Source: Bacillaceae bacterium (lineage in GTDB: Bacteria; Bacillota; Bacilli; JACDOE01). Taken from it: a DNA stretch of 64,000 nucleotides. Positions 1 to 64,000 of this stretch are shown in pieces. Each line of letters opens with the position of its first letter. Within the stretch, counting starts at the first letter, position 1. The DNA is taken from positions 84,215-148,214 of the forward strand of contig JACDOE010000007.1 in NCBI GenBank assembly GCA_017656255.1. Direction: 5' to 3'. The notes under the pieces are model-generated. The model was given only the letters and a program-made list of their open reading frames with translations. It searched no databases and had not been told where the DNA came from. Both the position numbers and the translations under genes were made by a program.

Positions 1-458
1 TGGCCAGACTGAATGAAGATTGCCCCAATATTATTGGCGTCAAAGAATCCAACAAAGATTTTGAACATGTGAATCGGGTCCTGCTGAACTGCGGAAGAGA
101 CTTCCTGCTTTTCTCGGGAATCGAGTTGTTGTGCTACCCGATGCTTGCCATCGGTGGAGCCGGATATATCAGCGCCACGGCCAACGTCATTCCGGATAAA
201 GTGGCGGACGTTTACAACGCGTGGGCAGCCGGCGATGTAAAAAAGGCGCAGGATCTGCACTATGAATTGATGCCGTTAAATGATGCCCTGTTTAAAGATA
301 CCAACCCGGCACCGTTAAAAGCGGCACTGGGCATGCTCGGCAGAATTACACCGAGACTGCGGTTGCCGATGGATTTGCCGACGCAGGAACTGCAGGATGA
401 ACTGAGACAGATCATGACCGACATGGGACTTCTTAAGGGAGGCGTAAACGTATCATGA
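1..458 (+). CDS. DapA-family pyruvate aldolase/lyase, C-terminal part
   Basis: The reading frame is already open at the window edge, so the N-terminus is missing; about 151 residues remain. Visible is the Schiff-base segment IIGVKESNKDF (Lys codon at 42-44), the hallmark of the DHDPS/NAL class I aldolase superfamily, followed by the usual C-terminal helical region. True DapA makes dihydrodipicolinate. Here the gene overlaps an HpaG-like gene by 4 bp (ATGA) and is followed by hpaE, so a role in 4-hydroxyphenylacetate catabolism, for example cleaving 2,4-dihydroxyhept-2-enedioate to pyruvate and succinate semialdehyde in place of HpaI, is the better inference. The substrate cannot be told from the sequence. 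Family assignment is firm; the role is inferred from neighbours. Confidence 0.8.
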   Translation, partial: ARLNEDCPNIIGVKESNKDFEHVNRVLLNCGRDFLLFSGIELLCYPMLAIGGAGYISATANVIPDKVADVYNAWAAGDVKKAQDLHYELMPLNDALFKDTNPAPLKAALGMLGRITPRLRLPMDLPTQELQDELRQIMTDMGLLKGGVNVS

Positions 459-1213
459 AACATGCCAGATTTATTGTCGAAGGACGCGAACAAACAGGTG
501 TACTGAATCAGACAGGAGATGCTATTGTCGCAGCATCAGGCAAAACATACAATCTGGAGGAAATCCAGGTCTGGTTGCCTCCAATCAAACCAAACAAGAT
601 GATCGGGCTGGCTCTGAATTTTGCCGATCATGCCGAGGAACTGGGGCTTGAAAGACCGAAAGAACCGGTGCTGTTTATCAAACCCAATACGTCGTTGATT
701 GGACACAAGGCGCCGATTTTCTACCCCAATGGGGCCACTTATATGCACTATGAAAATGAACTGGCCGTCGTCATCGGAAAACACGGCCGCAACATCAAAA
801 AGGAAAACGCCATGGACTATGTCAGCGGCTATACCATTGCCAATGACGTCACCGTCCGTGACTTCGTCAACAACTACTTCCGCCCGCCGGTACGTGCCAA
901 GGGGCATGACTCCTTCGGCCCGTTCGGTCCCTATTTTGTCGATAAAGAAGACATCGAAGATCCCGGCAACCTTGAACTGCGTACTTACGTTAATGGAGAA
1001 CTGCGTCAACAGGGGAACACCAGAGACCTGATCTATACCATTCCGGAACTCATTGAATTCATCAGTTCATTTATGACCCTGGAACCTAATGATGTCATCT
1101 GGACCGGAACGCCGAAAGGGTTGTCCCACGTATATCCCGGAGATGTGATTCGTCTGGAAATCGACGGCATCGGTGCCCTGGAAAATCCGGTTCTCGACGG
1201 ACGGACAGAATAG
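455..1213 (+). CDS. hpaG: FAH-family isomerase/decarboxylase (HpaG-like)
   Basis: 252 residues, a single fumarylacetoacetate-hydrolase fold domain. The metal-binding region (HYENELAVVIGK, then NDVTVRDF) and the C-terminal signature IWTGTPKGLSHVYPGD are both present. In the homoprotocatechuate pathway such enzymes decarboxylate 5-oxopent-3-ene-1,2,5-tricarboxylate and isomerise 2-hydroxyhepta-2,4-dienedioate. Proteobacterial HpaG is a tandem fusion of two such domains; this is a one-domain version, so a second copy may lie upstream of the window. The ATG overlaps the preceding stop codon, indicating translational coupling, with AAGGGAGG just upstream. hpaE follows 20 bp downstream. Family is certain; the precise step is inferred from the operon. 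Confidence 0.82.
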   Translation: MKHARFIVEGREQTGVLNQTGDAIVAASGKTYNLEEIQVWLPPIKPNKMIGLALNFADHAEELGLERPKEPVLFIKPNTSLIGHKAPIFYPNGATYMHYENELAVVIGKHGRNIKKENAMDYVSGYTIANDVTVRDFVNNYFRPPVRAKGHDSFGPFGPYFVDKEDIEDPGNLELRTYVNGELRQQGNTRDLIYTIPELIEFISSFMTLEPNDVIWTGTPKGLSHVYPGDVIRLEIDGIGALENPVLDGRTE

Positions 1214-1233
1214 AAGGGGGATGTGAACGTAAC

Positions 1234-2745
1234 ATGGCACAGAAGACGGATGTAAAAATACAGGCCGTACATCAGAAACTGGATGATATCCAATTGTATA
1301 TCAATGGCCAATTCGTAGACGGAGAAGCCGGGACGACTTTTGAAAACGTCAATCCGTTCACGAATGACGTCATCAACCAAGTGGCGGAAGGCCGTCGGGA
1401 AGATATTGATAAAGCAGTGACAGCGGCGAAAAAGGCTTTCGATGAGGGCCCGTGGGGTTCGATGAAACTGAAGGAAAGAATGACATACATCGACCGTATC
1501 GCTGATCTGATCGATGAAGAAATCGAGGAAATTGCCATTCTGGAATCCCTGGACACGGGTCTTCCCATTAGCCAGACCCGTAAAATGACCGCCCGTGCCG
1601 CGGAGAATTTCCGCTTTTATTCACGGATGGTCCAGTCTATCCACTACGAGTCTTACCCGGTGGACAACGAGTTTATTAATTATACCGTGTATAAACCACT
1701 TGGTGTGGTCGGACTGATTACCCCGTGGAATTCGCCGCTGATGCTGTCGACATGGAAAGTGGCACCTGCTCTGGCCACGGGCAATACTGTGATTTTAAAG
1801 CCTGCGGAACTGGCGCCGCTTACCGCTAACAAGCTGGCAGCAATCATCGATAAAGCAGGCCTGCCAGAAGGTGTATTTAATGTGGTGCACGGGTTTGGTG
1901 AGACAGCCGGGGCATCACTGGTCGCCCATCCGGATGTCGCCGCCATTTCCTTTACCGGAGAAACGGTAACCGGAAGTACCATCATCAAAAACGCGGCCGA
2001 TAACCTGAAGAAAACGTCGATGGAACTGGGTGGAAAGTCCCCGTTGATTGTATTTGATGACGCCGATCTGGACCGTGCACTGGACGCTGCGGTCTGGGGC
2101 ATCTTTTCCTTCAACGGGGAGCGCTGTACCGCCAATTCCCGGGTGTTCCTCCACAAAAATATCAAGGACAAATTCATCGAAGCGCTCAAACAACGGGTCC
2201 AGAACATTCGAATCGGCGATCCGATGGATCCGTCCACGCAACTTGGCCCGTTGATTGATAAAGGTCATTACAACAAAGTGACCGGTTATATCGAGCTTGC
2301 GAAAGAGGAAGGCTGTGAAGTCTTTCAGGGGGAAGTTCCGGAAGACGTCAAAGCCGGCAATTTTGTGCCGCCGACGCTGCTTTTAAATGCCAGAAATGAT
2401 ATGCGGGTTTGCCAGGAAGAGATTTTTGGTCCCGTCATGGCTGTGATTGAATTTGAAACGGAAGAAGAAGTGATCCGCATGGCCAATGATGTCAAATACG
2501 GTCTGGCCGGATACGTCTGGACCAACGATATTAAACGGGGACACCGGGTGGCCCAGGCCGTAGATGCTGGAATGCTCTGGGTCAATGCCCAGAATGTCCG
2601 CGACCTGCGGATTCCGTTTGGAGGAACAAAATACAGTGGAATCGGAAGAGAAGGCGGCCATTATGCCATCCTGGAATTTTATACTGAGCCGAAAGTGATT
2701 CACGTCTCCATCTCAGATCATCATATTCCGCAATTCGGCAAGTAG
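1234..2745 (+). CDS. hpaE: 5-carboxymethyl-2-hydroxymuconate semialdehyde dehydrogenase
   Basis: 503 residues, full-length NAD-dependent aldehyde dehydrogenase. Seen: the cofactor-binding stretch LITPWNSPLMLSTWK, the FTGETVTGS turn, the general base in MELGGKSP and the catalytic Cys298 in FNGERCTANS. It oxidises the ring-cleavage semialdehyde of homoprotocatechuate to the dicarboxylate in the cytoplasm. A GGGGGATG ribosome site precedes the ATG, and the gene is the last of the aromatic operon: a rho-independent terminator follows 11 bp after the stop. The close match of length and motifs to HpaE, together with the adjacent HpaG-like gene, makes this the best anchored gene of the pathway here. 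Confidence 0.88.
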   Translation: MAQKTDVKIQAVHQKLDDIQLYINGQFVDGEAGTTFENVNPFTNDVINQVAEGRREDIDKAVTAAKKAFDEGPWGSMKLKERMTYIDRIADLIDEEIEEIAILESLDTGLPISQTRKMTARAAENFRFYSRMVQSIHYESYPVDNEFINYTVYKPLGVVGLITPWNSPLMLSTWKVAPALATGNTVILKPAELAPLTANKLAAIIDKAGLPEGVFNVVHGFGETAGASLVAHPDVAAISFTGETVTGSTIIKNAADNLKKTSMELGGKSPLIVFDDADLDRALDAAVWGIFSFNGERCTANSRVFLHKNIKDKFIEALKQRVQNIRIGDPMDPSTQLGPLIDKGHYNKVTGYIELAKEEGCEVFQGEVPEDVKAGNFVPPTLLLNARNDMRVCQEEIFGPVMAVIEFETEEEVIRMANDVKYGLAGYVWTNDIKRGHRVAQAVDAGMLWVNAQNVRDLRIPFGGTKYSGIGREGGHYAILEFYTEPKVIHVSISDHHIPQFGK

Positions 2746-2755
2746 GATGAGGTGT

Positions 2756-2785
2756 AAAACGGGGAGTTTTACGCTCCCCTGTTTT
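2756..2785 (+). terminator. Terminator after hpaE
   Basis: GGGGAG (2761-2766), a 7-nt loop and CTCCCC (2774-2779), followed by TGTTTT and preceded by AAAAC, which extends the stem with one bulge. It closes the hpa operon. In the rest of the gap to 3115 (about 330 bp) I see no gene, no RNA motif and no clear promoter. Confidence 0.8.
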
Positions 2786-3114
2786 ATAAATCCATTCATC
2801 TTTCTCTGTTTGGGTGATTTTTCCCGAAGCAGCTTTGCAATCAGATGAAATGGAAAGGCTTTCAAAACGTGTTGCATTAAGGCGAGGTGAGGGATGAGAA
2901 CCCATTTTAGAACAGTGTTAACCTGGCGAAGGATAGTTGAGAAGAGGGTACGAATCAGGCACAACTTTTGGGAAAATCACGCAACAAAATGTTAGAAAAT
3001 TATGAAAGGTCCCGGCATTCATACTATCATCCATCTCTACAGGACATGATCAAAAAATCACCGCAATTCTAACAGTAAAAACAAATCGATTGAAAGGTTA
3101 AGGGGGTTTTTGAT

Positions 3115-4332
3115 TTGAAAAAGGGATTACTGCTTGTTTTAAGTCTGATGCTGATGTTATCAGTAGCTGCCTGTGGCGGAGGGAATGAACCGGCTTCCCA
3201 GTCAAACAGTGAAGGTAATGAATCGACTGACCAGACCGCTTCTGAAACCACGGAAGTCATCAAGATCGGTGGTATCTTTGCGGCCTCCGGAGGAGCGGCA
3301 CCGCTGGGAAAACCGGAAATGGACACGGTCAAAATGCTGGTTGAACAACTGAACAACAATGGCGGCATTAATGGTAAGAAAATTGATTTGATCGCCATCG
3401 ATAGTAAATCGGATCAGAATGAAGCGGCTCTTTCCATGAAAAGGCTGCTTGAACAGGAAAAAGTCGTCGCTGTCATCGGTGGTACGACAAGTGGAAACTG
3501 TCTGACTATGATTCCCATGGCTGAGAAAGCAAAGGTTCCTTTCTTTGCGCTGGGTGCAAGTAAACAAATCAATAATCCGAGTGACAATTCACCGCGTGAA
3601 TGGACATTTAAATCTCCTCAGGGAGACGATATTGTTGCCCCGAAAGTGGTGGAATATTTAAAAGATGAAGGTCTGACCAGAGTGGCCTGGTTGAATGTAG
3701 CCAATTCTTTTGGAACCAGCGGACATGAAGAGTTTATGAAAGCAGCCAACGAGAATGGCATAGAAGTGGTAGCGGAAGAAGAGTTTGAAGCAAGTGTCAA
3801 TGATGCAAAAGCGACCCTGACCCGGGTGAAAAAGGCAGATCCGCAGGCCATTATTGTCTGGGGAACAGCTCAGGAATCCGCTGTCGTAACTAAGAATATC
3901 CGCGAACTGGGAATCGAGGTTCCGATTATTGAAAGTCACGGAATCGCCACCAAGCAATTTATCGAACTGGCGGGCGAAGCCTCAAACGGTGTCATTTTCC
4001 CTGCCGGAAAACTGCTGGTCGTGGATCAATTGCCGGATGATGATCCGCAAAAAGAAGTCCTTTACCAGTACAGAAATGATTTCGAAGGAAAATTCGGTTA
4101 TGAGGCCAGTACCTTCGGCGGACATGCCTATGATGCGTTTTATATGCTGGTCAACGCCATTGAAAAAGTAGGTACCGATCCGGAAGCCATCCGGGCGGAA
4201 CTTGAAAAAACACAGGGATTCGTCGGAACCGGTGGTGTCTTTAACATGTCTCCAGAGGACCATAATGGTCTCACAACGGATGCCCTGGTTATGATCGAGA
4301 TTCAGGATGGATCCTATGTGCTAAAGAAATAA
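3115..4332 (+). CDS. Branched-chain-amino-acid-type ABC transporter, substrate-binding lipoprotein
   Basis: 405 residues. A TTG start is chosen because AAGGGGG sits 8 nt upstream. The N-terminus is a lipoprotein signal peptide with lipobox VAAC-G, followed by a low-complexity Ser/Asn/Glu linker, so it would be anchored outside the membrane. The body is a periplasmic-binding-protein type 1 (LivJ) fold: IKIGGIFAASGGAAPLG, the DSKSDQNEA segment and GGTTSGNC. It heads a five-gene set with two permeases and two ATPases. LivJ-family proteins also bind aromatic acids, and the hpa genes lie directly upstream, so an aromatic substrate is as plausible as leucine or isoleucine. That point is inference. 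Confidence 0.88.
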   Translation: MKKGLLLVLSLMLMLSVAACGGGNEPASQSNSEGNESTDQTASETTEVIKIGGIFAASGGAAPLGKPEMDTVKMLVEQLNNNGGINGKKIDLIAIDSKSDQNEAALSMKRLLEQEKVVAVIGGTTSGNCLTMIPMAEKAKVPFFALGASKQINNPSDNSPREWTFKSPQGDDIVAPKVVEYLKDEGLTRVAWLNVANSFGTSGHEEFMKAANENGIEVVAEEEFEASVNDAKATLTRVKKADPQAIIVWGTAQESAVVTKNIRELGIEVPIIESHGIATKQFIELAGEASNGVIFPAGKLLVVDQLPDDDPQKEVLYQYRNDFEGKFGYEASTFGGHAYDAFYMLVNAIEKVGTDPEAIRAELEKTQGFVGTGGVFNMSPEDHNGLTTDALVMIEIQDGSYVLKK

Positions 4333-4346
4333 AACGGAGGTAGACG

Positions 4347-5228
4347 ATGGAAATCCTTAGCCAGGTCTTACAGTTGCTGTTTTCAGGTTTGACCGTGGGT
4401 TCAATTTATGCCCTCATCGCCATTGGGTTTGTGGTGATATACAACGTGACAGGTGTTCTCAACTTTGCCCAGGGCGAGTTCGCCATGTTTGGTGCCATGA
4501 TTTGTATTTCTCTCGTCGGAATGGGGCTGCCATTATTGGCAGCCGTCATTTTGACGATTTTGATCGTCTCCGTTATCGGGGGATTGTTTGAGCGTCTGGC
4601 CATTTATCCGGCGCGAAACTCTTCCGTCCCCACGCTGATCATTATTACGATCGGAGTATCCATTGCTTTTCGCGGCATTGCCATCCTGATCTGGGGAACG
4701 CAGCCTTATGCCTTGCAACCCTTTACCGAAAACAATCCGATTCGGATACTGAATGCCGTGTTGTTGCCGCAAAATCTGTGGGCGATCGGGATATCCCTGG
4801 TCAGTGTATTCGCCATGGTTTACTTTTTTAATAAAACGTATATCGGAAAAGCGGTGACCGCCTGTGTGGTCAACAAATTCGCCGCTCGACTGATGGGAAT
4901 TAACCCGGAAAAAATGTCACTTCTGTCCATATCCATGAGTGCCGGGATTGGAGCTCTGGCGGGTATTGTCATCGCTCCCATTTCCGGAGCGTCTTATGGA
5001 ATGGGGATGATGCTGGGGATGAAAGCATTCGTGGCAGCCGTCATTGGCGGATTAACCAATGCCCCGGCGGCGATTCTGGGTGCGTTTCTGATCGGTATTC
5101 TGGAATCTTTCACGGAAGGTCTCTGGTCATCAGGCCTGAAAGATGCCGTCAGCTTTGCGATGTTATTGTTAATCCTGTTTTTGAAACCTGAAGGGCTGTT
5201 TGCAAAAGCATCAGGAAAAAGAGTGTAA
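4347..5228 (+). CDS. livH: Branched-chain-type ABC transporter permease (LivH family)
   Basis: 293 residues, hydrophobic throughout with about eight predicted membrane segments. LivH signatures are GLTVGSIYALIAIGFVVIYN near the N-terminus, NFAQGEFAMFGA, and the C-terminal AVIGGLTNAPAAILGAFLIG. It forms the membrane channel as a heterodimer with the next gene product. It starts 14 bp after the binding-protein stop with ACGGAGG upstream, so it is in the same operon. Confidence 0.9.
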   Translation: MEILSQVLQLLFSGLTVGSIYALIAIGFVVIYNVTGVLNFAQGEFAMFGAMICISLVGMGLPLLAAVILTILIVSVIGGLFERLAIYPARNSSVPTLIIITIGVSIAFRGIAILIWGTQPYALQPFTENNPIRILNAVLLPQNLWAIGISLVSVFAMVYFFNKTYIGKAVTACVVNKFAARLMGINPEKMSLLSISMSAGIGALAGIVIAPISGASYGMGMMLGMKAFVAAVIGGLTNAPAAILGAFLIGILESFTEGLWSSGLKDAVSFAMLLLILFLKPEGLFAKASGKRV

Positions 5229-5241
5229 GGGGGATATCACG

Positions 5242-6300
5242 GTGGACAGAACGGATTTGAAGAAAATATACAATAATAGTCTTGCAGGTCCCCTGATTTT
5301 TGCGGGAGTCTTATTTTTACTCCCTTTTGTCGTCCAGTCCAACTATATTTTGAGCATTATGATTATGATCGGGTTTTATGCCCTGCTCTGTAACGGATTG
5401 ACCCTGTTGATGGGATATGCGGGACAAATATCCCTGGGCCATGCCGCTTTTTATGGGATCGGCGCGTATATGTCGGCTTATCTGTCGGCCAAAATGGGAC
5501 TGTCTCCGTGGCTCGGCATGCTGGCAGGGATGATTCTGGCGGCGATCATCGCTTACATTGTCGGCATCCCGATTTTTAAACTGAAGGGCCACTATCTGGC
5601 ACTGGCCACGCTGGGATTTGGTGTTATTGTTTATACGGCGTTTAAAGAGTTAAAAGATTTCACCGGGGGATTGAACGGATTTTTCGGTATTCCGACGATC
5701 AGCCTGTTTGGCTTCGAATTTAACAATGACTTTCGGTTTTATTATCTCATCTGGTTATTCGTTATTCTTGGCATCCTTTTTTCACGCAATATTATTCATT
5801 CACGAATCGGGAGAGCCCTTCGTTCTATTGAAGGCAGCGAAGTCGCATCCGATGCCGTCGGGGTCAATATCATGAAGTATAAGCTTCAGGTGTTTATGCT
5901 GAGTGCGATGTTTGCTTCCCTGTCCGGTTCACTGTATGCCCATTATATTACGTTTATCAATCCGAACCTGTTTGATGTGATGACCTCTATCTATCTGCTG
6001 ATCATGGTGGTGATCGGCGGTGCGAGTAGTATCTGGGGTTCTGTCATCGGTGCCGCTGTGTTCGTGTTGCTGGGCGAGATACTGAAAAGTGTGGTCCCGC
6101 TTGTTTTCCCGAATGCCGGCGGCGAATTTGAAATTGTGTTCTTTGGTTTGCTTCTGGTGGTTACGTTAATATACATGCCGAATGGTCTTTCTCCCCAGTT
6201 AGAGAAGCTGATTGCGAGATTCAGGCGTAATAAAGAACTTGTGCCGGCACCGGTTGCAGCGGGCCGTGACGGTGTGGAATCAGGAGGTGATCAATCGTGA
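5242..6300 (+). CDS. livM: Branched-chain-type ABC transporter permease (LivM family)
   Basis: 352 residues. I place the start at GTG 5242, 8 nt after AAGGGGGA, rather than at an upstream ATG lying inside livH, because only this site has a ribosome site. LivM features are LLMGYAGQISLGHAAFYGIGAY, the GHYLALATLGFGV loop, and IMVVIGGASSIWGSVIGA near the C-terminus. It pairs with LivH in the membrane. The stop overlaps the start of the ATPase gene by 4 bp (GTGA). Confidence 0.9.
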   Translation: MDRTDLKKIYNNSLAGPLIFAGVLFLLPFVVQSNYILSIMIMIGFYALLCNGLTLLMGYAGQISLGHAAFYGIGAYMSAYLSAKMGLSPWLGMLAGMILAAIIAYIVGIPIFKLKGHYLALATLGFGVIVYTAFKELKDFTGGLNGFFGIPTISLFGFEFNNDFRFYYLIWLFVILGILFSRNIIHSRIGRALRSIEGSEVASDAVGVNIMKYKLQVFMLSAMFASLSGSLYAHYITFINPNLFDVMTSIYLLIMVVIGGASSIWGSVIGAAVFVLLGEILKSVVPLVFPNAGGEFEIVFFGLLLVVTLIYMPNGLSPQLEKLIARFRRNKELVPAPVAAGRDGVESGGDQS

Positions 6301-7088
6301 GCGGGCAACAGACAATTTTGAAAGTGGAAGGGTTGACGAAGCAATTTGGTGGTGTGGCAGCGGTTCATGATGTTTCCTTCGAGGTGAAGGAGGGCGAAAT
6401 ATTTGCCGTGATCGGCCCGAACGGGGCAGGTAAAACGACTCTTTTCAACATGATCACCGGTGTATTGCCCGTGACAACGGGAAAGGTCTATTTCAAAGAC
6501 CGGGAACTCACCGGTCTCAAACCCTATCAAATCGCGGCACTGGGGGTCACCCGGACGTTTCAGAACCTGGAAGTGTTCAGTAATATGACCGTGATTGAGA
6601 ATGTGATGACCGGCGCCCATCTGCGCATGAATACCGGCATCCTCAGGGCCGGATTTCGCTTCCCTTCTGTGGTCAGGGAAGAAGTGAACATCATGGAAAA
6701 AGCGATGGAATGTCTGAAACTGGTGGGGATTGAACATCTGGCCTATGAGCGAGCCGTCACATTGCCCTATGGAAACCAACGGCTGCTTGAGATTGCCAGA
6801 GCTTATGTTTCCGAACCGGAACTGATTTTTCTGGATGAACCGCTGGCCGGCCTGAATTCAGAAGAGACGCGAAAATGGATCAATGTCATATTAAAAATGC
6901 GAGAAAACGGGATGACGTTTGTGTTTGTCGAACATGATATTGAAGCGGTCATGTCCATTTCGGACCGGATCGTGGTCCTCGACAATGGCATTAAAATCGG
7001 GGAGGGCACACCCGAAGAGATTTATGAGAATCCGAAGGTGGTAGCAGCATACCTTGGGGAAGAAGAGGAGGATGCTGTATCATGCTAA
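6297..7088 (+). CDS. livG: ABC transporter ATP-binding protein (LivG family)
   Basis: 263 residues, GTG start with AGGAGGTG 8 nt upstream. Walker [10 protein letters not shown] (around residue 40), Q-loop in [10 protein letters not shown], Walker [12 protein letters not shown] and switch His in [16 protein letters not shown] are all present. The ABC signature reads [14 protein letters not shown], the LivG-type departure from LSGGQ. It hydrolyses ATP on the cytoplasmic face as a heterodimer with LivF. Confidence 0.9.
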
Positions 7089-7819
7089 AGGTGGATAATC
7101 TACACACCTACCACGACTATCTTCACGTCTTAAAAGGCATTCATTTTGAATTGAATGAAGGGGAAATTCTGGCGATTCTGGGTTCAAACGGAGCCGGTAA
7201 AAGTACGCTTTTGGGAACACTGGCCGGTGTATATGCTCCACGGGAAGGAAATATTACCTTCAAGGGAGAAGACATTACACAGGACGGGGTGCAGAAGGTC
7301 GTCAGCAAAGGAATCTGTCTGGTTCCGGAACGGAGACAAATTTTCAACTCGATTTCGGTACGGGACCATCTGCTGCTGGGGGCCTATCACCGCTACAAAA
7401 GGGATAAGAAAACGATTCAGCAGGATTATGAAAATGTGATCGAGATGTTCCCTCGTTTGAAACAAATGCTGGATCGCCCGGGCGGCCTGTTATCCGGCGG
7501 GGAGCAGCAAATGCTGGCGATCGGTCGCGGTCTGATGGCCAGACCGCAAGTCCTGATGCTGGATGAACCCTCACTGGGGCTTGCTCCTTTGATTGTCCGG
7601 GATATCATGGGCATTTTACGTCGGCTGTGTGAAGAGATGGGAACCACGATCATTCTGGTAGAACAAAACGTCAAAGCCGCGTTGAAAGTGGCTGATCGAG
7701 CCTGTGTACTCGCGCACGGCCGGATTGAGATTTCCGGAACAGCCGAGGAACTGATGCAGGATTCCAGTATTCAGGAGGCCTATTTCGGAAAATCCAAAAA
7801 GGCCAAAAAAGCAACATAA
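7082..7819 (+). CDS. livF: ABC transporter ATP-binding protein (LivF family)
   Basis: 245 residues. Walker A GSNGAGKST, a canonical signature LLSGGEQQMLAIGR, Walker B VLMLDEPSLGL and switch histidine replaced by Gln in LVEQNVKAALK, as usual for LivF. It overlaps livG by 7 bp with GAGGAGG upstream, so it is translationally coupled. A lysine-rich tail (SKKAKKAT) ends the protein. Confidence 0.9.
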   Translation: MLKVDNLHTYHDYLHVLKGIHFELNEGEILAILGSNGAGKSTLLGTLAGVYAPREGNITFKGEDITQDGVQKVVSKGICLVPERRQIFNSISVRDHLLLGAYHRYKRDKKTIQQDYENVIEMFPRLKQMLDRPGGLLSGGEQQMLAIGRGLMARPQVLMLDEPSLGLAPLIVRDIMGILRRLCEEMGTTIILVEQNVKAALKVADRACVLAHGRIEISGTAEELMQDSSIQEAYFGKSKKAKKAT

Positions 7820-7853
7820 GCCAATACTATCGTGGAAAGGGTGTTTTTTCATT

Positions 7854-8309
7854 ATGGCAAACAACGAACCGATGACGGCATTAACCGATGAGCTCATGGA
7901 TTATCTGGAAGGTGAAAAACTGGTTCTTTTGACCACGATTGAAGCGGAAAGTGGAGCGCCGAATGTGTCGGCGATCTCATGGGTAAAAAGTTACAGCAAA
8001 GACAAAATCCGTTTTACCGTTACCAACAACTCCCGCATCATCAGTAATATCAAGGCAAACCCCAATGTGGTATTTACCATTATCGGACTGGGAACGGTCT
8101 ATTCCATCGCCGGAAGGGCAGATATCCTGGAGGAGACGATGGAAGGGGTTCCGTTGAAGCTGGCCAAGGTGGAAGTTGAAGTGAAACAGGTATTTGAGAG
8201 CATGTTCTGGGGCGCAGAAATCACGCAGGAACCGGCATATAAGAAAACCTACAATCCTGAAAAAGCGAAGGAACTGGACGAACAAGTTTATGCAGCCCTT
8301 ATGAAATAA
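7854..8309 (+). CDS. Pyridoxamine 5'-phosphate oxidase-fold (split-barrel flavin) protein
   Basis: 151 residues. The opening EGEKLVLLTTIEAESGAPNVSAISWVKS and the following IRFTVTNNSRIISNIKANPNVVFTI are typical of small PNPOx-like split-barrel proteins that bind FMN or F420. No catalytic set of true PdxH is apparent, so the function is unknown. It starts 35 bp after livF with AAAGGGTG upstream and is probably the last gene of the transporter operon. It could be a flavin reductase partner of a hydroxylase, but nothing in the sequence proves that. Confidence 0.7.
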   Translation: MANNEPMTALTDELMDYLEGEKLVLLTTIEAESGAPNVSAISWVKSYSKDKIRFTVTNNSRIISNIKANPNVVFTIIGLGTVYSIAGRADILEETMEGVPLKLAKVEVEVKQVFESMFWGAEITQEPAYKKTYNPEKAKELDEQVYAALMK

Positions 8310-8330
8310 GCGGGGGTTGGGGATAGAAAA

Positions 8331-8552
8331 TAGCGGAAATTTTTACCGTTATATCCCCATTTCGCCCTGTTTTTATAAAATAGGGGAAAAGTTTCCGTAG
8401 TTAACCCCGTTTTATGATTATGCGAAGTATTCGAGCCGAATAGCGGAAAACTTTTTCTCTATAATTTCACAATCCCCCCTTTTTCGAAGAATAGCGGAAA
8501 TGTTTTCCGCTATATTTTTTAGATGATAATAGCGGAAACAACTTTCATTATC
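8331..8552. repeat. Modular palindromic intergenic element, copy A
   Basis: Five imperfect 23-nt palindromes (consensus ATAGCGGAAA-nnn-TTTCCGCTAT) begin at about 8331, 8381, 8441, 8491 and 8529, i.e. spaced 50, 60, 50 and 38 bp. The one at 8491-8513 is a perfect 10-bp inverted repeat with a 3-nt centre. The linker after the second unit contains GATTATGCGAAGTATT, which recurs exactly in copy B. The element fills the gap between two convergent genes. No open frame and no transposase is present. Confidence 0.8.
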
Positions 8553-8607
8553 CTAAATCTGACCTCCGAACTCTAACCACTGATTAGTTGATTCGATGCA
8601 CCCCAAA

Positions 8608-9897
8608 TCATGCTGAATGATTCGCCGGCAACCGGTCTCTTTTTCGAGCCTGTGCCATATGAAATCCAAAATTGGCGGCAGCCCCGACTAGCAATACGGA
8701 AGCAGACAGGATAAAAGTACTGAAATAATTTCCGGAATAATCAATTAAAAGGCCGGATATGATCGGAGACACAAATTGCCCGATCCCGAAAAACAGCGTA
8801 AGAAATCCCATTGCCACCGGAACAAGTGCAGGTCGGACGTATTCGCTGACGGTGGCATTGGCAATGGTTGGCACAGCGAATAACGACAACCCGTAAAGGA
8901 TAACCTCGATCAGGACCAGCAGGTGATTTTCGGAAAGAATAATGGCCAAAAGCAATCCTCCCTGAAAAACATAGACGATGGCCATGGTTAACACCCGTCC
9001 GATCCGGTCGGAAATGTTGCCCCAGATCATCCCGCTGAATATACTGACAAAACCGGCAACCGCAAAATAATTTCCGGCTCTTGTTTTGTCATATTCGGCA
9101 TCGTAGATTAAATAATCGACCAGAAACGTCGAGAAAATGAGATAGCTAAATCCCCACGCCATATAAACCAGGCCGATCATCCACACCTGTTTGTTTTGGT
9201 AGACTTGACCCGATCCGGGCTTCCTTTGATCCGGCTCGTCCGCTTCTTTCACAGGCTGGCTTACTTCCTGACCAACCGGCCTCATGCCCACTTCACCGGG
9301 ATCATTTTTCAAAAATATCAGATTGATGATCACAATCATGAGAATGAGAGAGGCCAGCAAAAGCCAGCTGTAACGCCAGCCGGCCACCGGACTGATCGTG
9401 ATGATCAGCGGGACGGTCATACCGCTGATCAGCATCCCCAGACCATTCCCCGAATTGACGATTCCCATTGCCGTTCCGCGACGGCTGGGTGCAAACCAGC
9501 GTGCAATCACGCCGAGTGCCGGAATGTTGGATCCCCCCGACCCGATTCCCATGAGCAGGCTCCCGATGTAAGCCGGCCAGAATCCCCGGGCCGACGCCAG
9601 CAATACCATACCAGAAGCGATAATGATCATCGACACGATAATCACTTTTTTAAATGAAAATCGGATGACCACGTAACCGGATAAAAAAGCACTGACCAGA
9701 TAACCCATAAATATACCGGATGCCACCAGGCCGGTCTGACTGTAATCAAAGGCCAGCCCCTCTTTCATAAAAGGGAGAATGGCGCCGTAGGAGAACCGTC
9801 CGAAACCGAGACTGGCCAGGCCGCACAGCATCAGAACAAAAAGGATGATTCGGATTCGCGTTTTTTGTTTCAAATTACTCACATCTTTCTGTTTCAA
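8608..9897 (-). CDS. Major facilitator superfamily transporter (YbfB-type)
   Basis: 429 residues with twelve predicted membrane helices. MFS motif A appears in the central loop (GNISDRIGRVLTMAIVYV) and the first half contains LGFGRFSYGAILPFMKEGL, characteristic of the YbfB/OFA-like group. The substrate is unknown. The start is uncertain: a TTG at 9897 is taken, but neither it nor the GTG at 9882 has a good ribosome site. It is transcribed alone, convergent with the transporter operon, and a charged cytoplasmic loop (DEPDQRKPGSGQ) separates the two halves. Confidence 0.8.
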   Translation of the reverse strand: MKQKDVSNLKQKTRIRIILFVLMLCGLASLGFGRFSYGAILPFMKEGLAFDYSQTGLVASGIFMGYLVSAFLSGYVVIRFSFKKVIIVSMIIIASGMVLLASARGFWPAYIGSLLMGIGSGGSNIPALGVIARWFAPSRRGTAMGIVNSGNGLGMLISGMTVPLIITISPVAGWRYSWLLLASLILMIVIINLIFLKNDPGEVGMRPVGQEVSQPVKEADEPDQRKPGSGQVYQNKQVWMIGLVYMAWGFSYLIFSTFLVDYLIYDAEYDKTRAGNYFAVAGFVSIFSGMIWGNISDRIGRVLTMAIVYVFQGGLLLAIILSENHLLVLIEVILYGLSLFAVPTIANATVSEYVRPALVPVAMGFLTLFFGIGQFVSPIISGLLIDYSGNYFSTFILSASVLLVGAAANFGFHMAQARKRDRLPANHSA

Positions 9898-10006
9898 AGT
9901 TAGGGTTCATGGTTAAATGTATAAGTTCAGTATAACGTCCGAAACGCCCAGCTGTCATCGGCATAAGCAGTTGAAAAAACAAGTATATGTCGTATGATAA
10001 ATACCA

Positions 10007-10039
10007 GCGGCTTTGACCCTCAACAGAGAGTAAAGCCGC
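10007..10039. terminator. Hairpin between lipoprotein and MFS genes
   Basis: GCGGCTTT (10007-10014) pairs with AAAGCCGC (10032-10039) around a 17-nt loop. Reading on the minus strand it lies 22 bp after the lipoprotein stop codon and would end that transcript. The T-rich tail is clearer on the plus strand, so the direction is uncertain. Confidence 0.5.
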
Positions 10040-10061
10040 CTTTTGCTTTCACGCTCGAAAC

Positions 10062-10613
10062 CTATTTTGTGTTGTCAGAGTAATGTAAAATGACCTGGGA
10101 AGTATTGTCATTCTGTCCGATGATCTGGAGGTAAATGCCGCCCTCCTGTCCGGTTGCTCTCAACAGAAGTACAGCGTCCGATTTGAGTTGTTCATCCAGA
10201 GTAAACCCGCGGTTTTCTGCATATGAGGTATAGCGATCAAACAGGGAGTTACGATCTTCATCCGTCGTATAAATGACCTGGTAACCGTTCCTGTTTTCTT
10301 CTTTAAGTTCAGATGCCTGTTCAATGACGGCATTTTCTGGAAGCGGGATGTCAGAGGGGAAATTTTCCGGAAGTTCGCCCCCGGTCTTTGTTGTGATTGT
10401 CTCTCCTTTTTCATTTGTAAATGTTATTTCTTGATTTTCTAAATCGGTCTCAATGGACAATTCACCGTCATTCCCTTTGATTGAAACGTTCTCACCGTCC
10501 AATTCAACGCTGGCTTCACCGCCGTTATCCAGAGGAACGGTGACCGAATCGCCGCATCCTGCTGCAACCAGCATCATGGCCAATAAGGCTCCTGTCATGA
10601 TAAGGTATCTCAT
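10062..10613 (-). CDS. Lipoprotein of unknown function
   Basis: 183 residues. A short signal peptide ends in lipobox VAAG-C, so the protein should be lipid-anchored on the outer face of the membrane. The mature part begins with a repetitive acidic beta-rich stretch (repeated GE-S-V/I pattern, residues 30-75). It is followed by a region starting PENFPSDIPLPENAVIEQASE that resembles the 'decrease-in-potency' type small domains seen in Bacillales lipoproteins; I do not recognise a family with certainty. AAAGGAGA precedes the ATG by about 12 nt. It is divergent from ruvC. Confidence 0.7.
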   Translation of the reverse strand: MRYLIMTGALLAMMLVAAGCGDSVTVPLDNGGEASVELDGENVSIKGNDGELSIETDLENQEITFTNEKGETITTKTGGELPENFPSDIPLPENAVIEQASELKEENRNGYQVIYTTDEDRNSLFDRYTSYAENRGFTLDEQLKSDAVLLLRATGQEGGIYLQIIGQNDNTSQVILHYSDNTK

Positions 10614-10825
10614 GTACGTTCTACTTCTCCTTTCTGTTCATCTACAGGTCAATCCTATCACGTCAAAACCGGGGATGAAATTATACTTCGGTATAATGTT
10701 TGCCGAAAAAAAGGAAAATGTATGTTCGTATATTCGCTTTTATAGTACAATAGGTTTACGTACATATTTTAGGACCTGCAAACATACAAGTGGCAAGATC
10801 ATTTCAAACAACAGGGGGCGGTTCC

Positions 10826-11347
10826 TTGAAGATCATCGGAATTGACCCGGGGATTGCGATCGTCGGATTTGGCATTATTGTTCAACGGGGCAGCCGACTG
10901 GTCCCTGAACAGTATGGGAGTATACAGACCAGGGCGGGGCTGGAAACGGCCACCCGTCTGAAACAGGTCTATGATGCCACGGTTGAACTTCTCCATAAAT
11001 ATCAACCGGATGTGATGGCTATCGAAAAACTCTATTTTAACCGTAATGTGACCACGGCTTTTACCGTCGGCCAGGCGAGGGGCGTAATGATGCTGGCGGC
11101 GGAACAACAGGGGATTCCGATCTATGAATATACCCCGCTTCAGGTGAAACAGGCCACGGTCGGATACGGGAAAGCGGAAAAGAAACAGGTGCAGGAAATG
11201 GTGCGCATGCTTTTGTCTTTGAAAGATATTCCGCGTCCCGATGATGTGGCGGATGCGCTCGGGGTTGCCATCACGCATGCCCATTCGGCCAAGTTGAATG
11301 ACGTGGTCCATCACAAGCATACTCTGCATGATAGGAGCAAAAGATAG
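10826..11347 (+). CDS. ruvC: Holliday junction endodeoxyribonuclease RuvC
   Basis: 173 residues from the TTG at 10826, chosen because the protein then begins MKIIGIDPG as in other RuvC proteins and CAGGGGGCGG lies just upstream. The acidic catalytic residues are visible: Asp in IGIDPG, Glu in MAIEKLYF, and the pair in RPDDVADALGVAITH. It resolves Holliday junctions by paired nicks, acting with RuvAB, whose genes follow at once (ruvA starts at the next base after the stop). B. subtilis lacks RuvC and uses RecU, so the gene marks a different branch of Bacillales. Confidence 0.95.
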   Translation: MKIIGIDPGIAIVGFGIIVQRGSRLVPEQYGSIQTRAGLETATRLKQVYDATVELLHKYQPDVMAIEKLYFNRNVTTAFTVGQARGVMMLAAEQQGIPIYEYTPLQVKQATVGYGKAEKKQVQEMVRMLLSLKDIPRPDDVADALGVAITHAHSAKLNDVVHHKHTLHDRSKR

Positions 11348-11989
11348 ATGATTGACTTTATCGAAGGCAAGCTGGCTTACACGGAACTGGACTATATTGT
11401 GGTTGAGACCGGCGGAATCGGCTACCGTATTTTTTGCGGCAATCCGTTTCAGTTTTCGCAGGAAGACGGGCCCGTCCGTCTCTATACCCATCATTATGTA
11501 AGGGAAGACGCCATTCATCTTTACGGGTTTGCGACCCGGGAAGAACGGACGCTGTTCCGGATGCTTCTGGATGTTTCCGGCATCGGCCCCAAAGGGGCCC
11601 TGGCAGTGGTATCTGCGGCGCGTCCTTCCGAAATTGCAGCGGCGGTGCGCCAGGAAGATATTCATTTTCTCACCCGTTTTCCGGGGATCGGGAAGAAGAC
11701 AGCCCAGCGAATTATTCTCGATCTGAAGGATAAGATGGCTGAGTTTGCCGATCAGCAGGACTGGGAGAGCAAAGCGGACGTTGGAGAGGACAAACCAATG
11801 CCGATGCAGAATGAGGCGGTGCCTCAGTTGACCGAAGCGGTAGAAGCCCTGAAAGCACTGGGGTATCAGGAAAGAGAAATTGAAACGATCACAGGTGATT
11901 TGAAGGCCTGGATCGAACAGGAAGAGGCTGGCCTGCAGACAACGGACCGGGTTGTAAAAAAAGCCCTGCAATTACTGATGAAGCAATAA
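11348..11989 (+). CDS. ruvA: Holliday junction DNA helicase subunit RuvA
   Basis: 213 residues. Domain I (OB fold) begins MIDFIEGKL; the paired helix-hairpin-helix motifs are in LLDVSGIGPKGALAV and LTRFPGIGKKTAQRII; an acidic flexible linker follows, then the C-terminal RuvB-binding helices (AVEALKALGYQEREIE). RuvA tetramers hold the four-way junction for RuvB. AGGAG lies 12 nt upstream inside the end of ruvC. Confidence 0.96.
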   Translation: MIDFIEGKLAYTELDYIVVETGGIGYRIFCGNPFQFSQEDGPVRLYTHHYVREDAIHLYGFATREERTLFRMLLDVSGIGPKGALAVVSAARPSEIAAAVRQEDIHFLTRFPGIGKKTAQRIILDLKDKMAEFADQQDWESKADVGEDKPMPMQNEAVPQLTEAVEALKALGYQEREIETITGDLKAWIEQEEAGLQTTDRVVKKALQLLMKQ

Positions 11990-12001
11990 GGAGAGATCAG
12001 C

Positions 12002-13006
12002 GTGGAAGATCGCATTATTTCGGCGTACATACAGGCGGAAGATGAGGGAGTTGAATACAGTCTTCGACCTCGTTATCTGTCGGAATATATCGGACAGAAA
12101 CAGGTCAAGGACAATCTGAAAGTATTTATTGAAGCGACCAAGATGAGGAAAGAAGCGCTTGATCATGTGCTCCTATACGGCCCGCCGGGATTGGGGAAAA
12201 CCACCCTGTCCAATATCATCGCCAATGAACTGGGGGTCAATCTGCGCACAACGTCCGGCCCGGCCATTGAACGCCCCGGAGATCTGGCGGCGATTCTGAC
12301 CAATTTGCAGGAAGGTGATGTCCTGTTTATTGACGAGATTCATCGGTTAAATCGAAGTGTTGAAGAAGTATTGTACCCGGCCATGGAAGACTTCTGCCTC
12401 GACATCGTGATCGGGAAAGGACCCAGTGCCCGTTCGGTCCGGCTTGATCTTCCACCGTTCACGCTGATCGGCGCCACGACGCGGGCCGGGAAATTGTCTT
12501 CTCCCCTGCGGGACCGATTCGGCGTGGTCAGCCGGCTGGAGTATTATACACCGGATGAGTTGGAACTGATTGTCACCCGCGCCGCGGAAATTTTGAATAT
12601 CGAGATTCAGGGGAATGGTGCACGGGAAATCGCTGTTCGTTCCAGGGGAACCCCGCGGATTGCCAACCGTTTGTTGAAACGCGTACGTGATTTTGCCCAG
12701 GTGGAAGGTGACGGATTGATCACCGAAGAATTGGCACGGGAATCTCTGGAAAGAATACAGGTGGACCGTCTTGGGCTGGATCATATCGACCACAAGATGC
12801 TGTTGACGATCATCCAGAAATTTAACGGCGGTCCGGTCGGGGTAGACACCATTGCGGCGACAATCGGTGAGGAAACGCATACCATAGAGGATGTGTATGA
12901 ACCTTATTTGTTACAAATCGGTTTCCTGCAGCGGACGCCGAGAGGACGTATGGTGACGCCCGCTGCCTATCAGCACTTTAATCTGGAGGTGCCATCCAAA
13001 GAATGA
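12002..13006 (+). CDS. ruvB: Holliday junction branch migration ATPase RuvB
   Basis: 334 residues, GTG start with AAGGAGA upstream. Walker [10 protein letters not shown], Walker B LFIDEIHR, sensor 1 in IGATTRAG, the arginine finger in [13 protein letters not shown] and a C-terminal winged helix ([15 protein letters not shown]) make this a complete AAA+ motor. It drives branch migration with RuvA. Its stop overlaps the next gene by 4 bp. Confidence 0.97.
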
Positions 13007-13221
13007 ATCCGGTAGCTAAAATGCTGATCATCGGTGGGATTATGCTGATCGTCATCGGGTTGGTCTGGCAGGTGGGAGGCAAATTCCTCAATCTGGGACG
13101 CCTGCCCGGTGACATTGTGCATGAAAAGGGGAATGTACGCTTCTATTTTCCGATTATGACCAGTATAATCCTGAGTATTGTACTCTCTCTTTTATTTTCT
13201 CTGTTTCGCTTCTTCCGTTAA
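13003..13221 (+). CDS. DUF2905 small membrane protein
   Basis: 72 residues with two membrane helices separated by the conserved loop [20 protein letters not shown], which is diagnostic of DUF2905. The function is unknown. It is commonly encoded directly after ruvB in Firmicutes, and here the ATG overlaps the ruvB stop (ATGA), so it is co-translated. Confidence 0.85.
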
Positions 13222-13241
13222 CCTTCCCTCTGTCGGCCCTG

Positions 13242-13634
13242 TTACTTGATCAGCACATATTTAATCGATTGCTCACGGACCAGGATGCGGCGGAATTCTT
13301 CTTCTCCAACCCGCCCTTCTTTCATGTACTCCTGAAGTTTACCCGCGTGAATCTGCAATACATCCTGGAATACATCCGGAGAGAGAACCCGGCTCGCCTC
13401 ATTGACATCAAATTCTCTTCGATTAACGCGTGACTGGAGAATGACGGTCTGCCGGTCGTTGATCTTCACCTGGTCCACCTGTTTTTGCTCCATGTACTGA
13501 ATGATGTCCGCTTTTAACCGGCTCTCCTTTTGTTCCAGTTCTTTTTTTTGCTTGCGCAAGTTATCCAGTTCTTCCGCCGCTCTGACAAACGCTTCAAAGG
13601 ACATGCCTGTGTCAGTTTGCTGCTCATTTACCAT
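13242..13634 (-). CDS. Hypothetical coiled-coil protein
   Basis: 130 residues. AAGGGGGAT lies 7 nt before the ATG, so translation looks genuine. Residues 15-60 form a charged heptad-rich coiled coil (LDNLRKQKKELEQKESRLK); the rest is mixed helix/strand without recognised motifs. No signal peptide or membrane segment, so it is probably cytoplasmic. It is a lone minus-strand gene inserted between the ruv cluster and the SpoIID-like gene. I do not recognise the family. Confidence 0.65.
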   Translation of the reverse strand: MVNEQQTDTGMSFEAFVRAAEELDNLRKQKKELEQKESRLKADIIQYMEQKQVDQVKINDRQTVILQSRVNRREFDVNEASRVLSPDVFQDVLQIHAGKLQEYMKEGRVGEEEFRRILVREQSIKYVLIK

Positions 13635-13804
13635 TTTACAGATCCCCCTTAACCTTTTTAATTTTCCTGTAAAATAGGCCCTAACAAAATTTTATGGGTT
13701 GTCAGATGAGAAAATGACAGTGAACTCCTGCAATAACGGAAGGAAAACGTTGAATCGTGTCGAACTGGTATAAAGCAAATTGATTGGGATGGAGGGACCG
13801 TCGG

Positions 13805-15979
13805 ATGAGCGGACATCATACAGCGATTCAGCAGCAAACGGGAACCCCCGTGAAAATATTCAGGTGTGTTCTGGTCATGGTGTTACTGGTTCATTTTGTT
13901 CTCACACCTGTTTTTCAGGTTGGAGCCGAAGAGAAACAGGAGCAAAAAATACGTGTGGCCCTATTTGTCGATATCGGTAAAGGGTTCCAATTGACCGTAC
14001 CCACCGTCACATTATCAGGTGAGTACGGGATGGACATCGGCGTTCGAACAGACAGCGGCATTTCTGTATATGAACAGGTAAAGGGAGAAGCTGGCCGGAG
14101 GTTCAGTCCGGACGGTTATTATATCCTGGCGGCTGAGACAACGAACAGTACCGAAGCCCAGCAGATTGCCCAGCGGATCAGCGGTACCGGTATAAAGGCG
14201 GAAATTCAATACATATTGAAAAGTGGCAAGCCTGTCTTTCAAGTGGTAGCCGGTCGATCCCCGGTCCGTTCTGAAGCGGAAAAGAAGCAGAACGAGATCG
14301 CACAAAAAACCGGTGTGTTCGGATTGCTTCAGGGTCCGTTCCGGGTCGAGACCGGGCGCTTTTCCTCTGTTCAGGAAGCAGCGGAACAGGTCGCCCTTTT
14401 GACCGAAAAAAATATTGACGCTTATCTGGTGATGGTGGCCGGATCGGGTAACACTCTGGAATACCGAGTCTGGGCCGGTAATGAAACCAGTGCCTCTGAA
14501 AGCCAGGCTCTGGCGCAACAGATTCAGCAGAGTACCGGACTGGCTGCGAATCCATCTCCTGAGGCATCCAACTATCTACTGGTAAAACAGGACGCCGTTC
14601 TGTCGGGTAACCAGCAGGAGGCGCTGACCCATTACGTTTTTTCACCCGGACAAAAAGTGGTCGTGTCCCCCCGTGAGGGAAACGGATCACGTCCTCCGCT
14701 TATTCAAGTTGAGGAAAAAGGAAACCGGGCTTACCGGGGAATGATGGAGTTAAGTGTTTATCAACAGGCTTTTACCCTGGTCAATGAATTGCCCATGCAT
14801 GAATATCTGTACGGTGTTGTCGGGTCGGAAATGGCGTCCGGCTGGCCGATTGAGGCATTGAAAGCTCAGGCAGTTCTGGCCCGTACCTTTGCGCTGGGAC
14901 GGGGAAACCAGTATGGCGTTGCCAACCTGTCCGACACGGTCTGGGATCAGGCTTACTACGGATACAGCAAGGAATCCCCGGATATCCGACAGGCTGTGGA
15001 TGAGACCCGCGGGGAAGTCCTGCTGTATCAGGGACGGCTGGCAGAGGCCTTTTATTATTCCAATGCCGGCGGGATGACGGCGGATGGCAGCGAAGTCTGG
15101 GGTAACCGGGTGCCTTATATGGTTCCGGTCTCCAGTCCGGACACCATTCCGATGGATGCGGCCGATCTCTGGTATCAGGTGGCGCTGATGGACGGAGAGA
15201 TCGGATATGTGCATGCCGAATTTATTACGAAAACCAGTGAGAAGAACCCGATCGGCCTGGCTTATGGCATTGTCAACACGGATAACCTCAATTTTCGGAC
15301 AGGCCCCGACCGTCGTGAATCGCCCAGTGTTCGTTCCCTGTCCAGAGGGATGCAGGTGGTTATTCTGGATGAAGTCAAGGAAAGCAACCCCTATCACTGG
15401 ATCCGCGGCCCCTATACCGGCCGGGAGATGATGGAGATTATCAATGAAAACCAGAAACTATACAATGCGCCCCTTCTGTCGGCACCGGTCCGGCATTTGT
15501 CGGTGACCAGGTACGGTCCGTCCGAGAGGGTGATGGAAGTTAAGGCAGACGGTATTCGTGTGGAATCGAGGACGCCGGACAGCTATCGTTCCGTGTTTCG
15601 GGTGAATGACAAATCACTTCGCAGCACCCGGTTTACGATTGAAGAAACGGGAAGTTTTACGGTTCTGGGGGCAAACGGCAGGACCGTTTCCTATCCGAAA
15701 AACGGCGGTCAGGCTACACTTTATGCCATTTCCGGGGGAGACAATCAATACGTGTCCAGCCAATTAAATGGAGACAGTGGCTCGTTTGTCCTGTATAATG
15801 CTAAAGGAGATCTGCGGGTCGCCACCCTGTATCCCGCATTTAAATTTGTCGGTTACGGATACGGGCATGGACTCGGCATGTCCCAGTACGGTGCGAAAGC
15901 GATGGCACTGGAAGGGTATGGTTACCGCGAGATTTTGCAACACTATTATCAGGGAGTCACCATTCAGACTTATCCATGA
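13805..15979 (+). CDS. SpoIID/LytB-family protein with SPOR-like and inserted SH3b domains
   Basis: 724 residues from ATG 13805, preferred over an ATG 21 bp upstream because GGAGGG sits 8 nt before it. Order: signal peptide (about residues 20-45, ending VGA-EEK); two SPOR-like repeats (for example ILAAETTNSTEAQQIAQRIS and FRVETGRFSSVQEAAEQVAL); the SpoIID domain (LYGVVGSEMASGWPIEALKA, YYSNAGGMTADGSEVWG) interrupted by an SH3b domain (NTDNLNFRTGPD); then the SpoIID C-terminal part ending YGHGLGMSQYGAKAMA. SpoIID proteins are lytic transglycosylases or amidase activators on peptidoglycan. The length is about twice that of SpoIID itself. It is probably exported and wall-acting, at sporulation or in germination. 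Confidence 0.87.
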   Translation: MSGHHTAIQQQTGTPVKIFRCVLVMVLLVHFVLTPVFQVGAEEKQEQKIRVALFVDIGKGFQLTVPTVTLSGEYGMDIGVRTDSGISVYEQVKGEAGRRFSPDGYYILAAETTNSTEAQQIAQRISGTGIKAEIQYILKSGKPVFQVVAGRSPVRSEAEKKQNEIAQKTGVFGLLQGPFRVETGRFSSVQEAAEQVALLTEKNIDAYLVMVAGSGNTLEYRVWAGNETSASESQALAQQIQQSTGLAANPSPEASNYLLVKQDAVLSGNQQEALTHYVFSPGQKVVVSPREGNGSRPPLIQVEEKGNRAYRGMMELSVYQQAFTLVNELPMHEYLYGVVGSEMASGWPIEALKAQAVLARTFALGRGNQYGVANLSDTVWDQAYYGYSKESPDIRQAVDETRGEVLLYQGRLAEAFYYSNAGGMTADGSEVWGNRVPYMVPVSSPDTIPMDAADLWYQVALMDGEIGYVHAEFITKTSEKNPIGLAYGIVNTDNLNFRTGPDRRESPSVRSLSRGMQVVILDEVKESNPYHWIRGPYTGREMMEIINENQKLYNAPLLSAPVRHLSVTRYGPSERVMEVKADGIRVESRTPDSYRSVFRVNDKSLRSTRFTIEETGSFTVLGANGRTVSYPKNGGQATLYAISGGDNQYVSSQLNGDSGSFVLYNAKGDLRVATLYPAFKFVGYGYGHGLGMSQYGAKAMALEGYGYREILQHYYQGVTIQTYP

Positions 15980-16036
15980 TGCGATAATAGCTAACGTTCA
16001 CAATCAGATATGAATGAACTAAAGGAATGATGATAA

Positions 16037-17074
16037 ATGGAAGTCGATCTGTTTGACTTTGACCTGCCCGAGGAGTTGATTGCCCAGACCCCGCTGAAGA
16101 ACCGAACCGATTCACGGTTACTGGTACTGGACAAGCATACGGGAAAAACGGAGCATCGCGATTTTACCGATCTGATAGATTATTTAAAACCGGGAGATAC
16201 ACTGGTTTTAAACGATACGAAAGTGATGCCAGCCCGGCTGATGGGCATTAAAGAAGAGACCGGGGCCAAAATCGAAGTCCTTTTGTTGAAATCCCTGCCG
16301 GATGACCGGTGGGAAACTCTGGTCAAACCGGGAAAAAGGGTGAAACCGGGAACCCGCATCGTATTCGGAGACGGGGAACTGACCGGAATCTGTGAAGATA
16401 CCACGCCTGCCGGAGGCCGGATCATCCGTTTTCAGTACAGGGGAATCTTTCAGGAGGTACTGGATCGTCTCGGACAGATGCCTCTTCCCCCGTATATCAA
16501 AAAACAACTGGAAGATTCGGATCGTTACCAGACCGTTTATAGCCGCCACTGGGGATCGGCAGCGGCCCCAACGGCCGGCCTTCATTTTACGGAAGAATAC
16601 CTGAAAAAGGTGGAGGAGGCAGGCATCCGAATTGCCTATATTACCCTCCATGTCGGTCTCGGAACGTTCCGGCCCATATCCACGGATCAGGTGGAAGAAC
16701 ATCAGATGCACAGTGAATACTACCGGGTTGATGAAACCACTGCCAGCCTGATCAATGAGACGCGGAAACAGGGAGGCCGGATTGTGGCGGTGGGGACCAC
16801 CTCCACCCGGACGCTGGAGACCGTGGCTTCGAAATATAATGGAGAAATTCGGGCGGAAGACGGCTGGACGGATATTTTTATCTATCCGGGTTATACCTTT
16901 TCAATCGTAGACAGCCTGTTGACAAACTTTCATCTTCCCAAATCAACGCTGGTGATGCTGGTCAGTGCTCTGGCCGGCAGAGAAAATATTTTGCGGGCCT
17001 ATCAGGAAGCGATTGAAAGACGGTACCGTTTTTTCAGCTTTGGTGACGCCATGTTTATTACCGATCTGGATTAA
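16037..17074 (+). CDS. queA: S-adenosylmethionine:tRNA ribosyltransferase-isomerase
   Basis: 345 residues, full length. Typical QueA segments are present: [20 protein letters not shown] at the start, [26 protein letters not shown], and [19 protein letters not shown] near the end. It transfers the ribosyl part of SAM to preQ1-tRNA, forming epoxyqueuosine. It lies directly before tgt, as in B. subtilis, so the two later steps of queuosine synthesis are adjacent. Confidence 0.97.
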
Positions 17075-17138
17075 GGTTTCATGCACTTTTTTCCTGACGG
17101 CCTGTTTTATTCTCGTGTCCGCTCATGTATAATGGTAA

Positions 17139-18329
<1,191 letters not shown>

Positions 18330-18372
18330 ACATAATGGAAATTAAAGGTACTATTGAGGAGGGAATGTTTAG

Positions 18373-18639
18373 ATGAACGAATCTTTTTCTGGAATTTTAT
18401 GGCTGGTTGTTATGTTTGCCATTTTCTATTTTGTCTTGATCCGCCCCCAGCAGAAGAGGCAAAAACAGCGTAATGCCATGCTGGCAGCATTGAAAAAAGG
18501 GGATAAGGTGATCACCATCGGTGGCATTCATGGCACGATTACCGATTTGACTGAGGATGAAGTGACGCTGAGAGTGGCAGAAAATCTGAAATTGAAGTTT
18601 GACCGCAATGCCATTAACAGTGTAAAAGAAAGTGAATGA
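18373..18639 (+). CDS. yajC: Preprotein translocase accessory subunit YajC
   Basis: 88 residues: one N-terminal membrane helix (LWLVVMFAIFYFVLI), then the conserved RPQQKRQKQRNAML and KKGDKVITIGGIHGTI of the YajC domain. It associates with SecDF-YidC, and secD/secF lie 10 kb downstream in this window. GAGGAGGG precedes the ATG. A strong terminator follows. Confidence 0.94.
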   Translation: MNESFSGILWLVVMFAIFYFVLIRPQQKRQKQRNAMLAALKKGDKVITIGGIHGTITDLTEDEVTLRVAENLKLKFDRNAINSVKESE

Positions 18640-18645
18640 TTACAT

Positions 18646-18699
18646 AAAAAACAGCCCGGCCGCATCATGATTGATCGATGTAGCCGGGCTGCTTTTTAT
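18646..18699 (+). terminator. Terminator after yajC
   Basis: CAGCCCGGC (18652-18660) pairs with GCCGGGCTG (18683-18691), followed by CTTTTTATT and preceded by an A-run. It ends the queA-tgt-yajC unit and may also serve the convergent PAP2 gene. Confidence 0.88.
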
Positions 18700-18748
18700 T
18701 AAAGTCAAAAAAACATTCATTGTCTGCGCTGATACCGGTCAGGTCAAG

Positions 18749-19567
18749 TTATCTCACTCTTCGAGTTGCCAGTGATACTCTTGACGGAGCCCCGTTTTCG
18801 GCAAGGCGAAAGGCAACACTGACGATAAACATGGCCAAAAGGCTTCCTGCGGTCATATCTGCCAGCCAGTGAATCCCCAGGTAGAAAATTGAGAAGATAA
18901 TCACCAGGGCACTGAACATGACAATTCTCCCAAAACGGGGATGTTTCGACTTGATTGCGATAAAAGCCATGGTCAGAGACAGGGATGTGTGCAGACTCGG
19001 AAAACAATTGTCGATCCCCGACAGGTTCCGATACCCCGATTCAAATCCGGGATAGACATCCAGGATCAAAAAACGGACATCCGGATGATGGTACCACACC
19101 TCATTAACCGGAAAAAACAGAAAGAACGGGATGGCAATCATATAGTTCATCATAATTCCATAGCACAGGGCGTAAAAAGACGAATGATCCTTGCTGTAAT
19201 GATAGATCAATAACGAGGCAATCAACAACGCTGTGAATACAATGACGTAAAAATAGGTCAGAATAAAGGTCAGAACCTCATTCTGAAAATACTTCTGGAT
19301 CCACAGTACGAAATCACCTTCGAATTGATAAATCAGCGGTGTGAAATCGTTTTTCACGTCCATCATTTTTTCAATCAATAATTCGATCTTGTTAAACAGG
19401 AGAATGGCCAGCATTGCCACGAAATGAATCAAAACCGTTCGGTTGTGTAACAGGTCCCTGACAAAACCCGACAGCGTATGAAACGGATTGATCCGCAGGA
19501 CATACCAGATGATAAGATATGTTGTGACACTGATAGACAGGACAATGGTAAAACTTGAGTCATACAT
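18749..19567 (-). CDS. PAP2-family membrane phosphatase
   Basis: 272 residues from the ATG at 19567 (CGAGG 9 nt upstream); the TTG at 19600 has its ribosome site too close. About six membrane helices. The PAP2 core is visible as NCFPSLHTSLSLTMAFIA (motif 2, PSxHT) and FYLGIHWLADMTAG (motif 3 His and Asp). The arrangement resembles inositol-phosphoceramide-synthase-like PAP2 proteins rather than short BcrC-type ones. It may act on a lipid phosphate outside the membrane; the substrate is unknown. Confidence 0.82.
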   Translation of the reverse strand: MYDSSFTIVLSISVTTYLIIWYVLRINPFHTLSGFVRDLLHNRTVLIHFVAMLAILLFNKIELLIEKMMDVKNDFTPLIYQFEGDFVLWIQKYFQNEVLTFILTYFYVIVFTALLIASLLIYHYSKDHSSFYALCYGIMMNYMIAIPFFLFFPVNEVWYHHPDVRFLILDVYPGFESGYRNLSGIDNCFPSLHTSLSLTMAFIAIKSKHPRFGRIVMFSALVIIFSIFYLGIHWLADMTAGSLLAMFIVSVAFRLAENGAPSRVSLATRRVR

Positions 19568-19617
19568 GTCTGTTCGCCTCGTGTAAGTCAAATTTTTCAA
19601 ACTCCGTTAAAATTATA

Positions 19618-19645
19618 ACAAAAATGCTTCCGTTAAGGAAGCATT
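19618..19645 (-). terminator. Terminator after the YrzE-like gene
   Basis: Perfect 9-bp inverted repeat AATGCTTCC / GGAAGCATT (19623-19645) with a 5-nt loop; on the minus strand it is followed by TTTTTG. It lies between the YrzE-like gene and the PAP2 gene, both on the minus strand. Confidence 0.8.
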
Positions 19646-19740
19646 CTCGGTCTGATTTATATTATGCAATAGGGCACAGGGTGTTGTAATCATTTTAAAG
19701 CACGGAATTCGTTTTAAATCATGGTGGTGGATTCGAGATC

Positions 19741-20148
19741 CTAGCGGGAACTTTTAAAATAGTTGACGCCGATAACGCCCCCGATACTGCCGCAGAGAAA
19801 AGAGCCGATCAGATAGTACAGGGACGTCAGTTTCAGGGTGGCGTCAAATGCAAGGAAACCGATCAACGCCATAATCATAAAATAAAACAACCCTGTCAGG
19901 GAACCATGATACCAGCCTCTCTGCCCGGCTTTTTTACCTGCTACCATACCGCCGATGACCAGACTGATTCCGTTTACGGTATAGGCAAATACGGGCATGC
20001 TGGATTCGGAAATACTCGAGTAATGAAAGAGAAGAGAGGTGATGATCGAACCGAGCAGTACCAGAATAAAAGCAATTAACAGACCGAACAATACCGGAGC
20101 GGAAGCAGAACCGGAATGGTTATTTCCGGTGGTGACGTTTCCTTTCAT
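19741..20148 (-). CDS. yrzE: TIGR04086-family membrane protein (YrzE-like)
   Basis: 135 residues from ATG 20148, with GGAGGATTCC immediately upstream; longer frames lack a ribosome site. Four membrane helices, with the family pattern SLVIGGMVAGKKAGQRGWYHG followed by GLFYFMIMALIGFL. The function is unknown. The B. subtilis homologue yrzE sits beside yajC, as here. Confidence 0.8.
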   Translation of the reverse strand: MKGNVTTGNNHSGSASAPVLFGLLIAFILVLLGSIITSLLFHYSSISESSMPVFAYTVNGISLVIGGMVAGKKAGQRGWYHGSLTGLFYFMIMALIGFLAFDATLKLTSLYYLIGSFLCGSIGGVIGVNYFKSSR

Positions 20149-20299
20149 AAGGAATCCTCCCTCACTTTTTTGGTACATCTTATGACAGGCCATACATTTT
20201 TATGATTAAATTCTCTTCTATAGAAGTTGGTAGTCTGGTAAAATGGGAAAGTGAAATGTGATTTTTATCGACAGGATTTTATAAGGTGGTGAGTGAAAG

Positions 20300-20575
20300 T
20301 TGAAAATTACATCGATGAACCTGCGTATAGAGGAAGAGGATTTTGATTTGTATGAATCGATCCTGGGGAAACTGGGCTGGGAACATGTTTCCAATCATGT
20401 ATATCGCAAGAAATTTGGCGATACAGAAGTGGAGTTGAGAGAACATTTGCCTGCTTTCAGTAATCAACTGGAACTGGTGGTCTCTTTTCATAATCCGAAC
20501 GGGTGTAACATGGAAACGTTGAACAAGTTGCTGGAAGAATTAAAAAATGCTGATCTTACACCGGATAAGGAATAG
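20300..20575 (+). CDS. Small hypothetical protein
   Basis: 91 residues, TTG start with AAGGTGGTGA upstream. Predicted alpha/beta, with the recognisable segments LGWEHVSNHVYRKKFGDTEVELREH and LELVVSFHNPNGCNMETLN. No membrane part, cysteine cluster or catalytic motif. It lies 61 bp before the antiporter gene and may share its transcript. I do not recognise the family. Confidence 0.6.
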   Translation: MKITSMNLRIEEEDFDLYESILGKLGWEHVSNHVYRKKFGDTEVELREHLPAFSNQLELVVSFHNPNGCNMETLNKLLEELKNADLTPDKE

Positions 20576-20603
20576 TTGAACCAGAATACGAGAGGGGGGA
20601 TCC

Positions 20604-20626
20604 GTTAGAAGGGCTTTCCTTCTAAC
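20604..20626 (+). promoter_or_regulatory. Hairpin between Shine-Dalgarno and start codon of antiporter gene
   Basis: GTTAGAAGG (20604-20612), loop GCTTT, CCTTCTAAC (20618-20626): a perfect 9-bp stem. The only good Shine-Dalgarno (AGAGGGGGGA, 20591-20600) lies upstream of it and the ATG (20636) downstream. Folding would shrink the 35-nt gap to about 12 nt. An in-frame TAG at 20606 excludes an upstream start. Confidence 0.65.
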
Positions 20627-20635
20627 AAAACGCTT

Positions 20636-21862
20636 ATGGCACTGTCAGAAATGTTTGCAGATATGGTTGCACATGCCGAGTCCTTTTACTTTTTATTTGA
20701 ACTGGCACTTATCGTACTGGCAATTAAAGTTCTGGGCCACTTGAGTATTAAAATCGGACAGCCGTCTGTGTTTGGGAAATTGCTGGTAGGGGTTATCCTC
20801 GGGCCTTCTTTATTGAATATTCTGCATCCCAATCCGCTGATAACAGAGCTGGCGGAAGTCGGCGTTATTTTGCTGATGTTTCTCGCCGGGCTGGAAACGG
20901 ATGTAGATGAGTTTAAAAAAGTGGCTTTCGGGTCGACAACCGTTGCGATCGGAGGGGTGGTCCTGCCTTTTATCGGCGGTATTGCCGTGGCCATGTTATA
21001 TGGCTATGAATCGTCCGTCAGTATTTTTGTCGGAGTATTACTGGTTGCCACCAGTGTCAGTATCTCAGTACAAACCCTACGTGAACTGGGTAAATTGAAA
21101 TCGAGGGAAGGAACGACGATCCTGGGGGCAGCGGTGCTGGATGACGTCCTGGGAATCATCATTCTGTCGGTTGTACTTGGTTTCGTCGCCGGCGGGGCGG
21201 AAGCCGGTGCCGGTGGACTGGCCGGAATTGGTTTTCTTCTGATCAAGATTATTGTGTTTTTTGCTCTGGCTGTTGCCATCGGTTATTTTATCCTGCCCAA
21301 ATTGTTAAAATGGTTTAATTTCCTGCAAACCACGGAAACCCTGCTGGCTTTCGGGGTAATTGTAGCCCTTCTTTATGGTTATGGTGCCGAATTATTTGGC
21401 GTGGCCGGTATCGTCGGTTCTTATGTCGCTGGATTAATGTTAAGCCTCACTTCCTTCCGTGAGGAACTTTCCCATAAAGTGGAATCATTCAGTTTTCCAT
21501 TCTTTGTGCCGATCTTCTTTGTAAACATTGGGCTGGTTGCCAATTTCAAGGACATGAGCATGGAAGTGGTAATCCTCAGTCTGATCCTGACCGTGGTCGC
21601 GATTTTGACCAAGATTATCGGTTGTGGGCTGGGAGCCAAAGTGGCGAAGTTTAATAACAACAGTTCCATGGTGATTGGATCCGGAATGGTCGCCCGTGGA
21701 GAGGTCGGATTAATTGTGGCGATGATCGGGGTTGACCGGGGAATCATCAATACCGATCTGTTCAGTACCATGGTCATCGTCGCGATTGCCACGACACTGG
21801 CGACACCGCCTTTGCTCAAGTATTTCATTAAGAAGCAGAGTGAAACAGAGTATGGAACCTGA
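20636..21862 (+). CDS. CPA2-family cation:proton antiporter
   Basis: 408 residues, about twelve membrane helices, no C-terminal TrkA-N or CBS domain. CPA2/Kef signatures: IGQPSVFGKLLVGVILGPSL at the N-terminus, FLAGLETDVDEFKKV, LLVATSVSISVQTLRELG and the ion-binding GAAVLDDVLGIIILS with the double Asp. It probably exchanges Na+ or K+ for H+. The next gene is another Na+/H+-antiporter-like permease, so this stretch is concerned with ion homeostasis. The start has an unusual hairpin-bridged ribosome site. Confidence 0.88.
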   Translation: MALSEMFADMVAHAESFYFLFELALIVLAIKVLGHLSIKIGQPSVFGKLLVGVILGPSLLNILHPNPLITELAEVGVILLMFLAGLETDVDEFKKVAFGSTTVAIGGVVLPFIGGIAVAMLYGYESSVSIFVGVLLVATSVSISVQTLRELGKLKSREGTTILGAAVLDDVLGIIILSVVLGFVAGGAEAGAGGLAGIGFLLIKIIVFFALAVAIGYFILPKLLKWFNFLQTTETLLAFGVIVALLYGYGAELFGVAGIVGSYVAGLMLSLTSFREELSHKVESFSFPFFVPIFFVNIGLVANFKDMSMEVVILSLILTVVAILTKIIGCGLGAKVAKFNNNSSMVIGSGMVARGEVGLIVAMIGVDRGIINTDLFSTMVIVAIATTLATPPLLKYFIKKQSETEYGT

Positions 21863-21882
21863 TAACCCGGTTTGACATTTAT

Positions 21883-21933
21883 GCCGGCTCATGGGAACTT
21901 GACTGAAATGTTCCGATGAGCTGGCTTTTTTTA
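21883..21933 (+). terminator. Terminator after the CPA2 antiporter
   Basis: GCCGGCTCAT-GGGAAC pairs with GTTCC-G-ATGAGCTGGC around an 11-nt loop, followed by TTTTTTT. In the rest of the gap up to 22170, direct repeats TGGAAGTGGGA occur at 22062-22072 and 22083-22093, and short complementary TCCCAC tracts at about 22136-22149; no gene is evident there. Confidence 0.85.
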
Positions 21934-22169
21934 TGTCCTGTTTTTATTTGTATGTATGATAGTGTCATTCCCCTTTTTTTGAACCTTAAATTTTCTATTA
22001 GGCGACATGTCACCCCCACCTGATTCATAAAATGGAATGAAAGTAGACAATCCTGACAAGTTGGAAGTGGGAAGTGAGACGCTGGAAGTGGGAACACATG
22101 AAGGCTATCAACCTGGTCGATTTCACCATTAAAATCCCACCTCCCACATCTAATCAGGGGGAATGGACG

Positions 22170-23501
22170 TTGGAACACTCATACAGTTCAGATATCGTCT
22201 TCTACGCGTACCTGGCACTTTTTATTTTCGGTATGACGTATCTGTTAATTATTCTGGAAACCAAAAACAGGACGGTGATGGCTCTGGCGGGGGCGGTTGT
22301 CATGTTGATAACCGGTATTGTGGAGCTGGAACGAGCCTTTCGGATCCATATTGAGTGGGGGACGATTACCCTTTTAATCAGTATGATGATCATGGTTTCC
22401 ATTGCTAACTGGAGCGGTGTCTTTCATTATTTATCTATCAAAGCGGCCAAACAGGCAAAAGGAGAACCGGCCGCTCTGTTTATCCGGCTGATGATTTTTA
22501 CGGCAGTCGGATCTGCTCTACTGGATAATGTGACAACGGTTCTTTTAATCGTACCGATTACACTGACCATCACCCGCCTGTTGAATTTGAATCCCTTTCC
22601 GTTTCTTCTGTCTGAAATTTTTGCCAGCAATATCGGGGGGATGGCCACGTTGATCGGGGACCCGCCCAATATCATGATCGGCGGAGCCAATCCTCACCTG
22701 ACCTTCAATGATTTTCTGATTCACCTGTCTCCGGCAGCTCTGATGATTTTTGTGTTTGCCATTATTTATTTATACGTTTTGTTCGGCCATACGTTTGTGG
22801 TGAATAAGAAAACTAAAAGTCAGCTCATGCAAATTAATGAAAAGGACTATATCAAGGATGCTGTTCTGATGAGAAAATCACTGATCGTGATGGCGCTGAC
22901 TTTGTTGGGTTTTATAGTCCACGACAAACTGGGTCTCGAAGCCCCGGTAATAGCGGCTGCCGGGGCTGTTTTACTCATGTTGTGGGCTGTTGATGACAAG
23001 GGGATAGAAGATGCACTGGTATCGGTGGAATGGGGCACAATTTTTTTCTTCGGCGGTCTGTTTGTTCTGGTAGGAGGACTGGTCGATACCGGAGTTATCA
23101 AAGAGCTTGCGCTGTTCACCCTGGATGTGACTGAACATGATATACCCATGTCTGCACTCATGATTCTGTGGGTTTCCGGCCTTGCTTCCGGCATTGTTGA
23201 CAACATTCCCTTTGTCGCGACGATGATACCTTTGATTCAGGATATGGGGGACGGTCTGGGGCTGGGTGAGACTTCCCTGGAAATGTCGGTTCTCTGGTGG
23301 GCACTTTCCCTGGGGGCCTGTCTGGGGGGGAATGCCACTCTCATCGGTTCTTCCGCGAACGTGATCGTAGCGGGCATGGCCATGCGAGAGAGCAACGCTT
23401 TTTCCTTTGTTGAATTTGTGAAAGTCGGTTTTCCGCTGACGGTGATATCCCTGGTGATCGCTACATTTTATCTGTATATTCGGTACTTTTCCTATTTGTA
23501 A
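22170..23501 (+). CDS. ArsB/NhaD (SLC13-like) ion permease
   Basis: 443 residues from the TTG at 22170, chosen because AGGGGG lies 8 nt upstream; an in-frame GTG at 22074 would add residues encoded by a repeat-rich stretch. About twelve membrane helices. The family's duplicated signature is clear: GGMATLIGDPPNIMIGG in the first half and LGACLGGNATLIGSSANVIV in the second, with LLDNVTTVLLIVPIT. Candidates are Na+/H+ exchange (NhaD) or anion efflux. No arsenic genes are near. Confidence 0.85.
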   Translation: MEHSYSSDIVFYAYLALFIFGMTYLLIILETKNRTVMALAGAVVMLITGIVELERAFRIHIEWGTITLLISMMIMVSIANWSGVFHYLSIKAAKQAKGEPAALFIRLMIFTAVGSALLDNVTTVLLIVPITLTITRLLNLNPFPFLLSEIFASNIGGMATLIGDPPNIMIGGANPHLTFNDFLIHLSPAALMIFVFAIIYLYVLFGHTFVVNKKTKSQLMQINEKDYIKDAVLMRKSLIVMALTLLGFIVHDKLGLEAPVIAAAGAVLLMLWAVDDKGIEDALVSVEWGTIFFFGGLFVLVGGLVDTGVIKELALFTLDVTEHDIPMSALMILWVSGLASGIVDNIPFVATMIPLIQDMGDGLGLGETSLEMSVLWWALSLGACLGGNATLIGSSANVIVAGMAMRESNAFSFVEFVKVGFPLTVISLVIATFYLYIRYFSYL

Positions 23502-23526
23502 TAAGGAATTGAGGCGCCACCAAGAC

Positions 23527-23549
23527 ACCTGGTGAAAACCAGGTTTTTA
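23527..23549 (+). terminator. Terminator after the NhaD-like permease
   Basis: ACCTGGT, a GAAA tetraloop and ACCAGGT, followed by TTTTTATT. A compact intrinsic terminator. Confidence 0.88.
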
Positions 23550-23712
23550 TTATGGCATACTAAGATGTAGATTTATTCAGCAGATGCCTGGCACAGCTAT
23601 TGAATGTCACACATATATTAAACAGATTGGTAATTGGTTTTGCAGACATCTTCTGGAGCAGACTGGAAAGGCCAATTTTTTTAAAAATCAATTTTAATTT
23701 TTGTGGCGGTCA

Positions 23713-23721
23713 TGTTATACT
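23713..23721 (+). promoter_or_regulatory. Possible extended -10 promoter of mgtE
   Basis: TGTTATACT fits the extended -10 pattern TGnTATAAT with one change. The -35 position (23693-23698) is poor. It lies 36 bp before the mgtE ATG. I looked for an M-box magnesium riboswitch in the preceding 160 bp and did not recognise one. Confidence 0.4.
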
Positions 23722-23756
23722 TCTTCTGTGCTAGTCGGAATAAGGTGGTGAAAGCG

Positions 23757-25115
23757 ATGATCGATCAATTGAATGAGAAAGAAATCATGCTGCTGGTGAT
23801 CAAATATCTGAAAGAAATGAAGAAGAAAGAATTTGCTGAGATTATGGATGAACTGCATCCCTATGATATGGCAAAACTGTATGACAGTCTGCCTGAAAAA
23901 CATCAGCACAAGTTTCTTTCCTTTTTGACAGCCCGTCAAATCGCCACCTTGCTGCAGGAACTGGAGCAGGAAGATCAGCATGCCATTCTGCAAAAACTGG
24001 GTCTGGAAAAATCATCGCAGGTCATGGATATTATGGAAAATGACGACCTGGCGGATATGCTGAACGGACTATCCGGAGAAAAAATCGAACAACTTCTCGC
24101 TTCCATGAAAAAAGAGGAATCCCAGACCGTCCAGAATTTGTTGAGTTATCCTCCTGATACGGCGGGGGGAATCATGACCAACCGGTACGTCTGGATCCGC
24201 AATTACTACACCGTTCAGGAAGCGATCGATAAACTGAGATCTTTCGCCGAAATGGCGGAAAATATTTATTATCTCTATGTGCTGGACGAGGATAAGAAAC
24301 TGGTGGGCGTCGTTTCCTACCGGGATCTGCTTTTGGCCGATACCAACGACAAAATCGACGACATTATGTTCAGTCGTGTGATATCTGTTAACGTAGACAT
24401 GGACCAGGAAGAAGTGGCCCAGATCATTGAACGCTATGACTTTATCGCGGTTCCGGTTGTCGATCATGATAATCATCTGGTCGGGATCGTCACCGTTGAC
24501 GATATTATTGATGTCATGATCGCGGAAGCTAATGAAGACATCGAGAAATTGTCAGCATCGGGGAAAGCGATTGATTTTGATACATCCGCCATGACAGCAA
24601 CCGTACGTCGTTTGCCCTGGCTGGTTTTACTTCTGTTTATCGGCATTCTGTCCGCCAAAATTATGAGTTATTTTGAAGCGACTTTAAACCAGGTTGTGAT
24701 GTTGGCCTATTTTTTACCCATGATCGCGGGAATGACCGGAAATACCGGAACCCAGTCACTGGCCGTTGTTGTCAGGGGGCTGGTATCAAGAGAGATTGAT
24801 CGGAATACGATTGTTCGTCTGATCTGGAGAGAACTGGGCGTCGGCATGATGATCGGATTGGTGTGCGGAATACTGATCTTTGTTATTGCCTATGTCTGGG
24901 AGGGCAGTTTAATTTTTGCCATGGTGGTGGGATTGTCCCTCTTGTTGACACTTATTATCGGGACGCTGGCGGGAACTGTCATCCCGCTGATGTTATACTG
25001 GTTAAAAGTGGACCCTGCCGTGGCTTCGGGTCCCCTCATTACCACATTGAATGATATTTTTTCCATCTCGGTCTACTTCGGAACTGCTTCAGCCTTTATT
25101 TCGCATCTGATGTAA
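23757..25115 (+). CDS. mgtE: Magnesium transporter MgtE
   Basis: 452 residues from the ATG at 23757 (AAGGTGGTGA upstream). The N-terminal superhelical MgtE domain (residues 1-130, ending SYPPDTAGGIMTNRYVWI), a CBS pair (LYVLDEDKKLVGVVSYRDLL and IAVPVVDHDNHLVGIVTVDD) and five C-terminal helices with the pore signature MIAGMTGNTGTQSLAVVVRG are all present. The cytoplasmic domains sense Mg2+ and gate the channel. Confidence 0.95.
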   Translation: MIDQLNEKEIMLLVIKYLKEMKKKEFAEIMDELHPYDMAKLYDSLPEKHQHKFLSFLTARQIATLLQELEQEDQHAILQKLGLEKSSQVMDIMENDDLADMLNGLSGEKIEQLLASMKKEESQTVQNLLSYPPDTAGGIMTNRYVWIRNYYTVQEAIDKLRSFAEMAENIYYLYVLDEDKKLVGVVSYRDLLLADTNDKIDDIMFSRVISVNVDMDQEEVAQIIERYDFIAVPVVDHDNHLVGIVTVDDIIDVMIAEANEDIEKLSASGKAIDFDTSAMTATVRRLPWLVLLLFIGILSAKIMSYFEATLNQVVMLAYFLPMIAGMTGNTGTQSLAVVVRGLVSREIDRNTIVRLIWRELGVGMMIGLVCGILIFVIAYVWEGSLIFAMVVGLSLLLTLIIGTLAGTVIPLMLYWLKVDPAVASGPLITTLNDIFSISVYFGTASAFISHLM

Positions 25116-25218
25116 ACAGAAGGAAATAAAATGGGTGCAAGTGGCAGTTTATCCGTGCATAGAAAGGAATCCCGCTTCAGACAATAAAGCTGAATCTTAT
25201 CAGGCGGGAGGATGCTTC

Positions 25219-25923
25219 ATGGAATATTCCACCATGATCTTTCGCACCTTTTTTCTTTACTTCTTCATTCTTGTCGTGGTCCGTTTAATGGGAAAAAGGG
25301 AAATTGCCAAGCTTTCCGTCATTGATCTGGTGGTTTCCATCATGATTGCGGAAATCGCCGTTCTTGCAATAGAAGACCCGTCAAAACCGCTATTGTTTGA
25401 ATTGATTCCGATTGTGTTGCTCATGGTCATTCAGGTGGTTATGGCCTGGCTGTCTTTAAAAAGTGTCAAAATACGCCAGTTGCTGGATGGGACGCCGACC
25501 GTCCTGATTGCCAATGGTAAGATTAACGACAAAGAAATGGCCAAACTGCGCTATAACTTTGATGACTTACTGACGCAACTCCGTGAAAAAGATATCAAAA
25601 ATGTGGCGGATGTGGAGTTTGCCATTCTTGAAACGTCAGGAAAACTGTCCGTTTTTCCGAAAGAAAAGAAAACACCGGTCACTCGGGAGGATCTGAATAT
25701 CGAATCCGGCTCCGAATCCAGTTCCAGCGCTATCAATGTTAAATACCCAATGCCGGTGATTATGGATGGTAAGGTGATGGACAACCATCTCGAGCAGATC
25801 GGAAAAACCCGTTTCTGGCTAAAAAATCAGGTGCAGCGATATCATGTGAAGGATTTTAAAGACATATCATTTGCCAGTGTGGATGAACAGGGAAATGTCT
25901 ATGTGGATCTGAAAGATGACTGA
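25219..25923 (+). CDS. yrbG: DUF421 membrane protein (YetF/YrbG type)
   Basis: 234 residues from ATG 25219 (GGGAGGAT upstream). Three N-terminal membrane helices with VVRLMGKREIAKLSVIDLVVSIMIAEIA, then a cytoplasmic alpha/beta domain with LRYNFDDLLTQLREK and the ETSGKLSVFPK strand. Biochemical role unknown; relatives occur in spore-formers. Position next to spoVB matches B. subtilis yrbG. Confidence 0.85.
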   Translation: MEYSTMIFRTFFLYFFILVVVRLMGKREIAKLSVIDLVVSIMIAEIAVLAIEDPSKPLLFELIPIVLLMVIQVVMAWLSLKSVKIRQLLDGTPTVLIANGKINDKEMAKLRYNFDDLLTQLREKDIKNVADVEFAILETSGKLSVFPKEKKTPVTREDLNIESGSESSSSAINVKYPMPVIMDGKVMDNHLEQIGKTRFWLKNQVQRYHVKDFKDISFASVDEQGNVYVDLKDD

Positions 25924-25954
25924 GTCAGCCGGAAATTTCGGGATCACATCCCGT

Positions 25955-27535
25955 TTACCTCTTCGGAAATAAAGGGGCGATGTACGGGCCGATCCACGGA
26001 ATCCGGCTGATATCCTGTTGACCGATTACCCGAAGTGAAAGAAGCATGATGAAATAAAGCGAAACGGAAGCCATCAGTCCCACCAGTAATGCAATGGCGT
26101 AAAAGTCGTAGGTGTTTAATACATAGTTATAGGTCAACACCCCCAGATACCCCATCAACACCACAATGATGCCGACCTTCACGAAATCTCCTCCCTGTAT
26201 CGAAAAGCCTACCAGCTTGATAATACTGAAAAAATGAAGCAGGGTCACCAGCACTACCCCAATATTAATGGCCATGGCCACGCCGTTGATCCCCAGTTCC
26301 GGTCTTGAAGCGAGCACAAAGATCATAATCGTTTTGACAATGGCTCCGATCACCGAATTGCGCATGGCTGCCTGAGCGTGATCCAACCCCTGAAGGATGG
26401 CAGCAAGCGGCCCCTGAAAGTAAAGAAAGAAAAACAGGGGGGCCATCACTTTCATTGTACTCCCTACATCTGGATTTCCATAAACAGCCAGGCAAATCGG
26501 TTCAGCAAATACAAACATCAACACAGAAAAAGGAGCGCCGACCACGAGCGAAATACGCAGTGACTGGTAAATGCGTCTCTGAACCATCCGGTAATTTTTT
26601 TTGGCTGCCCCTTCGGAGATAGCAGGAACAAGGGAAACAGACAGCGAATAGGTAAAGAATGTGGGGAACGTCAATAGTGGTATCGCCATGCCAGCCAGCT
26701 CCCCGTACTGGGAGGTGGCCACTACCGTACTAATTCCGGCAATGGCCAGGCTGCGGGCAACCACAATCGGTTCCAGGGCAAACGTGATCGAACCGATCAG
26801 TCGGCTTGCTGTCACCGGGACCGCAATTCGAAACAAATCCCGTAAAGTTTCAGATCCCTTCATAATCGTACGGACGGTTTTAGACCGTTTAAATATTTTT
26901 TTGACCCTGACTTTTCGAAATTTATAGAGCAGGACACACATCCCGGTAAATTCACCGATCACAATCCCGATCATGGCACCTGCGGCGGCAAATTCGATGC
27001 CGTAGGGCAACAACAACTGTGTAAAGGTGAAAACCGTAAAGATTCGCACGGTCTGTTCCATGATCTGCGAGGTTGCGGTGGGAATCATATTCTGAAGCCC
27101 CTGGAAATAGCCGCGCAGGATGGACGATATCGCGACGATCGGGACGATAGGGGCGATGCTGATCAGGGAATAAAAAGCCCGCTCATCCGTCAGCAGGTAC
27201 TCCGAAATTAATGGAGCCCCCAGAATCATAGCGGATGTGAAAATAATACTGAGTACCGTCACAATGCCCAGGGATATACGCAGAATGTTACGGATTTTTC
27301 GCCTGTTATGCTGGGCTTCCGCTTCGGCTACCAGTTTGGAAATGGCAATGGGCAAACCGAAGGTAGACAATGTTATAATTAAATAAAGGGTGGGTACGGC
27401 CATTTGATAAAGGCCCATCCCTTCGGAACCGATAATACGGGAGAGGACGATCCGATTGAAAAATCCGAGCAATTTTGTGACAAGCCCGGCTGCTACCAGA
27501 ATGATGGTTCCCTGAAGAAATGTTTGTCTGGTCAC
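25955..27535 (-). CDS. spoVB: Stage V sporulation protein B, MOP-superfamily flippase
   Basis: 526 residues, GTG start with GAAGGAT 7 nt upstream. Fourteen predicted membrane helices; the N-terminus GLVTKLLGFFNRIVLSRIIG and SEGMGLYQMAVPTLYL are typical of SpoVB/MurJ-like polysaccharide exporters. SpoVB is required for spore cortex synthesis, probably moving lipid-linked precursors across the forespore membrane. Encoded convergent to the DUF421 gene, as in B. subtilis. Confidence 0.92.
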   Translation of the reverse strand: MTRQTFLQGTIILVAAGLVTKLLGFFNRIVLSRIIGSEGMGLYQMAVPTLYLIITLSTFGLPIAISKLVAEAEAQHNRRKIRNILRISLGIVTVLSIIFTSAMILGAPLISEYLLTDERAFYSLISIAPIVPIVAISSILRGYFQGLQNMIPTATSQIMEQTVRIFTVFTFTQLLLPYGIEFAAAGAMIGIVIGEFTGMCVLLYKFRKVRVKKIFKRSKTVRTIMKGSETLRDLFRIAVPVTASRLIGSITFALEPIVVARSLAIAGISTVVATSQYGELAGMAIPLLTFPTFFTYSLSVSLVPAISEGAAKKNYRMVQRRIYQSLRISLVVGAPFSVLMFVFAEPICLAVYGNPDVGSTMKVMAPLFFFLYFQGPLAAILQGLDHAQAAMRNSVIGAIVKTIMIFVLASRPELGINGVAMAINIGVVLVTLLHFFSIIKLVGFSIQGGDFVKVGIIVVLMGYLGVLTYNYVLNTYDFYAIALLVGLMASVSLYFIMLLSLRVIGQQDISRIPWIGPYIAPLFPKR

Positions 27536-27632
27536 AGGCAGATCCTTCTTTCGTCTTTTTTAATACAAGCATATGCATGTACATAGAGCTGGCATGACAT
27601 TCTGACAGAAAAAACATCAAGGAGGCCGACAA

Positions 27633-28118
27633 GTGGAGAGGATTCTGGCATTTCTGGATTTTGTACCGGATGAATGGGTGGTGATCATCATCAGCTGTCT
27701 TCCGTTTATTGAACTACGGGGAGCCCTGCCGGTAGCGATGTCCGTCTACCAGATGGGCTTTTGGGAGGCCTGGACCTTAAGTGTCATCGGAAATATCATT
27801 CCGGTTCTTCCCCTGTTGATTCTGTTCCGCCCGTTAAGCCGGTGGATGATGAGATTTCGCTGGTATCGCATTTTTTATGACTGGCTGTATCATCGGACGA
27901 TGAAAAAAAGTGAGAATGTGGAGAAATACGGGGCACTGGGGCTTGTTCTTTTTACAGCGGTTCCGTTGCCGACCACGGGAGCGTGGACGGCGTGTGTGGC
28001 AGCCAGTCTTTTCGATATTAAAATCAAGTACTCATTACCGGCGATCAGTGCAGGCGTTGTCATTGCCGGATTTATCATCGGCCTGTTGAGCCAATCTGTC
28101 ATTGCTTCGGTGGGTTAA
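27633..28118 (+). CDS. Small multi-drug export family membrane protein (COG2426)
   Basis: 161 residues, GTG start with AAGGAGG 7 nt upstream. The family pattern is ISCLPFIELRGALPVAM near the N-terminus and LGLVLFTAVPLPTTGAWTACV in the second half, both with proline breaks in membrane helices. Despite the family name, transport activity is not established. Divergent from spoVB; followed after 18 bp by the ComN-like gene. Confidence 0.8.
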   Translation: MERILAFLDFVPDEWVVIIISCLPFIELRGALPVAMSVYQMGFWEAWTLSVIGNIIPVLPLLILFRPLSRWMMRFRWYRIFYDWLYHRTMKKSENVEKYGALGLVLFTAVPLPTTGAWTACVAASLFDIKIKYSLPAISAGVVIAGFIIGLLSQSVIASVG

Positions 28119-28136
28119 GAGGAGGGGACTGTCTGT

Positions 28137-28388
28137 ATGGAAGAGAAGAAAAAAGATCTGGAAGAGTTGAATCGCCATATTGAATATCTTTGCAAGAGTA
28201 AGGCGGAAGAATTCGCCATACTGGGTTATGACAACATCACGGGAAAAGATATCTGGGAGTGTGTTTCTGCTTCCTATCAGGATGAACTTCCACCGCTTCA
28301 CCAGCTGGTTAATGACATCCTGTCCCTGAAGGTCAACACGTATATGAACTGGATGACCATGAAAGTCTACAGGAATGAAGAGATTTAA
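28137..28388 (+). CDS. comN: ComN-like post-transcriptional regulator
   Basis: 83 residues, helical, highly charged. LNRHIEYLCKSKAEEFAILGYDNITGKDIWECV matches the small Bacillales family that includes ComN (YrzD), which in B. subtilis promotes late-competence comE expression. Position between spoVB and secDF is the same as in B. subtilis, which supports the call. GAGGAGGGG precedes the ATG. Confidence 0.75.
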   Translation: MEEKKKDLEELNRHIEYLCKSKAEEFAILGYDNITGKDIWECVSASYQDELPPLHQLVNDILSLKVNTYMNWMTMKVYRNEEI

Positions 28389-28425
28389 TGTCACGGGATC
28401 GGCGGTTAAACCCCCGGAACGGATT

Positions 28426-28455
28426 TTGACAAGCTGTTTCGGCAGTGCGTATAAT
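28426..28455 (+). promoter_or_regulatory. Sigma-A promoter of secD-secF
   Basis: TTGACA (28426-28431), 18-bp spacer, TATAAT (28450-28455): both hexamers match consensus. The predicted start is about 67 bp before the secD ATG. Confidence 0.85.
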
Positions 28456-28528
28456 AAAGAGTATTGGCTTTATGGCTATACCATCATTTTGTACCTTTTA
28501 CACAGAAAAGGAAGGAGCAATAGATTTT

Positions 28529-29764
28529 ATGGTTTTGTGGAGTCGAATCGTTACATGGCTGGTTATTGTGGTTTCCTTGTTCGGGCTGGTTGGAGCCACA
28601 ACTGGCGATGTACTGGATGAAGTCACGCTTGGACTGGATCTGCAGGGAGGTTTTGAGATCCTCTACGAAGTGGCACCGCTGGAAGAGGATCAGCAATTGA
28701 ACGAACAATCGCTGAAGGATGCGGTGGCCGCCATTGTGAAACGGGTGGATATCCTCGGGGTTCGGGAGCCCGAGATTACCATTGAAGGGGAGAATCGGAT
28801 CCGCGTTAAACTGGCCGGTGTCCATAATCCGGAAGAAGCAAGAGAAATTATTGGAGAACCGGCGAAACTGACTTTCCGAGACATGGATGGTAATGTCCTG
28901 CTTACCGGAAGCGCCCTGGCAGAAAACGGGGCGGGTGTAGGATTCGATCAGCTGAATCGGCCCGTTGTTACACTGGAATTCAAGAATGCCAGTGAATTTT
29001 ATGAAATCACAAAAAAATACGTGGGCCAGCCAATCGCCATTTATCTGGATGAAACGATGCTGACCAATCCGGTTGTCAATGAACCGATACCGGACGGAAA
29101 TGCCCAGATTGACGGACAACGAAGTGTGGAGGAAGCCAAGCAGCTGGCTGATCTGTTGAACGCCGGTGCCCTGCCGGTTGATATGACGGAGATCTCATCC
29201 TTTTCCGTCGGGGCCAAACTGGGCCAGATGGCACTGGATAACTCGATCAAGGCCGGTATTGTCGGAATCGCCCTGGTCTTTCTATTTATGATTATTTTTT
29301 ACCGCGTTCCGGGTGTCGTTGCTGCCATCACCCTGGTAGGATACATGTATCTCGTCCTTCGGGTGCTGACCTGGATGGATGCTACCCTGACACTTCCGGG
29401 GATCGCCGCATTTATTCTCGGGGTCGGAATGGCAGTCGATGCCAATATTATTACGTATGAAAGAATCAAAGAGGAGATGAGGTCGGGAAAAACCCTGTTG
29501 TCTTCTTTTAGAGCGGGTTCCCGCCGTTCCCTGGCTACGATTCTGGATGCCAACATCACCACGATCATAGCCGCTATCGTCCTGTTTTACTTCGGAAACA
29601 GCTCGATTCAGGGATTTGCCGTCATGCTGATTTTAAGTATCGTGGTCAGCCTGATTACGGCTGTTTTTGGCGCAAGGTTGCTTCTCTACTTGATTGTCAC
29701 CTCCAAATCGGTGACCCGTCCCTGGTTTTACGGTGTGAAGGAGAGTGAAATCGGTGAACTTTAA
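28529..29764 (+). CDS. secD: Protein translocase subunit SecD
   Basis: 411 residues from ATG 28529 (AAGGAG about 11 nt upstream). One N-terminal helix, then LGLDLQGGFEILYEV, the periplasmic-type P1 domain, and five C-terminal helices with FILGVGMAVDANIITYERIKEE, the conserved D and R of proton coupling. It pulls secreted proteins across the membrane with SecF. In B. subtilis SecD and SecF are one fused protein; here they are two overlapping genes. Confidence 0.95.
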   Translation: MVLWSRIVTWLVIVVSLFGLVGATTGDVLDEVTLGLDLQGGFEILYEVAPLEEDQQLNEQSLKDAVAAIVKRVDILGVREPEITIEGENRIRVKLAGVHNPEEAREIIGEPAKLTFRDMDGNVLLTGSALAENGAGVGFDQLNRPVVTLEFKNASEFYEITKKYVGQPIAIYLDETMLTNPVVNEPIPDGNAQIDGQRSVEEAKQLADLLNAGALPVDMTEISSFSVGAKLGQMALDNSIKAGIVGIALVFLFMIIFYRVPGVVAAITLVGYMYLVLRVLTWMDATLTLPGIAAFILGVGMAVDANIITYERIKEEMRSGKTLLSSFRAGSRRSLATILDANITTIIAAIVLFYFGNSSIQGFAVMLILSIVVSLITAVFGARLLLYLIVTSKSVTRPWFYGVKESEIGEL

Positions 29765-30665
29765 AAACTATAATTTCGTCAAACATCGCAAAATCTACTT
29801 TATCATTTCAGCTGTTATGGTCGTGATCGGAGCCCTGTCACTCTCCATAATGGGACTTAATCTGGGAGTGGATTTTGAAAGCGGAACCCGCCTGGATGTG
29901 TATCTTGGACAGGCTTTCTCCGAAGCAGATATTGCCCGGGAAATGGAACAAATGGGGTTAAGTGCAACGGTGAATACAGCAGGTGATCAGGACGACCGGG
30001 CTGTGATTCGTTTTTCGGAAACGCTGAGCAAGGAGAAAGTGGCCGAAATCAATTCCGCGTTACAGGAGAAATACGGAGACCAGATCGATATGCAGGAAAG
30101 TAAAGTGAGTCCGACGGTAAGCCGGGAACTGGCTAAAAAAGCTTTTTATGCGGTTCTGCTGGCTTCTGTGGCGATCATCCTGTATGTGACGATTCGTTTT
30201 GAATTTCGTTTTGCCATATCGGCCATTGTGGCCTTAATGCATGATGCCTTTTTTGTCATCACCATGTTTGCGCTGTTGCGGGTGGAAGTGGACCTGCCTT
30301 TCATTGCCGCGGTTCTCACCATTGTGGGGTATTCCATTAATGATACCATTGTCATCTTCGACCGGATCCGGGAAAACCTGCGAAAAGCAAAAGTCAAGCG
30401 CAAAGAGGATCTGGAAGACGTGGTGAACACCAGTATTCAGGAAACCCTGACACGGTCCATTAATACCGTGATCACGGTTCTGTTTACGGCTGTCGCCCTT
30501 TATGTTCTGGGTGGAGAAGGCATCAAAAATTTCTCCCTGGCTCTGGTGCTGGGGCTTATTGCAGGCGCCTATTCATCTATTTTCCTGGCAAGTCAGATCT
30601 GGCTGGTCTGGAAGGGCCGGGCTGTTGAACGTGAACGGTTTGCCGCAGCCAGAAATGAAGCATAA
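29754..30665 (+). CDS. secF: Protein translocase subunit SecF
   Basis: 303 residues from the GTG at 29754, which has AAGGAGAG about 10 nt upstream; the GTG at 29745 is too close to that site. The LGLVDF-like LNLGVDFESGTRLDV segment, the middle soluble domain, and the C-terminal FIAAVLTIVGYSINDTIVIFD with the conserved Asp are present. It overlaps the 3' end of secD by 11 bp. Confidence 0.95.
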   Translation: MNFKNYNFVKHRKIYFIISAVMVVIGALSLSIMGLNLGVDFESGTRLDVYLGQAFSEADIAREMEQMGLSATVNTAGDQDDRAVIRFSETLSKEKVAEINSALQEKYGDQIDMQESKVSPTVSRELAKKAFYAVLLASVAIILYVTIRFEFRFAISAIVALMHDAFFVITMFALLRVEVDLPFIAAVLTIVGYSINDTIVIFDRIRENLRKAKVKRKEDLEDVVNTSIQETLTRSINTVITVLFTAVALYVLGGEGIKNFSLALVLGLIAGAYSSIFLASQIWLVWKGRAVERERFAAARNEA

Positions 30666-30690
30666 TATAATGGAGCAGAGAATGATGACA

Positions 30691-30720
30691 TAAGCCGCCG
30701 GAAACTGATCCTGCGGCTTT
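30691..30720 (+). terminator. Terminator between secF and CDF gene
   Basis: AAGCCGC (30692-30698) pairs with GCGGCTT (30713-30719); the tail is TCCATTTC, so termination may be weak. Confidence 0.6.
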
Positions 30721-30743
30721 CCATTTCAGGAGTGAATACCATC

Positions 30744-31688
30744 ATGTATCAGCCGGAAAAGAGATCACAAATAGCTGAACGGGCTGCCTGGATCGGCATT
30801 ATCGCCAATTTGTTGCTGGCCGTGTTAAAAGGGATTGTCGGTTTTGTGGCAAACAGCCGGGCTTTACTGGCCGATGCCGTCAATTCGGCCTCGGATGTCA
30901 TGGGATCGATAGCTGTCCTGATTGGACTCAGAATTGCCAGACAGCCGCCGGATGAGGACCATCCATACGGTCACGGGAAAGCGGAGTCCATCGCGGCGAT
31001 CATTGTCTCTGTCCTTCTGTTTGTGGTGGGACTGGAAATCGGTTACTCTTCCTTTATGGCCATATTTGAGCCGGCGGTGGTACCCGGTATCTGGGCGGTC
31101 TATGTGTTGATTTTTACGATTGTTTTAAAGGAGATTCTGTTTCATTACCAGAACCGACTGGGTAAAAAATTAAACAGCCAGGCGTTGATAGCCAATTCCT
31201 GGGACCACCGGGCTGATGTTCTGGCATCGTCTGCTGCGCTTGTCGGTGTGGGAGGTTCATTACTGGGCGCCAGATGGGAAATACCATATCTGATCTATCT
31301 GGATCCCGTCGCGGGTGTTGCGGTTTCTCTGTTTGTCCTGCGTACCGCCTACAAAATGATCGATGAAGCGATACATAATACGCTCGACCATGTCTTACAT
31401 GAGGAAGAAGCGAGTCAACTGGTGGAAGAAGTGGAAAAGGTGGACGGTGTACTGCGTGTGGACGGGTTACGGGCGCGTGAACATGGCCATTACGTGATTG
31501 TCGATGTCAAGATCAGTGTCGATCCCCGGATTACCGTGGAGCGCGGCCACGCTATCGGGAAAAATGTCAAGCACTGCCTGATGGATAAGTTTGCACATGT
31601 TAATGATGTGCTGGTACATATCAATCCGTATGGACCTGAATTTCCGTATCCGCAGAAACCGAAGGGGAATTCGGACCTGATTCATTAA
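30744..31688 (+). CDS. Cation diffusion facilitator family transporter
   Basis: 314 residues from ATG 30744 (AGGAGTG about 10 nt upstream). Six membrane helices; metal-site residues in LLADAVNSASDVMGS (TM2) and NSWDHRADVLASSAALVG (TM5) and the HPYGHGKAE loop are intact. The C-terminal cytoplasmic dimerisation domain (VLRVDGLRAREHGHYVIVDVKI) is complete. It exports Zn2+, Mn2+, Fe2+ or similar in exchange for protons; the metal is not predictable by eye. Confidence 0.9.
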   Translation: MYQPEKRSQIAERAAWIGIIANLLLAVLKGIVGFVANSRALLADAVNSASDVMGSIAVLIGLRIARQPPDEDHPYGHGKAESIAAIIVSVLLFVVGLEIGYSSFMAIFEPAVVPGIWAVYVLIFTIVLKEILFHYQNRLGKKLNSQALIANSWDHRADVLASSAALVGVGGSLLGARWEIPYLIYLDPVAGVAVSLFVLRTAYKMIDEAIHNTLDHVLHEEEASQLVEEVEKVDGVLRVDGLRAREHGHYVIVDVKISVDPRITVERGHAIGKNVKHCLMDKFAHVNDVLVHINPYGPEFPYPQKPKGNSDLIH

Positions 31689-31760
31689 AAGTTGTTCGAT
31701 GAATGGTCCCGTGTTTTTAGGAACATTCATTACAAATACTGACGATAGGGGTTGAATGAT

Positions 31761-32153
31761 TTGAAGTCTCAGTGGAATCTGATTATGGGCCTCATTTTTG
31801 CGTTACTGGTTGCGCTTTTTGCCGTCGTCAACGTCAATTCGGTTGCCGTCAATTTTCTGTTTGCCGAAAAAGAGATTCCTCTTATACTGGTGATCATCGG
31901 TTCGGCCCTGCTGGGTGGATTAATGGTCGGTTCCTTTGGTATTGTCCGTCAGTATCGGCTTCAATGGCGGATCAAAAAGCTGGAGCAGGAATTGGCCGCG
32001 ATTAAGCAGGAAACGACTGATGAAACATCACCGGCTTCTCCTGAGAGAACAGGAGCGACCCCGGATGTGGAACAGGAAGCAGCTCCGGCTTCCGATACCC
32101 CGGAAGAGAAGGAAGACGATGCGGAGGAAATGGACAAAAAGGACCGTCTTTAA
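31761..32153 (+). CDS. LapA-domain (DUF1049) membrane protein
   Basis: 130 residues if TTG 31761 is used (AGGGG about 10 nt upstream); a TTG at 31752 is an alternative. Two membrane helices linked by NVNSVAVNFLFAEKEIPL, followed by a short coiled coil and an acidic Pro/Glu/Asp-rich tail. LapA-type proteins assist envelope assembly in other bacteria; in Bacilli (YrvD) the role is unknown. It lies before recJ, as in B. subtilis. Confidence 0.78.
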   Translation: MKSQWNLIMGLIFALLVALFAVVNVNSVAVNFLFAEKEIPLILVIIGSALLGGLMVGSFGIVRQYRLQWRIKKLEQELAAIKQETTDETSPASPERTGATPDVEQEAAPASDTPEEKEDDAEEMDKKDRL

Positions 32154-32170
32154 ATTATCCAGATGGCTGG

Positions 32171-32199
32171 TTGTCACCCTTTCGCCGGTTAAGTATAAT
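32171..32199 (+). promoter_or_regulatory. Sigma-A promoter of recJ-apt
   Basis: TTGTCA (32171-32176), 17-bp spacer, TATAAT (32194-32199), 26 bp before the recJ ATG. Confidence 0.75.
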
Positions 32200-32225
32200 G
32201 AATTTGGGTTAGAAGGGGTGTGATT

Positions 32226-34631
32226 ATGCTAAAATCAAAGACAAGATGGGAGATACATGACCCGGATGAGGAGCGGTGTCAGGCACTGGCCGGGGAACTG
32301 GACATTTCCCCTTTACTGGCCCGACTGCTTTATGTGCGGGGCATCACGGAGAAATCGGATGCGGAACGGTTTTTAAACACAGATGTCGCACACTTTCACG
32401 ACCCGTTTTTAATGGATGGAATGAAAGCGGCGGTTACCCGCATTCGAAAAGCGGTTGAAACGCAGGAACCAATATTGATTTATGGGGATTACGATGCGGA
32501 CGGTGTGACCAGCACCAGTCTGATGGTACATACGATGAAGCGGCTGGGTGCCCGGTTTGATTACTACATCCCGGATCGGTTTACGGAAGGTTACGGTCTG
32601 AATAAATCGGCTCTCGACCGGGCGAAGGAGCAGGGGTTTTCTCTGGTGATTACCGTGGATACGGGAATCAGCGGGGTGGAGGAAGTTGCCTACGCCAGAG
32701 AGATTGGTCTGGATGTGATTGTAACCGATCACCATGAACCTCCGGAAATCCTACCTGACGCAGCAGTGGCTGTGATCAATCCGAAAAAGCCCGATTGTCC
32801 TTATCCGTTTAAGATGCTGGCCGGTGTAGGAGTCGCCTTTAAAGTTGCGCATGCCCTGTTTGGCGAACCTCCCCTTGAGTGGATTGAATATGCAGCCATC
32901 GGCACGATAGCGGATCTGGTGCCTTTGATCGATGAAAATCGGATACTGGCCAAATTGGGTCTCGAAGCTCTGTCCGTATCGAAACGGCCGGGCATCGAGG
33001 CGATGAAAGCTGTATCCGGACTGGAAGATAAGGAGATCACCGCTGAACATGTGGGGTTTGCCATCGGTCCCCGCATCAATGCCAGCGGGCGGCTGGATGT
33101 GGCCGATCACGCCGTTGAACTTCTGGTCAGTGATGACCGGGAAAAGGCGAAGGAGCTGGCAGAGATGCTGGATCAATATAACCGGGAACGGCAGCAACTG
33201 GTTCAACAAATCGCCAAAGAGGCAGAAGAACTGGTCGAGCGGTTTGAACCGGAACAGCGTTCGTTTCTGGTGGTGGCCCAAAAGGGATGGAACGAAGGTG
33301 TTATCGGGATTGTGGCCTCCAGACTGGTCGAAAAATATTACCGTCCCACCATTGTACTGAGCATTGATGAAGAAAGCGGGATGGCAAAGGGTTCAGCCAG
33401 AAGCATTCAGGGTTTCGATATTTACCGGGCGCTTTCCACCTGCCGGGATCTGCTCCCCCATTTTGGGGGACACCCGATGGCGGCCGGCATGTCGCTGGAA
33501 GCGAGCGATATTGAAGAACTTCGGTCCAGGTTGAACCGGCTGGCTGATGAATGGCTGACGGAAGAAGACTTGATTCCGGTGACGCGAGTAGATGCCCGAT
33601 GCGGTCTGGATGAGGTGACCATTGAAGCAATTGAAGAGATGCACCGGCTGGCCCCATTCGGAGAGGGGAATCCACGCCCCCGTTTTTTGATTGAAGGGGT
33701 GGAACTTTCCGGATTGAGGACGATCGGCCGGGAGATGAATCATATCAAATGCCTGTTGAACAAAAATGGATGTCGCCTGGACGGGGTTGCGTTTCAAAAA
33801 GCAGACCTGTTGCCGCATATATCGGCCGGAGCCCGGGTCCAGGTCGTGGGAGAACTGGCCGTCAACGAGTGGAATGGGTACCGAAAGCCGCAGATGATTG
33901 TGGAGGACCTGTCCATTCCCGAAATTCAGGTGTTTGATTGGCGGGGTTGCCGGGATAAAGCTTCTAAACTTAAAGAAATTGCCGAACGCTGTGAAAGCTG
34001 TGTTGTTTTCTTTGAGGAATCATGCAAAGCCCGGCTGGAACCTCATTTTTTCGCCGTCCCGGATCTTTCTTTTTATCACGTTGATCCGGGAGGGAAGTGG
34101 AAGTGTGTATCACCGGGGCGAGACCGGGACAAACCTGATTTCACCTCCCTGGTCTTTTACGATCTTCCGCCCTCTTTGCAATGGATGGAAAGTATATTGA
34201 AGAAAATGCATAAACTTGAAAGAGTCTATTGTTTGTACGGGGAAGAGGAGGATCGAAACCGGCTTTCAAGTCTGCCAAAACGGGAACAGTTCAAGTGGCT
34301 GTACGGCCTCTTTTATAAACAAAAACAGCTGCATGTCGATCAGATTGTCAAAGCAGCCGGCGCAAGGGGACTTGCCTATACATCCGTCCGCTTCATGCTG
34401 GATGTGTTTGAGGAACTGGGATTTGTTCTGAGTCAGGGTGCTGCCTATCAACTGGTTGAAACACCTGAGAAAAGAGATCTCACCGAGTCCGGCATCTACC
34501 GGAGGAAAAAGGAGCAGCTGGATATGGCCACAGAACTTATGTATGCATCCCAAAAAACATTGTCAGAATGGATCATGACAGTGATCCGGCCAAATTATCA
34601 TGCTGAGGAGGATACGATTCATGAACTATAA
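32226..34631 (+). CDS. recJ: Single-stranded-DNA-specific exonuclease RecJ
   Basis: 801 residues from ATG 32226 (AAGGGGTG upstream). DHH phosphoesterase motifs are complete: [30 protein letters not shown], and the DHHA1 part [20 protein letters not shown] and GGHPMAAG. An OB-fold and the long Bacilli-type C-terminal extension follow (compare 577 residues in E. coli). It degrades single-stranded DNA 5' to 3' in recombination and mismatch repair. Overlaps apt by 11 bp. Confidence 0.95.
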
Positions 34632-35136
34632 GGATTATATCCGTGTCATCCCTGATTTTCCGGAGAAAGGTATTCGTTTTAAAGATATTACCACGCTTTT
34701 GAAGGACGGAAAGGCTTATCAGCAGGCGATTGAAGATATGGCAGCTTTCGTGGCAGACAGAGAGATCGACCTGGTGGCCGGGCCGGAAGCGCGCGGCTTT
34801 GTCATCGGTGCGCCACTGGCTTACAAGCTGGGTGTCGGTTTTGTGCCGATTCGAAAAGCCGGCAAGTTACCGGCTGAAACAATTCAGGTGGATTACAGCC
34901 TGGAGTACGGCAAAGATGCACTGGCGATTCATACCGATGCCATCCAGCCGGGACAGCGGGTTCTGATCGCCGATGACCTGCTGGCGACAGGCGGAACCAT
35001 CAACTCTACCATTCAACTGGTGGAAAAGCTGGGCGGAAAAGTGGCCGGTGTTGCCTTCCTGATTGAGTTGAAATATCTCAATGGACGCGACAAACTGAAA
35101 GAGTATGATGTTTTCTCGCTGGTTCAATATGATTAA
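34621..35136 (+). CDS. apt: Adenine phosphoribosyltransferase
   Basis: 171 residues from ATG 34621 (TGAGGAGG upstream). Conserved segments [37 protein letters not shown] and the PRPP-binding loop [15 protein letters not shown] are complete. It salvages adenine to AMP. The start lies within the end of recJ, so the pair is translationally coupled. Confidence 0.97.
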
Positions 35137-35166
35137 ATGACAGGGATACATTTTTAGAATAGTTGC

Positions 35167-35199
35167 AGGGAGGGATTTGCGTTTCCCTCCCGTATTTAT
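35167..35199 (+). terminator. Terminator after apt
   Basis: GGGAGGGA (35168-35175), 8-nt loop, TCCCTCCC (35184-35191), then GTATTTATT. Confidence 0.75.
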
Positions 35200-35231
35200 T
35201 AGGAGACAGATATTTTAAGGGGGTAGGGTAT

Positions 35232-35927
35232 ATGGGGAAACAAAGAAACACCCATGATAAAAGCAGACAGAACCTGGTGATGGTCACCGGTGTCATCTTT
35301 GTTGTTCTGTTAATCGGGCTCGGCATATACAATTTGCTATCCGGAATGATCGGCGGAGACGAGGCGGGTGAGATCAATCTGGACGGTCAGCCGATGCTGG
35401 GGGATCCGGATGCACCGGTGACCATCGTGGAATTTGCCGATTTCAAATGTCCGGCCTGCAAGTCCTTTTATGATCATATTATGTCTGAACTGAAATCCGA
35501 TTATATCGATACGGGCAAAGCGAAACTTTACTTCATGAATTTTCCGGTGGTCAGCCGGGATTCCTATACCGCGGCAATGGCAGGTGAAGCCATTTACCGT
35601 CAGGACCAGGAGGCGTTCTGGGCTTTTTATGAAACAGTATATAAAAATCAACCGGATGAGGGACTTGAATGGGCGACTCCGGAATTTCTGGTCGAACTGG
35701 CAAAGCAGTCCGGAGCGGAACTGGACCTTGAAACCTTGCAGAAGGATCTGGCCTACAACCGTTATCAGTCGGATGTCCTTAAAGACAAGGAAGCCGGACA
35801 GAAAGCCGGCATAAACGCTACCCCTTCCCTGTTGATCAATGGGCAAAATGTACAGAACCCTTTTGATTATGAAGAGATTAAACGCCTGATTGAACAGGAG
35901 CTCGGTGGGGGATCCGATGAAAAGTAA
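35232..35927 (+). CDS. bdbD: DsbA-family thiol-disulfide oxidoreductase (BdbD)
   Basis: 231 residues from ATG 35232 (AAGGGGGTAGGG upstream). One N-terminal membrane anchor (about residues 18-40), then a DsbA-fold domain with active site FKCPACKSF and cis-Pro loop GINATPSLLING. It would form disulfides in proteins outside the membrane and be re-oxidised by BdbC, encoded next with an 11-bp overlap. Pairing of the two genes is the usual arrangement. Confidence 0.92.
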   Translation: MGKQRNTHDKSRQNLVMVTGVIFVVLLIGLGIYNLLSGMIGGDEAGEINLDGQPMLGDPDAPVTIVEFADFKCPACKSFYDHIMSELKSDYIDTGKAKLYFMNFPVVSRDSYTAAMAGEAIYRQDQEAFWAFYETVYKNQPDEGLEWATPEFLVELAKQSGAELDLETLQKDLAYNRYQSDVLKDKEAGQKAGINATPSLLINGQNVQNPFDYEEIKRLIEQELGGGSDEK

Positions 35928-36354
35928 TCGCTTCGCAGCCTGGCTCAGGGAATACGACCTGTATCTGGCCTGGGTGGTTTCCCTGACCGCTGTAGCAGGA
36001 AGTCTCTATTTCAGTGAGGTAGCGGGTTTTATCCCCTGTGAACTCTGCTGGTTCCAGCGCATTATGATGTATCCGCTGGTTCTGATCCTGGGGGTGGCCA
36101 GTTTTAAAAATGACCGGTCGGTGATTCCTTATGTGCTGGTGCTGAGCATCATCGGGGGATCCATCTCGATCTATCATTACCTGCAACAGAAAGTTTCCTT
36201 CTTTGCATCCATCTCCACCTGTTCAGAAGGCGTACCCTGCAGCGGGGAGTATATCAATGTGTTCGGCTTTGTAACCATCCCGTTTCTGGCACTGGTTGCG
36301 TTTATCCTGATCACCTGTCTGTTATGGCCGGGTAGACGGCAGAATACTTTGTGA
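35917..36354 (+). CDS. bdbC: Disulfide bond formation protein BdbC (DsbB family)
   Basis: 145 residues from ATG 35917 (GGTGGGGGAT upstream). Four membrane helices with the two required cysteine pairs: FIPCELCWFQR in the first extracellular loop and STCSEGVPCSG in the second. It passes electrons from BdbD to quinone. Confidence 0.92.
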   Translation: MKSNRFAAWLREYDLYLAWVVSLTAVAGSLYFSEVAGFIPCELCWFQRIMMYPLVLILGVASFKNDRSVIPYVLVLSIIGGSISIYHYLQQKVSFFASISTCSEGVPCSGEYINVFGFVTIPFLALVAFILITCLLWPGRRQNTL

Positions 36355-36436
36355 AAAACGGCACTTTACATTCAGACATATTTTAAAGATAATAGAGATT
36401 AATCAACAATCGACAAATACGGACAGGTGATAAATC

Positions 36437-38593
36437 TTGAGTATAGAAACATTGCTTGACAAAGTCAAAGGCTATCTGCCTGATGATGATGTCAAGTTAA
36501 TCGAAAAAGCCTATCAGTTTGCCGCCGAGGCGCATGAAGGGCAGACCCGCAAGTCGGGACAACCCTACATTGTCCATCCGGTGGCGGTGACGGAGATCCT
36601 GGCGGATCTTCAGATGGATGCTGTGACGCTGGCGGCAGCCCTTTTGCATGATGTGGTGGAAGATACGGAAGCCAGTGAGGAAGATATCGAAGAAGAGTTT
36701 GGTAGAGAAGTGGCCCATCTGGTGGACGGCGTGACCAAACTGGGTCGTATTCGCTATAAATCCAAGGAAGAACAGCAGGCGGAAAATCATCGGAAAATGT
36801 TTGTCGCCATGGCGGAAGATATCCGCGTTATTTTGATTAAACTGGCGGATCGCCTGCATAACATGAGAACCCTGCACCATCTCCCCGAACAGAAACAGAG
36901 ACGAATTGCCGATGAAACCCTGGAAATCTTCGCTCCCCTCGCTCATCGACTGGGGATTGCGTCGATCAAATGGGAACTGGAAGACATCGCGCTTCGTTAC
37001 CTCAATCCCCAGCAATACTACCGGATCGTCAACCTGATGAAGAAGAAAAGGGCGGAACGGGAGCAGTACATTGAGGAAGTTATCGAAGCGATCCGGGAGA
37101 AAATGAAAGAGATCCATATTGAAGCGGACATTTCCGGACGTGCCAAGCATATCTACAGTATTTACCGCAAAATGATCCATCAGAATAAAGAGTTTAATGA
37201 AATTTACGATTTGCTGGCGGTACGGATTATCGTCGATGACATCCGGGAATGTTATGCCGTGCTGGGAATCATCCACACGCTGTGGAAACCGATGCCGGGC
37301 CGGTTCAAGGATTATATCGCCATGCCCAAGCCAAATATGTACCAGTCTCTGCATACCACGGTGATCGGACCGAAGGGAGAACCGCTGGAAGTCCAGATTC
37401 GGACCTGGGAAATGCATCGTACGGCTGAATACGGGATTGCCGCCCACTGGGCCTATAAAGAAGGGAAAATGGCGGAAGAGGACGGGATGGAAAAGAAACT
37501 GGCCTGGTTCCGCGAGATCCTGGAATGGCAGAAGGAAACACGGGATGCCCAGGAATTTATGGAGTCACTCAAAGTGGACCTGTTCTCCGATGTGGTATTC
37601 GTATTTACACCAAAGGGAGATGTCATCGAGCTTCCTAAAGGATCCGTTCCGCTGGATTTTGCCTACCGGATTCACACGGAGGTCGGACACCGCACCATCG
37701 GAGCCAAAGTAAACGGCAAGATCGTCACCCTCGATCACCAGTTGAAGACCGGGGATATTGTGGAAGTCCTCACGTCCAAACACAGTTACGGTCCCAGCCA
37801 GGACTGGCTGAAAATCGCCCGTTCCTCCCATGCCCGCAACAAAATCAAACAGTGGTTCAAAAAAGAACGGCGTGAAGAGAATGTGGAAAAAGGACGGGAA
37901 TGGGTGGAAAATGAACTGAAAAAACAGGGCTTTGACGTCAAGGAATTTATGACGTCTGATAACCTGCAGGAAGTCGCCAACAAGTTTAACTTCCAGGGTG
38001 AAGAAGATATGTTTGCCGCCGTCGGTTATGGGGGGATTACGGCTGCCCAGATCGCCAACCGCCTGACGGAAAAGGAACGGCGGGAAAAAGAGGCGGAAGC
38101 CCTGCCGGAGATCAAACCGGAGATGGCGCCCCGCCGCAGAGGCGACCAGGGCGGCGTCCGGGTCAAAGGGGTGGACAATCTGCTCACCCGTTTTTCCAGG
38201 TGCTGTAATCCGGTTCCCGGTGATGAAATTGTCGGCTTCATCACCCGGGGCAGAGGGGTATCCATCCACCGGGCCAATTGCCCCAATATCCTCTCGGAGG
38301 AAGAAAAGGACCGCCTAATCCCGGTTGATTGGGAAGGAGCTCCGGATCAGTCTTTCAGCGTGGACATTGAGATTATGGGGCATGACCGGGAAGGCCTGCT
38401 GAACGAAATCCTGAACGCCGTGTCGGAGACGAAAACGACGATTACCGCTGTCAACGGCAAATCGGATAAAAACCGGGTAGCCCGGATTCACATGACCATT
38501 TCGATCCTGAATCTGGATCATCTTCACCGTGTAGTGGAGCGGATCAAACGCATCAAGGATATTTATTCGGTGAGACGAACCCTGAATATGTAA
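36437..38593 (+). CDS. relA: Bifunctional (p)ppGpp synthetase/hydrolase Rel
   Basis: 718 residues, TTG start with AGGTGA 6 nt upstream. HD hydrolase with [10 protein letters not shown] and [10 protein letters not shown]; synthetase with [13 protein letters not shown] and [15 protein letters not shown] domain from about residue 385 ([16 protein letters not shown]); zinc-finger region with [12 protein letters not shown]-terminal ACT domain. All expected domains are present, so it should both make and degrade (p)ppGpp. dtd follows after 32 bp. Confidence 0.96.
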
Positions 38594-38625
38594 GGAAGAT
38601 CGGATTTGTTGGAGGAGTGTTCCGG

Positions 38626-39063
38626 ATGAGAGTCGTGGTGCAACGTGCGAAGGATGCTGCCGTCACCGTCGAGGGTGAAACGGTGGGTAAGATTGACCAT
38701 GGGCTGGTCCTGCTGGTCGGGATCACCCATGATGATGACGAACAGGATGTGGCGTTCGTCGCAGACAAGGTAGCCAATCTGCGGATTTTTGAGGATGAAG
38801 CGGGGAAAATGAATTTGTCCCTGCTGGATGTGGGCGGGGCGGTCCTGTCCGTTTCGCAGTTTACGCTTTACGGGGACTGCCGAAAGGGAAGACGCCCCAA
38901 TTTTATGAATGCGGCGAGGCCGGAGCAGGCGGAACCGCTGTATGAAGCGTTCAATGAGAAACTGCGGGAAAAAGGGATTGAGGTGCAGACCGGTGTTTTT
39001 GGGGCGATGATGCAGGTGTCGCTGGTAAATGACGGACCGGTGACCTTGATTGTGGAGAGTTGA
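38626..39063 (+). CDS. dtd: D-aminoacyl-tRNA deacylase
   Basis: 145 residues from ATG 38626 (GGAGGAG upstream). The active-site [10 protein letters not shown] and the cross-dimer [11 protein letters not shown] motif are both present. It removes D-amino acids from mischarged tRNAs. Directly after relA, as in B. subtilis. Confidence 0.96.
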
Positions 39064-39070
39064 TGGGTTT

Positions 39071-39117
39071 GGGAGATGGGCGCGGCAGGTGTTGATTTCA
39101 ATAAAGTGCCATCTCCC
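39071..39117 (+). other. Hairpin after dtd
   Basis: GGGAGATGG (39071-39079) pairs perfectly with CCATCTCCC (39109-39117) around a 29-nt loop. There is no T-run, so it is not a textbook terminator. It abuts copy B of the palindromic element. Confidence 0.5.
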
Positions 39118-39137
39118 GGTGTGGTCCATTGAAAAAT

Positions 39138-39322
39138 ATAGCGGAAGTGTTTTCCGCTATTCTTCGGATTTGCTTCGATTTTAAAAAATAGGGGAAAAGT
39201 TTTCCGGTAGTTGACCGGATTTAAGATTATGCGAAGTATTGAGGGGTGATAGCGGAAATGTTTTCCGCTATTTTTTTGAAGATACCCGTTTTTTGTGGGA
39301 TAGGGGAAGATTTTTCCGCTAT
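39138..39322. repeat. Modular palindromic intergenic element, copy B
   Basis: Four 23-nt palindromic units begin at 39138, 39188, 39249 and 39300 (spacing 50, 61, 51), matching the 50/60/50 spacing of copy A. The unit at 39249-39271 is a perfect 10-bp inverted repeat with a TGT centre. The second unit has the variant ATAGGGGAAAAG and is followed by GATTATGCGAAGTATT, both as in copy A and in the same orientation. Again the element lies between convergent genes. Confidence 0.82.
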
Positions 39323-39395
39323 TATACCGGACTCGCATTTCGGAGATTTATTCAATTGCTTCACAGTTAAAAAATGAATATTAAAAAAGTGGAAA

Positions 39396-40016
39396 TCAAT
39401 GCATTTCCCCTTTCGCCATCATTAAATGATGCAAGGGATGATCGGCGCCAGTCGCCATCAACCCGATAAAGCCCAGTCCCTTGATATGCTGGACTTCATC
39501 CGGAATTTGTGAAGTAGCGGTTAAAATGGCGCCATTATCCAGCATCTTCAGGTTAATATCCCATGCTTCGATACGGCTTAGCGTCATTTCAACATGAGTC
39601 GAAACCATTCGGTGGATCGCATCAATGGTTCGCCCCTGCCCCGTCACTTTCATTTGCAGGCCGTTTTCCAGCTCGGTCTCTTCCACCTCAGCATTTAAAG
39701 TCAATTCATTCATGTCTATCAAATGCCTTTTTAAGGCGGGAATGTCCACCTGACTCCAGTCCGTATTCGGGTCATTTTCCAGAATGGCGATTATTTCCTG
39801 TATGGCACCAAACGCTGCCTGACCCGGCATTGTCGGTATCGCGTTATCTTCTGCCTGTCCCTTGTCGTGTATACCATGTTCACCATGAGTATTCGCTGTG
39901 GTATGATCAAGGACTGTCTGATCCGTATCCTGAGGCGTTCCAGTAAAAGCATAAACGGAGATGGCCCCGATAAAAACCCCAATAATCCCGAAGATAATAC
40001 CTTTATTTAGTTTCAT
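39396..40016 (-). CDS. Exported His-rich hypothetical protein
   Basis: 206 residues, GGGAGGTTTAGC before the ATG. One N-terminal hydrophobic segment (GIIFGIIGVFIGAISVYAF) serves as signal or anchor. Next is a His-rich stretch (HTTANTHGEHGIHDKG) that might bind metal, then a helical domain without known motifs. A second His cluster (HPLHHLMM) lies near the C-terminus. I do not recognise the family. It sits between dtd and the amidase gene. Confidence 0.7.
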   Translation of the reverse strand: MKLNKGIIFGIIGVFIGAISVYAFTGTPQDTDQTVLDHTTANTHGEHGIHDKGQAEDNAIPTMPGQAAFGAIQEIIAILENDPNTDWSQVDIPALKRHLIDMNELTLNAEVEETELENGLQMKVTGQGRTIDAIHRMVSTHVEMTLSRIEAWDINLKMLDNGAILTATSQIPDEVQHIKGLGFIGLMATGADHPLHHLMMAKGEMH

Positions 40017-40129
40017 GTGCTAAACCTCCCGACCTCATTTTTACAACCGATCGACAAAGTGTCTGAGACTCCTGGAATCCGCTCATTTGCCTGTGTTCTT
40101 TCAAACTGTGTGCTAATGTGAACACATCT

Positions 40130-41893
40130 TCACCGCTGATAATACCTTCGAATCCCCTGAAAAATCCCTTCCGCCGAATTCTCCTGGAATTCCCGGGTGT
40201 TCATGATTAATTCCTCTTCATAATTAGTCAGAAAACCAAGTTCCACAAGGACAGCCAGTTGCGGATTTTCCCGCAGAACAAAATAATTCCCCCGTCTCGC
40301 TTTCAGGTCATTCCGGCCATTACGTTTAACCAGTTCCTTCTGAATCAAACGGGCCAGTGTCCGGTCCTCGCCGTTCGTATAAAAATAAGTAATCGTTCCG
40401 TTAATGCGCGGATCCGGATGGGAGTTATGATGGATACTGATAAACATGTCCGCCTGATGACGAACAGCAATATCCACGCGCGTCTGCAACTGGATCTTGC
40501 GGTCATCGGTCCGGGTCATCACCACATTCGCCCCCGCTTCTTTCAATTTGGCCGCCAGAATTTGTGAAACCTGCATGTTCAGTTTCTTCTCCAGCGTGTT
40601 GAAAAAGGGTCCGGTGGCGCCATCGTCAATTCCCCCGTGACCGGGATCCACCACAATCGTCTTGCCCTTGAGGAACTGATCCGAATCACCTCGGTCCACA
40701 TCGGGAACCCCCTCAGCGGCGACGATCCAGCCCGCCACATAGGCGGTATCCCCGTTGTTCAACCGGATTTTGAACCATTTGCCTTCCCGGGCGACGATGG
40801 GGAACTGATCTCCTTTACCGGCACGGGCCACGACCTGATGTTCGGTACTGGGACCGGAACGAATGTTGGTTCCCGGATACAGAATCGTCACTGTAGGGGT
40901 CTGACTGATCACATCATGCTGCTCGGTCACCAGCCAGCTGGCCACCCATGCCGTTTTCCCGTTCGCAGTCCTTACATTGAGCCAGTCCCCTTTTTGTTCA
41001 ATAACCGTCAGGGCGGCCCCCTTCGTCACCTGCCCCTGAACCGGGCTTTCAATGGAAGGCCCGCTCCTCAGATTCAGCCGATCCGCTGTCACGTAAACCG
41101 TCCGGCTCGACGAAGAAGCAGACGATGCATCCCCGTCCCCTGAATCTTCCGGCGAACGCAAATCCGCATATTCCCCCGCAACCCAGCCCGTTTGGCTGTT
41201 AAAGCGAATCTGGTACCAGCCGTTCTGAATATCCAGCACTTCAATGGTCTGGCCGCTCTTCAATTCGCCGATTTCCCGATAATGCGTGCCCGGTCCGCTG
41301 CGTACATTGAGTACGGGCACCGTCACCGTGGCAATATTTTGAGGGGTAAGCCCCGTTTCACCGGGGGTGGCGGCCTTTTTCTCCACCAGCCAGGCGGCGA
41401 CCCAGCCGGTCTTGTTTTCACTCAATTGAATTTTGATCCAGTTTCCCTGTTCCTCCACAAAAGGGTAGGCCTCTCCCTTCTGGATCTGGTCAATAATGCT
41501 GAAGGATTTACTGGGACCGGAGCGGACGTTCAACCCATCCACGGTTGAAACAATGGTGGTGCTCCCGTTGCCTGCATGAGCTGTGACCAGCCAGCCGGCC
41601 ACCCAGCCCGTGGAAGAATCGTTTAACTGAATCTTGTACCAGTTTTCCTCCTGTTTGAGGACCGTATAGGTTTCCCCTTTGTTCACCTTAGCGACGATAT
41701 CAAAGTGAAGCCCCGGTCCGCTGCGGACGTTCAACACCGATACATCCACTTTAATGGAAGAAGCAGCCTGGGCCTGTCCATGCGAATGACGAAAAAGTTC
41801 TCCTGTCCATAACAAAGAACCGGAGACCATGACCATAATCAGACAGAGTTTTACCATATGTGAAATCTTTAAGGAAAATCTCAATGTAAACAT
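40130..41893 (-). CDS. N-acetylmuramoyl-L-alanine amidase with five SH3b domains (YrvJ-like)
   Basis: 587 residues from ATG 41893; the ribosome site AGAAGGG abuts this ATG, so a TTG 9 bp further in may be the true start. Signal peptide, then five SH3b repeats each with L/I-N-V/L/I-R-SGP (for example VLNVRSGPGLHFDIVAKV), then a C-terminal Amidase_3 domain: IVVDPGHGGIDDGATG, Glu in FNTLEKKLN, SIHHNSHPD and the catalytic Glu in LAVLVELGFLTN. It cleaves the muramoyl-alanine bond in the wall. B. subtilis yrvJ has the same design and position near dtd. Confidence 0.92.
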   Translation of the reverse strand: MFTLRFSLKISHMVKLCLIMVMVSGSLLWTGELFRHSHGQAQAASSIKVDVSVLNVRSGPGLHFDIVAKVNKGETYTVLKQEENWYKIQLNDSSTGWVAGWLVTAHAGNGSTTIVSTVDGLNVRSGPSKSFSIIDQIQKGEAYPFVEEQGNWIKIQLSENKTGWVAAWLVEKKAATPGETGLTPQNIATVTVPVLNVRSGPGTHYREIGELKSGQTIEVLDIQNGWYQIRFNSQTGWVAGEYADLRSPEDSGDGDASSASSSSRTVYVTADRLNLRSGPSIESPVQGQVTKGAALTVIEQKGDWLNVRTANGKTAWVASWLVTEQHDVISQTPTVTILYPGTNIRSGPSTEHQVVARAGKGDQFPIVAREGKWFKIRLNNGDTAYVAGWIVAAEGVPDVDRGDSDQFLKGKTIVVDPGHGGIDDGATGPFFNTLEKKLNMQVSQILAAKLKEAGANVVMTRTDDRKIQLQTRVDIAVRHQADMFISIHHNSHPDPRINGTITYFYTNGEDRTLARLIQKELVKRNGRNDLKARRGNYFVLRENPQLAVLVELGFLTNYEEELIMNTREFQENSAEGIFQGIRRYYQR

Positions 41894-42050
41894 CCCTTCT
41901 TGCTGATAATTCCCGGGTGTCAGTAAAACGGGTAACATTAGAGGATTCGATAAAAGGTTGAATTTTCCTGTCTCTATTTTTATACGCGGATAACCCGGAT
42001 TTGTTTTGGGGACAATCCATAATAATAGGTTTAAAACGGGGGAATCAACG

Positions 42051-42233
42051 ATGAGACAGGATTTGCGGGAGGCCTGGGCCAAACAGATGAACCGGCAGCT
42101 GATGTCGGTGGATTTTCATGATTTTCTGCAAAAAGAGGCGCTGGCAGAATCAGACGTGGAATTGTCGCGGGAAACCGGGCTGAGCCTGAGGGAAATCCGT
42201 CATTTGCGCCAGAAGCGTTTGATGAAACGTTAA
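42051..42233 (+). CDS. Small helix-turn-helix protein
   Basis: 60 residues, ATG with ACGGGGGA upstream. The C-terminal half (LSRETGLSLREIRHLRQKR) looks like a helix-turn-helix related to sigma-70 region 4-like repressors; the N-terminal half is helical. It may bind DNA, but the target is unknown. Confidence 0.6.
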   Translation: MRQDLREAWAKQMNRQLMSVDFHDFLQKEALAESDVELSRETGLSLREIRHLRQKRLMKR

Positions 42234-42303
42234 TGATTGACCGGTTTGCCTGATTCATTTAATATATGGCATGAACAGATGAAAACGGGATGGGGGACAG
42301 AAC

Positions 42304-43851
42304 ATGAGGGTGCAGGTAATCTGCCGCGGCCATCAGTTTTATAGAGAAATAGAATTGTTGTTGTCATTGTTTTTTGAACCGTTATATGTTGAATTTCTGG
42401 ATGGGGACGGAAATGCCGTGAAAACCTTTGGCGATCCGGACACTGCAGGTTTAGAGGAATCCCTGAAGGCGGTCCTTCAATTTGACATGCCCCCCCGTCT
42501 GGCGGCTTCGGCGGAACTGACAGGAGATACCATCGAGACACCCATCACCACTTCCTATGACGTGGAGTCGGACGCTGACGATCAGGAAAACAGGAAACGG
42601 GCCAAACAGGTGGTCAGCCACGTTTTACTGAGGGTGCTCGAAGAAGCAACGGGTCTGAAACAACCGTGGGGAATCCTCACCGGGATTCGCCCGGCAAAGC
42701 TGCTTCATACCATGCGGGAGAACGGCGTCGATCCGCAGGAGGCACGTGAACAGCTACAGCAACACTACCTGGTCAAACCGGAAAAGGTGGAGCTGCTGGA
42801 GCGTATCATTGAGCGCCAGCTGCACGCCATCCCGGACCTGTACCGGCTGCAGGATGAAGTCAGCCTCTATATCGGGATTCCCTTTTGCCCGACCAAGTGT
42901 GCCTACTGCACCTTTCCCGCCTATGCCATCAACGGGCGAGCGGGTTCGGTGGAGGCGTTTTTGGAGGGGCTTCACTATGAGATTCAGCATATCGGTTCCT
43001 GGTTAAAAGAAAGAGGGCTCGGTGTCACCACCATTTATTTCGGGGGCGGAACACCGACCAGCATCGAAGCGGAGCAGATGGACGCCCTGTTTGATGAACT
43101 GTCCCGCTACATCGATCTGGACCGGGTGCGGGAACTGACTGTGGAAGCAGGCCGACCGGACACGATCACCCCGGAAAAAATCGAGGTGATGAAAAAATGG
43201 AAGGTGGACCGGATCAGCATCAATCCGCAATCCTTCACCCAGGAGACGTTAAAGGCGATCGGACGGCACCACACCGTGGATGAAACGATTGAGAAATACC
43301 GTATGGCACGTGAGATGGGCATGCAGAACATCAATATGGATCTCATTATCGGCCTGCCGGGGGAAGACCGCACCCATCTGGCCCATTCCCTCAGGCAACT
43401 GGATGATTTGATGCCGGAATCTCTCACCGTGCATACCCTGTCTTTTAAAAGAGCCTCCACCATGACCCGGAACCGCGATCGCTACCAGGTCTCGGGGCGG
43501 GAGGAGATCGATGCGATGATGAAGATGGCTTCGGAATGGACGGAAGAGAAAGGTTACGTCCCTTATTACCTGTACCGGCAGAAAAACATTCTCGGCAATC
43601 TGGAAAACGTGGGTTATTCGTTGAAAGGCAAAGAGAGTTTGTACAATATTATCATCATGGAGGAAAAACAGACGATTCTCGGACTGGGCTGCGGCGCGGT
43701 CGGTAAACACATTGATCCGCAGACACGAAAAATCAAACGCTGGCCCAATCCGAAAGATCCCGGGCATTATATCGAGCGATATCGCGATATGACCGCTAAG
43801 AAACTGAACGATCTGGATCATTTATATAAAATTCTTTCGGAAACGTCTTGA
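42304..43851 (+). CDS. hemZ: Coproporphyrinogen dehydrogenase HemZ (radical SAM)
   Basis: 515 residues. An N-terminal HemZ-specific domain of about 160 residues, then a radical-SAM core with the cluster motif CPTKCAYC, SAM-binding YFGGGTPTS and the GLPGEDRTH segment. HemZ/HemN-family enzymes act on coproporphyrinogen III or carry heme; B. subtilis HemZ activity is less well established than HemN. The promoter of the next operon overlaps its stop codon. Confidence 0.9.
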   Translation: MRVQVICRGHQFYREIELLLSLFFEPLYVEFLDGDGNAVKTFGDPDTAGLEESLKAVLQFDMPPRLAASAELTGDTIETPITTSYDVESDADDQENRKRAKQVVSHVLLRVLEEATGLKQPWGILTGIRPAKLLHTMRENGVDPQEAREQLQQHYLVKPEKVELLERIIERQLHAIPDLYRLQDEVSLYIGIPFCPTKCAYCTFPAYAINGRAGSVEAFLEGLHYEIQHIGSWLKERGLGVTTIYFGGGTPTSIEAEQMDALFDELSRYIDLDRVRELTVEAGRPDTITPEKIEVMKKWKVDRISINPQSFTQETLKAIGRHHTVDETIEKYRMAREMGMQNINMDLIIGLPGEDRTHLAHSLRQLDDLMPESLTVHTLSFKRASTMTRNRDRYQVSGREEIDAMMKMASEWTEEKGYVPYYLYRQKNILGNLENVGYSLKGKESLYNIIIMEEKQTILGLGCGAVGKHIDPQTRKIKRWPNPKDPGHYIERYRDMTAKKLNDLDHLYKILSETS

Positions 43852-43876
43852 CAACCGACTTGAGAATCAGTATGAT
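43848..43876 (+). promoter_or_regulatory. Sigma-A promoter of the hisS-aspS T-box transcript
   Basis: TTGACA (43848-43853), 17-bp spacer, TATGAT (43871-43876). The -35 overlaps the hemZ stop codon. Confidence 0.85.
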
Positions 43877-43889
43877 AATTAGCAATTGA

Positions 43890-44192
43890 GATGGACGACA
43901 AACGGATATCGGATCTGATGAGAGGAAGAGTAGTCAGGATCCGCCTATCCCAGAGAGGAAGGGTCACAGGCTGCAAGCCCTTCTATATGGCGACCTGGTG
44001 AAAGACATCCTTGAAGACCTGCGGTGAACCTGTAAGTAGCCGCACGGCGCTTAGAACAGCGTTATTTTAATGAGTGGGAAAGATGAACCGGTGTTTTTAC
44101 CTGTGCCGGTATGGTTTTTCTCAGTAGGGTGGTACCACGGGTTAACTCAATCTCTCGTCCCTGACAGTAAGGTCAGTGGCGGGAGATTTTTT
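43890..44192 (+). promoter_or_regulatory. T-box riboswitch controlling hisS-aspS
   Basis: The T-box sequence AGGGTGGTACCACG is at 44126-44139, inside a competing structure with the terminator AATCTCTCG...CGGGAGATT-TTTT (44149-44192). Stem I carries the AGTA strand of the specifier loop (within GAAGAGTAGT, about 43924-43933) and an AGAGAG-type distal bulge. By hand folding, CAGG/CCTG and AGGA/TCCT helices flank the opposite strand GGTGAAAGACA, which puts GAC (Asp) at 44004-44006 as specifier, followed by a purine. CAT (His) overlaps it at 44006-44008. Uncharged tRNA would stabilise the antiterminator. Confidence 0.93.
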
Positions 44193-44279
44193 AATATGCG
44201 ACAGTGTGCACAGCCGTTTGACGATCCGATAAACCGGTGATGAGATACACGACCTATTTTGCAAAAGGAGGCGAACGAC

Positions 44280-45557
44280 ATGTCCATCAAAATCCCAAGA
44301 GGGACGGCCGATATTCTGCCCGGGGAAGTGGAAAAGTGGCAGTACATGGAAGAGAAAGCCCGGGAGATTGCCCGTCTGTTTAATTATCAGGAAATCCGCA
44401 CCCCCATCTTTGAACAGACGGAACTGTTTCAGCGGGGGGTTGGAGAGACCACCGATATTGTAGAAAAAGAGATGTACACCTTCACCGACCGGGGGAACCG
44501 CAGCCTGACGCTGCGTCCGGAAGGCACCGCTTCCGTGGTTCGGTCGTATGTGGAGAACAAAATGTATGGCAACCCGCAGCAGCCGGTGAAACTGTTTTAC
44601 ATCGGTCCCATGTTCCGCTATGAGCGGCCGCAGGCAGGCCGGATGCGCCAGTTCCACCAGTTCGGGGTGGAGGCCATCGGCAGTGACGATCCGGGCATTG
44701 ATGCGGAAGTGATTGCGATTCCGATCCGTTTTTACGAAGCGCTCGGCATCAAAGGGCTTTATGTGGATTTGAACAGTGTCGGTTGTCCGGTATGCCGCCC
44801 CCGATACCGGGAAGAGCTGGTCAAGTACCTGACCGGGGTGAAAGAGGATCTCTGTGAGGACTGCCAGTCCCGTCTGGAGCGCAACCCGATGCGGGTACTG
44901 GACTGCAAGAATGAAACCTGCAAGACGGTGACGAAGGATGCGCCGTCGATGGTGGATCACCTGTGTGACGAGTGTGAAAGCCATTTTGAACAGGTGAAAG
45001 GGCACCTGGAAGAGATGGGGATACCTTATCAGGTAAATCCCCGGCTGGTACGGGGACTGGATTATTACACCCGCACCGCGTTTGAAATCATGGAAGCGCG
45101 GGTGGGCGCGGTCAGCACCATCTGCGGCGGCGGCCGTTACAACGGTCTGGTCGGCGAGATCGGTGGTCAAGATATGCCGGGAATCGGATTTGCCGTCGGG
45201 CTGGAACGCACACTGCTGGCGCTTGAGACCCATGAGGTGGAGCTCCCCGTGGACACGGGGCTGGATTGTTATGTGATCGCACTGGGCGACGAGGCGCAAA
45301 AGCAGGCGGCGACCTGGATGGATAAACTGCGCCGGGCCGGAATTTCTGCCGACAAGGATTATCTGGGGCGCAAAATGAAAGCGCAGATGAAATCGGCGGA
45401 TCGGCTAAAGGCCCGTTTTGCCGCCATTCTGGGTGAAGATGAGTTGAACCGGGGCATGGTCAAATTGAAGGACATGGCTACCGGGGAGGAACAGGAATTA
45501 GAGCTGGACAACGGGGTGGACGTGTTGAAACAGAAGTTGTCCGGAGAGTCCGAATAA
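44280..45557 (+). CDS. hisS: Histidyl-tRNA synthetase
   Basis: 425 residues from ATG 44280 (AAAGGAGG upstream). Class II motifs: motif 2 [21 protein letters not shown], histidine-specific [14 protein letters not shown] and motif 3 [13 protein letters not shown]; the C-terminal anticodon-binding domain is complete. Cysteines in the CPVCRPRY and CEDC/CDEC segments suggest a small insertion with metal-binding potential. Under T-box control and followed after 34 bp by aspS. Confidence 0.97.
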
Positions 45558-45591
45558 AAACGTTTCAGGAACAAACAGGAGGAATGGAGTC

Positions 45592-47388
45592 ATGGAAACC
45601 ATCTATCGCAGCCACTACTGTGGTGAACTGACGAAAGAAGATATCGGCAAGACCGTCGTATTGAACGGCTGGGTGCAAAAAAGGCGTGATCTGGGCGGCG
45701 TCATTTTTGTGGACCTGCGGGACAAAAGCGGGATCATTCAGATTGTGTTCAACCCGGAAGTGGCCGAAAAGGCGTATGAAATCGGCGATACGGTTCGGAA
45801 TGAATATGTGCTGGCCGTGGAAGGGGAAGTGGTGCAGCGTTCTGAAGAGACCGTCAACCCGAAACTGAAGACGGGTGAGATTGAAGTCTATGTGCATGAC
45901 GTCAAAATTTTGAATAAAGCCAAGACCCCGCCGTTTGCCATTGAAGACGGAGTGAATGTGGACGAATCGGTACGGCTGAAGTACCGTTATCTGGACCTGC
46001 GCCGCCCGGAGATGCAGGAGTCGATGAGGCTCCGCTACAGGGCGACCAAAGCGTTCCGGGACTATCTGGACCAGCATGATTTTGTGGAAGTGGAAACCCC
46101 GATTCTGACCAAAAGTACACCGGAAGGGGCGCGGGACTATCTGGTTCCCAGCCGGGTGCATCCGGGCGAATTCTTTGCCCTGCCGCAGTCTCCCCAGCTG
46201 TTCAAGCAGCTGTTGATGGTATCGGGATTTGACCGTTATTTCCAGATTGTACGCTGCTTCCGCGATGAGGACCTGCGTGCCGACCGCCAGCCGGAGTTTA
46301 CGCAGGTCGATATTGAAACCTCGTTTCTGTCGATGGAAGATCTGCTGGCCATGATGGAAAAGATGATGGCGGATCTGTTTGAGAAAACGATCGGCTATAA
46401 AGTGGAGACGCCGTTTGAGCGCCTGACCTATCAGGAAGCGATGGACCGTTTCGGTTCGGACAAACCGGACCTGCGTTTCGGCATGGAGCTGGTGGATATC
46501 TCCGATATTGCCGCAAACTGTGATTTTAAAGTGTTCCGCGGCGCAGTGGAAAAAGGCGGCCAGGTGAAGGGCATCAACGTCAAAGGGGTTGCGGCCCAGT
46601 ATTCCCGCAAGGAAGTGGATGATCTGGCCAAGTTTGCCGCCAAATACGGGGCGAAGGGTCTGGCCTGGATGGCGTTTAAGGACGGCGATGTGAAAGGGCC
46701 GATCGCCAAGTTCTTCTCCGATGAGGAAATGACGCAGATCAAGGAGCGCTTTGAGGCGGAAGAAGGCGACCTGCTCCTGTATGTGGCCGATAACCACAAA
46801 GTGGTGGCGGACACACTGGGGGCGTTGCGCCTGAAATTCGGCCACGAGCTGGATCTGATCGATGATTCGGTATTCAAGTTTGCCTGGGTGGTGGACTTCC
46901 CGCTGCTGGAATATGATGAGAATGAAGGGCGCTATGTGGCGCTGCACCATCCGTTTACGATGCCACGGGAAGAAGATATTCCGCTGTTTGAAAGTGACCC
47001 TGGCAAGATCCGGGCCCAGGCCTACGATATGGTGCTGAACGGGTACGAGATCGGCGGCGGAAGTATGCGGATCTATCAGCGGGATGTACAGGAAAAAATG
47101 TTTAAGGCGCTTGGATTCACGCAGGAAGAAGCGTATGAGAAGTTCGGATTCCTGCTGGATGCGTTTGAATATGGTACGCCGCCGCACGGCGGGATCGCCT
47201 TCGGGCTGGATCGGATCGTAATGCTGCTGGCCGGACGGAACAATTTGCGGGAGTGTATTGCCTTCCCGAAAACGGCGAGCGCCAGCGATCTGATGACCGA
47301 TGCGCCCGGCACGGTGAGCGACGAGCAATTGAAAGAGCTGCATATTCAGTTGACGGAGCTGCCGGAAGAGGCGGAAGCCAAATCGTAA
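45592..47388 (+). CDS. aspS: Aspartyl-tRNA synthetase
   Basis: 598 residues. N-terminal OB-fold anticodon-binding domain ([23 protein letters not shown]), class II motif 2 ([18 protein letters not shown]), the bacterial GAD insertion (residues about 300-420) and motif 3 ([15 protein letters not shown]). Full length for a bacterial AspRS. The last gene of the T-box operon. Confidence 0.97.
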
Positions 47389-47401
47389 ATGATGCATGCA
47401 G

Positions 47402-47433
47402 GGGACAGGTGATAGAGGGGCCTGTCCCTTTTT
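47402..47433 (+). terminator. Terminator after aspS
   Basis: GGGACAGG (47402-47409), 11-nt loop, CCTGTCCC (47421-47428), TTTTT. Confidence 0.9.
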
Positions 47434-47455
47434 ATGTTCTTTTTATAAAAATGGC

Positions 47456-47485
47456 TTGAAATCGCTTACATACCTGTGGTAATAT
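47456..47485 (+). promoter_or_regulatory. Sigma-A promoter of 6S RNA
   Basis: TTGAAA (47456-47461), 18-bp spacer, TAATAT (47480-47485); predicted start at about 47492-47498, just before the closing stem of the RNA. Confidence 0.75.
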
Positions 47486-47497
47486 AGTTTCAGCAGC

Positions 47498-47690
47498 ATT
47501 AAGAGTCCTGCGATGCACGTGTGGTGGCCCCAATATTGAGCCAACACCAAGCCAAAGGGAGCCCGGGGTCTCTGTGCGTAGTGAAGGCCTCCGGTAGGGT
47601 GAAGTGGACTCATGAAGTACGGAGCAGGGCACCCACCTGTAAGAGAACAGGTTCAAAACGCAGGCAGCACGGCATAATGGGGCTCTTAGC
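47498..47690 (+). ncRNA. ssrS: 6S RNA
   Basis: About 190 nt with no open frame. The ends pair (TAAGAGTCC at 47500-47508 with GGGCTCTTA at 47680-47688), giving the long closed rod typical of 6S RNA, which binds the sigma-A RNA polymerase holoenzyme by mimicking an open promoter. The position between aspS and tcdA (yrvM) equals that of bsrA (6S-1) in B. subtilis, and a promoter and a terminator flank it. The call rests on position, size and closing stem; I did not fold the whole RNA. Confidence 0.8.
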
Positions 47691-47742
47691 GGTTTCCATT
47701 CTCCTGTCCTTTACGGGATATATAAAGCCTTATTTGGTTGGT

Positions 47743-47783
47743 CAGCGTACGATTGGTATGTCGTACGCTGTTTTATTTTTTTT
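47743..47783 (+). terminator. Terminator downstream of 6S RNA
   Basis: CAGCGTACGA (47743-47752), 8-nt loop, TCGTACGCTG (47761-47770), then TTTTATTTTTTTT. A perfect 10-bp stem. Confidence 0.9.
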
Positions 47784-47864
47784 AAGGGTATGATATGATT
47801 TTTGAGTAGTTTGATCGCAATGGATGGAATTGAAGATAGATGTCAGGTAAGAGGTGATCTCGAG

Positions 47865-48623
47865 ATGCTTCATCAGTTTTCACGGACGGAGTTGATTGTG
47901 GGCCCTGAAGGGCTGGAAAAGCTGAAAAAAACAACGGTTGCGGTTCTCGGTGTGGGCGGGGTTGGCTCATTTGCGGTTGAAGCCCTGGCCCGGAGCGGGA
48001 TCGGCAAGTTGATTCTGGTGGATAAAGACGATGTGGATATCACCAATATTAATCGTCAGATTCATGCCAATTTACATACCGTGGGACGATCCAAAGTAGA
48101 ATTAATGAAGGAGCGGATCGCGGCGATCAACCCGGAGTGTGAAGTGGTGGCGCTACAGATGTTTTACAGGGAGGACACGAAGGAGCGCCTGTTTGAACAT
48201 GAACTGGATTATGTGATTGACGCGATGGATACGATTTCCGCGAAAATTGATCTGGTGGTGGAATGCAAACAGCGCGGGATTCCGATTGTGAGCAGTATGG
48301 GGGCGGCCAACAAGCTCGATCCGACGCGATTCCAGGTCGCGGATATTTCGGAAACCTCCTACGACCCGATAGCCAAGGTGATGCGGCGGGAGTTGCGTAA
48401 ACGCGGGATTCACAAAGGAGTGACGGTGGTCTATTCGAAGGAGGAACCGGTGAAAAAGCGGCAGGATGTGCTGGGCAAAATTGTGACGGATCCGGATTCG
48501 CCGGTACGGAAGGCGGCGGAGCCGCCGGCGAGCAATGCGTTTGTGCCGCCGATTTCCGGGTTGTATATGGCGGGGATTGTGTTTAATGAGTTGATGGGAA
48601 CGCCGATTGCGAAAAAGAGATAA
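47865..48623 (+). CDS. tcdA: tRNA threonylcarbamoyladenosine dehydratase
   Basis: 252 residues from ATG 47865 (GAGGTGAT upstream). A ThiF/E1-like domain: nucleotide-binding VLGVGGVGSFAVEALARSG, DITNINRQIHA, and the long crossover segment ISETSYDPIAKVMRRELRKRG. It cyclises t6A in tRNA to ct6A using ATP. Same place as B. subtilis yrvM. Confidence 0.93.
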   Translation: MLHQFSRTELIVGPEGLEKLKKTTVAVLGVGGVGSFAVEALARSGIGKLILVDKDDVDITNINRQIHANLHTVGRSKVELMKERIAAINPECEVVALQMFYREDTKERLFEHELDYVIDAMDTISAKIDLVVECKQRGIPIVSSMGAANKLDPTRFQVADISETSYDPIAKVMRRELRKRGIHKGVTVVYSKEEPVKKRQDVLGKIVTDPDSPVRKAAEPPASNAFVPPISGLYMAGIVFNELMGTPIAKKR

Positions 48624-48636
48624 CGGAGGGGTTAGC

Positions 48637-49836
48637 ATGACCTATGATTTTGACCGGGTGATCGACCGGCGCAATACGATGTCGGTCAAATGGGATCAGT
48701 CGGAAAAGTTGTTCGGAGAACCGGATGTGCTGCCGCTGTGGGTGGCGGATATGGATTTCCAGAGTCCGCCGGAGGTGGTGGAGGCGATCACCCGCCGGGC
48801 GCAGGAAGGAATCTACGGATATACGGTTCAGCCGACGTCTTATTATGAGGCGATTCGGGGATGGTTTCAGAAGCGCCACGACTGGGAGATTGAGACGGAC
48901 TGGATGACGAGTATCCCGGGGGTGGTTCCGGCGCTGAATATTGCGGTGCAGTGTTTTACGGAGCCCGGGGATCAGGTGATTCTGCAGCCGCCGGTGTATT
49001 ATCCGTTCTATGATGTGATTCGGAAAAACGGGCGGGAAATTGTGCGCAATCCGCTTATTCTGGAAAACAACCGGTACCGGATGGATTTTGACGGGCTGGA
49101 GCAGTTGATGAAGGACGGGGCTAAAATGCTGTTACTCTGCAGTCCGCACAATCCCGGCGGCCGGGTGTGGACCCGGGAGGAGCTTAAGCGGGTCGGGGAG
49201 ATGGCGCTGAAGTATGATGTGAAAGTGGTGTCGGATGAGATTCACTGTGATCTGGTGCACAGCGGCCACAAGCATGTGCCGTTTGCCTCGATTTCGGAGG
49301 AATTTGCACAGGTGTCGCTGACGTGCCTGGCACCGTCGAAGACGTTTAATCTGCCGGGGATTCAGTCGGCGTTTGTGGTGACGCCGAATGCAGAGTTAAG
49401 GAAGGCGTTTGAGCGGAAAATGAAGGCACTGTCGCTTCATATGGTGAATTTCTTTGCGCCGGTGGCGACGGAGGCGAGTTACCGGCACGGGGAAAAGTGG
49501 CTGGATGCGTTGCTTGCGTATATTGAGGGGAATATTGATTTTGCGGTGGATTATTTTGCGGAGCACTTGCCGGAGGTTGAGGTGATGCGGCCGGAAGGGA
49601 CGTATCTGCTGTGGGTGGATTATCGCAAGTTGGGGCTTACGATTGATGAGATGAAACAGGTGATGTTTAAGCAGGCGAAGGTGGCGTTTAGTGAGGGTTC
49701 GGTGTTTGGTGATGAAGGGAAGGGTTTCTTGAGGATTAATCTGGCGTGTCCGCGGGTGACGCTGGAGGAGGCGCTGGAGCGGTTTGTCGTGGCTGTGAAG
49801 GAAGTGGTTGAGGGATTGAATATTGAATTTAATTAG
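48637..49836 (+). CDS. PatB/MalY-type pyridoxal-phosphate aminotransferase (C-S lyase)
   Basis: 399 residues from ATG 48637 (CGGAGGGG upstream). Fold-type I PLP enzyme: LWVADMDFQSPPEVVEAI, TSIPGVVPALNIAV, LCSPHNPGGRVW, DEIHCDLV and the PLP lysine in APSKTFNLPG. Members cleave cystathionine or cysteine conjugates (C-S lyase) or aminate ketoacids. Third-position G/C use is high towards the 3' end, in sharp contrast to the AT-rich locus that follows. A strong terminator ends it. Confidence 0.88.
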   Translation: MTYDFDRVIDRRNTMSVKWDQSEKLFGEPDVLPLWVADMDFQSPPEVVEAITRRAQEGIYGYTVQPTSYYEAIRGWFQKRHDWEIETDWMTSIPGVVPALNIAVQCFTEPGDQVILQPPVYYPFYDVIRKNGREIVRNPLILENNRYRMDFDGLEQLMKDGAKMLLLCSPHNPGGRVWTREELKRVGEMALKYDVKVVSDEIHCDLVHSGHKHVPFASISEEFAQVSLTCLAPSKTFNLPGIQSAFVVTPNAELRKAFERKMKALSLHMVNFFAPVATEASYRHGEKWLDALLAYIEGNIDFAVDYFAEHLPEVEVMRPEGTYLLWVDYRKLGLTIDEMKQVMFKQAKVAFSEGSVFGDEGKGFLRINLACPRVTLEEALERFVVAVKEVVEGLNIEFN

Positions 49837-49856
49837 GGTTATTTTAATTTTTAATT

Positions 49857-49920
49857 AACAATTGTCGTCGACCCTGAGTCGTGTTGTAAGTCCGGGGGAT
49901 CGACGACAATTTTTTTTTTT
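49857..49920 (+). terminator. Terminator after the PatB-like gene
   Basis: ATTGTCGTCGA (49861-49871) pairs with TCGACGACAAT (49900-49910), followed by ten T. It separates the core genome from the CRISPR locus. Confidence 0.92.
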
Positions 49921-50028
49921 GCAGATTAAGCAAATAGACAAAACCAAGGTATCACTTTTATAAACGGAAAAAACAACCGAACATATTTTCCCTGACATAC
50001 AGTAGTCAATTTAGAAGTTTATACTGTT

Positions 50029-50115
50029 AAAAAACCGTCCCATGCGTTCAGATAAATAGATGGATCCTAAAATAATATTAATAATTTATATCCCAATGTT
50101 CAGATCAATTAAATC
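50029..50115 (-). ncRNA. CreR-like mini-CRISPR RNA upstream of cas6
   Basis: On the minus strand two degenerate copies of the array repeat flank a 25-nt pseudo-spacer. The first (50105 down to 50084) keeps ATCTGAAC and TGGGATATAAA with a 2-nt deletion between them. The second (50058 down to 50038) keeps TTTATCTGAACG and TGGGA with a 1-nt deletion. The pseudo-spacer is 50083 down to 50059; its first 17 nt, TATTAATATTATTTTAG, equal plus-strand 50218-50234 in the cas promoter. Six T (50034-50029) follow a weak CCAT/ATGG hairpin, a possible terminator. The region contains no coding frame. The design is that of known Cas-regulating crRNA-like RNAs; function here is inferred. Confidence 0.82.
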
Positions 50116-50121
50116 AAAGTT

Positions 50122-50150
50122 ATTATGAATTCTATTAGTTTACTTGTCAA
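50122..50150 (-). promoter_or_regulatory. Promoter of the mini-CRISPR RNA
   Basis: On the minus strand TTGACA (50150-50145), 17-bp spacer, CATAAT (50127-50122): consensus -35 and five of six at -10. The predicted start is near 50114-50115, about 9 nt before the first pseudo-repeat core. Confidence 0.8.
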
Positions 50151-50203
50151 GTTACCCGCAAGAGCATTAAATAAAACGATTTATCATATTTTTTCAAAAA
50201 TAA

Positions 50204-50232
50204 TTGACAAACATCCATATTAATATTATTTT
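50204..50232 (+). promoter_or_regulatory. Promoter of the cas operon
   Basis: TTGACA (50204-50209), 17-bp spacer, TATTTT (50227-50232). It is the best promoter before cas6, whose ATG is 44 bp beyond. It is divergent from the mini-CRISPR promoter, with 53 bp between the two -35 boxes. Confidence 0.7.
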
Positions 50233-50234
50233 AG
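50218..50234 (+). promoter_or_regulatory. Pseudo-protospacer with CCA PAM in the cas promoter
   Basis: 17 nt identical to the 5' end of the mini-CRISPR pseudo-spacer, starting exactly at spacer position 1. The three bases before it (50215-50217) are CCA, a PAM known for type I-B systems such as that of Clostridioides difficile (CCW). It covers the whole -10 box, so Cascade bound here should block RNA polymerase. The match is too short for normal full-length targeting. Confidence 0.78.
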
Positions 50235-50275
50235 TTATAGAGTTGCAGATGAAAATTATGGAAGGAGGTGAAAAA

Positions 50276-51043
50276 ATGCGAATTCAAATCACTTTTTCTT
50301 TAAAAGAACACAAATTACCCCTGGCATACCGGATGATGATGGTATCGTTTATCAAGCATTGCATTCGTTTGGATGATCTAGAATATTACCACAATCTGTT
50401 CGATGAGAAAAAACAGTTACCGAAACCCTACACATTTGCCGTTCACCTTAATTCCTTTGAAATCCAGGACAACAACATTGTTACAGATGGCTTCCGAATG
50501 AATCTCAGTTGTGGTGATTATGAATGTTTTATTCATTTATTTAACGGTATTCAAAAGACACACAATTTTCGTTACAGGGATTATGAAATATCGCGAGAGC
50601 AGATTAGATTTTTGCCTGAACCTGAGACATCTTCGTCACAAATACTATGTAAAACATTGTCCCCTATTCTAGTTGAAAATGAAAACAATCAACCTCTAGC
50701 ACCGTGGGAAAAAGAATACAATCTTCACCTTAATCGTATTACCAACCAGATGATTCAAACCCAATTAAAACGATCTTTACACATGCCGCTGCAATTGACC
50801 CCTCAACAAATGAAAAAGGTAGTCATCAAAGAATCAAATGAGACATTTCGTGAGTCGCTTCAATCCTCAAAACGTTATTTGTATTTCACTGCCTACAAGG
50901 GGACAATGCTTCTTAAAGGTCATCCGGCTGATTTGAATTATCTGTTAAAAACCGGAATTGGCTTGAGAAACAGTCAATCATTTGGAATGATCGATCTGGT
51001 AAAGGAGGTGAATCATTATGAAGTTAACCCTCTACATGGATGA
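50276..51043 (+). CDS. cas6: CRISPR pre-crRNA endoribonuclease Cas6
   Basis: 255 residues from ATG 50276, preceded by GGAGGTG at optimal distance; an upstream in-frame TTG at 50204 is part of the promoter. The N-terminus MRIQITFSL and the C-terminal glycine-rich loop GIGLRNSQSFGMIDLV are Cas6 hallmarks; a His in LEYYHNLF is a candidate catalytic residue. It cuts within each repeat to leave an 8-nt 5' handle on the crRNA. First gene of an eight-gene operon with AT-rich codon use, unlike the genes before 49.9 kb. Overlaps cas8b by 26 bp. Confidence 0.93.
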   Translation: MRIQITFSLKEHKLPLAYRMMMVSFIKHCIRLDDLEYYHNLFDEKKQLPKPYTFAVHLNSFEIQDNNIVTDGFRMNLSCGDYECFIHLFNGIQKTHNFRYRDYEISREQIRFLPEPETSSSQILCKTLSPILVENENNQPLAPWEKEYNLHLNRITNQMIQTQLKRSLHMPLQLTPQQMKKVVIKESNETFRESLQSSKRYLYFTAYKGTMLLKGHPADLNYLLKTGIGLRNSQSFGMIDLVKEVNHYEVNPLHG

Positions 51044-52835
51044 TTATTTGACATCAATGGGCGGGGTTGGGTTCTGGAGATTGTTTGAATATGGACAAAA
51101 AACAGGAACCATTCCTGCGGAAAGTTCATGGGTTGAATTCGAAGCAAACAGGATGCTTATCAATTCGGAAATGTTAAAGTTATTACCTCAACTCTATTTT
51201 TCATATCTGTTAGATGAATATAGTGTAGCGAAACGTGAAAAACAACGATTGAAAAAACAAAGGGAGTGGGGAAAACGGGAAAAGAATTTTCCGGATTATG
51301 TGAAATCAGTAAAGGGTTCTTTCACAACAAATCTAGATAAAATAAAAAAATACTTTAAAGAAACTAATGAGTATCAACATTTAGTTGATTTACAAAAACG
51401 GTTGAAAGAGATAAGAAGATTCCAACAATACGATGAACTTGTTACTATTGAAGAGGCATTCGTTGATATTCTTTCAAGACCTTTCATTGATGAAAAATTA
51501 ACATTAAATTTCATAAAATCTCCTTCACTCTTACAAAGCTTTTTTGGCCAACCCAGCTTTCTTAATGTTTCAAAAAACAAACTGACACTTCAAGAGCAAA
51601 TAGAGTTGATGTATCAGGATTACATTAAACCTGTTGAAGAAGACTTACAGTTTAAAAAAGCTCTTAAATCCAGCAATATAGAAGAAATAAAGGACATTCT
51701 TCAAAATAGTAGAAGACAAATTTTAAAAAACTGGGGCAAAACCATTAAAAAAAGGTCCTCGGAGGAAATTGAAACTTATTTTGAGAATTGTCTTTACTGC
51801 ACTTTTTTTGAAGAGTGGCTGGCAACGGATAACTTCGAAGAATTGACATTCACACCGCTTGGACTCAGTAAGAAAAATGCCCTTAATTTTTTATGGAACC
51901 TTGATGATAAACAACCAGTACCAATTTCATCCTGGGCAAAGCTGGTACTTTTCATGACACCAATCGGCGTAACAACCTATCACCGCCGTTTCAAAGGAGA
52001 ATATAAATTTTTTCATGGTTTTGTCTATCGTCATGGATCACCTAAAGATCAGATCAGATCTAATCAAGATTTCTATGATATGAAACAAAACGATAGTCCT
52101 TTTGAAAGGATTATCAGCCGTCTTCTGGAGCAAGAAAAAGAAAGAGCAAAATTTGAAAAGGACACCAGTTTCCTGTTTATAGAATTTTCATCTGACTATG
52201 ATTCCAAAAAAACGATCATTGAATCCTTTTACATGCCCAAGTATCTGATTCAGTACTTTACAAATGATACAGTTTCAAATCTGGACAAAATAAGGGATTA
52301 TTCTTTCAAAGAAGAATTCTTGCGGATGATACTGCTAGGACAGGATACCAAGTCATTGATATTCAACCACCTCAGGGAAACAATCCGCAGGCAACAACAG
52401 AGTTATGGTGATTTTGTTGCTTTTTTGGAACGTCAAAAAATAGAGTGGTTAAAGAAAGGGGTGCACAACGTGAAAAAAAATGCCAAAAGGTTATATTTTT
52501 TATATGGAGAAGGCCAAAAACTAAGGATGAAAATACTAGAAAAATCCCAAAGTCGAGTAGAAGAAACTGAAGGGAATGATTCAACAGGAAAAAAACGCAT
52601 TGCTGCTATTGCTTATAGGCTCTTAAATGCTGCAAAATCTGGCGATAAAAAACAGTTTTTAGATACCATATTTCGATTGCATTTACAGGCTAATCACTCA
52701 GTTTCAAATTTATTCTTAAATGCACTTCATGAAGAAGAAATGGACTTCACAACGGTTTCGGGAGCGTTTATATCTGGATTGTTGTCCGAACCTTATGAAT
52801 CTGAAGAAATGAAAGGAGAGGTTAATAATGGGTAA
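51018..52835 (+). CDS. cas8b: Type I-B Cascade large subunit Cas8b (Cst1 type)
   Basis: 605 residues, with AAAGGAGGTG before the ATG inside the end of cas6. The N-terminus MKLTLYMDDYLTSMGGVGFWRLFEYG is typical of the Tneap/Cst1 group. One CxxC pair (CLYC, residues 258-261) is visible, but I find no second pair to complete a zinc finger. Cas8 recognises the PAM and contacts the target strand. The last 121 residues are probably also made separately as Cas11b. Assignment rests on position between cas6 and cas7, length and the N-terminal pattern. Confidence 0.88.
   Translation: MKLTLYMDDYLTSMGGVGFWRLFEYGQKTGTIPAESSWVEFEANRMLINSEMLKLLPQLYFSYLLDEYSVAKREKQRLKKQREWGKREKNFPDYVKSVKGSFTTNLDKIKKYFKETNEYQHLVDLQKRLKEIRRFQQYDELVTIEEAFVDILSRPFIDEKLTLNFIKSPSLLQSFFGQPSFLNVSKNKLTLQEQIELMYQDYIKPVEEDLQFKKALKSSNIEEIKDILQNSRRQILKNWGKTIKKRSSEEIETYFENCLYCTFFEEWLATDNFEELTFTPLGLSKKNALNFLWNLDDKQPVPISSWAKLVLFMTPIGVTTYHRRFKGEYKFFHGFVYRHGSPKDQIRSNQDFYDMKQNDSPFERIISRLLEQEKERAKFEKDTSFLFIEFSSDYDSKKTIIESFYMPKYLIQYFTNDTVSNLDKIRDYSFKEEFLRMILLGQDTKSLIFNHLRETIRRQQQSYGDFVAFLERQKIEWLKKGVHNVKKNAKRLYFLYGEGQKLRMKILEKSQSRVEETEGNDSTGKKRIAAIAYRLLNAAKSGDKKQFLDTIFRLHLQANHSVSNLFLNALHEEEMDFTTVSGAFISGLLSEPYESEEMKGEVNNG
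52470..52835 (+). CDS. cas11b: Cas11b small subunit from internal start in cas8b
   Basis: An in-frame GTG (52470-52472; codon 485 of cas8b) is preceded by AAAGGGGTG with 6 nt between, an excellent ribosome site in the middle of a gene. The product would be 121 residues, mostly helical and basic at the start (VKKNAKRLYFLYGEGQKLR). Independent translation of the small subunit from the 3' end of cas8 is established for types I-B, I-C and I-D, and both size and position fit. Cas11 lines the belly of Cascade. No protein evidence is available here. Confidence 0.72.
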   Translation: MKKNAKRLYFLYGEGQKLRMKILEKSQSRVEETEGNDSTGKKRIAAIAYRLLNAAKSGDKKQFLDTIFRLHLQANHSVSNLFLNALHEEEMDFTTVSGAFISGLLSEPYESEEMKGEVNNG

Positions 52836-53718
52836 ATCCTTAACTTTTACAGCGGTATTTCAATCAGGATCGTTAAATTACGGGGAAGGCATGGCTAATA
52901 TATCTGAACTGAAAAAGATGCATCGAGGTAACGGGGATGTATATACTTTTGCATCTCGTCAAAGTCTCCGTTATGACATTGTCCGTCTCGGCAATCAATT
53001 TTTTGGATGGAATTTAGACACAGTAGAAAAACAAAAAGGTGGCGTTGTTCAGTTTAAAAAAGATGTAACGATAGAAGATTCTGTAGAAATGGACTTGTTT
53101 GGTTACCTGAAAACGGACAAGTCATCACTGAAGCGACCCGCTGTAGCCCGATTAAGCCACGCGATTTCACTTGAACCCTACAAAAGTGATCTGGAATTTT
53201 TAAATAACATGGGCCTGGCTGAGCGTATTGGTGAAACTGCAAACCTGGCGAATATAGAACATCATCAGAGCTTTTTCACGTACACTTTAACCATTGACCT
53301 GGACCGGGTTGGTGTAGATGGAGACCTTGAGCTGCCTAACGAAGTCAGAAAACAAAGAGTTCTAGAATTACTGGAAATTTTAAAAGTATTGAGCCGAGAT
53401 ATTCGAGGCCGAAGGGAAAACTTGTCTCCGCAGTTCACTGTCGGAGGGGTTTACCCGGTTTCTAATCCGTTTTTTATGGGTCGCATTAAATTAATGACAG
53501 GTGCTGAAGGAGTATCCATAAATCCTGAACCTATCAAGTCTGTATTGGATATGACGTTTATGGGAGAACCAATTAAAGAGATGACACGAATTGGATCTGT
53601 TGATGGGGTATTTTTGAACAATTCCATTTTCGAAGATATGTTACCAGGGCAAACGGGTACAATCGAAGCGTTTTTTAATTATTTAAAAGATGAAGTAACA
53701 GACTACTACGAGGAGTGA
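52828..53718 (+). CDS. cas7: Cascade backbone Cas7 (Cst2/DevR type)
   Basis: 296 residues, AAAGGAGAGG upstream, overlapping cas8b by 8 bp. The conserved opening LTFTAVFQSGSLNYGEGMAN, then ISELKKMHRG and FASRQSLRYDIVRLG are typical of Cas7 in I-B/Tneap systems. Several copies coat the crRNA spacer. The RRENLSPQFTVGGVYPVSNPFF region matches the family palm and loop. Confidence 0.95.
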   Translation: MGKSLTFTAVFQSGSLNYGEGMANISELKKMHRGNGDVYTFASRQSLRYDIVRLGNQFFGWNLDTVEKQKGGVVQFKKDVTIEDSVEMDLFGYLKTDKSSLKRPAVARLSHAISLEPYKSDLEFLNNMGLAERIGETANLANIEHHQSFFTYTLTIDLDRVGVDGDLELPNEVRKQRVLELLEILKVLSRDIRGRRENLSPQFTVGGVYPVSNPFFMGRIKLMTGAEGVSINPEPIKSVLDMTFMGEPIKEMTRIGSVDGVFLNNSIFEDMLPGQTGTIEAFFNYLKDEVTDYYEE

Positions 53719-53723
53719 TATAT

Positions 53724-54437
53724 TTGAATGCATTACGTCTTCGTTTGTTTCAGGAAACAGCCTGCTATAAACGCCCGGTAGCCTTTAAAGTAGGAGAAAC
53801 CTACCCGTTACCTCCATATTCAACGGTAAAAGGAATGTTGCATGCGATACTGGAGGCAAATGAATTCATACCAATGAAATTAAGCATTCAGGGAAGTTAT
53901 GAAAGCAAAATGATTGATTATCAGCGCCATTATTTCTTTAAGAAGAAAAACGTGTCCGAATTCCCGCTGGTAATAGATGGTCTTGGTTCTACCTCATATT
54001 CATATGAGCATATGACAACAATGCCCATATATATGCATTTGCTTTATCATGTTAAACTAGTCATCCATGTTCAGGCTGAAGAGGAAATCCTGGCAGAGAT
54101 TGAAAAGCAATTGAAAGAGGGATTTCCTATTAGTCTGGGGCGCTGGGAAGACTTAGTACGTATTGATGATTGTAAACGTGTTAATTTAGAGCCATTAAGT
54201 GATAATGACTATGTTGATATCCCGTTAGATATGTATGTTCCTACAGAATCAAACATCGATCATGATCCGGGCATTCCGTATCGGCTTAACTGGAAATATG
54301 AAATTAAACAGGGTGTTCGACAGTGGGAAAAGATTGACTCACAGTACCTTCAAAAAGGTGTTGTTCTGGAAGGTTCTGATGTCTGGATGGACGAAATTGA
54401 GGGAGAACCTTATCCGGTTGTTTTTGCACCGAATTAA
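53724..54437 (+). CDS. cas5: Cascade subunit Cas5 (Cst-type)
   Basis: 237 residues from the TTG at 53724, 8 nt after AGGAG; this gives MNALRLRLFQETACYKRP, the usual Cas5t start, whereas the GTG at 53715 overlaps its own ribosome site. The PLPPYSTVKGMLHAILEA segment is the Cas5 signature. It caps the 5' handle of the crRNA. Confidence 0.93.
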   Translation: MNALRLRLFQETACYKRPVAFKVGETYPLPPYSTVKGMLHAILEANEFIPMKLSIQGSYESKMIDYQRHYFFKKKNVSEFPLVIDGLGSTSYSYEHMTTMPIYMHLLYHVKLVIHVQAEEEILAEIEKQLKEGFPISLGRWEDLVRIDDCKRVNLEPLSDNDYVDIPLDMYVPTESNIDHDPGIPYRLNWKYEIKQGVRQWEKIDSQYLQKGVVLEGSDVWMDEIEGEPYPVVFAPN

Positions 54438-54448
54438 GGGGTGGTATC

Positions 54449-56689
54449 ATGTTTTTGGCAAAAACGAAACCAGTTTCTCAAACAATTTCTGAACATACCA
54501 ATGAATTGTTAACAAGATTAAATGATTTGAAAAAATACTATGGAGACAAAATTATAAAGGATGAATCGTTCTGGAATCTGTTAGAGATAGCAGTGAAATT
54601 TCATGATACAGGCAAAGTTCATACGTGTTTTCAAAACAAACTTCGAAAAATATTAGGTGAACCTCCCGTTAAAAAGGTTAATATTGAAGAAGTGCCACAC
54701 AACTATTTATCCGTAGCGTTGATCCCGTTTCGGGAATTAGGTCTCTCCAGAGAAGAAATGCTTCTTCTAGTCGGTGCAGTTGGATTTCACCATGAAAGAG
54801 ATTTAAATCCTTTACGTGAATTAATAGAACAAACATATGAAATCGATATTCAACAGTATGTTGAAGAACTGTTCCAACATATGAGTTTTGATATACCATT
54901 CAATAAACCTCACAAAAAAGCATTAGAAATTCTGGAGAAATTCAGAACAATAAGTTATGCCGAACGCTTATCCCCAGGCTCCGATTTATGGAGCCAATTT
55001 GTCTTGTTAAAAGGATTATTGCATCGATTAGATCACGCTGCTTCAGCAGGTGTTGTGATTGAGGATGGAATTGAAGAATCTGCCGGCAAAAAGACACGTC
55101 AGTTTTTGAATCAGTATCCTTCGTTAAGGCCGGCGCAAAAGTTTGCAGATGACCATCAAGATCAACACGTTATTCTGGTTTCATCGACGGGTTCGGGTAA
55201 AACAGAAGCCGGATTACTCTGGATTGCCCAAGATAAAGGATTTTTCACTTTACCTTTACGAGTAAGTTTGAATGCCATGTATGATCGGATTAAAAAGCAT
55301 ATAAAGTTGAACAGTGTTGGGCTATTACACTCCGGCAGTTATGACCATCTTGTTTCTAGCGAGTATCAAGATGCAGAACAATCATACCATCATTCGAAAC
55401 AATTAGCCTCCAAATTAACCTTCTCGACAATTGATCAAATTTTAAAATTCCCTTTTTTATATCGTGGATATGAAAAAGAATTGGCGACTATGTCTTATTC
55501 AAAAGTGGTTATTGATGAAATTCAGGCCTATGATCCTGAAATTGCAGCCATGCTGGTAAAAGCGATCGAACTTATTCACCAATTAGGCGGTAAAGTGATG
55601 GTAATGACGGCTACTCTTCCAACGATTTATCTGGAAAGGATTCAGGAAAGGATTGGAACTGAATCTATAGTTGTCGGCAAATTTCCGAATGATAACCTCA
55701 TTCGACATCGCATTGACATTCGTCATCAATCCATACTTGATCTGGTTGATGAAATAACGGAAAGAAGTAAACAAGAAAAGGTACTGGTGATTGCAAACAC
55801 GGTCAATCAGGCAAACATTTTATATGAGCAAATAGAACAGAAATCTCAGGCAAAACCTCATTTGTTGCATACGCTTTTTACTCTGGAAGACCGTCGGTTA
55901 CTCGAAAATGAGGTTTTAAAATTTGCAGCAATAGATCGACACCAAAAAAGGGACCATTCCTCAACAAATGAACCCGGCGTATGGATCACAACACAGATTG
56001 TAGAAGCTTCTCTGGATATTGATTTTGACCATATTTATACGGAATCTTCCACGTTAGACAGTTTATTTCAGAGAATGGGACGTTGTTATCGTTTGCGACC
56101 AATACAGCAAAATTCGGCTAATGTTACGATCGCAACAAAGGATTGTTCAGGTATTGGTCCAATTTATGATGCTGAAATTCATAAAAGAAGTAATGAATAC
56201 CTTTCTGAATATCAGGGTCAAGCGTTAAAGGAATCAGATAAAATGAATCTGGTTGAAAAATTGTATTCTAAAACGGTTTTACAGGGAACAGAGTTTCTTA
56301 AAGTTTTTGAAAAAGCTTTAGATGAATTTGATCGGAAACTGCCGTTTGAAGAAACTAAAGATGATGCACAAAAACGTTTGAGAAAAATTGAAAGTATACA
56401 GGTCATTCCAGATCTACTATATTATCAAATCCAGCCTTTAATAGATCGGTACAAACAAACTGAGGATCGTTTAGAAAGGCAAAATATTCGTCGTCAGATT
56501 GAGAATAAATCCATTGTGCTTCCTGTGTACAGGTTAAAGAAGGAATACAAAATTTCAAATGTTCCTGATCTTAAACAGATCGGATTACAGCATCTACACA
56601 TCATTTATGGAGTGGAATATGAATTTAATCCGAAACAAAAACATGGAAAAGGACTCATTTTGAGTAAATCCGATCCTCTATTTTTGTAA
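54449..56689 (+). CDS. cas3: CRISPR-associated nuclease-helicase Cas3
   Basis: 746 residues, AAGGGGTGG before ATG. N-terminal HD nuclease with VKFHDTGKVH and GAVGFHHERD; SF2 helicase with Walker A SSTGSGKTEAG (about residue 250), DEIQ box in VVIDEIQAYDPE, MTATLPTIY and motif VI LFQRMGRCYRL. Complete, so target degradation should be functional. It is recruited by Cascade after full R-loop formation. Confidence 0.95.
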   Translation: MFLAKTKPVSQTISEHTNELLTRLNDLKKYYGDKIIKDESFWNLLEIAVKFHDTGKVHTCFQNKLRKILGEPPVKKVNIEEVPHNYLSVALIPFRELGLSREEMLLLVGAVGFHHERDLNPLRELIEQTYEIDIQQYVEELFQHMSFDIPFNKPHKKALEILEKFRTISYAERLSPGSDLWSQFVLLKGLLHRLDHAASAGVVIEDGIEESAGKKTRQFLNQYPSLRPAQKFADDHQDQHVILVSSTGSGKTEAGLLWIAQDKGFFTLPLRVSLNAMYDRIKKHIKLNSVGLLHSGSYDHLVSSEYQDAEQSYHHSKQLASKLTFSTIDQILKFPFLYRGYEKELATMSYSKVVIDEIQAYDPEIAAMLVKAIELIHQLGGKVMVMTATLPTIYLERIQERIGTESIVVGKFPNDNLIRHRIDIRHQSILDLVDEITERSKQEKVLVIANTVNQANILYEQIEQKSQAKPHLLHTLFTLEDRRLLENEVLKFAAIDRHQKRDHSSTNEPGVWITTQIVEASLDIDFDHIYTESSTLDSLFQRMGRCYRLRPIQQNSANVTIATKDCSGIGPIYDAEIHKRSNEYLSEYQGQALKESDKMNLVEKLYSKTVLQGTEFLKVFEKALDEFDRKLPFEETKDDAQKRLRKIESIQVIPDLLYYQIQPLIDRYKQTEDRLERQNIRRQIENKSIVLPVYRLKKEYKISNVPDLKQIGLQHLHIIYGVEYEFNPKQKHGKGLILSKSDPLFL

Positions 56690-56707
56690 ATCACAAGGGG
56701 GATGGAT

Positions 56708-57211
56708 ATGAATATTAAGGGAATTGAAGTCCATTATTATGCTATTTGTCATCCTAAACTGTGGTTATTTCATCGGGGGATCGGGTTTGAAAATGAATTT
56801 GACCGAGTTCAAGAAGGTCACATCTTGCACCAGAGGGCCTATTCAAAACTGGAGAAAGAGTTGGAGATTGATGATGTAGCAGTTGTGGATGCAGTAGATG
56901 ATGAGTATATTCGTGAAGTGAAAATTTCGAGCAAAATGAAAAAAGCTGACCGTCTTCAGATGTTGTACTATCTTTATCTGTTACACCAGAAAGGGATCAA
57001 GAAAAAAGGTCTGTTAAGTTACCCCAGGGAGAAACAAACTGAGGAAGTTATTTTAGAAGATGATAGTATACGACGATTAAAAAATGTGTTGCAAGAGATA
57101 CCTTCAATACTAAATGGTCCTATACCCCCTTTTAAGAAACTTCCGTATTGTGGAAAATGTGCATATCGTGATTTTTGTTTTTCGGGGGAGGTGGAATTAG
57201 ATGAACCGTGA
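56708..57211 (+). CDS. cas4: Adaptation nuclease Cas4
   Basis: 167 residues from ATG 56708, 7 nt after AAGGGGG; the ATG at 56702 is too near that site. RecB-like nuclease: first Cys in HYYAICHPKLWLFH, Asp in VVDAVDD, REVKIS with Glu and Lys, Gln in DRLQMLYYLYLL, and the C-terminal CGKCAYRDFC for the Fe-S cluster. It trims prespacers and selects those with the proper PAM. Overlaps cas1 by 11 bp. Confidence 0.94.
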   Translation: MNIKGIEVHYYAICHPKLWLFHRGIGFENEFDRVQEGHILHQRAYSKLEKELEIDDVAVVDAVDDEYIREVKISSKMKKADRLQMLYYLYLLHQKGIKKKGLLSYPREKQTEEVILEDDSIRRLKNVLQEIPSILNGPIPPFKKLPYCGKCAYRDFCFSGEVELDEP

Positions 57212-58184
57212 TGTGTTTATATTTTCCAGGGGAAGGCTCAAAAGAAAAGACAATACTTTGTATTTTGTTGATGAGCAGGGTCTTTCTAAACCATTGCCCG
57301 TTGAGCAAACAGAAAATATACATCTCTTTGGTCAATGTGATTTTAATTCTTCCCTTCTTCATTTGCTTACGAAACATAATGTTGTTCTGCATATTTACAA
57401 CTATTATGGATATTATGATGGTACCTATTATCCGAGAAATTCTCATGTATCCGGGCATACCATAGTTCAACAAAGTGCTCATGTCATAGATCTGTCTAAA
57501 AGAATGGTTATCGCAAAAGCATTTGTCGAGGGTGCTGTTCATCATATGCAAAGAAATTTAAGAAAATATGGTGAACAAGTCGAATCTTATCTGCAAACTT
57601 TGAATGCTTATACTCCTTTAATCTATGAAGCGAATAATATACCAGAGTTAATGGGGATAGAAGGAAAATGCAGAAAAATATATTATGATTCATTTGAAAG
57701 ACTGTTTAAAAGTGATTTTATTTGGGAGTATCGTTCGAAAAGGCCTCCTCATGATCCGGCAAACGCATTAATCTCTTTTGGAAACAGTTTGATGTACACA
57801 ACCGTGATATCAGAGATTTTTAAGACGGTTTTACATCCAGGGGTCAGTTATCTTCATGAACCATCCAGTAAAAGATTTTCTCTTAGTCTGGATCTTTCAG
57901 AAATTTTCAAACCTCTAATTGTTGATTCGACTATTTTACATGTCGTGAATAATCGGGTGATTACTGAAAAACATTTCGATATGCATGATGGTTGGACTTA
58001 TTTGAATGACGAAGGTCGCAAACGATTCATTGCAGCTTTTGACAAAAAATTAAAAACGACTATTAAGCATCGAAAGTTGAAAAGAAATGTTTCGTACAGG
58101 TATTTAATTAGATTGGAAGCCTATAAATTGATTAAGCATATTATCGGTGATGAGAAATATAAACCGTTCAAAGCGTGGTGGTAA
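57201..58184 (+). CDS. cas1: CRISPR integrase Cas1
   Basis: 327 residues, GGGGGAGGTGG upstream. Metal-binding residues in LMGIEGKCRKIYYDSF (Glu), PGVSYLHEPSSKRFSLSLDLSE (His, Asp/Glu); typical N-terminal beta domain with DVFIFSRGRLKRKDNTLYFV. With Cas2 it inserts new spacers. Its presence with Cas4 indicates an adaptation-competent locus. Confidence 0.96.
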   Translation: MNRDVFIFSRGRLKRKDNTLYFVDEQGLSKPLPVEQTENIHLFGQCDFNSSLLHLLTKHNVVLHIYNYYGYYDGTYYPRNSHVSGHTIVQQSAHVIDLSKRMVIAKAFVEGAVHHMQRNLRKYGEQVESYLQTLNAYTPLIYEANNIPELMGIEGKCRKIYYDSFERLFKSDFIWEYRSKRPPHDPANALISFGNSLMYTTVISEIFKTVLHPGVSYLHEPSSKRFSLSLDLSEIFKPLIVDSTILHVVNNRVITEKHFDMHDGWTYLNDEGRKRFIAAFDKKLKTTIKHRKLKRNVSYRYLIRLEAYKLIKHIIGDEKYKPFKAWW

Positions 58185-58190
58185 GTTTAT

Positions 58191-58451
58191 ATGTTTGTTA
58201 TCATTACCTATGATGTCGGGGAAAAAAGAGTGAGTAAGGTTTGTAAAAAGTTACGCGAGTATTTGGAGTGGACACAAAACTCGGTTTTTGAGGGTGAAAT
58301 TCAAAAGGGAAAGTTGACTAAATGCCTTTCTGAATTAGAAGATATAATTAAGGAAGAGGATTCAATCTATTTGTACAAGGTAGAAAACCCCAGAGCTATT
58401 GAAAAGAAGGTTATTGGGACTGATCGTTCGTTCGATCAACTTTTCTTGTGA
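58191..58451 (+). CDS. cas2: Adaptation protein Cas2
   Basis: 86 residues. Ferredoxin fold with MFVIITYDVGEKRVSKVCKKL, the conserved Asp at position 8, and LEWTQNSVFEGEI. It bridges the Cas1 dimers. The ribosome site is weak (GGTGGTAAG), and the start is 6 bp after the cas1 stop, so translation is probably coupled. Confidence 0.95.
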   Translation: MFVIITYDVGEKRVSKVCKKLREYLEWTQNSVFEGEIQKGKLTKCLSELEDIIKEEDSIYLYKVENPRAIEKKVIGTDRSFDQLFL

Positions 58452-58652
58452 ACTGATGACGGGGGTGTTGGCTGCATCAAACCGCATTTTGATAAAAATC
58501 TCCTGATTAACTGTCGTTACTGGTTTTTAGTGAGATAAGTTTTAAATGATGGATTTCAAATTATAGGTTTAATGCAAAACTTGATTCATTTTAATGATTT
58601 GCAGAGTTTGAGATTACTGTTATAACAATATTTTTATGAGATTAAATTTAGG
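58452..58652 (+). promoter_or_regulatory. CRISPR leader
   Basis: 200 bp of AT-rich non-coding DNA between cas2 and the first repeat. A candidate promoter is TTTGCA (58598-58603), 17 bp, TATAAC (58621-58626), with a start about 20 nt before the first repeat. That the leader is on this side is supported by the decayed repeat at the other end of the array. Confidence 0.75.
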
Positions 58653-60840
58653 GTTTTATCTGAACGTAGTGGGATATAAAGCTCGATCAGATTGACCAGG
58701 CATTTTTTGAAAAGTATATGTTTTATCTGAACGTAGTGGGATATAAAGATCATCGAGGCGATAGATCCGTCGCTCGTATTTCCGGTTTTATCTGAACGTA
58801 GTGGGATATAAAGCCTTTTTATCCAGAACGTCCTTCATGTAAGGCGATTCCAGTTTTATCTGAACGTAGTGGGATATAAAGCATCATGCGCTGATAGGTT
58901 TTGTCGAACTTCTCTTCAGTTTTATCTGAACGTAGTGGGATATAAAGTCCTCCAAAACGATTCTAACTTCTGTATCTGTGCCGCGTTTTATCTGAACGTA
59001 GTGGGATATAAAGCAATTCGGTGGGCGGCTTTTTCAAAGGAGGTTGTCAGTTTTATCTGAACGTAGTGGGATATAAAGAGGCAAAACGGACATATGAAGG
59101 TGATATGGTCTATCTGGTTTTATCTGAACGTAGTGGGATATAAAGTTATTCCGCCGACAAAGGTCACATCCTGACGAGGAGGTTTTATCTGAACGTAGTG
59201 GGATATAAAGACCTCAGTTCCGCATTTTCAAACTCTTCTGGTATCAGTTTTATCTGAACGTAGTGGGATATAAAGATTCTCTGCAATGATAACAATGTGC
59301 GTATGCAAACGTGTTTTATCTGAACGTAGTGGGATATAAAGGTTGATCGCCTGCTCCCACCGGACGATATACGGCATGTTTTATCTGAACGTAGTGGGAT
59401 ATAAAGGGTAACGGCCAGTTGTTCCCCGTTTAATCCGTTAAGTTTTATCTGAACGTAGTGGGATATAAAGAAATTAGGAGAAGGCATGGAATCACCCCTT
59501 AATGTGTTTTATCTGAACGTAGTGGGATATAAAGTTATAGGAACCGATCGTATTTACAAGCAGTTCAACAGTTTTATCTGAACGTAGTGGGATATAAAGC
59601 AACATGCGTTGATAGGTTTTATCAAACTTCTCTTCGTTTTATCTGAACGTAGTGGGATATAAAGTGCCCCTTCGCTTCCCGGCAATACTGTAAGGCTGAC
59701 AAGTTTTATCTGAACGTAGTGGGATATAAAGTAATTTAAAACCGCCTGTTATATGCTCGATTTGGGAAAGTTTTATCTGAACGTAGTGGGATATAAAGTT
59801 GTCATGTACTTAATCACATATGCACCGACATTATCGTTTTATCTGAACGTAGTGGGATATAAAGTCACCAACGGAATCAATATCACCATCGGGATCCTCG
59901 TTTTATCTGAACGTAGTGGGATATAAAGGACCTAGGATCTGGACACTTTTTTTGGATCGTTTTGTTTTATCTGAACGTAGTGGGATATAAAGACTAAAAG
60001 CCAATATACTTTTGGATTTGCTGATAAGTTTTATCTGAACGTAGTGGGATATAAAGTATATGATTCGACGCGTAAGAATGTCGGCAAGTGCGCGTTTTAT
60101 CTGAACGTAGTGGGATATAAAGGAGGACAAGGAGACCGTCACGTACACCGCTACCGAAAGTTTTATCTGAACGTAGTGGGATATAAAGCTCGAACCTATC
60201 CCCGACATCTAAGTCCCTTGGTAGTTTTATCTGAACGTAGTGGGATATAAAGATCATGACGTATGAAATAGGCGAAAAGGTCTCGACGGGGTTTTATCTG
60301 AACGTAGTGGGATATAAAGTATTCAGATCGACTTTTTCCGAATGATCTTCGTACGCGTTTTATCTGAACGTAGTGGGATATAAAGTTTCATCCGGGTCAT
60401 CGCATGACCACCTCCACATGGTTTTATCTGAACGTAGTGGGATATAAAGCGGCAAAGGGCCGCTCCTTATCCTCCCTCGCAAGCTGTTTTATCTGAACGT
60501 AGTGGGATATAAAGGAGATAACCCGGATTCTTTCGTTCTGTCGGGACAAGTTTTATCTGAACGTAGTGGGATATAAAGTTTCGCTGGCCGGTTTGCGGCC
60601 CCCTGCAACCCCCTGTTTTATCTGAACGTAGTGGGATATAAAGGGCAAAAGCGAGGACGGTTGCAAAGCGAGGATTAAAAAGTTTTATCTGAACGTAGTG
60701 GGATATAAAGCGACATCTCGTACAGGAATTTATCGTCGATGTTGTGTTTTATCTGAACGTAGTGGGATATAAAGGAAGTTGATCAGCCTGAAAGACTGGA
60801 AAACCAGCTGGGTTTTATCTGAACGTAGTGGGATATAAAA
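58653..60840 (+). CRISPR. Type I-B CRISPR array, 34 repeats and 33 spacers
   Basis: The 29-nt repeat starts GTTTTATCTGAACG and ends GTGGGATATAAAG. The first 33 copies look identical; the last (60812-60840) ends in A instead of G. Spacers are 35-39 nt. The crRNA 5' handle would be ATATAAAG if Cas6 leaves 8 nt. Spacers are less AT-rich than the cas genes. Spacers 4 (58882-58918) and 15 (59600-59635) are near-identical. No spacer matches other parts of the window that I could see. Confidence 0.99.
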
Positions 60841-60905
60841 TTTCAATTCCTGATAGGTAGTTCTTAAACGAAAGATTATTAATCTGAACGTATATGGATT
60901 GCTAA
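60841..60905 (+). repeat. Decayed terminal spacer-repeat unit
   Basis: 36 nt after the last intact repeat comes a degenerate copy (60877-60905) with 18 of 29 positions matching, including the unbroken core ATCTGAACGTA. The 36-nt distance equals one spacer, so this is an eroded oldest unit of the array. Confidence 0.75.
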
Positions 60906-60923
60906 AAACATATCCACACACCC

Positions 60924-60974
60924 CCACCGCCCACCCACCATACAATAAAACTAAACAAAACCAACGGGCGGTGG
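60924..60974 (+). promoter_or_regulatory. Inverted repeat masking a ribosome site
   Basis: CCACCGCCC (60924-60932) is the exact complement of GGGCGGTGG (60966-60974), the only ribosome-site-like sequence before the ATG at 60983. Loop of 33 nt. If both arms are transcribed, the ribosome site would be sequestered. Confidence 0.5.
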
Positions 60975-60982
60975 TATAACCA

Positions 60983-62173
60983 ATGATTATATCAGTCCGC
61001 ACAGGCGACTCACTCTGGTATTACAGCCAGCTCTTCAACATCCCACTCCAGCTCATCCTCGACTCCAACCCAACATTAAACCCGCAACAACTGGTGACCG
61101 GGCAATCTGTCCAGATCCCGGGCTACATGGCAACATCCTACCAGATACAACCGGGAGATACATTCTGGCAACTGGCCACAGCACGAAATCTCCCGCCGGA
61201 TGCCCTGATCCTGCTCAATCCCGGCGTAAATCCGTCACAACTTTCCATCGGCCAGTCCATTCAACTTCCGGTCCGTGTCACCTGGCCAGTTGTACAGCCC
61301 CTGCGCGAATACGACTACGATGCCCTGGTCTCGGACCTCAACCGGCTTGTGTCCGTGTACCCCTTTTTACGTTATCAGACGATCGGCTCAACCGTCATGG
61401 GCAAAGAAATACCCGAAATCCGCATCGGACGTGGTCCCAAACGTGTTCATATTAACGGTTCCTTTCATGCCAACGAATGGATCACCACACCAGTGCTAAT
61501 GCGCTTTATCAATGAATACCTGCTGGCTTTGACCAACATGGGAAACATTCGTGGGCTGGTCATGGCCCCGTTTTATGATACGACCACCCTCTCAGTCGTC
61601 CCCATGGTCAATCCCGACGGCGTGAACCTGGTCATCAGAGGGCTTCCCGAAAGGGAACCTTTCCGCAGTCGGGTTCTCGAAATTAACCGGGGCAGCCTTG
61701 ATTTTTCCGGGTGGAAGGCCAATATTAACGGTGTCGACCTGAACAACCAGTTTCCAGCCCTGTGGGAACTGGAAGCAGAGCAGGGACCGTTTCAACCGGC
61801 ACCGCGGGATTATCCGGGAACTGCACCCCTGACCGAACCTGAATCACAGGCCATGGCCAACCTCACACGTGACAGTGATTTTGCGAGAGTGCTCGCCTTC
61901 CACACCCAGGGGAAAGTCATTTATTGGGGATTTCAGGGACTGGAGCCGCCCGAGTCGGAAACGTTGGTCTGGGAGTTTGCCCGGGTGAGCGGATATCAGC
62001 CGATCCGGACCGTTGAAAGTTATGCCGGGTACAAGGACTGGTTTATCCAGGACTGGCGGCGCCCGGGGTTTACGGTAGAACTGGGGCGGGGAGTGAATCC
62101 GCTGCCACTTACGCAGTTTGAAGAAATTTATCAGGAAGGGCTGGGGATTCTGCTCGCCAGTCTGTATATGTAA
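60983..62173 (+). CDS. LysM-containing M14 peptidase (gamma-D-glutamyl-diaminopimelate endopeptidase type)
   Basis: 396 residues. Two LysM modules (ISVRTGDSLWYYSQLFNIPL and YQIQPGDTFWQLATARNLPP) bind peptidoglycan; the M14 zinc-carboxypeptidase domain follows with zinc ligands in SFHANEW and FHTQGK and catalytic Glu in FTVELGRGVN. No signal peptide is evident, as for ENP1-type enzymes made in the mother cell or spore. It cleaves gamma-D-Glu-meso-DAP links in wall peptides. GC content returns to that of the core genome here. Confidence 0.88.
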   Translation: MIISVRTGDSLWYYSQLFNIPLQLILDSNPTLNPQQLVTGQSVQIPGYMATSYQIQPGDTFWQLATARNLPPDALILLNPGVNPSQLSIGQSIQLPVRVTWPVVQPLREYDYDALVSDLNRLVSVYPFLRYQTIGSTVMGKEIPEIRIGRGPKRVHINGSFHANEWITTPVLMRFINEYLLALTNMGNIRGLVMAPFYDTTTLSVVPMVNPDGVNLVIRGLPEREPFRSRVLEINRGSLDFSGWKANINGVDLNNQFPALWELEAEQGPFQPAPRDYPGTAPLTEPESQAMANLTRDSDFARVLAFHTQGKVIYWGFQGLEPPESETLVWEFARVSGYQPIRTVESYAGYKDWFIQDWRRPGFTVELGRGVNPLPLTQFEEIYQEGLGILLASLYM

Positions 62174-62187
62174 CCTCCGCAAATTTT

Positions 62188-62218
62188 AGGTGCAAAATTT
62201 TTTGCACCTCCATTTTTT
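62188..62218 (+). terminator. Terminator after the M14 peptidase
   Basis: AGGTGCAAAA (62188-62197) pairs with TTTTGCACCT (62200-62209), then CCATTTTTTA. Confidence 0.8.
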
Positions 62219-62315
62219 ACCCGTTTCAGACCCCCAAACATGGCAATCCCCCCCAAAATTCGCTAAAATCAATACCAGAGAACTAAAACGAATTTACATA
62301 ACGGGAGGAAAACAT

Positions 62316-63104
62316 ATGGACCTGGGTTTAAAAGGAAAAAGCGTAATCGTCACTGCATCAAGTAAAGGGCTGGGGAAAGCCACCGCACTGGAATTTGCAC
62401 GGGAAGGCGCCCGCGTCATGATCGCCAGCCGTTCCGAAACGGACCTGCAAAAAGCGGCGGAAGACATCCGGCAGGAGACCGGCCAGCAGGTACAATATAC
62501 CGTGGCTGACATGACCAGCATTGATGACATCAAGCAACTGGTCGCAAACACCGTTGACGCATACGGAACCGTCGATGTCCTGATCAACAACGCGGGGGGA
62601 CCGCCGGCAGGCCGTTTTGACGATTTCGACGATGAAGCCTGGAGCAAAGCCTTCGAATTAAACCTGCTCAGCTTTATCCGCACCATCCGGGAAGTCCTTC
62701 CCTACATGCGGAAACAGCAGAACGGGCGTATCGTCAACTTCGCCTCTTCTTCTATCAAACAGCCGATTGAAAACCTGATTTTATCCAACACCTTTCGCAC
62801 CGGTATTGTCGGCCTGTCCAAAACCCTTTCCATGGAACTGGCCGAAGATAACATCCTGATCAACACCCTCGGACCCGGTCGGATCGCTACAGATCGCGTG
62901 GCCCAGCTGGATCAGATCAAAGCGGAAAAAACGGGACAGCCGGTCGAACAGGTGAAAAAACAGATTGAGAGCACCATTCCCATGGGCAGATACGGAGAAC
63001 CGGCTGAATTTGCACGCACGGCGGTTTTTCTGGCTTCACAGGCCAACACTTACATCACTGGCCAATCCCTGCTCGTAGACGGGGGACTCGTCAAAGCCCT
63101 TTAA
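62316..63104 (+). CDS. Short-chain dehydrogenase/reductase-like protein with atypical active site
   Basis: 262 residues from ATG 62316 (GGGAGGAAAA upstream). Rossmann fold with VTASSKGLGKATALEFAREG, DVLINNAGGPPAG and the C-terminal ITGQSLLVDGG. The usual catalytic YxxxK is absent: after the SSS motif the sequence runs ENLILSNTFRTGIVGLSK, with hydrophobic and Asn residues in place of Tyr and Lys. This variant is known in a YvrD-like SDR subgroup. Substrate unknown. Confidence 0.82.
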   Translation: MDLGLKGKSVIVTASSKGLGKATALEFAREGARVMIASRSETDLQKAAEDIRQETGQQVQYTVADMTSIDDIKQLVANTVDAYGTVDVLINNAGGPPAGRFDDFDDEAWSKAFELNLLSFIRTIREVLPYMRKQQNGRIVNFASSSIKQPIENLILSNTFRTGIVGLSKTLSMELAEDNILINTLGPGRIATDRVAQLDQIKAEKTGQPVEQVKKQIESTIPMGRYGEPAEFARTAVFLASQANTYITGQSLLVDGGLVKAL

Positions 63105-63127
63105 TATGCCAATCATCAAAATAGGGG

Positions 63128-63166
63128 AAGGTCTGTAGCAATCGGCTGCAGACCTTTTCTTATTTT
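63128..63166 (+). terminator. Terminator after the SDR gene
   Basis: AAGGTCTG-T-AGC (63128-63139) pairs with GCT-G-CAGACCTT (63145-63156), then TTCTTATTTT. Confidence 0.8.
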
Positions 63167-63206
63167 CAACACGGATGGGCAAACTATGAGGGAAGGGGTG
63201 AAACAG

Positions 63207-63779
63207 ATGAACATTGGCGTAGACATTGACGGAACCATCAAACGGACCCAGGAAGCGGCCATTGCCGTTTTTAATGAAGAACTTGGACGTGATATCAGTC
63301 TGGACGACATTCAGGAATTTTATCTGGACAAAGCATATGGACTGACCGCCCAGGAAGGAAGAAAACTGTGGCGGAAGCTGGAACATAAGATTTATCAGCG
63401 GGGCGTACCGCTGGAAGGAGCCGCTCACCTGTTGACCGAACTGGATGAACAGGGACATACAATCTACTACATTACGGCCCGTCCCGGAAAACCGCACCTC
63501 AAAGAAATTACCCGGGCCTGGCTGATCGACTACGGATTTCCGTTTAGAGAAAACCGGTTACACATGAATGCCTGGGACAAAGCGGAGGTCGCACGAAAAC
63601 TGGCCATTGACCTGTTTTTTGAAGATGCACCCCAGCACATCGAACGGCTCACCGAGAAAGGGATTCCAACCATTGTGGTGGATGCGGTGTACAATCAGGG
63701 GGTGCACCCGGAACTGCCGCGAATCAGCGACTGGCATGACGTGCGGGAATATCTGGCCGAGCATCATCTTTCATTGTAA
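63207..63779 (+). CDS. HAD-family 5'(3')-deoxyribonucleotidase-like hydrolase
   Basis: 190 residues from ATG 63207 (GAAGGGGTG upstream). HAD motifs: NIGVDIDGTIKRT (nucleophile and acid Asp), IYYITARPGKPH (motif II Thr), FFEDAPQHIE (motif IV). The layout matches the NT5C family of soluble nucleotidases (YorS/YqfW-like). It probably dephosphorylates a nucleotide; the substrate is not predictable here. Confidence 0.82.
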   Translation: MNIGVDIDGTIKRTQEAAIAVFNEELGRDISLDDIQEFYLDKAYGLTAQEGRKLWRKLEHKIYQRGVPLEGAAHLLTELDEQGHTIYYITARPGKPHLKEITRAWLIDYGFPFRENRLHMNAWDKAEVARKLAIDLFFEDAPQHIERLTEKGIPTIVVDAVYNQGVHPELPRISDWHDVREYLAEHHLSL

Positions 63780-63881
63780 ACTGGAAGATGGCTCCATGAG
63801 TCAGGGAATATATGATAGAATCAGAATGTGGTTCCCGGGTTTTGAAAGCCTTCGTGTGATTCGTGGAAGTGCGCCTGAGCA

Positions 63882-63948
63882 ATAGCGTAAAAGTTTTTCG
63901 TTATTTGGCTATATGGCCTGATTTCGAATTTTTAGCGGAAAAAAAGAG
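63882..63948. repeat. Modular palindromic intergenic element, copy C (truncated)
   Basis: One degenerate 23-nt unit (63882-63904, ATAGCGTAAA...CGTTAT) and the left half of a second (TTAGCGGAAAAA, from 63932), again exactly 50 bp apart. It is cut short just before the hairpin at 63959. Confidence 0.65.
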
Positions 63949-63958
63949 ACTGTCGATT

Positions 63959-63992
63959 AAAATAGGGCTAAACGTCGGTTTAGCCCTATTTT
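63959..63992. terminator. Strong hairpin at window end
   Basis: AAAATAGGGCTAAAC (63959-63973), loop GTCG, GTTTAGCCCTATTTT (63978-63992): a perfect 15-bp stem that reads A-run to T-run on both strands, so it can terminate transcripts from either side. Confidence 0.8.
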
Positions 63993-64000
63993 AAAATTTA

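Follow-up and report, generated by a model that had tools for sequence, protein, structure and literature searches.

The long-form tracrRNA autoregulates Cas9. There, too, a natural RNA lets a CRISPR effector repress its own genes, although the system is type II and uses another RNA and another protein than the locus described here. In type I systems, the closest described counterpart is CreR (Liu et al. 2023, Cell Host Microbe), which is reviewed in passages of PMC12737573, PMC13131331 and PMC12948488; the second of these also names SpyCas9 autorepression. According to these passages, CreR occurs in types I-B, I-E and V-A, and it consists of a mini-CRISPR beside the cas operon whose crRNA-like guide is partially complementary to the cas promoter. 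CreR in type I-B has already been published (PMC13131331), so the element reported here is not new in kind. It differs from the CreR described in those passages in belonging to a Bacillota I-B Tneap system, in its divergent orientation, and in that its relatives take the complement of a Shine-Dalgarno sequence as PAM.

CreA, the antitoxin of the CreTA module (sections of PMC8501985 and PMC9458426), has the same psiR1-pseudo-spacer-psiR2 build and the same seed rule. Mutation of CreA indicated that seed positions 1-5 and 7-11 are needed, while 6 and 12 are free (PMC8501985). Its PAM, too, is part of the complement of an expression signal rich in purines, the BRE in its case, but CreA represses a toxin RNA gene, whereas the target here is cas. 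Short guides are also relevant. As far as the relevant sections report, guides of at most 26 nt repress without cutting in the I-B system of P. thermoglucosidasius (PMC10551041), and the same holds at 24 nt or less in H. hispanica (PMC10989794), in both cases with Cas3 present. These were engineered guides in other hosts and not natural elements, and the P. thermoglucosidasius PAM is TTA, unlike the likely CCA/CCT of this locus.

The window, a 64,000-nt stretch of a Bacillaceae contig, carries a complete operon in the order cas6-cas8b-cas7-cas5-cas3-cas4-cas1-cas2, followed by an array. Family-model matches of the cas genes uphold the assignment to subtype I-B Tneap made in an earlier sequence-only reading. 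The element upstream of cas6 is very probably a CreR, that is, a two-repeat mini-CRISPR with a predicted RNA of about 53 nt that would guide the system's own Cascade and repress cas. The prediction of a small RNA turning the cas genes down follows from the guide, which copies 17 letters of the likely cas promoter. The features are listed in the table below.

Features of the window that bear on the mini-CRISPR, its target and the cas locus
Feature	Position	Strand	Basis or remark
Run of six T, likely transcription end	50029..50034	-	sequence; without stem
psiR2, degenerate second repeat, up to predicted Cas6 site	50039..50058	-	handle lost
Pseudo-spacer (guide), 25 nt	50059..50083	-	first 17 nt equal the cas promoter match
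psiR1, degenerate first repeat	50084..50112	-	alignment with local I-B repeat
Predicted 8-nt 5' handle ATATAAAT	50091-50084	-	within psiR1
Predicted element promoter TTGACA-17-CATAAT	50122..50150	-	11/12 consensus; prediction only
Predicted cas6 promoter TTGACA-17-TATTTT	50204..50232	+	10/12 consensus; prediction only
PAM CCA	50215..50217	+	adjoins the 17-nt match
Protospacer, 17 nt, over the -10	50218..50234	+	identical to pseudo-spacer positions 1-17
Shine-Dalgarno AAGGAGG of cas6	50262..50268	+	sequence
cas6	50276..51043	+	TIGR01877, Cas6b models
cas8b	51018..52835	+	PADLOC Cas8b, E 3.8e-81; no NCBIfam match
cas7 (Cst2)	52828..53718	+	family models
cas5 (I-B/Tneap)	53715..54437	+	family models
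cas3, cas4, cas1, cas2	54449..58451	+	family models
CRISPR array of 33 spacers and 34 repeats GTTTTATCTGAACGTAGTGGGATATAAAG, the last of them ending in A	58653..60840	+	

Two degenerate copies of the local repeat do flank a 25-nt pseudo-spacer on the minus strand (50112-50039), as had been read from the letters. The pseudo-spacer is shorter than the 33 array spacers of the window, which measure 35-39 nt. psiR1 has kept 7 of the 8 handle letters (ATATAAAT against ATATAAAG in the array repeat), whereas psiR2 retains the repeat as far as the predicted Cas6 site and only 1 of 8 handle letters, in agreement with the division into a 3' half and a 5' half noticed earlier. Since psiR1 keeps the handle and psiR2 the part before the Cas6 cut, the complementary halves appear to be the part that each repeat must supply to a mature crRNA. 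The promoter and the six T that had been proposed on either side were both located, the latter at 50034-50029; the promoter stands as a prediction, and no hairpin terminator was found after psiR2 in this element. Nearly all shuffled versions of the predicted RNA fold better than it does, and the likely 3' end is therefore placed by the T run. A stem followed by a T run was seen by eye after psiR2 in 9 of the 12 other elements described below. As the region holds eight promoter-like sites where shuffles of this AT-rich DNA give 3.3, both the element promoter and the cas promoter are treated as predictions. A separate observation concerns the last handle letter of psiR1. Seven elements have an array of their own that ends in G, and six of them (the window, L019, L029, L032, L068 and L069) depart from it at this letter; L067 retains G. 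In L031 and L065, it differs from the window's repeat, which served there as a stand-in.

The identity of the first 17 guide letters with 50218-50234, beginning at spacer position 1 and preceded by CCA, is exact. Positions 18-25 are all mismatched, so 17 of 25 nt are complementary to the target, which presumably falls short of what cutting needs. Among 1314 17-mers upstream in the window, the pseudo-spacer alone matches the cas6 region this well beside CCA or CCT. The PAM and seed occur without mismatch at one place in the organism's genome (3.4 Mb, 36 contigs); with up to three mismatches there are 16 places, pseudo-spacer included, against 29 for a reversed control, so that only the exact place stands out. 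L066 is the locus closest to the window by Cas7; 35 nt before cas6, its leader contains a 16/17 match to the window's guide with no CCA/CCT PAM, and no mini-CRISPR was seen in its 690 nt of upstream DNA.

The PAM of the system is likely CCA/CCT, judging from array protospacers. Five of seven protospacer flanks, from four spacers of two related arrays, were CCA or CCT. Spacer 18 of the window matches Geobacillus plasmids with flanks CCT and TCT, and spacer 16 matches a Paenibacillus phage with CCT and, as its closest match, a Lacticaseibacillus phage with TCG. In L061 (genome G308), a relative with the same repeat as the window, spacers match Aeribacillus phage AP45 (perfectly, beside CCA) and Geobacillus and Priestia plasmids, each beside CCA. 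Among these flanks, those of spacer 16 come from two of 57 match records and the plasmid flanks of L061 from two of four matches. The CCA expected by the sequence-only reading is thus compatible with the flanks, of which TCG and TCT deviate. Five spacer patterns of the window gave no match in viral contigs, nor did the L069, L066, L090 and L019 arrays when searched against phages. The L067 array matched phages of Gordonia, Microbacterium and Arthrobacter; these matches were disregarded, the hosts being wrong and low complexity likely. Array spacers 4 (58882-58918) and 15 (59600-59635) are near copies of each other, which suggests two captures from related invaders; their joint pattern had no match among viral contigs.

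Related loci were collected by Cas7 searches, which gave 25 and 34 loci and, with the window, 60; weak Cas7 matches were left out, and a further search at class level yielded no additional loci. Removal of two loci without a usable cas6 and four duplicates left 54, with 53 different Cas7 proteins. The upstream DNA was scanned with repeats only, blind to targets, after ordinary arrays had been set aside. In eight loci whose stretch contained no array, L031 and L065 among them, the repeat of the window was used instead; the same was done by hand for L067 and L030. Degenerate two-repeat elements were kept upstream of cas6 in 13 of the 54 loci (the window, L019, L029, L031, L032, L065, L067, L068, L069, L073, L083, L090 and L093). 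The same scan found 1 in 1080 mononucleotide-shuffled upstream regions and 0 in 54 cas coding stretches (199.8 kb). A looser first pass had given 85 of 1080 shuffles and 14 of 54 coding stretches, and both the tighter cut-off and the exclusion of arrays were chosen after it. At the tight cut-off, 20 loci had matches and seven were dropped: L027, L070, L071, L088 and L091 carry ordinary arrays before cas6, while in L022 and L079 the match lies beside one near-perfect repeat and no target was found. All 12 other elements lie on the plus strand, and the window's is the sole minus-strand one. Within the upstream DNA scanned, which was short in L016 (254 nt), L020 (512), L066 and L032 (716), no such element was present in 41 of 54 loci, and the element is therefore dispensable. 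In L027, L060 and L080, the position of the cas6 start is uncertain.

The guides and their targets covary, which the earlier reading had proposed as a check. Twelve of the 13 pseudo-spacers match the cas6 region of their own locus (-125 to +25) at 13-17 of 17 positions beside CCA or CCT, and the matching guides otherwise differ in sequence between loci. When guides and loci were swapped, 1 of 156 pairings reached 13/17 (mean 8.5). With L022 and L079 counted as elements, 12 of 15 have a target. No other upstream 17-mer was equally good in 11 of the 12 loci; L090 had one. The exception is L083, which has a clear two-repeat element (repeat GTTGAGATAGAACCATATTGGAATGTAAAT) at -147 from cas6 and whose guide found no target in its own cas6 region (7/17); another PAM or target is possible there. 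Pseudo-spacer lengths range from 22 to 33 nt.

Mismatches over the 12 loci are not spread evenly: none falls at positions 1-5, five at 6, one at 7-11, eight at 12 and three at 13-16. Positions 6 and 12 are thus mismatched in 13 of 24 cases, compared with 4 of 168 elsewhere in 1-16 (Fisher p about 1e-10, loci treated as independent), and positions 17-30 are at chance level (119 of 168 differ). The final scoring was unweighted and the 13 elements were chosen without targets; an earlier scoring had ignored positions 6 and 12. Read from these sequences, the pattern is the footprint expected of a type I Cascade. A CreA of a CreTA module, repressing a small toxin RNA and not cas, would share the two-psiR build and this very rule, with 1-5 and 7-11 paired and 6 and 12 free, as sections of PMC8501985 describe. 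Being common to both, the rule does not separate CreA from CreR. Between the matched promoter and the cas6 start there are about 37 nt, which include the cas6 Shine-Dalgarno and leave little room for a toxin gene; cas6 follows directly behind a 37-nt leader, and in 10 of 12 loci the target adjoins the cas6 start itself. Judged from the matched promoter and its surroundings, a CreA is highly improbable.

The geometry of the targets bears on two further explanations. In 10 of 12 loci, the protospacer lies on the bottom strand near the cas6 start, and in eight (L019, L029, L031, L032, L065, L068, L069 and L090) the PAM falls in the complement of the Shine-Dalgarno, which reads AGG or TGG from below and was judged by eye; in L067 and L093, the PAM is further upstream than the Shine-Dalgarno. 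The window, aimed at the -10, and L073, aimed just before the -35, have top-strand targets, unlike the other ten. In ten loci the leader or start region of the mRNA is complementary to the guide, as it would be to an antisense RNA that acts on the cas6 leader by pairing and needs no Cascade. The guides of the window and L073 have the sense of the mRNA and so cannot pair with it, and PAMs and free positions 6 and 12 would have no reason, which makes antisense pairing barely credible. Arrays can contain self-targeting spacers. The degenerate repeats would also suit a defunct terminal remnant of an old array, with a spacer taken by chance from the chromosome. Against this, thirteen loci keep the handle and the Cas6 site in complementary halves, and 12 guides aim at their own cas6 start with positions 1-5 and 7-11 intact save one, so that a dead array piece is very unlikely.

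The CreR reading draws its support from this covariation, the compatible PAM and the Tneap subtype, with a repeat-like mini-CRISPR beside the cas operon and a guide seed complementary to the predicted cas promoter next to the system's PAM; the RNA and the repression are predictions. Transcription would begin at about 50115, Cas6 would cut in psiR1 and psiR2 to give an RNA spanning 50091-50039, and the processed RNA would load into Cascade. An R-loop over about 50218-50242 would then block the likely cas promoter, which would not be cut, as the match is presumably too short to call in Cas3. The block would ease when array crRNAs or anti-CRISPR proteins draw Cascade away. If this is right, a bacterial immune system makes a guide directed at itself that acts like a thermostat, and comparing the twelve natural guide-target pairs is by itself enough to show how Cascade reads its DNA targets in nature. 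With these pairs, RNA-guided autoregulation can be put to a direct test in Bacillota, a group in which I-B systems also serve as genetic tools and the supply of Cascade matters.

The Shine-Dalgarno-complement PAM in eight of 12 loci and the window's aim at the -10 are possibly new. No link between CreR and the Shine-Dalgarno was found in the literature searched, which carries little weight as the primary CreR paper lay outside the search; the one paper listed with both words uses them in its references and where it deals with CreT, and not in connection with CreR. On a Cas7 tree of 54 rows, element presence needs 12 changes, at least ten of them forced by well-supported branches, and shuffled labels need about as many (mean 11.8). 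Among ten locus pairs compared, close pairs such as L032/L033 and L065/L061 share the start of cas6 but differ in the DNA ahead of it. Any of birth, loss or exchange of upstream DNA is possible. As a tentative proposal, less likely than not to be right, Bacillota I-B operons may re-grow their own CreR with different guides and usually a Shine-Dalgarno PAM, through at least ten gains, losses or swaps, the window's having been redirected to the -10 from the opposite side; they would then form an undescribed convergent class of RNA autoregulators. If so, a target could not escape repression without harming its own translation, because its PAM is usually the operon's Shine-Dalgarno.

A phage or prophage contig (L111, viral contig IMGVR_UViG_2563366762_000002, about 1412-1468, minus strand) was also seen to carry a mini-CRISPR with two repeats of this family. 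It has a terminator, and its neighbours are a gene for a LexA-like DNA-binding protein and small reading frames of hydrophobic character. Its guide matched no target in the 1.5-kb piece of its own contig or in the surveyed cas loci. This element could be a phage-borne crRNA mimic, a guide or a CreR.
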